Virus record (IMG/VR): IMGVR_UViG_3300032132_000028
Coordinates: 1-33,951 of that record
From: a virus
Length of the DNA stretch: 33,951 bases
Strand: one strand, 5' to 3'
Position numbers and translations under genes: made by a program. The notes under the pieces were generated by a model, which had not been told where the DNA came from, ran no database searches, and saw only the letters and a program-made list of their open reading frames with translations. Below are positions 1-33,951 of this stretch, piece by piece (the first letter of the stretch is position 1; every line of letters begins with the position of its first letter).

Positions 1-100
1 CCGCGATTGTCAGCGTGCGTTCCGTTCCATCGATCGGTCGATTCTTCCGCGTGTAGACGATCACGCTGAACGTGTAATTGATCTCGTTTTCTCTAGGCAT
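1..100 (-). CDS. hypothetical protein, 3' end cut by window edge
   Basis: Reading leftward from an ATG at 100-98, 33 codons stay open to the window edge, beginning MPRENEINYTFSV. The start overlaps the TAG stop of the upstream gene (ATGCCTAG, 8 bp), the tight coupling seen throughout this operon, which is the main reason to believe it. The visible part alternates hydrophobic and polar residues like a beta strand, but I recognise no family. The rest lies outside the window. Confidence 0.55.
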   Translation of the reverse strand, partial: MPRENEINYTFSVIVYTRKNRPIDGTERTLTIA

Positions 101-425
101 TCAATTCTTCATTCGCGACCACAATCCCGCCGCCGCAGATTGCGTATCCGGCCAGGTCCAGCCAGTGATCGATCAGGTCAGGTGACGTTCTGATCCGAGC
201 CAGCTTGATGCAGGCTGAAAACGCAGCCACATCGCGAGCGTTGAGCGGTGCCTGCAGTTTATGTTTCAGAACGACATTCGCGATCGCCGCGATGTCAGCG
301 AAATTGTCCTCTGCATCTCCGTAGTGGTTCTGCCGATCGGAGCAGATGAACTGCTCGACCTGATCGATCAGTTCCCGTCTGCGGTCCTGTCCTGTGCGTT
401 CTGTTGTGGTGGTGGTGTCGCTCAT
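93..425 (-). CDS. DUF6378-like phage protein
   Basis: This is a 110-residue soluble protein. The ATG at 425-423 is preferred because it overlaps the stop of the upstream phosphoesterase gene as ATGA. After a threonine-rich N-terminus, the pattern DRQNHYGDAEDNF, then a helix with DVAAFSACIKLARI, then a D-x-x-LDLAGYA ending matches my recollection of the DUF6378 family of phage proteins, whose function is unknown. The codons for the N-terminal threonines are the ACCACCACCAC element found near other early gene starts. It sits at the end of the visible replication operon and is probably an accessory nucleotide-metabolism or replication factor, but that is inference. Confidence 0.75.
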   Translation of the reverse strand: MSDTTTTTERTGQDRRRELIDQVEQFICSDRQNHYGDAEDNFADIAAIANVVLKHKLQAPLNARDVAAFSACIKLARIRTSPDLIDHWLDLAGYAICGGGIVVANEELNA

Positions 426-1117
426 CGCTTCCGTTTTCCTTTCAGTGTCCACGGTTCAAAAAATGCCCTGATCCCATCAACAACGACTCCGCAGCCGAGA
501 ATCGGTTTGCGTGTGAATCGTCTGCCGTAATCCATCGCGAGCGATGACGCATCGACTCCGCAGCCGACTGACAGCCCGAACACTCTGCCGCTCTGATTGG
601 CGTGATACGTCACGCCGGCATTGCTGTGGTGATGTCCGATCACGCACGATGAAAACTCTGCCTTCGCCGCGACTGTTGCCGCATTCATTCCGCCGCCGCC
701 GCGATCGCCGTGAGAGTACAGCACGCCTTCGATGATGTGTGTGCTGTACCTGGCATGCACATTCCAGCCGAGCGGCAGTTCCCAGAAATCCCGGAACGCG
801 ATCAGCACATCGGGATCGAGCCCGGCTGTAACCGCCTGCCGCTGCGTGAGTGCATCGTGATTCCCGATCATCAGTTCGCAGATCGGGAACGCATCGGTCA
901 GACGTTTGACCTGAGCGATTGCCCGTTCGCGTTCGCGTTTCGGATTCTTGAGTTGCGGATGTTTTTCGTGGTAGGAATACGCACAGTTGTCGATCAGATC
1001 GCCAATGTGCACGATGTATTCCGGTTGCCAGATATCGGCTGTCGCCTTGAGGAAATCCACGTACCCGCGTCTCATGCACGGTGCGTGCGTATCGCCAACG
1101 ATTAACACGGTCGCCAT
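422..1117 (-). CDS. metallophosphoesterase (calcineurin-like)
   Basis: This 231-residue protein carries the classic two-metal phosphoesterase motifs in order: GDTH near residue 8, GDLID near 39, GNHD near 85 and GHHH near 160. They should ligate two metal ions for hydrolysis of phosphoester bonds. The small core without a capping domain resembles phage and bacterial Mre11-like or UDP-hydrolase-like members; the substrate cannot be told from sequence. The ATG at 1117 has TGGAG about 9 bases upstream. Its stop overlaps the DUF6378 gene start as ATGA. In a module with helicases, an exonuclease and a resolvase, DNA end or nucleotide processing is the likeliest role. Confidence 0.85.
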   Translation of the reverse strand: MATVLIVGDTHAPCMRRGYVDFLKATADIWQPEYIVHIGDLIDNCAYSYHEKHPQLKNPKRERERAIAQVKRLTDAFPICELMIGNHDALTQRQAVTAGLDPDVLIAFRDFWELPLGWNVHARYSTHIIEGVLYSHGDRGGGGMNAATVAAKAEFSSCVIGHHHSNAGVTYHANQSGRVFGLSVGCGVDASSLAMDYGRRFTRKPILGCGVVVDGIRAFFEPWTLKGKRKR

Positions 1118-1164
1118 TCATGGCATCTCCAGTCGGAAAGAAACTGTCTGCAATCGATGTAGCG

Positions 1165-2829
1165 TTAGAACGGCAGCTCCTCATCTGTCAGGATCGATTC
1201 TGCATCAGGCAGCGGCCCGAGTTCGTAGTCTGTGATGCGGTCATACTTTTCGCCTTCAGTGGTTTTCACGGTGATGCGTTTCGGTTCACGCAGGTATCCG
1301 CGTGTGCCGATCGCAGCCGCTTCCTGGGCCGTTTCGGGACATTCCTGCCTGATGCGATCCTGCCACCATCGCTCCGCCTTTGTGCGTGCGTAGCCGGTGT
1401 GCTCTACACAGACCCATTCGCTGACCGGAAACTTCACATCGGGATCGGTTGTGTGGTAATCGACCCGCAGCGTTTTCGGTGCCGTGTCGTCTGCTCCTTT
1501 TTTTGTGTGCTCGGCATACGTCACCGATTCGATGTCGTACACTTCAAACGTGACTTCCGGCGAGATGATCGCGGCTTCGCTGGCTTCGACTTCGTGCGTG
1601 ATTTCCGGTGGCGGAAATGCGAAGTCACAATGCACACAGCGACGGCATCCGGCAGGCACCACCTCGCGACAGTCGGGACAGACTCGGATCGGAGTCGTCC
1701 CGTCGCCGCTACCGGATCCGTCGCCGCGTGCTGATGGATCAATCGCATCGATCGGACCGTGCCTTTCGATGTTGTTTCCATAGTCGAGGATCAGGCAGTC
1801 AGTTTTTGATTCATGCAGCCGCAGCCCGCGACCGACCATCTGCACATAAAGACCGGTCGAAAGCGTTGCCCTGAGTAACGCGATGCAGTCCACGTTCGGA
1901 GCGTCAAATCCGGTTGTCAGCACGTTGACATTGATCAGCCACCTGAGCGATCCATCGCGGAAACGTGCGAGCAGTGCCGCCCGTTCCTCGTCCGGCGTTT
2001 CGCCACAGATGAACCCGGCCGGCTCGCCGTGCTGGTATTCGATTTCATAAGTGATCGACATGCCATGCATCACGCCGGCTGCGAAGATCAGCACGCTGTG
2101 CCGTCCGTCTGCCAGTGTGATCAGTTCGGACACAGCATCAGAGACGAGTTGATTGTCACCGTTGAATGCCTGTTCCATCTCATCGGCGATGAACTCACCA
2201 CCGCGGACATGCACGCCGCTCAGATCGGCAGCATTCACAGCGGATTTCCCCCGCAGCCGCGACAGGTATCCGCGATCAATCAGGTCTTCGACAGGCACGT
2301 CATAGCAGACGCGGTTCAGGAAGTGTTCCGGCTGGCAGATCAGCCCGGTCGTTGTGCGGTACGGAGTCGCCGTGAGCCCGATCACTCGTGTTTTCGGATT
2401 CAACTCGAGCAATGCGGTCAGCAGCGTGCGGTACATGCCTTCGCCGCTGAGCGGAATCAGATGAGCCTCATCGACCAGCACCAGATCGAACGCACCGAGT
2501 GCTTGCGGTTTGCGGTAAGCCGATTGAATGCCTGCCACGATGACCGGCTCATCGGTATCACGCCGTTTCAGTCCGGCTGAATGCACGCCGACTGCGATGT
2601 CAGGACAGATCGCCGCGAGTGTGCCGGCAGTCTGCTCGAGCAGTTCTTTGACATGCGACAGCACCAGCACGCGGCCGTTCCACTGCTGCACGGTATCACG
2701 GCAGATCGTCGCGATAACCAGCGTCTTGCCGGCTCCTGTCGGCAGCACGATCGCCGGATTGTCAGACTCGCTGAACAGATGCTGGTACGCTGCCTCAACC
2801 GCTTCCGTCTGGTAATAACGTGGCTCCAT
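1165..2829 (-). CDS. superfamily 2 DEAH-box DNA helicase (type III restriction Res-like)
   Basis: This is a 554-residue SF2 helicase. From MEPRYYQ there is a Q-motif-like start, Walker A PTGAGKT at residues 30-36, DEAH at 120-123, TATP at 153-156 and QMVGRGLR near 335 as motif VI. A Cys4 zinc ribbon follows (CPDC...CRRCVHC) before a C-terminal domain of about 150 residues. I chose the ATG at 2829 over a TTG at 2844; GAGAGAG precedes it. The start lies inside the 3' end of the resolvase-like gene, just downstream of a GTACCACCAC element. The protein probably unwinds replication or recombination intermediates. No nuclease or methylase domain is fused, so a complete type III restriction enzyme is unlikely. 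Confidence 0.9.
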   Translation of the reverse strand: MEPRYYQTEAVEAAYQHLFSESDNPAIVLPTGAGKTLVIATICRDTVQQWNGRVLVLSHVKELLEQTAGTLAAICPDIAVGVHSAGLKRRDTDEPVIVAGIQSAYRKPQALGAFDLVLVDEAHLIPLSGEGMYRTLLTALLELNPKTRVIGLTATPYRTTTGLICQPEHFLNRVCYDVPVEDLIDRGYLSRLRGKSAVNAADLSGVHVRGGEFIADEMEQAFNGDNQLVSDAVSELITLADGRHSVLIFAAGVMHGMSITYEIEYQHGEPAGFICGETPDEERAALLARFRDGSLRWLINVNVLTTGFDAPNVDCIALLRATLSTGLYVQMVGRGLRLHESKTDCLILDYGNNIERHGPIDAIDPSARGDGSGSGDGTTPIRVCPDCREVVPAGCRRCVHCDFAFPPPEITHEVEASEAAIISPEVTFEVYDIESVTYAEHTKKGADDTAPKTLRVDYHTTDPDVKFPVSEWVCVEHTGYARTKAERWWQDRIRQECPETAQEAAAIGTRGYLREPKRITVKTTEGEKYDRITDYELGPLPDAESILTDEELPF

Positions 2830-3148
2830 TGGACACTCTCTCAATCAGTGGTGGTACACTTGCGAGCGGAACGATCAGCAGCCATTCCCGCTCGTTTTTC
2901 CGATGCAGCACAATCGGCACTTCTCCATCTGCCGCATCGCGTTTCGCCTGCTCGACTGCCGGATACAGTCGGAGCGATTCGACTCGTTTGACTTCAACGT
3001 GCAGGCCCGGCACCGTGACGACATCTTTGCCTTCGGTGCCGTCGTACTGCTGCCCGCGGCGAGCCGGCAGCCCGAGCACTTCAGTCAGTGCCCGTGCCGC
3101 TTCCCGCTCGCCGCGTTTGCCTTTTTCGCGGGAATGTTTACCGGTCAA
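2795..3148 (-). CDS. PD-(D/E)XK nuclease, Holliday-junction-resolvase-like
   Basis: From a TTG start this is a 117-residue protein. The TTG at 3148-3146 has AGGGAG six bases upstream and overlaps the end of the DUF669 gene; a longer frame open to 3229 would overlap that gene by 92 bp and is less likely. KGKRGEREAARAL near the N-terminus, then D42, then E52-x-K54 in HVEVK fit the PD-(D/E)XK core of archaeal-type Hjc and phage resolvases (E, D, ExK). It probably cuts branched DNA before packaging or during recombination. The annealing and helicase genes beside it support this. Confidence 0.75.
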   Translation of the reverse strand: MTGKHSREKGKRGEREAARALTEVLGLPARRGQQYDGTEGKDVVTVPGLHVEVKRVESLRLYPAVEQAKRDAADGEVPIVLHRKNEREWLLIVPLASVPPLIERVSNGATLLPDGSG

Positions 3149-3587
3149 ACGGTGCTCCCTTCGCCGCGGTCCAGGTCGCCTGTGCGGGCTCGTTTGAGGC
3201 ACTGTCGAAACCTTTGATCGCGTTGGCATCCTCGCCGGTGTCTTTGCGTTTGCGAGTGATCACCGTGATCGTCAGCGGCTTATCGTGCAGGTCGGCAGAA
3301 TCATCCGGCTGCATCACTCCGACTGCGTGACAGATGCTGCTGAGCGTCTGCTGTGCGATCTCGACTGCCTGCGGATTCGGATTGTCCAGATTCAGATTCT
3401 CAAACAGCTGCCGTCCCTTGTGCTCGCCGTCCACGATCTGCAGTGTCAGTCGCAGGTACGATCCGTTGCCGGATTGCGTCTTGCGTTCCTCGCTGGCACT
3501 GATGACCGCGGTATATGTGCCGGTCGGCAGCGGCTTGAATGCGGACTGTGGTTCGATCCGTTCGGCATCAAATCCTGTGAGCTTCAT
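3138..3587 (-). CDS. DUF669-type phage protein, probable ssDNA-binding partner
   Basis: This 149-residue protein has the DUF669 pattern: an N-terminal segment ending in PLPTGTYTAVI, a beta-rich core with SGNGSYLRLTLQI and GRQLFENLNL, then an IAQQTLSSICHAVG helix and a C-terminal tail ending in basic residues. DUF669 proteins in many phages lie next to Sak4- or Erf-type annealing proteins, and some act like single-strand binding proteins. AAGGA lies about 7 bases before the ATG, and an ACCACCACCAC element lies further upstream. Here the gene is part of a recombination module, so binding single-stranded DNA is a reasonable inference. Confidence 0.8.
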   Translation of the reverse strand: MKLTGFDAERIEPQSAFKPLPTGTYTAVISASEERKTQSGNGSYLRLTLQIVDGEHKGRQLFENLNLDNPNPQAVEIAQQTLSSICHAVGVMQPDDSADLHDKPLTITVITRKRKDTGEDANAIKGFDSASNEPAQATWTAAKGAPFDR

Positions 3588-3650
3588 GCTGTGTCCTTTG
3601 CTGAGTGTGGTGGTGGTCAGACGATAAAACTGATTTAGATTTCGCGGTGC

Positions 3651-4571
3651 TCAGAACAGCGATGCCTGCTTGAGCGATTCTTCCGCAGCGGTCAGATTCT
3701 TCACGGCGATCCGGTAATAGCTCGGCTTCAGTTCCATGCCGACAAATCGCCGGCCGGCTTTGATCGCGACATGCCCTTCGCTGCCGATGCCGGCGAACGG
3801 GGAGAGCACCGTATCTCCGGGATTGCTCCACAACTGCACGCAGCGTTCGATCACATCCAGCTGCAGCGGGCAGATGTGCCGCTCGTCTTCCTCATCGCGT
3901 GCCGTTGTGTACTGCAGCGTGCGTGAAGGATTGATATCCATCCAGACCGGCGATGCGTATTTCTGCCAGATGTCGATGCTCAGTCTGCCTTCGCTGCGAA
4001 ACGTCTTCGGATCGCCGACAAATCGATCCAGTTCGCCGTCAACCGGCTCAGGATTCTCACCCGGCTTATTGAATGTGACGACATAATCCGCCAGTCCCTG
4101 CCGACTCCTGATGGAATCCTTGCACACCTGTTTATGCAGCAGGCCGATCGCTTTCGTACGCTGCATCTGCGTGACGGGATCCTTCCAGATGCAGACTTCA
4201 CTGTGATAGATGAATCCCGCCGCCTGAAAGCCGCGGATGATGTCGCCGCGGAAATCCCGAATGCTGATGTATCCGTGATGATTTTTCGTCGTCGTGATCT
4301 GCATACAGTGCACGCTGACATTCCGGCCCGGTTTCATCACGCGGATCAGTTCTTCAATCAGGAACTGAAACTGCTGCCAGAACTCGTCGTACGTGCGGAC
4401 GTTTCCCATGTCGCGTTCGGAATTGGAATAGGTATACAGCGATGCGAACGGTGGCGAGAACACGCAGAAGTCAATCGAGTCATCCGGCAGCCCGCGGAGT
4501 GCTTCCACACAATCCGCATTGATGCAGGTCCACAGTTCCGTCTGCTGCTGGTCGATTACTTTTTCAGCCAT
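3651..4571 (-). CDS. DNA methyltransferase, adenine-N6/cytosine-N4 type
   Basis: This 306-residue protein carries the catalytic SPPF motif (residues 39-42) near the N-terminus and the S-adenosylmethionine-binding motif LSPFAGIGSEG (256-266) near the C-terminus. That beta-class order is typical of solitary N6-adenine or N4-cytosine methyltransferases. The central 150 residues would hold the target-recognition region. Its start lies 16 bp inside the end of the SNF2-like helicase gene, so the two are translationally coupled. No cognate restriction endonuclease is adjacent, so it is probably an orphan enzyme that protects phage DNA from host restriction or marks it. The target site cannot be read from the sequence. 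Confidence 0.9.
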   Translation of the reverse strand: MAEKVIDQQQTELWTCINADCVEALRGLPDDSIDFCVFSPPFASLYTYSNSERDMGNVRTYDEFWQQFQFLIEELIRVMKPGRNVSVHCMQITTTKNHHGYISIRDFRGDIIRGFQAAGFIYHSEVCIWKDPVTQMQRTKAIGLLHKQVCKDSIRSRQGLADYVVTFNKPGENPEPVDGELDRFVGDPKTFRSEGRLSIDIWQKYASPVWMDINPSRTLQYTTARDEEDERHICPLQLDVIERCVQLWSNPGDTVLSPFAGIGSEGHVAIKAGRRFVGMELKPSYYRIAVKNLTAAEESLKQASLF

Positions 4572-5938
4572 GCCGGTATCTCCATCTCGGTTGTCGGTTG
4601 ATAGGATTTGTCGCTGCGGCGTGTTGATCGAATCTGTGCCTCAGACAGTTCTGACATTGCCGCCGCGATGCCTTGAAACATCGCTGTCACTTCGCGTTCC
4701 TTGCGTCTGAGATTCAGCACCACCGGCAGCTCCTCTTCGCTGGCGACCGTGTGTACCTGCACGGTCTGCGTCTGCCCGAATCGCCAGAACCGGCGAATCA
4801 TCTGATACCACTGCTCAAATGAATCAGTCGGGAAAACGATCGTGCGGGCACAGTGCTGCCAGTTCAGACCGAACCCGCCGATCTTCGGCTTTGTGATCAG
4901 CGTGCTGATCTCGCCGCGAGTGAATGCCGCCAGTTTTTCTTCCTTCTCATCGACCGAATGCCGGCCGGCGACTTCCACGGCACCGGGTATGATCCGGGCG
5001 AGCGTTTCGCCTTCGATGTTCAGGTTGCACCAGATCACGCACGGCGTGATCTGGCTGCCGGCGATCTCGGCTGCCCGTTCGCAGCGTGCCTGCAGGCTGT
5101 CACGGCGTGCTGCTCTGCGATCCGCCAGCGTTGATGCACCGGTCGCGAACAGCTGCCCGCGGCGAGCGGTTGCCGGCACAATCTGATCGTGATATTCGAT
5201 CTCTGGCAGGTCGTACCCGTGATCGCTGTAGCCGATGTCAGACGGTTTCCTGAGCATCACGCACCAGGACGACATCCACTGCCAGAACAGATCGCGGGCA
5301 TGTCCCTTGAGTCTCCACTTGGCTGTCTCGCCGCCATCGTGAACGAAAAACGTCGAGAGCATTTCCGCCCGGCTCATCACTCCCAGAAACTGCGACTGAT
5401 TCCCGAGTTCCATGTGATCATTCGGGCTCGGTGTCGCTGACCAGGACTGCCGGAACGGGATCGATGTCCAGTGTTCCAGCAGCGTGCCGCGAGTCTTGCC
5501 GTCAACACTTTTCAGAATGCTGCCTTCGTCGAGAATCAGACCGCCGAACTGATCCGGCTCAAACAGATGCAGCCGCTCATAGTTGGCGATATTGATTCCC
5601 GGTCGCACATCGGCAGCCGATCTGCAGACTGTGACATCCGCTGCGATGCTGAATTTTTCGGCTTCGCGTTTCGTCTGCTCGGCGACTGCCAGCGGAGCGA
5701 AGATCAGCACCGGCATCCCTGTGTGCTCTGCGATCAGTCGTGCCGATTCCAGTTCCTGCAGACTCTTTCCCATTCCGCAATCTTCGTATCCGCCGAAGCG
5801 ACCGCGGATGCAGGCCCAGCGAACAATCTGAGCCTGCCAGTCAAACAGATTCGAATTCAGCTCACCCGGCTCGAAACCGCTCGGCGAATCCGCCAGCGTC
5901 TTCGCTGCGATGAACTCCTCATAACGTGTCGGCTGCAT
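4556..5938 (-). CDS. SNF2-like superfamily 2 helicase/translocase
   Basis: This 460-residue protein has a variant Walker A (EDCGMGKS, residues 52-59), Walker B LILDEGS (134-140) with DEGS replacing DEAH, SATPSPND (167-174), and a C-terminal helicase half ending in RRFWRFGQTQTVQVH, which matches the SNF2-type motif VI region. It is probably a double-stranded DNA translocase rather than a strand-separating helicase. The ribosome-binding site is AAGGAG, followed directly by TACCACCAC and the ATG. The pairing with a downstream methyltransferase is common in phages, but the joint job is not established. No nuclease domain is visible. Confidence 0.85.
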   Translation of the reverse strand: MQPTRYEEFIAAKTLADSPSGFEPGELNSNLFDWQAQIVRWACIRGRFGGYEDCGMGKSLQELESARLIAEHTGMPVLIFAPLAVAEQTKREAEKFSIAADVTVCRSAADVRPGINIANYERLHLFEPDQFGGLILDEGSILKSVDGKTRGTLLEHWTSIPFRQSWSATPSPNDHMELGNQSQFLGVMSRAEMLSTFFVHDGGETAKWRLKGHARDLFWQWMSSWCVMLRKPSDIGYSDHGYDLPEIEYHDQIVPATARRGQLFATGASTLADRRAARRDSLQARCERAAEIAGSQITPCVIWCNLNIEGETLARIIPGAVEVAGRHSVDEKEEKLAAFTRGEISTLITKPKIGGFGLNWQHCARTIVFPTDSFEQWYQMIRRFWRFGQTQTVQVHTVASEEELPVVLNLRRKEREVTAMFQGIAAAMSELSEAQIRSTRRSDKSYQPTTEMEIPAWLKK

Positions 5939-5952
5939 GTGGTGGTACTCCT

Positions 5953-6687
5953 TCAGAATGCCTGGGATGCCTTCGCGAAATCAGAAAACGACAGCGGCAG
6001 TTCATCCGGCAGGCTGCAGCGGTTCTTCGCGGCATGGCTCGGCCGCTCGCTGGTATGGATGACGCGTTCGCCGGTGCCGATGCCGATCGTGCGTTTCGCG
6101 AACCCTTCGCCGGTCGTCTTCTGAAAAACTTTGTACGAGCAGAACAGAACCTCATCGGAGAATTCCTGCATGTGCTCGGCTGCGAGTTTGTGCAGCTTCG
6201 GTGCGTACCGGTCGTAGGGCTCGCCGTCCGGCGGAGCAAATTTGCTGATCCGTGCATGAGCGATCATGATCGCTGTCATGCCGTGTTCAGTCCGCAGATA
6301 GTTCAGGGCATTGCACAGCCGGCCCCAGTGTGCCAGAGCGAACGTGTAGCCTTTCGCGTATCCGATATCTTCGATCGATTTCACATCGCGTTCGTCAGCG
6401 ACCTTGCGATGGATCAGACGTTCCAGCCAGTCGAGCGAATCGATCACAACGGTTCTGTATTTGTGTTTTTCCGTGCTCAGTGCCGTGAGATGCTCAAAGA
6501 ATGCATCGAGCGTGCTGCTGAGCGGAAATGATGCACAGTCGATATCCGCCAGCCCGTCTTCAGTCGGCAGAAAGATCGGTTTCGGAGCACCGGCTGCGAA
6601 CGTGCTCTTGCCGATCCCCTGCACGCCATAAATCAGAATCCTTCGCGGCGTTGTCTGTTTTCCTGTGGTGATGTTGTCCAGCGTCAT
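5953..6687 (-). CDS. RecA-like AAA ATPase, Sak4-type annealing protein
   Basis: This 244-residue protein begins MTLDNIT. Walker A is GVQGIGKST (21-29), and Walker B lies in YRTVVIDSLDWL (77-88). The layout IYGVQGIGKSTFA followed by an IFLPTEDGLADID stretch matches the AAA_24/Sak4 group of shortened RecA-like phage proteins, which promote single-strand annealing with a cognate single-strand binding protein. The start at 6687 overlaps the previous stop as ATGA and has GGGGAG just upstream; a longer frame to 6819 encodes an implausible basic extension. It lies between the exonuclease and DUF669 genes, consistent with a recombination module. Confidence 0.85.
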   Translation of the reverse strand: MTLDNITTGKQTTPRRILIYGVQGIGKSTFAAGAPKPIFLPTEDGLADIDCASFPLSSTLDAFFEHLTALSTEKHKYRTVVIDSLDWLERLIHRKVADERDVKSIEDIGYAKGYTFALAHWGRLCNALNYLRTEHGMTAIMIAHARISKFAPPDGEPYDRYAPKLHKLAAEHMQEFSDEVLFCSYKVFQKTTGEGFAKRTIGIGTGERVIHTSERPSHAAKNRCSLPDELPLSFSDFAKASQAF

Positions 6688-6920
6688 GACTGCTCCCCGG
6701 TTGTGGTGGTGGTGGTAATCGCTGTCACATCCAGATCGCCGTAGCGGTCCAGAGTGACCCGGTACATCACACGATCGACTTCGTGATGCACACTGCCTGG
6801 CGGCAGATTTCCGATGCACTGCCGCAGGTTGTGGCAGGCGTTTTCGAGATGTTCATTCGCGTCTGCTGCTGCTTCCGTGCTCGCTTTCCAGTCCCTGATG
6901 CAGGCTCTGATCTGACTCAC
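6684..6920 (-). CDS. small hypothetical protein
   Basis: This 78-residue soluble protein starts with GTG at 6920-6918 and overlaps the Sak4-like gene as ATGA. It has an N-terminal helix rich in Ala, Glu and Asn, a middle NLPPGSVHHEVD segment and a C-terminal run of six threonines encoded by the ACC-repeat element. I recognise no family. Its position between the exonuclease and the annealing ATPase suggests an accessory recombination protein, but that rests on context alone. Confidence 0.65.
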   Translation of the reverse strand: MSQIRACIRDWKASTEAAADANEHLENACHNLRQCIGNLPPGSVHHEVDRVMYRVTLDRYGDLDVTAITTTTTTGEQS

Positions 6921-6924
6921 TTTT

Positions 6925-7752
6925 TCAGTTCTCCAGTTCCATTAAAATCGGTTCCTCGTATCTGCTCGGCCAGACGTTCGACCGCTCACACTCCATCAGT
7001 TCGGCGACTGCCAGTGCGTTTTCGCGGCTCGCCTGTTCCAGTGCCTGATCAGACGGCCGGAACAGTCCGCAGCGGTACGGCTCACACTTTTCCGCTGCCA
7101 CGATCGCGACCAGATCGACATCAGCACCGGCTGCGTTGGCGACATCGCGATAGAACGCGAGCTGATGCACGTAGCCGAACTTCAGAGCCGATGCCAGGAA
7201 CGAATCGAGCCCGCGGGTAGTCTTCAGATCGACGATCAGGCCGCCGTCTGTGTCCAGCCAGTCACAGCGAATCTGACAGGCTCGGCCCATCCACTCAGCA
7301 CGGATGACGTTCTCAGCGACTCCGTGAGCCATCAGCATTCCGGTGCGTTCGTGCTTCTGCACGTTCGCCGCCATCTTGCTCATCGCGGCATAGTCATCGG
7401 TCGAGATCACCGGTCGGGTCTGAGCTGCGGCCCATGCCCGGAACGCCTTTGTCTGCGTGCCGTAGGGCTGCTGCGTTTTTTCGTTGATCGGCCCGTCAGC
7501 GACCAGGTACTCATCGTTAAATCGCTCGGCTTCCAGCACCATGCAGTGGAATGCCTCACCGAAAAAATACGCATCGCGTGCCGGCTCGCTCATCAGCCCG
7601 ATTCGGTGGTAGTGGTAGACCTGCGGGCTGCGTCGGAATCGCGTGAGTTGTGTTGAACTCAAGTATCGATCGGTCTTCGAGTGATACAGTTCGGCGACTT
7701 CCTGGATCAGTTGCAGTTTTGCGTTCTCGTCTTTTGTGGTGGTGGCACTCAT
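6925..7752 (-). CDS. PD-(D/E)XK exonuclease (RecE/RecB-like)
   Basis: This 275-residue nuclease starts at ATG 7752-7750, chosen because AAGGAG lies seven bases upstream. Motifs fit the lambda-exonuclease/RecB/RecE superfamily: G65-x-x-x-H69 in FGEAFHCMVLE, D164 in CDWLD, D175-x-K177 in IVDLKTT and a glutamine in the HQLAFYRD helix near residue 199. It most likely degrades one strand from DNA ends to supply single strands for the Sak4-like annealing protein encoded two genes downstream. Codons 3-7 carry the ACCACCACA element immediately after the start. A Cas4-like protein is less likely because I see no four-cysteine iron-sulfur cluster. Confidence 0.85.
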   Translation of the reverse strand: MSATTTKDENAKLQLIQEVAELYHSKTDRYLSSTQLTRFRRSPQVYHYHRIGLMSEPARDAYFFGEAFHCMVLEAERFNDEYLVADGPINEKTQQPYGTQTKAFRAWAAAQTRPVISTDDYAAMSKMAANVQKHERTGMLMAHGVAENVIRAEWMGRACQIRCDWLDTDGGLIVDLKTTRGLDSFLASALKFGYVHQLAFYRDVANAAGADVDLVAIVAAEKCEPYRCGLFRPSDQALEQASRENALAVAELMECERSNVWPSRYEEPILMELEN

Positions 7753-7754
7753 CG

Positions 7755-8114
7755 TTACTCCTTGAGGATTTGAAACACTTCCGGGCTCAGTTCGACTGTC
7801 TGCAGGTCCACATCGGCGGCAGTCACCGGCATCGATCTGCGGATTTTTTTGACGCAGCGGCTGGCTCCCTGTGAGACCATTCGCCGGATCGCCGCTTCCA
7901 CCGGGCACGCTCCCGGCTTGTAATACTTCCAGTTCCGCAGCGTGTGCAGAATGATGTCCTGTGCGAGATCATCGACTTCAAGCGATCGCAGCGATGTCTG
8001 ATATTCCGCCGCGAGTCGCCGGGCGACTGCGTGTGCCAGAGTTGTCAGCAGGCAGTCGCACGCTCTGCCTGTGACTGTGCTCCGCACATCGATGCAGCCC
8101 CATGCCTCATTCAT
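7755..8114 (-). CDS. sigma-70 region-2-like protein
   Basis: This 119-residue protein matches the helical core of ECF sigma factors: AHAVARRLAAEY, then LEVDDLAQDIILHTLRN, then a short PVEAAIRRMVSQGASRCVKKIRR helix ending in basic residues. These correspond to the region 2 segments that bind RNA polymerase and the -10 promoter element. The remaining ~25 residues are too short for a region 4 helix-turn-helix, so the -35-recognising half is missing. ATG at 8114 overlaps the sliding-clamp stop (ATGAATGA). It could redirect host RNA polymerase to phage promoters or act as a decoy; which is unknown. Confidence 0.65.
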   Translation of the reverse strand: MNEAWGCIDVRSTVTGRACDCLLTTLAHAVARRLAAEYQTSLRSLEVDDLAQDIILHTLRNWKYYKPGACPVEAAIRRMVSQGASRCVKKIRRSMPVTAADVDLQTVELSPEVFQILKE

Positions 8115-9183
8115 TCGTTACCATCGGCATCAGCAGGAACTGCCAGCCGCCATCGTGCGAGAAATGCACTGCTCCGTCTGATCCGTTGTGTGCCAGTGTG
8201 ACTTCACAATCGCTGACCGGTTTCAGCCCGTCCGTCAGGTAGTCGGGATCGATTCTGAATTCACACTCGCCGAGCAGTTCCAGCTGTCGCGTGATGTCTG
8301 CTGTGCCGATGTCAGCACCGGCACCGCTGGCACTGATTCCAGCCGTTGTGATCGAGACAGTCACCGCTCGCGTTTCTGCCGCGGTCACGATTGCAGCCGA
8401 TCGCACGGCAGAGAGCAGTTCGCCGGCCGGCAGGTCAAACGTCGCACCGCGGGAAGCGGCTGCGGCGATCTTCTGCCATTCAGGAAATCGCCCGGCACAT
8501 TCCTGGCAGGTCAATCGGGCATCGCCGCACTCAAACACGATGCCGCCCGACAGCCCGAAACCGAATCGGCACTCATCGCCGCGATCGAGCAGCCGCACGA
8601 GCGTTTTCACGCTCCTCTGCGGGATGACCGGTCGCACATCGCGATCAGGATCACCCGCACATTCACACGGCACCTGCGTGGCGACCAGTCGCCGCGAGTC
8701 TGTGGCGACGACTGTGAGCGTTTCGGATGACGTGAAATCCAGCAGCACGCCGGCGAGTGCGTAGCGTGCGGAGTCTGGATCACAGGCCGGCAGAGTCGCC
8801 GCCAGTGCCGCCCGGAACTCGCCGGCATCGACGGTGTACCAGCGATCGACCGAACATTCTGCCAGCTGCGGAAACTCATCGATCGGCGGAGCCTGCAGCA
8901 CGAACGTGTCGCGATCAGTGCCGATCGCCTCAGTCGTGATCGTGATGTTTTCATCTTCAATCGCACTGAGTATCTGTGAGACGCGATCAGCCGGCAGCAG
9001 TTGTCGCGGTTGACAGTCGCTGCCGATCTGCAGATAGACTTCGCCGTCTGTCGCCATCAGGCAGCATCGCTCGCCCTGACAGCCGAACGCAATGTAACGT
9101 AAGACATCACGCGGTGAACGTGCGGGCGAAATGGCTGCAGCGGTACGCCACAGCGTGCGGAAGTATTGTGTGTTGATTCGCAT
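8107..9183 (-). CDS. dnaN: DNA polymerase III beta subunit-like sliding clamp
   Basis: This 358-residue protein has the three-domain signature of bacterial DnaN: an early IGSDCQPRQLLPAD region, the central DSARYALAGVLLDF...LTVVATDSRRLVA segment (residues roughly 157-187), which is a hallmark of domain 2, and a C-terminal LLMPM that matches the usual MPMR ending. It should form a dimeric ring that tethers a DNA polymerase. AGAGGCAG precedes the ATG. No polymerase or clamp loader is visible, so it may work with the host polymerase or a phage polymerase outside the window. Sequence divergence in domain 1 and several extra cysteines set it apart from housekeeping clamps. Confidence 0.85.
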   Translation of the reverse strand: MRINTQYFRTLWRTAAAISPARSPRDVLRYIAFGCQGERCCLMATDGEVYLQIGSDCQPRQLLPADRVSQILSAIEDENITITTEAIGTDRDTFVLQAPPIDEFPQLAECSVDRWYTVDAGEFRAALAATLPACDPDSARYALAGVLLDFTSSETLTVVATDSRRLVATQVPCECAGDPDRDVRPVIPQRSVKTLVRLLDRGDECRFGFGLSGGIVFECGDARLTCQECAGRFPEWQKIAAAASRGATFDLPAGELLSAVRSAAIVTAAETRAVTVSITTAGISASGAGADIGTADITRQLELLGECEFRIDPDYLTDGLKPVSDCEVTLAHNGSDGAVHFSHDGGWQFLLMPMVTNE

Positions 9184-9326
9184 GAGTCTGCCTCTGCATC
9201 CTGGTGGTTGTGTGGTGGTAATCCGTGTTCCACTCGCTGCCGCATCAGTTCGATTTTCGCTTTCGATCCCGGTCGATGATGAGTCGGCAGACTGATCTCT
9301 GCCGGGATGTGTCGTCTGTGTGTCAT
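9057..9326 (-). CDS. small phage protein overlapping dnaN
   Basis: The start ATG at 9326 overlaps the stop of the excisionase-like gene as ATGA and has AAGGAAG plus GAGG upstream. The N-terminal third contains a segment of the form PTHHRPGSKAKIELMRQRV followed by EHGLP, which resembles a family of short phage proteins that carry P-G-x-x-x-K-I-x-x-x-x-x-R and end near an HPxD motif. The frame runs to 9057 and so shares 127 bp with the clamp gene, an unusually long overlap. The C-terminal half is basic and low in recognisable features, so the useful protein may be the first 45 residues. Function unknown. Confidence 0.5.
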   Translation of the reverse strand: MTHRRHIPAEISLPTHHRPGSKAKIELMRQRVEHGLPPHNHQDAEADSCESTHNTSARCGVPLQPFRPHVHRVMSYVTLRSAVRASDAA

Positions 9327-9559
9327 CCTCTTCGCTTCCTTGTTTCGAGGTATCGGAAAATCTGATCGCGTGTGTACATCACGCGACCTTTCGCTCCTTC
9401 GGTCCATTCGATTCGGCCGGCTCGCCGTTCATCTGCCAGCCATCGCGGTGAGACGTGCATGTGCTCAGCCGCTTCGCGTTCTGTCCATGTCATCGGCTGC
9501 GACTTGCTGTCATCAATGTGCCGTTCAACGACTCCCGCGATCAGTTCTTCGATGCTCAT
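9323..9559 (-). CDS. MerR/excisionase-type helix-turn-helix protein
   Basis: This 78-residue protein starts with MSIEELIAG at 9559, supported by AGGGGAAAC directly upstream; the frame open to 9622 lacks such a site. Residues ~24-60 (TWTEREAAEHMHVSPRWLADERRAGRIEW, split into helix, turn and wing, then RVMYTRDQIFRYLE) match the helix_turn_helix_17/excisionase DNA-binding fold. It lies just downstream of the repeat array at 9671-9721 and a likely promoter, so it is a candidate ligand for those repeats. It could act as an excisionase with the integrase or as a transcription regulator. Confidence 0.75.
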   Translation of the reverse strand: MSIEELIAGVVERHIDDSKSQPMTWTEREAAEHMHVSPRWLADERRAGRIEWTEGAKGRVMYTRDQIFRYLETRKRRG

Positions 9560-9613
9560 GTTTCCCCTTCGGTACGTGTGACAATTGACAATCGAATCGC
9601 GGTGCTGACTGCG

Positions 9614-9641
9614 AACATACACACGATCGGCAGACGTTCAA
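9614..9641 (-). promoter_or_regulatory. candidate sigma-70 promoter for the replication operon
   Basis: On the minus strand, TTGAAC (9641-9636) is separated by 16 bp from TATGTT (9619-9614), about 55 bp upstream of the excisionase-like start. The spacer begins GT then CTGCCGAT, the same octamer at the same offset as in the promoters at 13645-13673 and 11776-11804. The match is by eye. Confidence 0.5.
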
Positions 9642-9670
9642 CGACTTCTGCAGCGACCGGAAACCGTCCC

Positions 9671-9721
9671 GGTCAGCTATGGTCAGCTATGGTCGCGGTA
9701 CGGTCAGGTACGGTCAGTCTG
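9671..9721. repeat. five-copy iteron-like array with 10-11 bp period
   Basis: Five GGTC-headed units follow each other: GGTCAGCTAT at 9671 and 9681, GGTCGCGGTAC at 9691, GGTCAGGTAC at 9702 and GGTCAGTCTG at 9712. The 10, 10, 11, 10 bp spacing puts every copy on the same face of the DNA. The array overlaps the stop codon of the 87-residue gene and lies upstream of the promoter at 9614-9641. Such arrays are typical of iterated protein-binding sites in replication origins or operators. Which of these it is cannot be told. Confidence 0.7.
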
Positions 9722-9977
9722 GCGTTTTTCGTTTTTTTGCCCGCACAGTCCGCTTGCGTTTCTTTTCGCCGGCGAGCAGGTCGCAGAGCAGCGATCCGGT
9801 GGCGATCAGCGAGTAGCCGTTGACGATCACGCCGGGCTGATCGCGGGCACGTGCTGCGAGTTCCCGCGAGCGATTGCGACTGATGCGGAGTCGCGAGCAG
9901 AAATCGACCAGATCATAGACCCGATTCGGATCGATCCCGTCGAACGGTTGCAGTTGTTTTTTCCCATCCGTGGACAT
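9714..9977 (-). CDS. small putative DNA-binding protein
   Basis: This 87-residue protein begins MSTDGKKQLQPFDG. Residues 16-60 include VYDLVDFCSRLRISRNRSRELA, a plausible helix-turn-helix, and GVIVNGYSLIATGSLL, which resembles the wing region of MerR-like phage regulators. The C-terminus is strongly basic (KKRKRTVRAKKRK). A TACCACCAC element and a weak CAGGA site precede the ATG at 9977. It ends inside the iteron array, so it may be an autoregulator or origin-binding protein, which is inference. Confidence 0.65.
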   Translation of the reverse strand: MSTDGKKQLQPFDGIDPNRVYDLVDFCSRLRISRNRSRELAARARDQPGVIVNGYSLIATGSLLCDLLAGEKKRKRTVRAKKRKTPD

Positions 9978-10027
9978 TACGATGATCCTGCTCGATTGTT
10001 TGTGGTGGTACACTTGCTGTTGAGCAC

Positions 10028-10066
10028 GCCGGCAGCCTGGTTGCAAACAGACTGCCGGCACTTTTT
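10028..10066 (+). terminator. hairpin with T-run on the plus strand
   Basis: GCCGGCAG (10028-10035) pairs with CTGCCGGC (10052-10059), extended inward by CTG/CAG with one mismatch, and the plus strand continues ACTTTTTCTG. No gene ends on the plus strand here. On the minus strand the same hairpin follows the 66-residue gene by 14 bp but lacks a T-run. It may block antisense transcription, or be an RNA-processing or stability hairpin for the minus-strand message. Confidence 0.4.
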
Positions 10067-10073
10067 CTGCTGC

Positions 10074-10274
10074 TCATTCTTCCGGCGTTTCCTTCGGCCG
10101 CCCCTGCTGCACTGGCGGGCTCAGTTCCGCCCGGACTGCTTTCGGCAGAGCCTTCCAGATCGCTCGCCGGACCCATTCGCCCTGCGTGATGCCGGCGGAT
10201 TCCGCGGCTGCTTTCGCCGCCTGCCACCAGTCGTCAGGACAGACAAACCCGTGATGATTCTGTGATGTCGGCAT
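10074..10274 (-). CDS. ribbon-helix-helix-like small regulator
   Basis: This 66-residue protein starts MPTSQNHHGFVCPDDWWQ. The segment with WWQAAKAAAESAGITQGEWVRRAIWKAL has the spacing of the two helices in Arc/CopG-like proteins (helix, G-x-T turn, second helix ending in R-R-A-I). The N-terminal strand is less typical. The C-terminus is polar. It follows a 33-residue membrane protein gene by 3 bp, so the two are one translational unit. It may be a transcription regulator of the early region. Confidence 0.65.
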   Translation of the reverse strand: MPTSQNHHGFVCPDDWWQAAKAAAESAGITQGEWVRRAIWKALPKAVRAELSPPVQQGRPKETPEE

Positions 10275-10277
10275 CGA

Positions 10278-10379
10278 TTACCTTCCTTCGCACCAGTCGA
10301 TCAGTGCGGTCATGATGAGGATGAACAGCCCGCCGCAGACAATCCACGGCGTGAGCGTGTGCATGGTTTGTGTGATCAT
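10278..10379 (-). CDS. 33-residue single-pass membrane protein
   Basis: This short gene starts ATG at 10379-10377 and ends TAA at 10280-10278. It begins MITQTMHTLTPW and has a hydrophobic helix IVCGGLFILIMTALI before a polar WCEGR tail, so it should span the membrane once. GGAGCAGAAAGA precedes the ATG, itself preceded by the TACCACCACAAAC leader element. That dedicated leader, shared with well-supported neighbours, is the reason to call it. Function unknown. Confidence 0.65.
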   Translation of the reverse strand: MITQTMHTLTPWIVCGGLFILIMTALIDWCEGR

Positions 10380-10410
10380 TCTTTCTGCTCCGTTTGTGGT
10401 GGTACGCATT

Positions 10411-10782
10411 TCAGAAGTCGGTTTCAGCGTCGATCAGTTCCGCGGTGAATCTGGCATCGTCCTGCCGCCATTGTGCGATCAGTGCAGCGACGGCAGCATC
10501 TGCGATGCCTGAGCATTGCCAGATCAGTTCGATCTGTGCCGCCTCTGCATCGCCGAAGACTTTTGCAGCAGTCCCGACACATTGTCCAAACTGATCGCCG
10601 TTCCAGCCGTGCAGAAGCGTTCGCGGGCTGCGGGCTGGCTCTGCGTCGAGATCATGATTCCACAGTGCCTGGATGAATGCGTCGATCCAGCAGCAGGCGA
10701 TCTCATCCCAGTCATCGCACTCTGCCAGTTCAAACTGCAGTGCAATGACTTCGCTGCACGTTGCGTATTCCAGTCTCATCAT
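10411..10782 (-). CDS. hypothetical acidic early protein
   Basis: This 123-residue protein is acidic and mostly helical, beginning MMRLEYATCSEV. It has tryptophan-rich segments (CDDWDEIACCWIDAFIQALW) and a C-terminal helix with AALIAQWRQDDA. I recognise no family. The double ATG at 10782/10779 is preceded by GAGGAG and a TACCACCAC element, so the shorter start is preferred over a frame open to 11001, which overlaps the next gene. Its place in a run of small early genes fits a host-takeover function, but nothing specific can be said. Confidence 0.65.
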   Translation of the reverse strand: MMRLEYATCSEVIALQFELAECDDWDEIACCWIDAFIQALWNHDLDAEPARSPRTLLHGWNGDQFGQCVGTAAKVFGDAEAAQIELIWQCSGIADAAVAALIAQWRQDDARFTAELIDAETDF

Positions 10783-10831
10783 TATTCTGCTCCTCGTTGT
10801 GGTGGTACGTTTGAAAACTGATCTGATCGTG

Positions 10832-11263
10832 TTACGGCGTGTCCCTGATCGCGGCGATGATGACGACATCCGGCGTGCTGCTGCAGAACTCAACCTTCCA
10901 TGCCAGTTCCCAGCCATCGAACCGGTACAGCGTGATCTCGCCTTCATTCGACCTGCAGACCCGCACGCGGTGACCGGGCAAATCGAAGACTTCGCGTTCA
11001 CACTCCCAGGCGTGCGGCGATGTCGGATACTGTGAGTGATCGTTGATTTCGAATCCGCAGACCAGCAGGAAATCCATCAGCGACAGTCGCCGGCAGACAG
11101 CATCGACCAGCGATCGGCCGCCGACAGCGGCGAAGTCTGACAGGTCCGCTTCATCGGTCTGCAGCATTCCCACGAATGCCCGCAGATCGTCGTCGCTGAG
11201 TTCTGTGCCGCATTTGTCGGCGTGATCAAGATAACTGGCGATCGTGTTTCGAATGTCTGACAT
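10832..11263 (-). CDS. hypothetical early protein
   Basis: This 143-residue protein starts MSDIRNTIASYLDHADKCGT. The N-terminal half is helical and acidic; the C-terminal half alternates strands (HRVRVCRSNEGEITLYRF then ELAWKVEFCSS). No known motif is visible. The ATG at 11263 has GGAGCAGAA upstream and a TTTTCAAACG-TACCACCACAA leader. The gene lies immediately past the terminator at 11305-11324, so it needs readthrough or a promoter I do not see. Confidence 0.65.
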   Translation of the reverse strand: MSDIRNTIASYLDHADKCGTELSDDDLRAFVGMLQTDEADLSDFAAVGGRSLVDAVCRRLSLMDFLLVCGFEINDHSQYPTSPHAWECEREVFDLPGHRVRVCRSNEGEITLYRFDGWELAWKVEFCSSTPDVVIIAAIRDTP

Positions 11264-11280
11264 TGTTTCTGCTCCGTTTG

Positions 11281-11292
11281 TTTGTGGTGGTA
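11281..11292 (-). promoter_or_regulatory. leader element between terminator and gene start
   Basis: The minus strand reads TACCACCACAAA here, 11 bp past the T-run of the preceding terminator and 18 bp before the next ATG. The 10 bp before the element are identical to those before the element at 10797-10808 (TTTCAAACG then TACCACCACAA). This copy shows most clearly the terminator-leader-gene order of the early region. Confidence 0.55.
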
Positions 11293-11324
11293 CGTTTGAA
11301 AAGCAGCCCGGCCGAAGCCGGGCT
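11293..11324 (-). terminator. intrinsic terminator after the 129-residue gene
   Basis: On the minus strand AGCCCGGC, loop TTCG, GCCGGGCT is a perfect 8-bp stem with a stable UNCG-type tetraloop, followed by GCTTTTC. It ends the short unit driven by the promoter at 11776-11804. Confidence 0.8.
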
Positions 11325-11338
11325 CGTGTGGTTGTCTG

Positions 11339-11728
11339 TTACAGTCCCAGGCGAATCGCCCACTCGCGGCAGCTGTCCTGATGTTCCGGCTTGACATAGC
11401 ACGGAGCGTTCGAGCCTGTGTAGTAGTCGATCGATGATTTGATGTGATGCAGCAGGCCGAGTTCACCGCTCGCCGTTTCCTGCGGCTCGTTGATGTAGTG
11501 GATGTCCATCCGACCTTCGTACTGTGCCCCGTCGCAGCAGGTGATGCAGAAGAATGTTTTGTCGTATCCGCCGCACGGCGAACGGTGCAGAGCGATTTTC
11601 CGCAGCACCTCATCCGCTTCCGCCACAGTGTCGAGCATGATGCCGTTCGCTCCGACCTGGCTGGATTCGCTTTGAATCGTGATGTTGTCGATGAAAACCG
11701 GTCGTGTGATCTGTTTTGCTGTTGCCAT
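11339..11728 (-). CDS. hypothetical protein with its own operator-controlled promoter
   Basis: This 129-residue protein starts MATAKQITRPVFIDN. It has several cysteines and histidines (FFCITCCDGAQYEG, then AELHH-like positions and a C-terminal QDSCREWAIRLGL) that could bind metal, but no motif I can name. GGAGCAGAA precedes the ATG. It is a single-gene unit: the repeated promoter/operator lies upstream and a strong terminator follows. This suggests a tightly controlled product, perhaps involved in the lysis-lysogeny choice, although it has no obvious DNA-binding fold. Confidence 0.7.
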   Translation of the reverse strand: MATAKQITRPVFIDNITIQSESSQVGANGIMLDTVAEADEVLRKIALHRSPCGGYDKTFFCITCCDGAQYEGRMDIHYINEPQETASGELGLLHHIKSSIDYYTGSNAPCYVKPEHQDSCREWAIRLGL

Positions 11729-11743
11729 CGTTTCTGCTCCTGT

Positions 11744-11850
11744 TGTTTGTGGTGGTAACTGTGTCTGATGAGCTAAGTATTGTAATGTATCGGCAGCCCG
11801 TCAATATACCTTGCAATGTTTTTTTGAGAATTGGCAAAGATTCCCCGAAA
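11744..11850 (-). repeat. promoter/operator repeat, copy B
   Basis: This ~107 bp stretch is nearly identical to 13613-13717. It contains, on the minus strand, a conserved block ending AATCTTTGCCAATTC, an A-run, the operator-like arms, the promoter and the TACCACCAC leader. Differences from copy A cluster in the downstream operator arm and at the initially transcribed bases. Confidence 0.85.
11776..11817 (-). promoter_or_regulatory. sigma-70-like promoter with overlapping inverted-repeat operator (copy B)
   Basis: Minus-strand -35 TTGACG (11804-11799) and -10 AATACT (11781-11776) are separated by 17 bp. Arms at 11806-11817 (plus: ATACCTTGCAAT) and 11779-11790 (plus: ATTGTAATGTAT) flank the -35 and overlap the -10. 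The second arm differs at two bases from the perfect copy A version, so a repressor may bind it more weakly. Confidence 0.7.
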
Positions 11851-11879
11851 ACAGCGGAAAACACAGGGAAACAGCCGGA

Positions 11880-11906
11880 AAGAAAGATCAGCGGCAGTGA
11901 CTGCCG
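11880..11906 (-). terminator. probable terminator of the integrase unit
   Basis: On the minus strand CGGCAG-TCA-CTGCCG (11906-11892) is a 6-bp hairpin, followed by C-TGATCTTTCTTTC. The T-run is interrupted, so termination may be partial. It lies 17 bp past the small ORF downstream of the integrase. Confidence 0.5.
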
Positions 11907-11923
11907 GACCTGCACAGCGGCAT

Positions 11924-12037
11924 TCAGACCGGCATGTGAGCCGGTGGCGGCAGTTCAAAGCGGCTGCCGGAGAACTGGCGTGCGAAAGCGATCGCGTGAT
12001 AACGGGCATCTGTCGGGCTCATGCGGGAATAGTACAT
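11924..12037 (-). CDS. possible 37-residue protein downstream of the integrase
   Basis: A short frame starts ATG at 12037 with AGGAC just upstream and encodes MYYSRMSPTDARYHAIAFAR followed by a proline-rich tail. It begins 17 bp after the integrase stop and ends just before the probable terminator, so it would be co-transcribed. Length and lack of any known family make it uncertain; the stretch could otherwise be untranslated. Confidence 0.35.
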   Translation of the reverse strand: MYYSRMSPTDARYHAIAFARQFSGSRFELPPPAHMPV

Positions 12038-12053
12038 TTGTCCTGGTACGTTT

Positions 12054-13115
12054 TCAAGCATCCCGCAGCACAGCATCCCGCAGCACATCGGGCAGATGCA
12101 CTTTCCCCGCGATCGCGACTGACTGAGCGGCTGCCATCGCGATATATTTCTGAGTTGTTCTGATGCTGCGATGCTGCATCTGATGCTGCAGTTCGAAGGC
12201 ACTCAGCCGGCTGCAGTTTGCGGTCGCGAATCCCCGCCGCAGATCGTGGAATCCGTACCACTCGCCGCGGGTCTGCTGCGGCTGCAGTCCGGCCCGCTGC
12301 TGCAGCTGCCGGAATCGATACGCGGCAGTCTGGTAACAGAGATCGAAGACACGCACACTGCCGGCAGATGGCCGCCAGCGGTCGAGCAGGTCGGCTGTCG
12401 GCTGCGGAATTTCGATGACCGCATCCCGTCTGCCTTTGTTGTGCTCGGCCGGGCTGCGGACTGTGCAGCCGCTGATCAGTTTCCATCGCAGGTCGAGAGT
12501 CGCACCGATCCGCCAGCCGGTTGTGTACAGGAACGCGATCAGAGTCTGCAGTTGCTGATCCTCGCAGCACCGGAACATCCGGCTGAATTCTTCTGAGCTG
12601 ATGAAACTCGGCTCGCGTCTGACCGATCGCGGCGGATCAACCTGCGGCACTTCGGCGATCAGATGCCAGCGGTACGCGGTGCGGAATGTTTTCCTGAGCC
12701 ATGCCAGTTCAACTCCGATGGACGCTGCCGAGATGCCGTCAGACTGTCGCTGAGCGATGTACGCATCGAGCGACCGGGCTGAGATGTCTGCCATCGTGAC
12801 CGGCCCGATCAGCCGTTCGTAATGATCCAGAGCCCGCGATATGGCATCGATGGAACTGGCAGCCAGTGCGGTGATCGAGAGTTCGAACTCATCGCGGAAT
12901 TCCCGCCAGCTGCCCGGCTCATCCTGTCGGATCGCGAGCGTCTGTCTGGCCTGCGTTTCGATCGCAAATCGGCGAGCCGCCCGCCTGCCGCGTTCGCCTG
13001 CTCCGAACGATCGCGAGCGTTGCCGCCCGTCTGCATCCCGCCAGAACGCCAGCCAGGACGCTTTCGCTGTGCCGTGTTTTTCGATCTGCGAAGGAATCTG
13101 TCTGACAGCCGCCAT
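12054..13115 (-). CDS. int: tyrosine recombinase integrase
   Basis: This 353-residue protein has an arm-type and core-binding N-terminal half (with SWREFRDEF... and SARSLDAYIAQR) and a catalytic domain: R202 in TTGWRIGATLDLRW, H290 and R293 in HDLRRGFAT, H315 in QHRS, and the nucleophile Y324 in TTQKYI. All expected catalytic residues are present, so it is probably active in site-specific integration. The ATG at 13115 has CAGGAG 8 bases upstream and is preferred over 13154. The last five residues, VLRDA, are duplicated by a 15-bp tandem repeat (12058-12087). The untranslated leader contains a hairpin with repeats, so its expression is likely regulated. No attP core could be identified. Confidence 0.92.
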   Translation of the reverse strand: MAAVRQIPSQIEKHGTAKASWLAFWRDADGRQRSRSFGAGERGRRAARRFAIETQARQTLAIRQDEPGSWREFRDEFELSITALAASSIDAISRALDHYERLIGPVTMADISARSLDAYIAQRQSDGISAASIGVELAWLRKTFRTAYRWHLIAEVPQVDPPRSVRREPSFISSEEFSRMFRCCEDQQLQTLIAFLYTTGWRIGATLDLRWKLISGCTVRSPAEHNKGRRDAVIEIPQPTADLLDRWRPSAGSVRVFDLCYQTAAYRFRQLQQRAGLQPQQTRGEWYGFHDLRRGFATANCSRLSAFELQHQMQHRSIRTTQKYIAMAAAQSVAIAGKVHLPDVLRDAVLRDA

Positions 13116-13146
13116 GCTGTGTGCTCCTGTGCTGCAGTTCTGGACC

Positions 13147-13184
13147 TGACGCATCTGGTGAAACGGTGGTGAAACGATGCGTCA
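13147..13184 (-). promoter_or_regulatory. leader hairpin enclosing GGTGAAACG repeats upstream of int
   Basis: TGACGCATC (13147-13155) and GATGCGTCA (13176-13184) form a perfect 9-bp inverted repeat, 30 bp before the integrase start. The loop holds two copies of GGTGAAACG. The same doublet recurs at 13316-13338. This may be a protein-binding site, an attachment-arm site or a translational control hairpin. Confidence 0.6.
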
Positions 13185-13338
13185 CGGCAGCGATATAGCG
13201 TGTTCTGTTTTTATGGCCTGTAATTCGCCACGCACATCGTCTGCCTGTGAGCAGCAGTTTTAAGCATGTTGTCGCTGCATTGCAATACCGCTGATCAGCA
13301 GTTCTCTGTCGTTTCTGGTGAAACGGTGGTGAAACGAA
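13153..13338. repeat. paired direct repeats flanking the int upstream region
   Basis: The motif CTGGTGAAACG followed by GTGGTGAAACGA occurs at 13153-13176 and again at 13315-13338, giving four GGTGAAACG units in two doublets about 162 bp apart. Between them I see no gene, only a weak promoter-like pair on the minus strand (TTGCAA, 17 bp, TAAAAC). Confidence 0.65.
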
Positions 13339-13361
13339 AACAGCCCGGCGATGCCGGGCTG
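13337..13361 (-). terminator. intrinsic terminator after the 69-residue gene
   Basis: On the minus strand CAGCCCGGC-ATC-GCCGGGCTG is a perfect 9-bp hairpin, followed immediately by TTTTCGTTT. It lies 28 bp past the stop of the preceding gene and separates that unit from the integrase. Confidence 0.85.
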
Positions 13362-13388
13362 CCTGTTTGCTGCTCATGTCTGCCGTGA

Positions 13389-13598
13389 TCAATCGGCCGC
13401 GGTGATCGTCGGTGCCATCGAGAATCGACCCCACGGCATGACTGCTTCTGCCCCGTTGTACTCAGCGACCTTGAGCCGCTTGCCGGCAGTCGTCTTGACG
13501 AAGCACTTTGTGCGGCTCGCGATCGTGATCGAGATCACATGATCATAGTCGCAGATGCTTCGCGTTCTGTATGTCTCGCCGGCTTTGAAAGTCTTCAT
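13389..13598 (-). CDS. small conserved phage protein (MKTFKAG family)
   Basis: This 69-residue protein starts MKTFKAGETYRTRSICDYDH. The pattern TRSICD...IASRTKCFVK, then KRLKVAE and a C-terminal WGRFSMAPTI, matches from memory a widespread small-protein family that often occurs in mobile elements; its function is not known. GGAG-containing leader and ATG at 13598 are clear, and a longer frame to 13685 would read through the promoter. It is a single-gene unit bounded by the copy A promoter and a strong terminator, hinting at a special role in the control region. Confidence 0.75.
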   Translation of the reverse strand: MKTFKAGETYRTRSICDYDHVISITIASRTKCFVKTTAGKRLKVAEYNGAEAVMPWGRFSMAPTITAAD

Positions 13599-13612
13599 CG
13601 TTCTGCTCCGTT

Positions 13613-13717
13613 TGTTTGTGGTGGTAACTGTGTCTGATGGGCGAAGTATTGCAAGGTATCGGCAGCCTGTCAACATACCTTGCAATGTTTTTTCGGAATT
13701 GGCAAAGATTCCCGAAA
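13613..13717 (-). repeat. promoter/operator repeat, copy A
   Basis: This ~105 bp stretch is the partner of 11744-11850. Its operator arms are perfect. The homology begins at the TACCACCAC leader and extends beyond the promoter to the block AATCTTTGCCAATTC (minus strand). Confidence 0.85.
13645..13686 (-). promoter_or_regulatory. sigma-70 promoter with perfect inverted-repeat operator (copy A)
   Basis: Minus-strand -35 TTGACA (13673-13668) and -10 AATACT (13650-13645) are 17 bp apart. A perfect 12-bp inverted repeat, ATTGCAAGGTAT at 13648-13659 and ATACCTTGCAAT at 13675-13686, is separated by 15 bp. The -35 lies between the arms and the -10 overlaps one, so a dimeric protein bound to both arms would block RNA polymerase. 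Confidence 0.75.
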
Positions 13718-13727
13718 GCAGCAGGAA

Positions 13728-13934
13728 TCAGGCGTTTTCAGACTCGACTTCGAGTCGCAGCAATCGTGATTCCATGCTGGACACGCGATCGCCGAGATCG
13801 GCGGCAGTCGCTGCCGATGCCTCGATCCGTGTAACTCGACCGTGCATCGAGTATGCCCACGGAACCGCAGCGATCAGAATCGTCGTCTGCACGCCGAGCA
13901 ATCCACACACGAGAGTCATCGCCGTTTCAGTCAT
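13728..13934 (-). CDS. small membrane protein with coiled coil
   Basis: This 68-residue protein begins MTETAMTLVCGLLGVQ. Residues 6-28 form one hydrophobic span (with TTILIAAVPWAYSM), followed by a charged heptad-like region (RIEASAATAADLGDRV, then SSMESRLLRLEVE). The ATG at 13934 overlaps the upstream stop as ATGACTGA. The shape, one membrane helix plus a short coiled coil, is common in small phage holin-like proteins, and it is the last gene of the late operon. Holin or antiholin is a reasonable guess from context, not a demonstrated function. Confidence 0.6.
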   Translation of the reverse strand: MTETAMTLVCGLLGVQTTILIAAVPWAYSMHGRVTRIEASAATAADLGDRVSSMESRLLRLEVESENA

Positions 13935-14136
13935 TGTGTGTCTCATTCTCTTTCAGCCAGTCGGCGAGCTCACGCTCAGCCCGTTCCTGTTTCTTCTTCA
14001 GTCTCGCAGCGTGTGCCGCTTTGCCAGCCTCGGCAACAAATCCCAGCAGCCCGCGAGATGCGAGCGTGCCACCGACTGCCATGCCGCCGAGATGCCCGGC
14101 GATCGCACTCGCGATGATTGCTGTGATTGTTCCCAT
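13927..14136 (-). CDS. small glycine-rich membrane protein, holin candidate
   Basis: From the ATG at 14136, which has GAGGA 8 bases upstream, this is a 69-residue protein. The first ~37 residues are hydrophobic and glycine/alanine rich (TAIIASAIAGHLGGMAVGG, then LLGFVAEAG), with small-residue patterns typical of interacting membrane helices. A strongly charged helix (LKKKQERAERELADWLKEN) follows. It sits between the secreted protease and the other small membrane gene, so a pore-forming or pore-regulating role in lysis is plausible. Confidence 0.6.
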   Translation of the reverse strand: MGTITAIIASAIAGHLGGMAVGGTLASRGLLGFVAEAGKAAHAARLKKKQERAERELADWLKENETHND

Positions 14137-14146
14137 TCCATTTTCC

Positions 14147-15550
14147 TCAATGTGCAAAACGGCGATGCAGCAGACCGGTCAGCAGGCCCGGTATCAGACC
14201 GAGCAGATAGTTCAGCGGATCACCGTCCACATCGCGGCGAACATCCTGCACCGTGCCACGCAACTCGCCGGCGTTCTCTTTCAGGTCGGCGACTTCCCGC
14301 TTCAGTGTGAGCACTGCTTTCGCTTTCTCGATCGGATTGCCGTTCTTCAGTTTGTCCACTGTCTCACGCAGCGTTGCCGCGTTCGATTTCAATTCGCCGG
14401 CATTCGTTTTCAATTCATCGACCTGCCGCTTCAGTCGCTCGACTGATCCCAGAGCGATTCCGACCGGCTCACTGATCTCAACTGACGGCGTGCCGTCTGG
14501 CGGCCGCGGAGTGTTCCCGATCGGATCAGGAAACGGCACCGGCGGTTTCGGCGGCCCGATCACAATCCTCGCTCCGAGATTGATCACGCCTTCGAGGAAT
14601 CCCAGCACGCCGCCGAGCGGCTTCGCATCGTAGCCCACGCGGTATCGAGTCGTGCCGCGAACCCAGACCAGCGGGAACACGAGATCATCTTTCGGCGGTT
14701 TTGCTGTCTCCCTGAACTCGCGTTCCAGTTCCGGCCGATCGAACGCATTGAGCTGCGGATCGTACTTGCAGAACACAATCCTGAACTGCTTGAACGCACC
14801 GGCTGCGACATCACGCTTCAGCCGCTGGCACGGTTCACAGTTCGGCGTGACGAACATGATCACTTCAGGCTGTGCCTGTGTCGTCTCAATCACGCACGGC
14901 TCTGCCTGTATCGTCCGTTGATACTTCCAGATGATATCGTCGGCGATCGGCTCAGCGTGCCGTACAGCGTGCCTGACGGCTTCGTGAGTGATCCAGATCG
15001 ATTCAAACGAGCCATCGGGATTCTTACCGGCACCGGTCAGCAGTCCGACGACTTCGCCGCGATCATTCAGCAGCGGTCCACCGCTCCAGCCGGGCAGCCC
15101 GGCATTGCTCGCAACTGTCACGCGGAACGGGACTCCCTGCAGTTGTGCACGTGCCCTGCCGGTCACAGTGCCGGCAGAGCGTGTCAATTGTCGATCACCA
15201 CCTTTCCCGCCGGGATATCCGAATGACTGCACCCGATCGCCGACCGCCGGCGGAATCGTCGCGATCGACAGCCACGGGAACCCGCTGCCTTCGCACAGAA
15301 ATGCAATCGGCCCGTCACCGTTGCGACTTTTCAGCAGCTGCACTGCCCGCACTTTTCTGCCGTCTGGAAACTCAGCGGTCAGGTAGTTTTTCAGTCGGCA
15401 ATGCCGAGCCGACAGGATCAGCCCGCGATCGCTCACGCAGACGCCGGAGCATCCGCCGATCTTCACGACAGCCGCAGACGGCTCAGCACCGGTGCAGATC
15501 GTTGCCGCGAATGCGAGAAACAGAAACGCTCTGAGAATTGCTGATTTCAT
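14147..15550 (-). CDS. secreted trypsin-like protease fused to thioredoxin-like and coiled-coil domains
   Basis: This 467-residue protein starts MKSAILRAFLFLAFAATICTG, a signal peptide ending near residue 21, so it is exported. Residues ~25-195 are a trypsin/HtrA-like domain with H50 (SARHC), a possible D79 and S156 (GWSGGPL). Residues ~228-325 look thioredoxin-like, with a CEPC motif (238-241) in FVTPNCEPCQRL. A proline-rich linker (333-355) leads to a heptad-repeat coiled coil (366-440) and a C-terminal hydrophobic helix (about 445-461). The ATG at 15550 overlaps the lipase stop as ATGA; the frame open to 15703 is basic shadow sequence. Placement next to a lipase and two small membrane proteins suggests an envelope-attacking role at lysis. 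Confidence 0.8.
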   Translation of the reverse strand: MKSAILRAFLFLAFAATICTGAEPSAAVVKIGGCSGVCVSDRGLILSARHCRLKNYLTAEFPDGRKVRAVQLLKSRNGDGPIAFLCEGSGFPWLSIATIPPAVGDRVQSFGYPGGKGGDRQLTRSAGTVTGRARAQLQGVPFRVTVASNAGLPGWSGGPLLNDRGEVVGLLTGAGKNPDGSFESIWITHEAVRHAVRHAEPIADDIIWKYQRTIQAEPCVIETTQAQPEVIMFVTPNCEPCQRLKRDVAAGAFKQFRIVFCKYDPQLNAFDRPELEREFRETAKPPKDDLVFPLVWVRGTTRYRVGYDAKPLGGVLGFLEGVINLGARIVIGPPKPPVPFPDPIGNTPRPPDGTPSVEISEPVGIALGSVERLKRQVDELKTNAGELKSNAATLRETVDKLKNGNPIEKAKAVLTLKREVADLKENAGELRGTVQDVRRDVDGDPLNYLLGLIPGLLTGLLHRRFAH

Positions 15551-16281
15551 TTTCCGCCCCCCAGTGCTCGCCGATAACTGGTCATCATGTGTTCTACGAT
15601 CAGATCGCCGCGATACCCGAGCACACGATCGACCATCAGTGACAACCAGTTCGGCCGATGCTGTTCTCGACCGAATCGATCCAGATGCACATGCTGCCCG
15701 CAATGCTTAAACCTGATCGGCAGCGGCACCCGCGGCACGATGTCATTGCCGTTCGTGATGCGGTAGTGATTCGGCAGACTGCGATTCACAACGCGAGCCG
15801 ATCCATGTGTGAAGCATCTCGGCGATCCGAATGTGTAGCAGCCGCGAACCGGAAACCCTTCACGATGCAGAGCCAGTGCCGTGAGCACAGCCTGCGGTGC
15901 TCCGAGCGAATGCCCGGTGACATATACTGCCGCCGGTTTCTGATCTTTGACCTGCAGCCACAGCCACGGCCAGACAGCCTGCCATGCCCGCAGAAATCCA
16001 GAGTGCCCGCTCAGCTTCAGTTTGCCGCAGCGAGTGTTTCCAATGCGGAGATCAAAGTCATTCCGCCAGTCGTTCAGGCTCGTGATCTCAGTGCCGCGGT
16101 GAGCCACAACGAGACTAGCCGGATCAGAGATCAGCAGTGCGGTTGAATCATCATCTTCGATGAATTCCGCATCGGTCGCAGACCAGCGGGAACGCACAGT
16201 ATCGGCTTCGACTTTCGGCCGGTACGCATCGGCTGCAGCCCGTGCGAGCGTGTTCGCGATCTCGTTGCTGTAGTGATTCAT
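15547..16281 (-). CDS. class 3 lipase-like alpha/beta hydrolase
   Basis: This 244-residue protein contains the lipase class 3 signature: HRGT near 61, the nucleophile elbow GHSLG with S125, D180 in NGNDIVPRVP and H231 in the C-terminal EHMMTSYRRAL helix, completing a Ser-Asp-His triad. It should hydrolyse ester bonds of lipids such as phospholipids or triacylglycerols. I see no signal peptide, so reaching the envelope would need a holin or similar pore. It is translationally coupled to the secreted protease gene. In the late operon it probably serves in lysis, although a moron or virion enzyme is possible. Confidence 0.85.
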   Translation of the reverse strand: MNHYSNEIANTLARAAADAYRPKVEADTVRSRWSATDAEFIEDDDSTALLISDPASLVVAHRGTEITSLNDWRNDFDLRIGNTRCGKLKLSGHSGFLRAWQAVWPWLWLQVKDQKPAAVYVTGHSLGAPQAVLTALALHREGFPVRGCYTFGSPRCFTHGSARVVNRSLPNHYRITNGNDIVPRVPLPIRFKHCGQHVHLDRFGREQHRPNWLSLMVDRVLGYRGDLIVEHMMTSYRRALGGGK

Positions 16282-16298
16282 TCATCACAGATATAGAC

Positions 16299-16484
16299 TC
16301 ACGAGACGAATGTGATCACGTCGCCGTCGATGTTGAATCCGCTCGCCTGCACCTCACAGATGCCATTCATGAGCCGGAACAATCCGCCGCGAATCATGCG
16401 GGCGTGAGCGACTGTGCTGCCGTCTGCTGTGCAGACTGCATACTGCTTGCGATGCAGATCGAACAGGATATAAAAGCATCTCAC
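16299..16484 (-). CDS. small hypothetical late protein
   Basis: This 61-residue protein starts MRCFYILFDLHRKQYAVCTA and looks like a compact beta-sheet protein (ILFDLHRKQYAV, FRLMNGICEV, GFNIDGDVITFV). Its start overlaps the previous stop as ATGA. No family recognised. It lies between tail-fibre-type genes and the lysis cassette. Confidence 0.55.
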   Translation of the reverse strand: MRCFYILFDLHRKQYAVCTADGSTVAHARMIRGGLFRLMNGICEVQASGFNIDGDVITFVS

Positions 16485-16681
16485 GCGGCGTTCTCTTTAC
16501 GATCAGGACAGTTGATGCACTGCCTGATCTCCTGTTCGGTTGACGGTTTCATCAGCGTGCAGAGGTCATACAGAACGCATTCGAATGCCGCGACTGCACC
16601 GCTCGGGCAGTTGCAGGCAACGTGCCGCTCATAGTCGCCGCGATGCTCGCACGGTGGTGATGCTCTGCGGAAATGTCTCAC
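16481..16681 (-). CDS. small cysteine-rich protein
   Basis: This 66-residue protein has seven cysteines, including CNC near 23-25, a later C-x5-C pair in ECVLYDLC and a final C-x2-C (CINCPD), so zinc binding or disulfides are possible. It is basic at the N-terminus. It begins 2 bp after the preceding tail gene. Function unknown; a small virion-associated or regulatory zinc protein would fit. Confidence 0.55.
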   Translation of the reverse strand: MRHFRRASPPCEHRGDYERHVACNCPSGAVAAFECVLYDLCTLMKPSTEQEIRQCINCPDRKENAA

Positions 16682-16683
16682 GA

Positions 16684-18333
16684 TCAGTCCTGTGTGATTC
16701 GCAGCGTGCCGATTGTTCCGCCCGTTGTCGGGCTGAGTGTCACAGGACTACCGACTATCATGTCCGCTGACAGATTCGCACCGCTGAGAAATCCATCCTC
16801 AGCCAGTGCAAAAGGAGTCGTCGAGCCAGTCACAGACAGCCCGATCGGATCGAATGCAATTTCATCGTCGTCATCCAAAATCGTCAAAACAGAACTCAGG
16901 ATCGGCAGCACTGGCGACGGATTGGTTTCCGATCCGGTCGTGGTAATCTGCAGCATGTAATGAGCGGTGAAACCGGCTGCCAGCGTGAACGTGCCTTCCC
17001 ATGCGTATATTTCATTGTTTGCAATCTTGCAGGCAACAGGCACTCGCCCGTCTCGCGGCGTGATCGTATGTGCGAGTGAAACCACATACGTTCCGGCCGG
17101 CATGTTGAGCGATGCCGGCAGGTCGGGACTGGTCACAGTGAAGTCAGCAGTGAACGTGTCGGTAGTCTCAAGCCATGCCCGCACATGCCCGCTCAGCAAT
17201 GCCTGATCAATCTCCTGCTGCGTTGCACCGGATGGATTGCTCAGGCTCGGCGACGGCGGCGATTTTGCCGGGAAGTTGCCGCTGATGTTGTGATAAATCA
17301 TATCACCGTGCAGCAGCTCTGAAGAGAACTGAGCGAGCCGGAAACTGTATCGCCGCACCGTGCCGCCAGCCGGCGGATCTTCACCGATCCTGAAATCCTG
17401 ACCGAATGCCCAGAACAGCGACTGACTGTATGTACCCGGATCAATCGGCCCGTGATTGTTCGGCAGCGTTCGCGGTGGTGTCGTCGTGCTGCATTCGACC
17501 GGATTGGCTGCCATCTCCCATTCTGCGACGGTCCAGCAGTCTTCAGTCTGGTAATAATAATCAGCACCGATCGATCCGTCTGTGGTTTCCACCGGTGCCG
17601 CAAGTGTGGCAAATGTTGTCAGGTCTGATTCAGGACGCGAAAAGCCTGCAGCGAGTGCGGCATCCAGCGAGCCATGTGTGTAAGCGTGCGAGAATTTCAG
17701 CTTCGATGACACAGCATAACCGAGCTTGAACGCGAACGTGTCGTACGGATTGAATCCGGTTTTCAGTTCGACTTTGTATCGATAGTAAGCAGCCGGTTCT
17801 GTGTACTCGATATCAACCTGCGTGAAGTGCATCGTGAATTCAGCGTTGACGATGCCGCTGCTTGTTTCTGAACTGCTCGCCGTCTGATCAGTGATCGTGA
17901 AACGATAATCATCGACGATTGATTGGACTGCATAATTGCCGGCGATCGTCAGCCCGCCGACTGAGACAGTCGGATTAAATCGCACGATGTCACCGACTGT
18001 CAGTCCATGCGGAGTCAGCGGTGCGATGAGTGATGTGCGGTACGTCACTTCGATCAGGTTGCTGCCGGCGATCGTCGTGAAGGCGTTGTGCAGTTCTTCT
18101 GTCCGCTGTTCGGTCTGTTCCGTCAGCGTGACAGAATGATCAGTGACCGGTGCGTATCCAGCGTTCGTCAGGTTGTACGCATCTTCAACGGCAGTGAATC
18201 CGTCTGCCGTTCTCGCCGTCTCGCGATTGATGACGATCGCGTCCCGCGTGTCGGCTGTTGCCAGCGGTTCAAACACTGTCAGCGGCGGGCACAGATCGCC
18301 GACACAGCACCCGCACGGACCCGGCCGGCCCAT
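16684..18333 (-). CDS. late structural protein, probable tail-tip or fibre component
   Basis: This 549-residue protein starts MGRPGPCGCCVGDLC, a glycine- and cysteine-rich head, followed by beta-rich sequence. Residues ~90-165 hold a module with LTPHGLTVGDIVRFNP, VGGLTIAGNYAVQSIVDD and FTITDQTAS that resembles one in the adjacent upstream gene. Later parts include a long strand-rich region with PAGTYVVSLAHT and a C-terminal DDDDEIAFDPIGLSV segment. The start joins the previous stop as TAATG. Size, position and composition suit a tail-tip or receptor-binding protein. I cannot name a family. Confidence 0.7.
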   Translation of the reverse strand: MGRPGPCGCCVGDLCPPLTVFEPLATADTRDAIVINRETARTADGFTAVEDAYNLTNAGYAPVTDHSVTLTEQTEQRTEELHNAFTTIAGSNLIEVTYRTSLIAPLTPHGLTVGDIVRFNPTVSVGGLTIAGNYAVQSIVDDYRFTITDQTASSSETSSGIVNAEFTMHFTQVDIEYTEPAAYYRYKVELKTGFNPYDTFAFKLGYAVSSKLKFSHAYTHGSLDAALAAGFSRPESDLTTFATLAAPVETTDGSIGADYYYQTEDCWTVAEWEMAANPVECSTTTPPRTLPNNHGPIDPGTYSQSLFWAFGQDFRIGEDPPAGGTVRRYSFRLAQFSSELLHGDMIYHNISGNFPAKSPPSPSLSNPSGATQQEIDQALLSGHVRAWLETTDTFTADFTVTSPDLPASLNMPAGTYVVSLAHTITPRDGRVPVACKIANNEIYAWEGTFTLAAGFTAHYMLQITTTGSETNPSPVLPILSSVLTILDDDDEIAFDPIGLSVTGSTTPFALAEDGFLSGANLSADMIVGSPVTLSPTTGGTIGTLRITQD

Positions 18334-18947
18334 TACGTCAGGTCCAGTTTGCGGACCTGGAACTTATACTGATGCTTCGCAACTTTCGGAGTGTTGTGAG
18401 CAGTGACAGTGCCGCCACCTGTTGCCGTTGAAGTCGCCGCGATCTTACTGGTGATCGTGTACGTGTTCGAATCGACCACCGATGCAATCACATGAGCCCC
18501 CTGCAGATTCAGACCGCCGACATTATCGCCGCCAACAAACACGACATGCTCATTTGCGGCGAGTCCATGACTGGCGTGCGTGACGGTCACAGTCTGACTG
18601 TCGGCGGTCGTCGCATACGGTGCAGAGATCGAATCCTGACCGCTTGCCGCCCATGAGAATTCGAACAGTGCCGTGTGTTCTTCCGTGCTGCCCGGTCTGG
18701 ATGATGAGTTGACGAATACAGTTTCAAACGGCTTGATCTGCCAGGTCGCTGCACCGGCTGATGTGATCGTCACGCCGTTCGCGTTTCGGGCATCTGAGCA
18801 CTCACGCAGTATCGTCTGACTCTTTGAGTCATAGACCGTCAGCAGTACCGTTTCAACTTCCGCCAGCGTTCTGCTCGCTGAATCTTTGTCGATCAGTTGA
18901 GCCGTATATGTGTTGCTGGTTTCTTCGTTCAGTTTCGCCACTGCCAT
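18333..18947 (-). CDS. late structural protein with beta module
   Basis: This 204-residue protein starts MAVAKLNEETSNTYTAQLID. Its N-terminal half resembles an upper-baseplate immunoglobulin-like fold (strand pairs LAEVETVLLTVYD, VTITSAGAATWQI). Residues ~125-185 form a module with THASHGLAANEHVVFVGG, VGGLNLQGAHVIAS and NTYTITSKIA, the same type seen in the next gene. It starts immediately after the LamG protein stop. A baseplate or fibre-network component is likely. Confidence 0.7.
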   Translation of the reverse strand: MAVAKLNEETSNTYTAQLIDKDSASRTLAEVETVLLTVYDSKSQTILRECSDARNANGVTITSAGAATWQIKPFETVFVNSSSRPGSTEEHTALFEFSWAASGQDSISAPYATTADSQTVTVTHASHGLAANEHVVFVGGDNVGGLNLQGAHVIASVVDSNTYTITSKIAATSTATGGGTVTAHNTPKVAKHQYKFQVRKLDLT

Positions 18948-20231
18948 TTATGTTATCCCTTCGCTGCCGAGTGCCACATCATTGATCGCGACAGCTTCGG
19001 TGCCGAGCGATAACGCCGTGAACGGCACGCCGGCGAGTGCGTTGTGAGCCTTCGCTGTGATCGTCACGCCGGTCGCCGGCACATCGAATGAGAAACCTTT
19101 CGCAGCGATCGTGAGTGCCGGCACCAGCGGAATCGTCGGCAGCGTTGCCGCAGTCGCTGTGATCGTCGCCTGCTGTGGAGTTGATTCACTCGCCGGACCT
19201 GCTGCCGCGATCGTGAGCGTTGCCTGTCGCACTTCAGGGATCAGCGTTGCCGCAGTCACTGTGAGCGTTGCCTGTTCCGGTGTTGCTGTCATCGGCAGGC
19301 CGGATGTACTGAGCGTGATCTCAGGACACTCCGGACGGATGCCGGTATCAGGGAACGGCCAGGTCATTCCTGAGCCGCTGTTGTACAGTTCAGTCAGGTT
19401 GTCGGCTGTCAGAGCCAGATCCCACACGCCGACCATCGAAACGGCTTTCTGCCCGGTCGCATCGCCGGCCGATGATCCTGACCCGCACACGATCGCGTAC
19501 GTCAGATTCATATTGCTGCCGGTGCCGGATGTTGTCGCCTGATCATCCCAGTCGCTGCCGTTCACGCTGATGCTGATTGCCGATTCAGACAGCTTGAACG
19601 CGACCAGTTGCCACACATCATCGTCAGGCTGCGGCGTGAGTGTTGATCGCACTGTCTGCGATGTCCCGGAGAACACAGTCGCTTCGAGCTTTTCAACGCC
19701 TGTGTTATTGTTCCAGTTGCAATGCAGGCTCGGATTAGCGAGCGTCGTGCTGCCATCGTGACCGAGAGTGATCCAGTTGCCCGATGCCGGATCAGCATCT
19801 GACTTAATCCAGCCGGCGACAGTCACCGGCAGCGATGTGATCGACAGCCCGTCAGTTGCCGTGACCAGCCGCACTGTGTGCGAGTCGTTGTTTGTCGCGT
19901 GTGCTGCTTTCTGACCAGACAGATGACTGTCGATCGTGTCGCCAACTCCAGCGGTCTCGCCGCCGGTCTCACCGTAAGCCTCAGACGTGAGCGTTGCCGT
20001 TGATCCGCCGACAGCGGCCACGCGATCCGCGTCCGTGACAGTCTCATCAAGTTTCCAGAAATAGACCAGGCCGTTATTCAGACCGCCGGTGCCTGCTCCT
20101 GATGAGCTGCCAGCGTTGGCAGTCACGATCGTGAGTGCAGGCACAGTCGGAGTCGCTGAGATCGGTGCCGCAGCCGTTGACGGCAGCGTACTGAGAGGCG
20201 TCTCGCTGAATGCTGAATGACCGAACGTCAC
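18948..20231 (-). CDS. LamG-domain (concanavalin-like) tail protein
   Basis: This 427-residue protein starts with GTG at 20231 (GGAG 8 bases upstream). After a short alanine-rich N-terminus, residues ~52-295 form a LamG/jelly-roll domain (GLVYFWKLDE at the start, TVAGWIKSD in the middle and LTADNLTELYNSG at the end). Such domains bind carbohydrates. The C-terminal ~130 residues contain imperfect repeats of the type PxxATLTxxAA. It is a likely candidate for host-surface attachment, in a cluster of beta-rich late proteins. Confidence 0.8.
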   Translation of the reverse strand: MTFGHSAFSETPLSTLPSTAAAPISATPTVPALTIVTANAGSSSGAGTGGLNNGLVYFWKLDETVTDADRVAAVGGSTATLTSEAYGETGGETAGVGDTIDSHLSGQKAAHATNNDSHTVRLVTATDGLSITSLPVTVAGWIKSDADPASGNWITLGHDGSTTLANPSLHCNWNNNTGVEKLEATVFSGTSQTVRSTLTPQPDDDVWQLVAFKLSESAISISVNGSDWDDQATTSGTGSNMNLTYAIVCGSGSSAGDATGQKAVSMVGVWDLALTADNLTELYNSGSGMTWPFPDTGIRPECPEITLSTSGLPMTATPEQATLTVTAATLIPEVRQATLTIAAAGPASESTPQQATITATAATLPTIPLVPALTIAAKGFSFDVPATGVTITAKAHNALAGVPFTALSLGTEAVAINDVALGSEGIT

Positions 20232-20244
20232 TGATCACACTCCG

Positions 20245-20772
20245 TCAGAATGTCTGTGCGATGTCAACCCAGGTGCTCGTCGAATCATAAATCATCCACT
20301 GATACCCGCCTGATCCGCTGTTGCTGCCATCGTCAAGATAGATGTCATTCTCGCTCGGCGATGCCGGCGGCGTTGACCTGGGAGCCAGGTTGAAATCTGC
20401 TGCCGTGCTGGGACTGATCGCGAGCGTGTCACCGATCGTTTTATTGGTGAGCGTCTGCGATTCATCGATCGAGACGGCTTTATCCGCCGGCAGCGTGCAG
20501 AAGATGTCCCGCGTGCCGGATGACCAGTCCACAGCCGAGCCGCTGTTGCTGCTCGCCAGGATCGTTGTGCGTGCGAGCGTTGTTCCGCTCAGCGTATACG
20601 TGCCGATCCCGACTTCCCAGTCAGTCCCGTCGTCGGCTGCGTAACAGCATGTATTGCTGTTGCCGATCGCCGAGAATGCCTGGAAACCAGTTGCAGCACC
20701 GGCGAGCGTATACGTGCCGGTGCCGGTCGTCGTCGATGTCTCTTTGACTCGATCCTTCTGAACGTATGCCAC
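20245..20772 (-). CDS. phage tail/fibre-associated protein
   Basis: This 175-residue protein contains the widespread phage module DRVKETSTTTGTGTYTLAGA followed by GFQAFSAIGN and LARTTILASSNSGSAVDWSSGT, found in many tail-tip and capsid-decoration proteins. The second half has SPSENDIYLDDGSN and a compact strand-rich end. The gene lies between the short conserved tail protein and the LamG protein. Its exact position in the virion is unknown. Confidence 0.75.
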   Translation of the reverse strand: MAYVQKDRVKETSTTTGTGTYTLAGAATGFQAFSAIGNSNTCCYAADDGTDWEVGIGTYTLSGTTLARTTILASSNSGSAVDWSSGTRDIFCTLPADKAVSIDESQTLTNKTIGDTLAISPSTAADFNLAPRSTPPASPSENDIYLDDGSNSGSGGYQWMIYDSTSTWVDIAQTF

Positions 20773-20784
20773 GTCGCTGCCTCA

Positions 20785-21243
20785 TCAGGAGAGTGTGAGA
20801 ATTCCGCCGCTCGGCCAGGTCGTTGTAAAGTCGCTGCCGTTCGGTGTCTGGTCAGCTGAGTACGGGCACCATGCGAGCGGAATGTGATCACTGTCAGCAG
20901 TCACCTGCTTATAAACCAGAGCCCCTTCGATCGCGTACGTGCCCGCCGCGAGGCTTGTCCAGGTCACATCCGTGGCATCGAATGTTGCCTTCTCGTTTGT
21001 GCCGTCTTCGGTGACGGTTTCCGAAGCCAATGCTTTGCGGCTGTAGCCGCTGCCGTCGAACTCAACGCCGGCGATTCCTGCTCCGCCATTCATCGCCGAG
21101 AGTGTTGCGGGATCCTCGCTGGTGTTGCCCGGATCGTACGCGGAATTACTCGCGACCAGCAGCACGCGGATATCATCGGCCGTCAGGTCGAGATTGCCTT
21201 TCAGGAATTCGCTTTTAGCTTTCGGAAAAACACGGGCAGCCAT
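20785..21243 (-). CDS. conserved phage structural protein
   Basis: This 152-residue protein begins MAARVFPKAKSEFLKGNLDL and has DDIRVLLVASNSAYD, TWTSLAAGTYAIEGALVYK and a strand-rich end. The N-terminal pattern (K-x-x-F-L-x-G-x-I/L-D/N-L...I-x-V-L-L) is common in small phage proteins of tail-tip clusters with no known function. It lies 12 bp before the start of the next gene and is part of the late operon. Confidence 0.7.
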   Translation of the reverse strand: MAARVFPKAKSEFLKGNLDLTADDIRVLLVASNSAYDPGNTSEDPATLSAMNGGAGIAGVEFDGSGYSRKALASETVTEDGTNEKATFDATDVTWTSLAAGTYAIEGALVYKQVTADSDHIPLAWCPYSADQTPNGSDFTTTWPSGGILTLS

Positions 21244-21256
21244 TTCTCACTCCTGA

Positions 21257-21676
21257 TTATGAACAGTCGAGCCAGACAACGAGCCACTCGTTATCGACGA
21301 AGATTGCGATGCCGTATGTACCGGCCGGAGCAGTCGCCTGCCGCGAACGGCTCACAACATATATAGACTCCAGGCCACTGGGAGCGGGTTGCAGTTCCTG
21401 CGGCGTGTAGACGGCCGGTGCTCCCCCGCCTGGCACAACATATTGTGCCGTGACGTTCGGATCTGAATATAACCGAGTCGCCAGAGCGGACGCGGCACCC
21501 GTCAGCGAGTCCGTTGCAGCACTGAGTGATTCATCTAGTCTGAACTGTGCGAAGCCAGCGATATTCGGTGGCAGGTCCGATCGCTCACGGCTCGGTCCTT
21601 TCGGAGTCGCTTCATGTTCGCGAACTGTGCGTGCGATTCGCTCGGCAGACCCTTTTTCAAAGTTCACGCCCATCAT
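21257..21676 (-). CDS. hypothetical late protein
   Basis: This 139-residue protein starts MMGVNFEKGSAERIARTVRE, the sort of basic amphipathic N-terminus seen in small planctomycete phage late proteins. A proline/glycine-rich loop (YVVPGGGAPAVYTPQEL) and a short beta-rich C-terminus with GTYGIAIFVDNEWLVVW follow. Its start overlaps the stop of the HNH gene as ATGA. No family can be assigned; a virion role is inferred from position. Confidence 0.6.
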   Translation of the reverse strand: MMGVNFEKGSAERIARTVREHEATPKGPSRERSDLPPNIAGFAQFRLDESLSAATDSLTGAASALATRLYSDPNVTAQYVVPGGGAPAVYTPQELQPAPSGLESIYVVSRSRQATAPAGTYGIAIFVDNEWLVVWLDCS

Positions 21677-21969
21677 TCACCTCGTGCGGTTTTCGCTGTG
21701 TGGCACTTGCGACATAGCGTCTGCCAGTTGCGACAATCCCAGAACAGCATGACATCGCCGCGGTGCGGCACGATGTGATCGACCACCATCTCACGGCTCT
21801 TATCGATCCAGCCGCAGGCGTTGCAGGCTGGATTGATCGCCAGCCACTGCAGCCGTGCTTTCCGCCAGCGGTGATCGTAGCCGCGAGCGGCTGCAGAGCC
21901 GCGATTCTCTTTGACCTGTGCCGGCCGCCTGACTGGTGATCGTTCTCGCGGTTTCGGTTTGATCGCCAT
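21673..21969 (-). CDS. HNH endonuclease
   Basis: From the ATG at 21969 (TGATG junction with the previous stop) this is a 98-residue protein. The C-terminal half holds CNACG, then VVDHIVPHRGD, LFWDCRNWQTLC and CHTAKT, the complete HNH fold with a C-x2-C...C-x2-C zinc site. The N-terminus is strongly basic. In a tail gene cluster it is most likely a homing-type nuclease; the frame open to 22017 adds an unlikely extension inside the upstream gene. Confidence 0.85.
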   Translation of the reverse strand: MAIKPKPRERSPVRRPAQVKENRGSAAARGYDHRWRKARLQWLAINPACNACGWIDKSREMVVDHIVPHRGDVMLFWDCRNWQTLCRKCHTAKTARGE

Positions 21970-22847
21970 CAACCGAGCCCGAGATTGTCGAAGTTGATGT
22001 AATAATAGACATCCCATTGCGTATAGACAGCCGTTCCGGGCAACGTGTCCGGGTCAATCTGTTTCCCGTTAGCATCGAGCGGCACAGGCTGTCTGACCGG
22101 AGTCCCGATTCTGGATCCGTCGCCCTTTTCAGTACACGGAGACCGCACGATATTCGGTGTCGCTCCTGTACGTGCCGCGTCATACTTCTGATACAGCCCG
22201 GCTTCCAGGATATTCGGCTGCCAGCCGTTTTCGTTGTATGAGAAGACGTAGGAAACCTTCCAGAAGTCTGTAAAATCCTGCCTCGATTGTTCGGCAGTGA
22301 TGCGTACTCGCCAGTTCCCTTTGCTGCCACCGCGGAAGGTTCGATCGTTCAGGCTATTGTTGTATGAGAATGCAGTAGTTGCATCGAAGAACGGCTCATT
22401 GCGTTTGATCGTGAGTGTCGGATTTACCTGCGGCACTTCGATCGGCTCGTCATACCGATCCCCGGCTGAGTTGAGAATCTCGTTACCGCCCTTGTCTGTG
22501 GTTGCGTAGTGCGTCCGTTCTTCCGTGCCCCAGCTCTCCGTCTGATCCTGACTGACCGGATCGATCTCCTCGACCTTTTCCTTTTCCATGTCGTTGTTGT
22601 ATTTGACGGTAACGACGAACACTCCCGGCTCGCCGCCTTTCGTTTTCGCTGAGACGCTGCCGACTCTCGACTGTCCGTCAGCGTGCCCGTCACCGATCGC
22701 AGGGATGCCGGAAGCGGTCGCCGCGACCAGGCTGGAATCATCCTTCGATGTCTGCACAACGAACGCTCGCGTGTGCGAGAGCTTGCCTTCTGTTTTCAGT
22801 TCTGTGGAGCGTGATTCGTACAACTCCTGAACAGCCAGCACAGCCAT
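21969..22847 (-). CDS. tail-associated hypothetical protein (distal tail/baseplate candidate)
   Basis: This 292-residue protein begins MAVLAVQELYESRSTELKTE. It starts 3 bp after the tape-measure stop, where siphophages normally encode distal tail and tail-tip proteins. It has a DNSPFAxD-like centre only weakly; instead strands such as VTVKYNNDM, NWRVRITAEQ and FWKVSYVFSYNENGWQP suggest two beta domains. Repeated FxDATTAFSYNNSLN and TQWDVYYYINFD segments are characteristic but unknown to me. A tail-hub role is inferred from position. Confidence 0.65.
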   Translation of the reverse strand: MAVLAVQELYESRSTELKTEGKLSHTRAFVVQTSKDDSSLVAATASGIPAIGDGHADGQSRVGSVSAKTKGGEPGVFVVTVKYNNDMEKEKVEEIDPVSQDQTESWGTEERTHYATTDKGGNEILNSAGDRYDEPIEVPQVNPTLTIKRNEPFFDATTAFSYNNSLNDRTFRGGSKGNWRVRITAEQSRQDFTDFWKVSYVFSYNENGWQPNILEAGLYQKYDAARTGATPNIVRSPCTEKGDGSRIGTPVRQPVPLDANGKQIDPDTLPGTAVYTQWDVYYYINFDNLGLG

Positions 22848-22850
22848 TGA

Positions 22851-24659
22851 TCAGGCTCCGATCATCATTGTTAATTCTGCTTCGAGCAATCGCTCGTCCT
22901 GTCGCGTCATCATCTCGTTCATTTTCTTCAGTTCGGTCACGGCTGCCTTCGTGTTCTTCTCGACTGCCTTTTCGCCACCCTTCATCGCCCGGTTGATGAT
23001 GTCGAACGATTCACGCGAGCCCATCATTGCAGCCTTCAGCGGTTCGACTGCGGCTTTACCGGCTTCCGCTGCCGCATTGGTCTCGTCTTCAATCGCATCA
23101 CCGTCAGGACCGCCGACAGCGTTCAGTGCATCCAGCGTTGCCTGATTAAATCCGGCATCGTCTGCAACGGTTGTTCCTTCTGCGTCCGCGATCGCCTGGC
23201 GTGCGGCGAGCGTGCCCATGAAATCCTCAGCGAGCCGGGCACCGTCTTTCCTGATCTTGTCCTTCAGTCGCGATTCTTCTGCCGTCTGCGTTCGACTGCC
23301 ACCGGATGCGATGAACTTCGCCGGATTGTCCATGAACGCTGACACGGTGCCGGAGATGTTGAGCCATTTCAGCATCATCCGATCAATGACGTTGCTCCAC
23401 AGGTCTCCAAACCGTTCGAATCCAAACGTCGCAACAGTGACCAGTCCATGCACTCCGTCGCTGATGAAATTCCACACCGGAGCCACTGCAGAGCCGATCG
23501 AACTGAACACTTCGATGATGCCTTTGATTCCACCGGCGATCGTTGTCGTCAGCGGTCCGCCAACGAAAGATGCGAACCCTTCCAGCCCGCTCTGAAGCGG
23601 TCCCGAGAACTGCTGAAAGATATCGATCGCCATGCCGCCGAGTGCTGATTTCACCTTCGTGAATGCACCGGCAACATTGTCCAGCCGTTTCTCTGCCGCT
23701 TCAGCGGCGAAGCCGCCGCCGCCTTCCAGACCTGCCTCATTCTCTCGCAGTGCATCCCCGCCGGCACCCATCAGGCCGCCGAAGGCAGACGCAGACGCTG
23801 TGTCAAACAGCGTGTTGAGAATCCGCACTTTCTCGCCGGATGCCATGCCATCCAGAGCACCACCGAACTCATCGACAATATCTGCCATCGGTTTAAATTC
23901 GCCGCTGGCATCCTTGAAACTGAGCCCGAGAGCATCGAGTTGTGCCTGTGCCTCTTTGCTCGGCTTGCCCATGCCCTTGAAGATGCCCCGCAGCCCGCGG
24001 CCGGCTTTGTCAGAACCGATCTGAGTTGACAGTACCGACAACGCTGAGACTGTTTCGATCGTTCCTTTGCCGGCGAGTTTCGCAGAACTGGCAACAAATC
24101 CGAGAGCGTTGCCCAACTGACTCACATCCGTCAGACCGCTGGCGGCACCTTTCGCCAGCACATCCGCCACAGCACCGGCGTGCCCGGCTTCCAGCCCGAA
24201 CTGTCTGATTGCAGCCGCGGTGATGTTCGCGGCTTCGCCGAGTTCCAGACCGTCAGCGGCTGCCAGACTCAATGCCGCATCAGTCGCCGCCATCGTTTCT
24301 TCGACAGTGAATCCAGCCCGTGCGAGTGCTTCCATGCCCTGAGCCGCTTCAGCACCGGAAAACGCAGTCGTGCGTCCGAGCGTCTCTGCCTTTTCAGTCA
24401 GCTGTGCCATCTGTGCTTCGGTCGCACCGTTGACAGCCTGAATCGCTGACATCTGCTTTTCGAATCCGGCACCCTCGCGAACGATTGCCGCCAGTCCCGC
24501 ACCGAGTGCCAGCGGAGCACCGATTGAGCCGAGCATACCAGCTGCACCGCTCATCGATCGGCTGAACGTGCTGACGCGGTTGCGGGCTTTCTTCAGACCT
24601 TTATCCAGTCCGCCCGTTCTCGCCGTCAGATTGATCGCCAGACTGCCGATCGTCGCCAT
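22851..24659 (-). CDS. tail tape measure protein
   Basis: This 602-residue protein starts MATIGSLAINLTARTGGLDK. The early region resembles the TP901-type tape measure domain: RNRVSTFSRSMSGAAG, then FEKQMSAIQAVNGATEAQM, TTAFSGAEAAQGMEALARAGF and ALSVLSTQIGSDKAGRGLRG. Hydrophobic segments occur at ~38-60 and in the middle. The C-terminal third is helical and charged. Tape length scales with tail length at about 1.5 angstroms per residue, which predicts a tail near 90 nm. Its start overlaps the end of the frameshifted chaperone. Confidence 0.9.
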   Translation of the reverse strand: MATIGSLAINLTARTGGLDKGLKKARNRVSTFSRSMSGAAGMLGSIGAPLALGAGLAAIVREGAGFEKQMSAIQAVNGATEAQMAQLTEKAETLGRTTAFSGAEAAQGMEALARAGFTVEETMAATDAALSLAAADGLELGEAANITAAAIRQFGLEAGHAGAVADVLAKGAASGLTDVSQLGNALGFVASSAKLAGKGTIETVSALSVLSTQIGSDKAGRGLRGIFKGMGKPSKEAQAQLDALGLSFKDASGEFKPMADIVDEFGGALDGMASGEKVRILNTLFDTASASAFGGLMGAGGDALRENEAGLEGGGGFAAEAAEKRLDNVAGAFTKVKSALGGMAIDIFQQFSGPLQSGLEGFASFVGGPLTTTIAGGIKGIIEVFSSIGSAVAPVWNFISDGVHGLVTVATFGFERFGDLWSNVIDRMMLKWLNISGTVSAFMDNPAKFIASGGSRTQTAEESRLKDKIRKDGARLAEDFMGTLAARQAIADAEGTTVADDAGFNQATLDALNAVGGPDGDAIEDETNAAAEAGKAAVEPLKAAMMGSRESFDIINRAMKGGEKAVEKNTKAAVTELKKMNEMMTRQDERLLEAELTMMIGA

Positions 24660-24957
24660 TCAGTCTCCCGATAAAAAATGAATGGATCGTTTCTTCGATC
24701 TCATTCTGCGATTGCTGCCGTTTGTAAGTCGGCCGGAAATCATCACATTTCAGGTTGCCACGTTTCTGCAGCCGGTTGCAGATACTCGCCGCGATGATCG
24801 CTGCCTGATCCCAGTCGTCTCCCCACGGATGCATCAGCCGGTACATACGAAAGCGGATGAACTCCCGATATGGAGTCACCCGCTTCGCGTGTGCGACTGT
24901 CATGCCGAGAACGCGGAAGGCAAAGAAATGCCAGTCCCGCTCCTCGGCATCAGTCAG
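24601..24957 (-). CDS. tail assembly chaperone, downstream -1 frame (gpT-like)
   Basis: This frame is reached by -1 frameshifting from the upstream chaperone. From 24957 it encodes LTDAEERDWHFFAFRVLGM then 99 more residues, giving 118 residues and a 234-residue fusion. MHPWGDDWDQAAIIAASICN matches the conserved acidic helix pattern (PxG...R/Q...A-x-I-A-x-x-x-N) of gpG-T-type chaperones. An ATG at 24903 lies in the same frame but has no good ribosome-binding site. The end overlaps the tape measure start by 59 bp. These chaperones coat the tape measure during tail assembly. Confidence 0.8.
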   Translation of the reverse strand: MTDAEERDWHFFAFRVLGMTVAHAKRVTPYREFIRFRMYRLMHPWGDDWDQAAIIAASICNRLQKRGNLKCDDFRPTYKRQQSQNEIEETIHSFFIGRLNGDDRQSGDQSDGENGRTG

Positions 24958-25304
24958 TTTTTTTCCAGTTCCTCAAGATCGGATTCCGTCACGCCGTTGA
25001 GCGTCTTGACCGCTTCCAGAACGCGATCGAGTGCCCGTGCTGATTTCTTCCCGAGTGCAACAATGTCGCGGCTCGTGAACAGCGACTTGCCGCTCATGTC
25101 GCAGCAGCACAACGCGACGATCGAGCCGCGAACATTTGCCAGATTCGCTGACCCGTCCGTATTCTGACGAGCGGCTTCCCACTTGTCTTTCTCCGCACCG
25201 GTCAGCGTTCTGACTGCCACATCGCCGCCCCATTCCGGCACGGCAATCGTCTCGATCGTCAGATCATCTGCACTCAGGATTTCATCCCGGCTCAACAGAG
25301 CCAT
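24954..25304 (-). CDS. tail assembly chaperone, upstream frame (gpG-like)
   Basis: This 116-residue protein starts MALLSRDEILSADDLTIE and has VPEWGGDVAVRTLTGAEKDKW, the usual tail-chaperone N-terminus (a strand pair with W-G-G, then a helix), followed by helical sequence to EELEKN. It ends in TGA immediately after a slippery A AAA AAC. The position between tail tube and tape measure is the standard one. It should help load the tape measure protein. Confidence 0.85.
   Translation of the reverse strand: MALLSRDEILSADDLTIETIAVPEWGGDVAVRTLTGAEKDKWEAARQNTDGSANLANVRGSIVALCCCDMSGKSLFTSRDIVALGKKSARALDRVLEAVKTLNGVTESDLEELEKN
24957..24963 (-). promoter_or_regulatory. programmed -1 frameshift site A AAA AAC
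   Basis: The minus strand reads GAA AAA AAC TGA in the upstream frame. A AAA AAC is a canonical X XXY YYZ heptamer in the correct phase, directly before the stop. Slipping back one base opens the downstream chaperone frame with no intervening stop. Confidence 0.85.
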
Positions 25305-25319
25305 GCTGTGTTCCTTTCA

Positions 25320-25718
25320 TCAGCTGCCGGCTGTCACAGTCGGAGCACCGGAAAACTTGATCGTCGCAGTTGCGGTGATCTTGTCCTCACCGGGTACGGT
25401 GATTTCATAGTTGGTCATGAATCCGCTCGATGCGTACGTCGCACCAGTGCTCTCAGCACCCTTGAGCGGGAACGTGATCGTGATCGTTTCTGAATCCTGA
25501 TCGACCGGAGCCGCATCATCCGTATCGTGAATGATTTCAACTTCCAGCTCGCCGCCGTCTTTCATCTCAGAAGGAATAAATTCCTTCCATCCATTTGTGC
25601 TCGCGAAGTTCGTCACATCGACAGACTCGCGAGTGATGCCGCTGATCTTCACATCCGTGATGTTTGCAAAGAATCCGCTTTGAAAAGTGATACTCGTGCC
25701 GAAACCGAGCGATGCCAT
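25320..25718 (-). CDS. major tail tube protein
   Basis: This 132-residue protein begins MASLGFGTSITFQSGFFANI and continues with ITDVKISGITRESVDVTNF. GWKEFIPSEMKDGGELEVEI and TITFPLKG then MTNYEITVPGED match the beta-sandwich of siphovirus tail tube proteins. The TAATG junction with the previous gene and the following chaperone pair support the assignment. It should polymerise as hexameric rings around the tape measure. Confidence 0.85.
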   Translation of the reverse strand: MASLGFGTSITFQSGFFANITDVKISGITRESVDVTNFASTNGWKEFIPSEMKDGGELEVEIIHDTDDAAPVDQDSETITITFPLKGAESTGATYASSGFMTNYEITVPGEDKITATATIKFSGAPTVTAGS

Positions 25719-25924
25719 TAAGTCTCCGTGATTTCGTGGACTGGTTCGAGCAACGCTGCCAGCGTTGCTTCAATCAAACAAACGCGATCTGTCAGCCGCG
25801 AAACATCCGCAGGCATAGACTCGTTTTCGATATAGGCTCTGCCATTCACCTCGATCAGTTCGTCAACCTGCAATTCTGAAATGCCGCTCGGCGTGCGAAC
25901 TTTCAGCAGCGTTCGCTCACTCAT
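25718..25924 (-). CDS. small hypothetical protein between tail genes
   Basis: From an ATG at 25924, with AGGTG upstream, it is a 68-residue protein starting MSERTLLKVRTPSGISELQV. Two strand pairs precede a helix (SRLTDRVCLIEATLAALLE). It overlaps the tail terminator stop by 8 bp. Its role is not recognisable; the start at 25954 would overlap further. Confidence 0.6.
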   Translation of the reverse strand: MSERTLLKVRTPSGISELQVDELIEVNGRAYIENESMPADVSRLTDRVCLIEATLAALLEPVHEITET

Positions 25925-26318
25925 AGACGCACCTGATCGAGATGTGGACGACATATTTCAGCGAGTCATCATCGGCCGATTCGAGCATCCGGCCGTCACG
26001 CTCATCGTCAACGAAGATCGCGTGAATCAGCAGGCTGCCGAGCGTGCCTGTGTATCCGTCGAGAGAACTGATCACAGCGGCTGCGACTGAACGTGCCGTG
26101 CTGTATCGGTCGCCGATGCAGTCGTATCGGATATCGGCTTCTTTCGCGTCAATCGCTCCGCTGAATGCGTAGGTTCGATCGATGCCGTCTGTCTGATACA
26201 TGATCAGCGGGAATGTCGCATCAACCGGAATCTTTGCCGGATAGATGCGACTGCTGATCAATGCCGCCAGCGGCCCGTCGGCTTCCAGTCGCGTTGTCAG
26301 TTCGGTCTGGATCGTCAT
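25917..26318 (-). CDS. tail completion/terminator protein (DUF3168-like)
   Basis: This 133-residue protein starts MTIQTELTTRLEADGPLAAL and has the DUF3168 layout: ISSRIYPAKIP, then FPLIMYQTDG, DIRYDCIGDRYSTARSVAAAV and a C-terminal strand. It should cap the tail tube and join it to the neck. Overlaps with genes on both sides indicate translational coupling. Confidence 0.8.
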   Translation of the reverse strand: MTIQTELTTRLEADGPLAALISSRIYPAKIPVDATFPLIMYQTDGIDRTYAFSGAIDAKEADIRYDCIGDRYSTARSVAAAVISSLDGYTGTLGSLLIHAIFVDDERDGRMLESADDDSLKYVVHISIRCVYE

Positions 26319-26869
26319 CTGCGTTTTGCTTCTTTCTTAATGCCTTCCCATGCCCGGCGAATGATCGCACGCCGTACGGCTTCGCCTGTTGTCCGCAGAG
26401 CGATCGTGACAAATGGATTCGCCTTGAAGCCGGGATGCCGTACCGCCCTGACTGTCGTACCGTCAGAGAGCCGCAGCAGCCGCCCGCGGCGTGACTGAAT
26501 CATGTGCGGCTCTGCTCCCGTGTGCAGAACGTGAGCCCAGCTGAAACCCTTCCCGAGTCCGGTGCGTGCGAAGATGACATTGCCGCGATTCTTGACCTGA
26601 TGTTTGAATGCCCGCTTGAGCCGCTTTCGTGGATCGCCGTCATCGTCCCTGGCGGGATCGCTGGTATCGCCTTTCGGTGCTGTGGATTTCAGCTTTTTTT
26701 TGATCTGCTGAATGCCTTTACTCATCGCCGGTCGCAGCACCCGCTTGACGATCTTTGCCGGCATCCGATCGAGTTTGCGGATCAGCCGCCTGTGTCCGGT
26801 GATGCTGACCTGCACATCGCCGCCGTGACTGAGTTGCTTAAAACTGGTTGACGGTTTCTTCGCCATCAC
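26315..26869 (-). CDS. neck protein, HK97 gp10-like
   Basis: This 184-residue protein is basic, with VSITGHRRLIRKLDRMPAKIVKRVLRP near the start, the pattern of HK97-gp10-like neck proteins. A helix, a lysine-rich segment (KKKLKSTAPKGDTSDPARDD) and a strand-rich end with VIFARTGLGKGFSWAHVLHTG follow. The start overlaps the gp7-like stop. It connects the portal/neck to the tail. Confidence 0.8.
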   Translation of the reverse strand: MMAKKPSTSFKQLSHGGDVQVSITGHRRLIRKLDRMPAKIVKRVLRPAMSKGIQQIKKKLKSTAPKGDTSDPARDDDGDPRKRLKRAFKHQVKNRGNVIFARTGLGKGFSWAHVLHTGAEPHMIQSRRGRLLRLSDGTTVRAVRHPGFKANPFVTIALRTTGEAVRRAIIRRAWEGIKKEAKRR

Positions 26870-27225
26870 TCTTCCTCGCTTCTGAGGAACAGAATGATTT
26901 CCCGGTTGCGATTATCGACGTTCACGTAGTCGTGCACTTCCCAGATCACCGAATCGATCTGCACACGCAGATCACGGTCGGCACCAGTGAAGTAACGCAC
27001 GCTCAGTGTGTGCGATGCCGCCCGCGTTGCCCGCTGTGGACCCATGTACGGCAGCAGCAGCCCGCGGCGAGTTGCCAGCGTTGACCATGTTTTGATCGGC
27101 TCGCCGTAATCGTCGCGGCTCAACGCAGCACTCTCAATTGTGCATTCTGCGTTCCCGCGTTCCAGCAGCACCGATCGCGGCAGAGTCGATTCACGTTCAG
27201 GCCGGTACAGTTTGGGCTGTTTCAT
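26866..27225 (-). CDS. head-tail adaptor, gp7/gp16-like head closure protein
   Basis: This 119-residue protein has VLLERGNAECTIES near the start, then DDYGEPIKTWSTLATRRGLLLPY (typical of head closure proteins), TLSVRYFTGADRDLRVQID and VIWEVHDYVNVDNRNREIILFLR. That pattern matches phage head completion/SPP1 gp16-like proteins. It abuts the gp6-like gene (TAA then ATG) and should seal the connector. Confidence 0.85.
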   Translation of the reverse strand: MKQPKLYRPERESTLPRSVLLERGNAECTIESAALSRDDYGEPIKTWSTLATRRGLLLPYMGPQRATRAASHTLSVRYFTGADRDLRVQIDSVIWEVHDYVNVDNRNREIILFLRSEEE

Positions 27226-27786
27226 TTACCACCGATGCACGCGATAGGTCGTGAGCCAGACGTTCAGCCGTTCCAGATCGGGATGCCCGAAATCGTAGAA
27301 TTCGCGGGCATACTGCTTGACCGCCGAGAGCAGCAGGTCGGGCACCGTCGCGTATCCGCAGACGATCCGAATCTCAACGGCATTCGGTTGCGTGCGTGTT
27401 GCCGGCCAGACCTGATCGTAGGCCGGCACAATGCGAGCCGCCTGCCGATTGTCTTTCGCATCGACCGTGTAGATCGAACTGCTGAGCGTCTGCTGCGTGC
27501 CGTCTTCGTCGTGATACTTGATCGATGTCACCGACTGCAGCGGCACATGCGGCACCAGGATCGTGTCTGGAAACTCATCCAGAAAGATGTCAAACGTCGC
27601 CTGCCCGATCTGTCGGCCGGTCTCGGCTTCTGCCCATTCCGTTGCCGCTGAAACCGCTGATGCAATCAGCGTATCATCAGCGGTGAATCCCGAATCGAGC
27701 CCGAGAAACTCTTTCGCGTCGGCAGTCGAAACAACTGCAGCCGCCGCCGAGACGACTTCGCTTTTGTACTCCGCATTCCATGTCAT
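27226..27786 (-). CDS. head-tail connector protein, gp6-like
   Basis: This 186-residue protein has STADAKEFLGLDSG, then TLIASAVSAATEWAEAETGR, LDEFPDTILVPHVPLQSV and KYHDEDGTQQTLSSS, then RIVCGYATVPDLLLSAVKQYAREFYD split in a helix. This is the phage gp6-like/DnaT-like connector layout of helices around a short sheet. It binds under the portal. The gene begins just past the tRNA-like gene. Confidence 0.85.
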   Translation of the reverse strand: MTWNAEYKSEVVSAAAAVVSTADAKEFLGLDSGFTADDTLIASAVSAATEWAEAETGRQIGQATFDIFLDEFPDTILVPHVPLQSVTSIKYHDEDGTQQTLSSSIYTVDAKDNRQAARIVPAYDQVWPATRTQPNAVEIRIVCGYATVPDLLLSAVKQYAREFYDFGHPDLERLNVWLTTYRVHRW

Positions 27787-27821
27787 TTCATACGCTCCGC
27801 GCCACCATGCTGATCAGCAAT

Positions 27822-27895
27822 TGCCGGCGGCGGGAATCGAACCCGCGGAAACCAGATAATGAGCCTGGTCAGGGATTCCAGCACCCTTCGCCGGT
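27822..27895 (-). tRNA. degenerate tRNA-Met(CAT)-like gene
   Basis: A 74-base cloverleaf can be drawn on the minus strand. The acceptor stem pairs 6 of 7 (CCGGCG with CGCCGG, A1-C72 mispaired). The T arm GCGGG-TTCGATT-CCCGC is perfect. The anticodon stem CCAGG/TCTGG encloses CTCATTA, giving anticodon CAT. The D stem has 3 pairs, position 8 is A instead of T, and base 37 is T. CCA is not encoded. These departures suggest a weakened or specialised tRNA rather than a standard elongator or initiator. Confidence 0.75.
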
Positions 27896-27899
27896 ACAG

Positions 27900-27937
27900 A
27901 AAAGGCGGGCACCGCGAGAAGCAGCACGATGCCCGCC
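27900..27937 (-). terminator. intrinsic terminator downstream of the capsid gene
   Basis: On the minus strand GGCGGGC (27937-27931) pairs with GCCCGCC (27910-27904), with ATCG/CGGT extending the stem across one G-T pair, and TTTTCTGT follows. It lies 44 bp past the capsid stop and just before the tRNA-like gene. Confidence 0.75.
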
Positions 27938-27980
27938 GACCACCACATTTCTGACGGTCCAAGGTCAGAATCAATCAGGC

Positions 27981-29264
27981 TTACGCCTGTGTCAGGTACT
28001 TGATCGACTTGCCAGCGGCAGTCGCTGCCGGATCAACAATCTTAGAATCGAAGGCGTTGAGAGCAACGAAACCGTCCTCATCGGTTGCCCGATAGAGTTC
28101 AGCCAGTCGATAGATTCGAACGGTCTCGACGAGCCGCACTTTGTGCTTGCTCATGTCACCGAACAGCAGCGATTTCACGCCGGTCGCGATCGCTGCCATG
28201 TCGTTGTTGATGCTAACCGGATAACCGTAGATGCGATCCGGTTCGTTGCCGACAGTGCCAGCCTGCCAGATGTACTGACCGTTCGAATCCTGCTCTTTTC
28301 GCAGTGCTTTGATCGTGAGATCGTGGCACATGAATCGAGCATTCGCACGGTTCGCAACATCGACCGAATGGATCAGGTCGAGCACTTCGTTGAAGTCGAT
28401 TGCCGCAGCCGCTGAAGTCGTGAAACTGGAATCGGTCGCATCGACCACAACGCCATTCGGCTCAGACGATCCTGATCCGACTGTGCCTTTGTTGTTGACC
28501 AGTCGCCCGAGCCGCTCACCGAACGATCGGCCGAGCAGTTCAGCCAGATCGACATCAGCATCACGCAGTGCTTCCCAGGTCACTTTCAGGATTCCTGAAG
28601 AGCCCTTGTAAGCATCCAGCTGCACTTTGCTGAACGTCGGATTGCTGCCAGTGCCAACGCTCGCGGCTTCCGCGATCATTGATCCACTGTTCGCCGTATC
28701 GTCGAACGTAGGCCAGATCACCGGAGTCGCTTTCGCAGTCGTCAGCACGTCTGCCACTTCCAGGATGCCGCCGTAATGCAGCATGGCTTCCTGCAGAGCC
28801 GTCACGAGCCGCGAGTTGATGACGTTGCCGGCATCATTCGAGCCGGTGCCGGTCGTCAGATCGTTTTTGAAACCGCGAAGCGTAGCATTGATCGAGCCGC
28901 CGAGTTGCAGGCCGAACAGTTCTGCCGCTTTCCTGCCTTCGGCAGTCACTTCGCTGCGGAATTCTTCGTACTGCGAATCGAGCCAGGCACGCAGTGCCTT
29001 GCGTTCCAGTTCAGGATCAGCGATCGCCGGCGTGCCGGTTGCCGCTGCCTGATCATCACGCAACTCAGTCAGTGATGCCGTCAGGCTGTCGGCTTTCTCG
29101 ATTCGATCGATCTCGCTGACGAGTGCCTGACTGTTTTCAATCAGTGCGTCGAACTTCTGATCATCTTCTGAAGTCCATTCGCTATCCTGCCGGCTGTCGA
29201 GCAACTCACGCACTTGAGTCTCGATACCAGCACGTTCCTCACGCAACGCCTTTACAGTCTTCAT
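27981..29264 (-). CDS. HK97-fold major capsid protein
   Basis: This 427-residue protein has an N-terminal heptad-rich delta domain (KTVKALREERAGIETQVREL and DRIEKADSLTASLTELR) of about 100 residues, then a capsid body. ATPVIWPTFDDTANSG, VSIGTGSNPTF-like and QLDAYKGSSGILKVTWEALRD stretches match the P-domain and E-loop surroundings of the HK97 family. GYPVSINNDM and LLFGDMSKHKVRLVE are the C-terminal signature. Cleavage of the delta domain by the upstream ClpP-like protease is expected. The coding sequence is bracketed by terminators. Confidence 0.9.
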   Translation of the reverse strand: MKTVKALREERAGIETQVRELLDSRQDSEWTSEDDQKFDALIENSQALVSEIDRIEKADSLTASLTELRDDQAAATGTPAIADPELERKALRAWLDSQYEEFRSEVTAEGRKAAELFGLQLGGSINATLRGFKNDLTTGTGSNDAGNVINSRLVTALQEAMLHYGGILEVADVLTTAKATPVIWPTFDDTANSGSMIAEAASVGTGSNPTFSKVQLDAYKGSSGILKVTWEALRDADVDLAELLGRSFGERLGRLVNNKGTVGSGSSEPNGVVVDATDSSFTTSAAAAIDFNEVLDLIHSVDVANRANARFMCHDLTIKALRKEQDSNGQYIWQAGTVGNEPDRIYGYPVSINNDMAAIATGVKSLLFGDMSKHKVRLVETVRIYRLAELYRATDEDGFVALNAFDSKIVDPAATAAGKSIKYLTQA

Positions 29265-29279
29265 TAAATCTCCCTGCGG

Positions 29280-29308
29280 AAAAAAACACGGGCTGCTCAG
29301 AGCACCCG
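29280..29308 (-). terminator. intrinsic terminator overlapping the protease stop codon
   Basis: On the minus strand CGGG-TGCT-CTG-AGCA-CCCG, with one bulged G, is an 8-bp hairpin that includes the protease stop codon (29299-29297) and is followed, after two bases, by a T-run of seven (29286-29280). It would reduce transcription into the capsid gene. Confidence 0.65.
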
Positions 29309-29995
29309 AAAGTGTGCGGCAGCCTTCCGCCGCAGAAACTGTTTTCGATTCGCCGACTGTTTCTGATCGCGTTTGCGATCCGTATACCGCAGCCGGTCGA
29401 GCACCTTGATCGGTGCGTTCTCATATCGTGATTCAACTTCACTGGCGGCGATCGCCTGTGATTCTTTGTTGCCGATGATCTCGGTGATAAACCCGTCAAG
29501 CAGTGCTTCCTCGGCTGTGAAATATGTCTCAGCCGCCATCACATCGAATATCTCGTCAAGCGGCTTCCGTGTCCGCCCGGCGTAAATGCCGGCGATCGTT
29601 CCATCGACTTTTTCGAGTTGATCAGCGAGTTCCCGCATGTCGTCAGAGTTGCCCGCCGCGATTGTCCAGGCGTTATGAATCATCATCAGCCCGGCTTCAT
29701 GCATGGCAATTTCATCGCCAGCCATCGCGATGAAAGAAGCTGCCGACATTGCTGCCCCGTCGATCTCAACGCGAACATGAGCCGGATGTTTTTTCAGCAG
29801 CGTGTTGATCGTCACGCCTTCGTACACATCGCCGCCGTAGGAATGCAGATTCAGAATGATCCGATCAACAGAACCTGCCTCTTCGAGAGCAGCCGCGAAT
29901 CCTTCCGCCGTAATGCCGTCCCAGCCGCCGACATCAGCGTAGAACGTGATCTGAGCCGTGCCGTTTTCAGTCGTCACCGATGGCATGTTCTGCAT
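29297..29995 (-). CDS. ClpP-like prohead protease
   Basis: This 232-residue protein starts MQNMPSVTTENGTAQITF. It has LNLHSYGGDVYEG (oxyanion region), S84 in GAAMSAASFIAMAGD and H107 in LMMIHNAW, the ClpP/SppA-like serine protease layout used to mature HK97-type capsids. The gene lies between portal and capsid, where such proteases are found. The first ATG is used; a second at 29986 is possible. Confidence 0.9.
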   Translation of the reverse strand: MQNMPSVTTENGTAQITFYADVGGWDGITAEGFAAALEEAGSVDRIILNLHSYGGDVYEGVTINTLLKKHPAHVRVEIDGAAMSAASFIAMAGDEIAMHEAGLMMIHNAWTIAAGNSDDMRELADQLEKVDGTIAGIYAGRTRKPLDEIFDVMAAETYFTAEEALLDGFITEIIGNKESQAIAASEVESRYENAPIKVLDRLRYTDRKRDQKQSANRKQFLRRKAAAHFRVL

Positions 29996-31187
29996 TCACA
30001 TCAATCCAATTCACTGGAACATAGTGAGTATCACCGCCGTCAATCGGCTCCTCATTGTCTCGCCGTCGCAGTTCGTTCACCGAGTAGCGGCCCATTTCTC
30101 GATGTTTGCGATCGACTTCCGCCTGCTCCTGCAGGCTGCGTCTGATGAGTTGCCGTCTGTCGAATTCCATATAGGTCGAGTCGCTCTGCTTTTCTTCCTC
30201 GGTCAGCAGTTTGTCCCACAGTTCTGATTCCCAGGCACGCAGCCACGGCTCAATACAGCGGTCTGCGTGTGCGTAGTTTTCCTGCTCCAGGCTGTTGTAC
30301 GACGCTCGCGACTGGTCGCCGAGATCGTGAGGACGCACACCAGTGATGTTCGCGATGTCGATGATCGTCGCCTTCTTCACTTCCGCCAGCTGTGCCTCTT
30401 CTGCACTGGCTTTCATCGGGACATACTCAGCAGCCTGATCGAGCACGCCGACTTTGTGAGCCTGACCCATGCCGGAAGATAAGACGCTCCAACGCTCCGC
30501 GAGTTCCTTCGCCTGATCTTCTCTGAGCTTGCCCGGCGTTTTCAAATAACCGGCGACCGTGCCGCCCTGCGAGTAATAGAGCGTTGAGTATTTCTGAGCC
30601 GCGATTGCTCCGCTGAGAGTCTGCTCCAGCATTTCGACAACGCTCAGCCCGCTGTACCCGTCGAAACACAGGCCGGGAATGTGCAGCACATCCTCATAGC
30701 GTTCGCGGTACGTTGTGTCGCCGCGACGGTAAACCACCCACAGCCGCTCGCTCAGCCCGTTGCCTTCGATCACCACAGTCGTGATCGGTGACGGTGGCAG
30801 CGGCTCCAGATACAGCGGTCTGCCGCCGGCATCACGCCAGATGCGGGCAAAACCGTTCCCGGTCAGTTGAGCGTGCAGCGTCAGCAGTCTCCGGAACTGG
30901 TAGGCATTGCAGTTCAGCCACGGTTTCCGCAGCACCAGCGGATAGCTGGGATGATCGGTCGCACGTTCCCGGCCGGCATCCGTTCTGCGGTATGTGCGGA
31001 TCGTCAGCCGGGCAACATCATTCGAGATGATGTTCACAGCACGCCACAGCGGGGGGATGCCCATCGCTGTCTGTGCGGTCACATCGACCGGCAGATTGTT
31101 GTTTCCCCAGACCGCGTCGACCCATTGATTCACATCGCGAACCTGAGTCAGGTCTTCCGCCTTTGGTCGCTTGAGCCATCCGAACAT
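29967..31187 (-). CDS. HK97-type portal protein
   Basis: This 406-residue protein starts MFGWLKRPKAEDL and has TAMGIPPLWRAVNIISNDVARL, then NPWLNCNAYQFRRLL-like and YRRGDTTYRERYEDVLHIPG, and KKATIIDIANITGVRPHDLGD near the end. This is the phage portal (HK97) family, a dodecamer through which DNA is packaged. ATG is joined to the terminase stop as TAATG. The C-terminus overlaps the protease start. Confidence 0.9.
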   Translation of the reverse strand: MFGWLKRPKAEDLTQVRDVNQWVDAVWGNNNLPVDVTAQTAMGIPPLWRAVNIISNDVARLTIRTYRRTDAGRERATDHPSYPLVLRKPWLNCNAYQFRRLLTLHAQLTGNGFARIWRDAGGRPLYLEPLPPSPITTVVIEGNGLSERLWVVYRRGDTTYRERYEDVLHIPGLCFDGYSGLSVVEMLEQTLSGAIAAQKYSTLYYSQGGTVAGYLKTPGKLREDQAKELAERWSVLSSGMGQAHKVGVLDQAAEYVPMKASAEEAQLAEVKKATIIDIANITGVRPHDLGDQSRASYNSLEQENYAHADRCIEPWLRAWESELWDKLLTEEEKQSDSTYMEFDRRQLIRRSLQEQAEVDRKHREMGRYSVNELRRRDNEEPIDGGDTHYVPVNWIDVNAEHAIGDD

Positions 31188-32929
31188 TAAAAAACAAATA
31201 CTCCCGGCTCATTGCCCTGGAACTCACCGTACAGAGCGGCTTCAAAAGCCATCACCGCGGCAACGACTGCATCAATTTTGTTGATGCTTTCGCTCTTGTC
31301 CGGCATCCACTGGTCACGAGCATCGCGGCGGATTACCAGGTTGCCCGCCTGCCACGCAAGCACCGGATCACCACCATGCCGCAATCGCTGCCCTCGCACA
31401 GTACGCAGCAGAGAACGCAGCGGCTCATTGTATGATTTAGCGTTCTGATGAAACGGATGGACGGTCACGCCGTGAGAATTCAGAAGATTCTGTGCAATCT
31501 GCTCCGCGAACGTGTCGTCATAATTCCACTGCTGCACGTTGAGATCGTTGTTAGCTTCGATGATCCATTCTTCAACGCGAGAGAAATCCACTGCATCACC
31601 GGAGCAGACACTGATCAGCCCGGTTGAAACCCATTCGCGAAACGGATGCGTTTTCAGATCGACTGAGCCGCTCACACAGCACCAGGACTGAGCCCGCAAT
31701 TGCCAGACCGGATCGCCGTCTGCCGTCTCATCGACTTTCGCGATCACGGCAGCTGCCGCCCAGTCATCAGTCCTGCCGAGATCGAAACCGCCATAAGCCT
31801 GATCAGGCCAGTCGACCAGATCGCCGCTGCAGCGAGCCCACTGAGCCGGCGGGATCGCACGCTCCAGCGATGTGACTTTGATATTGCAGTGATATCGTTT
31901 GAATCCATTCTCATCGGCGGGATTCAGTTTCGCGTTCTCAGCCTGCTCGCTCAGGTATTCCAGTTTCGGCGTTCCGAGTCCCTCAGCCCACTGCGGCACG
32001 CCATTCGGAAACGCTGTGAGCATGTTCGGATTGGCTTTCGGCCACAGCGATTGATCCTGCCAGTTGTCATCCTCATCGAGCCTGGCGATGAACGCGAACA
32101 GATTATCATTCTGCTGCGTACCATCTGCCGCTGCTTCGAGCGTATTCGCCGCCAGGAAATCCTGCTCTGCCCAGATGCGGGATTTGTCGTCGCCGGCTGT
32201 CGTGATGATCACCGTCAGCGGCTGTCGCCGTGAGCCTGATCCGGTCGTCATCTTCTCCCACAGCGGCCGATAGTAATCACGCCAGGCGTGCAGTTCATCG
32301 ACGATGACCAGATGCGGATTCAGCCCGTCTTTGTTCTTTGATTCGCTGCCGAGCGGTCTGACAATCGATTCGCGGTAATGCTCGCCGGGAAACGAGCACC
32401 GCTTTGTTCTGATCTTCGCGGCGTTCCTGATTTTTTTTGACGGTGAGAATTCGACCATCGACAGGAACGCATCGTACACGAGCCGTGCCTGATCTTCTGC
32501 GGTCGCGATCGAGTAGACTTCCGCACCCGGCTCATGCGGCGTGTCATACAGCGTCAGCAGTTTCATGATCGCTGATGCGAACAGCGACTTGCCCCATTTC
32601 CTGCCCGCTGTGATGTACGCACGCCGGAATCGCCGGCACCCGTCAGCCCGCCGCCAGCCGACCAGATTCCAGAGGATGAACTGCTGATTCGGTGACAGCA
32701 GAAACGGATTGCCCGCCCACTCTGCTTTCTGATGCGTGCAGACGGCTTCCACAAATCGCAGCGACTTCTCAGCGATGTCAGCATCAAAATGCAGCCCGCG
32801 TTCGTGAGCGTGATCGAGATCATCCAGATGCCGCTCAACCGCCAGTTGAACGTAACGGCCGGTGATAATGTCGCCGCTCATGACGGCATCACAATAATTC
32901 GCCACGCACGCGGCATGATCACGGCTCAT
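31187..32929 (-). CDS. terL: terminase large subunit (TerL)
   Basis: This 580-residue protein has Walker A AGRKWGKS (108-115), Walker B LVIVDELHAW with D211 and E212, the TTAGDDKS coupling segment (243-250), and a C-terminal nuclease domain starting with GGFDLGRTDDW (380-390), where D383 should hold metal. It cuts and packages DNA, powered by ATP hydrolysis. The start overlaps the HNH stop as ATGA. The size and motifs match the Terminase_1 family. Packaging type (cos or pac) is not decided by the sequence alone. Confidence 0.95.
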   Translation of the reverse strand: MSRDHAACVANYCDAVMSGDIITGRYVQLAVERHLDDLDHAHERGLHFDADIAEKSLRFVEAVCTHQKAEWAGNPFLLSPNQQFILWNLVGWRRADGCRRFRRAYITAGRKWGKSLFASAIMKLLTLYDTPHEPGAEVYSIATAEDQARLVYDAFLSMVEFSPSKKIRNAAKIRTKRCSFPGEHYRESIVRPLGSESKNKDGLNPHLVIVDELHAWRDYYRPLWEKMTTGSGSRRQPLTVIITTAGDDKSRIWAEQDFLAANTLEAAADGTQQNDNLFAFIARLDEDDNWQDQSLWPKANPNMLTAFPNGVPQWAEGLGTPKLEYLSEQAENAKLNPADENGFKRYHCNIKVTSLERAIPPAQWARCSGDLVDWPDQAYGGFDLGRTDDWAAAAVIAKVDETADGDPVWQLRAQSWCCVSGSVDLKTHPFREWVSTGLISVCSGDAVDFSRVEEWIIEANNDLNVQQWNYDDTFAEQIAQNLLNSHGVTVHPFHQNAKSYNEPLRSLLRTVRGQRLRHGGDPVLAWQAGNLVIRRDARDQWMPDKSESINKIDAVVAAVMAFEAALYGEFQGNEPGVFVF

Positions 32930-33261
32930 CGTTTCAGCCTCTCGTGCCAGTACGCGATGTCGGCGAAGACATTCGGATTACATCGCCGCCAGTTGCCGAT
33001 GTGACCGATCAGAAAGTGACAATTGATGCCGTACCGTTTCGCTTCGCACAGCGGGATCAGATTGCTTTCGACCAGTTCCAGATCAGGAGCCAGATAAAAC
33101 GGCACGCAGTGATGAGCGATCAGCGAACGCCTGCCGCCACAGACTGCACAGCAGCGACCCTTGAGAAATGCGTTCCGCACCTTTCGCCACTGTGAACTGC
33201 GGCGGGCATTTTTTGGTGCCTTATTCGGCAGCCGATCGGCCAGGTCTCGCCAGTGACTCAT
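32926..33261 (-). CDS. HNH endonuclease next to the terminase
   Basis: This 111-residue protein has CAVCGG, then LIAHHCVPFYLAPDL, ELVESNLIPLCE and CHFLIGH, the C-x2-C and C/H zinc site plus the HNH catalytic core. Overlaps at both ends (ATGA) place it tightly between small and large terminase. HNH proteins in that position are required for packaging in HK97-type cos phages, so this suggests cos-type ends. Confidence 0.85.
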   Translation of the reverse strand: MSHWRDLADRLPNKAPKNARRSSQWRKVRNAFLKGRCCAVCGGRRSLIAHHCVPFYLAPDLELVESNLIPLCEAKRYGINCHFLIGHIGNWRRCNPNVFADIAYWHERLKR

Positions 33262-33638
33262 AAGGCATCCAGCGGATCGGCCGGCTCTGTCGGATCGCTG
33301 GAAGCGAGCCCGCGTTTCGACTTCGGCGTCAGCCCGAACTGTGCCAGCAGACTGCGGAAGTGACCACGCATCTGATTCAGCGTTGAGACTTCAATCCGCC
33401 GCTGGCACTGATTGCGGTCGGTGTCTTCGGTCAGTCCGTTCACGCGGAGATCCGCCTGCAGGTTTGCGATGTCGATCTGCAGCTGTGCCAGTTGACCTAA
33501 CGCCATGAAGTCGTCGCCGCGAAGCCTGCCGTCAGCGTCAATCTGATCGGCGAGAATGCGGAACAGTTCCTGCCCGTCTTCGCACAGGCCCGGCGGGATC
33601 AGGATTGTCTGACCGGTCTGCAGATTATGTTTCATCAT
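33258..33638 (-). CDS. terminase small subunit, P27-like
   Basis: From the ATG at 33638, with GGGAG upstream, this 126-residue protein has LCEDGQELFRILADQIDADG, then LRGDDFMALGQLAQLQIDI, a run resembling P27-type small terminase helices, and a helical C-terminus (GHFRSLLAQFGLTPKSKRG). This protein recognises phage DNA for packaging. The GTG at 33644 is less likely. Confidence 0.75.
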   Translation of the reverse strand: MMKHNLQTGQTILIPPGLCEDGQELFRILADQIDADGRLRGDDFMALGQLAQLQIDIANLQADLRVNGLTEDTDRNQCQRRIEVSTLNQMRGHFRSLLAQFGLTPKSKRGLASSDPTEPADPLDAL

Positions 33639-33891
33639 CGGCACTGTCTCCCGTGAGTAATTCCTGCAGCCGCTTCACAACTTCAAAGATCGAGACACTG
33701 GAAACGCTCAGCAGTTCTGCCGCCGCGAGTGACTCGGCTTTTTTCTTCGTGCTCGCGTTGACCCAGTACCGCTCCCCGTCTGGCGATTCGACTTCCCAGA
33801 TGTGCGAGCCGTTGCCGGCTTTCGCAGCAGCGTCAAATGATGTGAACAGGTTGCTGTCGTGTTCAGGCTTGTTTTTTGCCCGATCTGCCAT
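33625..33891 (-). CDS. small hypothetical protein at the start of the late operon
   Basis: This 88-residue protein begins MADRAKNKPEHDSNLFTSFD. The middle has SHIWEVESPDGERYWVNAST, and a helix with KKKAESLAAAELLSVSSVS follows. GGAG lies 8 bases before the ATG. It overlaps the small terminase start. Its function is unknown. The 60 bp to the window edge hold no further gene and no clear promoter. Confidence 0.6.
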   Translation of the reverse strand: MADRAKNKPEHDSNLFTSFDAAAKAGNGSHIWEVESPDGERYWVNASTKKKAESLAAAELLSVSSVSIFEVVKRLQELLTGDSADDET

Positions 33892-33951
33892 GCCAATCGC
33901 TCCGATTCAGTCCACCCAAGACCGAAAAATGACGTGTTTTTTGTGAAAAGT

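Follow-up and report, generated by a model that had tools for sequence, protein, structure and literature searches.

Four coupled genes that close the late operon of a temperate tailed phage, encoding a class 3 lipase, a secreted protein that joins a protease to a thioredoxin-like domain, and two small membrane proteins, probably make up a host-lysis (envelope-opening) cassette of tailed phages that infect planctomycetes. The set recurs in many related viruses that have no recognisable wall-cutting enzyme, and it is this recurrence that points to genes for bursting the host. The window, as the whole stretch of DNA analysed is called here, comprises the 33,951 bases of IMG/VR record IMGVR_UViG_3300032132_000028, and the phage within it carries, by Pfam and PHROGs, terminase, portal, ClpP-like protease, HK97-type capsid, tape measure and tail proteins, as well as an integrase and a replication module.

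Layout of the cassette

All four ORFs lie on the minus strand between positions 13728 and 16281 as the final genes of the late operon, with tail genes before them and a promoter-like repeat and the integrase gene after them. The first-pass annotation of this DNA had described four coupled late genes here, and the overlapping ORFs and their place at the operon end agree with it; such clustering of late genes is a trait of phage lysis cassettes. The features, in window coordinates, are as follows.

13601..13713, minus strand: promoter-like leader repeat, a 91% repeat of 11732-11845, marking where the late operon ends downstream
13728..13946, minus strand: TM-CC membrane protein, 72 aa, one predicted transmembrane (TM) segment (TM score 2.0) and a C-terminal coiled coil
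13927..14136, minus strand: HLGG membrane protein, 69 aa from ATG 14136, one TM segment by hydropathy
14147..15550, minus strand: protease-thioredoxin protein (PT), 467 aa from ATG, with trypsin protease, thioredoxin-like domain, coiled coil and C-terminal helix
14165..14215, minus strand: C-terminal hydrophobic helix and basic HRR tail of PT, residues 446-462, with a conserved GLL-GLLHRR motif
14222..14449, minus strand: predicted coiled coil of PT, residues 368-443 (long helices in the model at low confidence, pLDDT 46-55; coiled-coil Pfam echoes)
14546..14875, minus strand: thioredoxin-like domain of PT, residues 226-335, with C238-E-P-C241 (model, invariant CxxC, homologue match)
15041..15451, minus strand: protease domain of PT, residues 34-170, with H50, D79 and S156 (Trypsin_2; alignment of 8)
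15488..15550, minus strand: predicted signal peptide of PT, residues 1-21 (hydropathy 1.7-1.9; N-terminal hydrophobic stretch kept in homologues)
15547..16281, minus strand: class 3 lipase, 244 aa (Pfam Lipase_3, PHROG esterase/lipase)
15907-15909, 15742-15744 and 15589-15591, minus strand: lipase triad S125, D180 and H231, invariant in 11 lipases
16481..16681, minus strand: 66-aa Cys-rich protein upstream of the lipase (tblastn matches in L117, 4e-10, and L219, 0.003)

The Cys-rich protein, whose place ahead of the lipase is conserved in L117 and weakly so in L219, may belong to the cassette. In comparison with a near relative (G001), the lipase and PT genes are under purifying selection (dS 0.039 and 0.071, dN 0.005 and 0.011, respectively; dN/dS about 0.13-0.15), and the nucleotide identity of the two small genes is 84-87%. 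The promoter-like repeat is present as two copies of about 114 nt on either side of the integrase gene, each consisting of the promoter-like sequence TTGACAGGCTGCCGATACCTTGCAATACT (minus strand) and a leader that is found again before other early genes. A tRNA-Met gene (CAT; 27821-27896, minus strand) separates the capsid gene from that of the head-tail connector.

The protease-thioredoxin protein

The start of the PT gene overlaps the lipase stop by 4 nt in the window. Its protease domain matches Trypsin_2 (1.9e-15; 58.3 bits against a cut-off of 27.6) with the His-Asp-Ser triad of HtrA-type proteases, is nearest to HtrA2/DegS by profile, and has HtrA2, DegP and DegS as its closest solved structures. 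H50, D79, S156, C238 and C241 are invariant in all eight aligned PT proteins, and the catalytic residues of both PT and the lipase are unchanged among homologues at 26-40% identity. No PDZ domain was matched in PT by Pfam; the thioredoxin-like domain and coiled coil occupy the C-terminal part instead.

The case for the thioredoxin domain is weak from the window protein alone (Pfam match at E=0.1, below cut-off) and holds from its relatives and the structural model: the homologue L261 matches Thioredoxin_2 above cut-off (6.2e-10), the CxxC motif persists through the alignment, and residues 229-331 of the model follow the thioredoxin-like order beta-alpha-beta-alpha-beta-beta-alpha. A protease with signal peptide and thioredoxin-like CEPC motif, as recognised in the first-pass annotation, is thereby upheld, the signal peptide by hydropathy only. 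Sharing of the thioredoxin domain between PT proteins with trypsin-type and metallo-type proteases was judged by motif and Pfam because MAFFT misaligned the thioredoxin part, and that alignment was discarded. Also set aside as chance-level were the PHROGs and Pfam matches of the PT coiled coil and the small proteins, including one to 'Rz-like spanin' (E=0.064).

The C-terminal helix is probably an inner-membrane anchor, as suggested by its conserved hydrophobic motif; its hydropathy is below the TM threshold in most PT proteins, and the helix is absent from L111. No canonical lipobox was seen in PT, which has the signal peptide and the C-terminal hydrophobic helix.

The structural kinship with HtrA2, DegP and DegS would also fit a role in envelope quality control or stress silencing, in which PT, as a phage DegS/DegP combined with thioredoxin and with the lipase as an accessory, helps periplasmic proteins to fold, removes them, or dampens the stress response of the host; thioredoxin domains do fold periplasmic proteins. 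This reading is improbable, however, given a PT without PDZ domain, and it leaves unexplained the exchange of the protease for a metalloprotease, the recurrent lipase or YiiX partner (see below) and the holin-like genes.

The lipase and the small membrane proteins

The lipase matches Pfam Lipase_3 (PF01764) at 1.2e-22 (80.7 bits against a gathering cut-off of 22) and PHROG esterase/lipase at 1.8e-20, and it has the GHSxG nucleophile motif. The complete Ser-Asp-His triad read earlier from the sequence is confirmed by the alignment of 11 lipases, across which all three residues are unchanged. Neither export signal nor TM segment is apparent in the lipase by hydropathy, and the signal is absent from all 10 sequences checked. 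Lipase matches in L104 and L105 were rejected as phage genes, being chromosomal genes of the host.

The two small membrane proteins noted at the outset are indeed conserved among relatives, each with one TM segment predicted by hydropathy only. HLGG could start at TTG 14157 (76 aa, 13927-14157), and its homologues, which lie immediately 3' of PT in most of seven phages, begin at ATG 14136. It has no Pfam match and no significant PHROG match. Homologues of TM-CC are present in L217, L218, L117 and L226, and TM-CC-like sequences stand upstream of YiiX-PT pairs in three Planctomycetota prophage loci (L260-L262). TM-CC is holin-like by size and topology, and for both proteins a holin role is suggested by size and a single TM segment. 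The profile searches proposed in the first-pass annotation for PT and the small proteins named the Trypsin_2 domain in PT and gave the small proteins chance-level matches only.

Recurrence and position in other phages

Relatives were found by a lipase-profile scan of viral contigs and by PT scans. The lipase-PT pair is present in 10 lineages: the window phage, G394-G401 (the G401 contig begins within the lipase) and G103:C35, a planctomycete genome contig. Seven of eight measured junctions show a 4-nt overlap of the lipase stop with the start of PT; 9 nt separate the two genes in G400, and two genes lie between them in G398. The four-gene set is identical in composition, order and place, from tail genes to integrase, in the 40.8-kb G394, whose cassette genes share 36-48% identity with those of the window and whose terminase, portal and capsid share 54-66%. 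In G395 the lipase, PT and HLGG are accompanied by a different TM protein, and in L217 PT and the two small genes are found at the margin of a contig. The phages that carry the cassette differ in build, with HK97-like types, a lambda-type portal in G103:C35 and G026, and a Mu-type portal in G398. By tblastn, none of 50,697 records of cultured phages matched PT, the YiiX protein or the PT form that goes with it, and the lipase had remote matches in 10 of these records only.

Module position varies among the cassette phages. The integrase-side site in the window counts against lysis in that it also suits lysogenic-conversion genes, which are often situated between the tail genes and the integrase, and a secreted, anchored protease with an HtrA-like fold would fit surface remodelling. 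The genes could on these grounds form a lysogenic-conversion or superinfection-exclusion module whose enzymes alter the lysogen's envelope (receptors, surface lipids, proteins) without lysis. This is unlikely, however: the cassette shares its strand with the late operon and its genes overlap, the module lies amid morphogenesis genes in L226 and the L260 prophage and between replication and terminase genes in L257, away from the prophage end in each case, and the phages would be left without any detected lysis gene. A tail lipase and protease that open the envelope at infection would be consistent with the tail-fibre genes that adjoin the cassette in the window and the lipase in L103, but PT has a signal peptide and the place of the cassette relative to tail genes differs (L257, L120, L146, L111), which makes virion-associated entry enzymes a very improbable reading. 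In L103 (G067:C938, 1638-2423), part of a planctomycete genome, the lipase gene is coupled to a Gly-rich tail-fibre-like gene, PT is absent and an integrase module adjoins.

Exchange of enzymatic parts

The two enzymes of the cassette are exchanged between lineages. Three of these, namely G398, G103:C35 and G399 (closely related to the window phage), have a PT that begins with a metalloprotease-like HExxH domain in place of the serine protease, and the thioredoxin CxxC is kept. The G103:C35 protein matches Peptidase_MA_2 (4.6e-8) with the motif HEVSH, and the PT proteins of L117 and L226 have HEVDH in a domain homologous to it. The HExxH domain of L111 is nearest to chromosomal planctomycete proteins, which suggests recruitment from hosts.

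The lipase, in turn, is replaced directly before PT by a YiiX-fold cysteine hydrolase in the G026 prophage and the G293 and G367 loci. The model of a viral homologue is matched by 3kw0, a cysteine peptidase, and by YiiX (2if6), so that this enzyme shares the fold of the YiiX/permuted NlpC-P60 hydrolases; it has no Pfam match, and the window itself has no such enzyme. Of 32 viral loci of the YiiX type, 29 can be read downstream, and in every one of these (24 distinct groups at 90% identity) a secreted PT-type protein comes next. As classed from motifs and translations, 19 of these have protease and CxxC, seven protease only, one thioredoxin only and two neither, and the last two still share the C-terminal domain. 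Since protease and thioredoxin are each absent from some YiiX-type cassettes, a point against the lysis reading, neither would be indispensable in every lineage.

Search for a cell wall hydrolase

The window had been said to hold no recognisable muramidase, amidase or endopeptidase, and no peptidoglycan hydrolase was found in it by Pfam, PHROGs or five targeted family searches. Muralytic Pfam families were likewise lacking in the window phage, G394 and G103:C35 (phages of about 34-41 kb) and the G026 prophage. Phage_lysozyme, SLT, Peptidase_M15_4 and Peptidase_M23 were absent from 18 virus records, in searches that detected the positive controls, and Amidase_2 from nine; these records may be fragments, and wall hydrolases of unrecognised families would escape such searches. 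The ORFs for the Pfam lists were called by simple rules, with some small or already named proteins omitted or covered by PHROGs only. For a 63-kb phage (A14) the best 25 of 27 Pfam families were considered, which is partial evidence of absence only. A canonical endolysin elsewhere in the genome, a finding that would have spoken against the original proposal, did not appear in the window or the related records scanned. The endolysin that defines a holin-endolysin(-spanin) cassette was thus not found by Pfam, PHROG or targeted scans, and for this reason the genes are not filed as a holin-endolysin system.

Certain other planctomycete prophages (L095-L096 in G323:C2, and L097 in G383) lack the cassette as well as any endolysin that could be recognised by eye. 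They may represent further lysis types, or hold a lysis gene that escaped detection.

The host and its envelope

A planctomycete host, which the first-pass annotation had raised conditionally, is supported by a terminase fragment very like that of the window in a Planctomycetaceae MAG, with host genes alongside, and by cassette prophages in the Planctomycetota genomes G103, G026 (6.36-Mb contig), G293 (7.74-Mb contig) and G367, in a module search that covered this one phylum. Terminase relatives in other planctomycete genomes (L087, L089, L091, L093) were dropped for want of any other homologue of the window phage in the stretch examined. The G026 prophage is present in two identical copies 36,168 bp apart (L257-L259; G026:C1:190001-245000), which suggests either prophages in tandem or a duplication introduced by assembly.

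The proposal had been motivated by an envelope rich in disulfide-bonded protein, and this part is weakly founded. Planctomycetes have peptidoglycan sacculi that are disrupted by lysozyme (Jeske et al. 2015, PMC4432640), so that the notion of disulfide-bonded protein taking the place of peptidoglycan in the wall is, as a generalisation, out of date, and the description of a lysis system that has no wall hydrolase leaves a step missing. The lysis reading otherwise retains its support in position, coupling, lack of a recognisable endolysin, host and recurrence. One cultured planctomycete phage is reported to be released without lysis of the host cell (eLife 2024, PMC10945688), and no other description of phage exit from planctomycetes was found in the open-licence papers searched. 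The occurrence of the cassette in Planctomycetota prophages makes the question of phage release directly testable.

A model for envelope opening and its relation to known systems

The best reading of these genes is that they follow the usual three-part logic of lysis with unusual chemistry. The signal peptide would export PT and the C-terminal helix hold it in the inner membrane, so that protease, thioredoxin and coiled coil face the periplasm (N-out/C-in). There the protease may cut proteins that join outer membrane and wall, and the thioredoxin may reduce or shuffle their disulfides, a spanin-like job. The lipase, without export signal, would wait in the cytoplasm like a classical endolysin until TM-CC and/or HLGG, as holin or antiholin, permeabilise the inner membrane and set the timing, upon which it would hydrolyse membrane lipids. 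Host autolysins may weaken the peptidoglycan, or an enzyme of unrecognised type may cut it. It is possible, if doubtful, that planctomycete tailed phages of several head and tail types share such lysis without a peptidoglycan hydrolase, through lipolysis or a YiiX hydrolase together with a tethered protease-thioredoxin. If lysis here does lack a dedicated wall hydrolase, the cassette would represent a new enzymatic route and a pointer to what holds the planctomycete envelope together.

The likeness to lambda-type holin-endolysin-spanin cassettes lies in a small membrane protein, a signal-less, presumably cytosolic hydrolase and a periplasmic coiled-coil protein with a putative anchor, encoded where the late operon ends. 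The hydrolase, however, is here a lipase or YiiX-fold enzyme, with no peptidoglycan hydrolase found in the scans, and PT adds protease and thioredoxin domains, with no outer-membrane lipoprotein partner identified. LysB, a mycolylarabinogalactan esterase, works beside the endolysin LysA, whereas the cassette lipase belongs by sequence to Lipase_3 and no LysA-like gene was found. As a lipolytic lysis esterase of mycobacteriophages (PMC6116114), LysB nonetheless resembles the putative role of the cassette lipase in the lysis of an outer-membrane-bearing envelope. PT resembles spanins in its predicted periplasmic coiled coil and putative membrane anchor, and disulfides are important in spanins (SpaninDataBase, PMC6139136). 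The authors of that study put forward N-out/C-in proteins whose TM segment is C-terminal as possible i-spanins of an unrecognised form, and the topology proposed for PT is of this form; PT differs from spanins in its much larger size and its enzymatic domains, and no canonical lipobox was seen in it. With HtrA/DegS it shares protease fold and triad, but in place of PDZ domains it has thioredoxin, predicted coiled coil and putative C-terminal anchor, and it is phage-encoded beside a lipase. No description of such a cassette was found in the open-licence literature searched, which accords with the earlier impression that this division of labour between lipase and protease-thioredoxin had not been described.

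Genes adjoining the cassette

In relatives of the window phage, a sulfotransferase and a putative glycosyltransferase-like gene adjoin the tail genes (L023 8132-9849 and L218 2144-3004; Pfam Sulfotransfer_3). Where PT itself has an internal TM segment and an additional C-terminal domain, the next gene encodes a protein of 260-290 aa (L117 8088-8900, L226 7614-8477 and L260 3155-3943). SNase-like nuclease genes (weak Pfam SNase) lie beside the cassette in L146 (8221-8706), L223 (7465-7914), L120 (8690-9130) and L260 (2799-3140); their products mostly have a signal-like N-terminus, and they could clear DNA at release.
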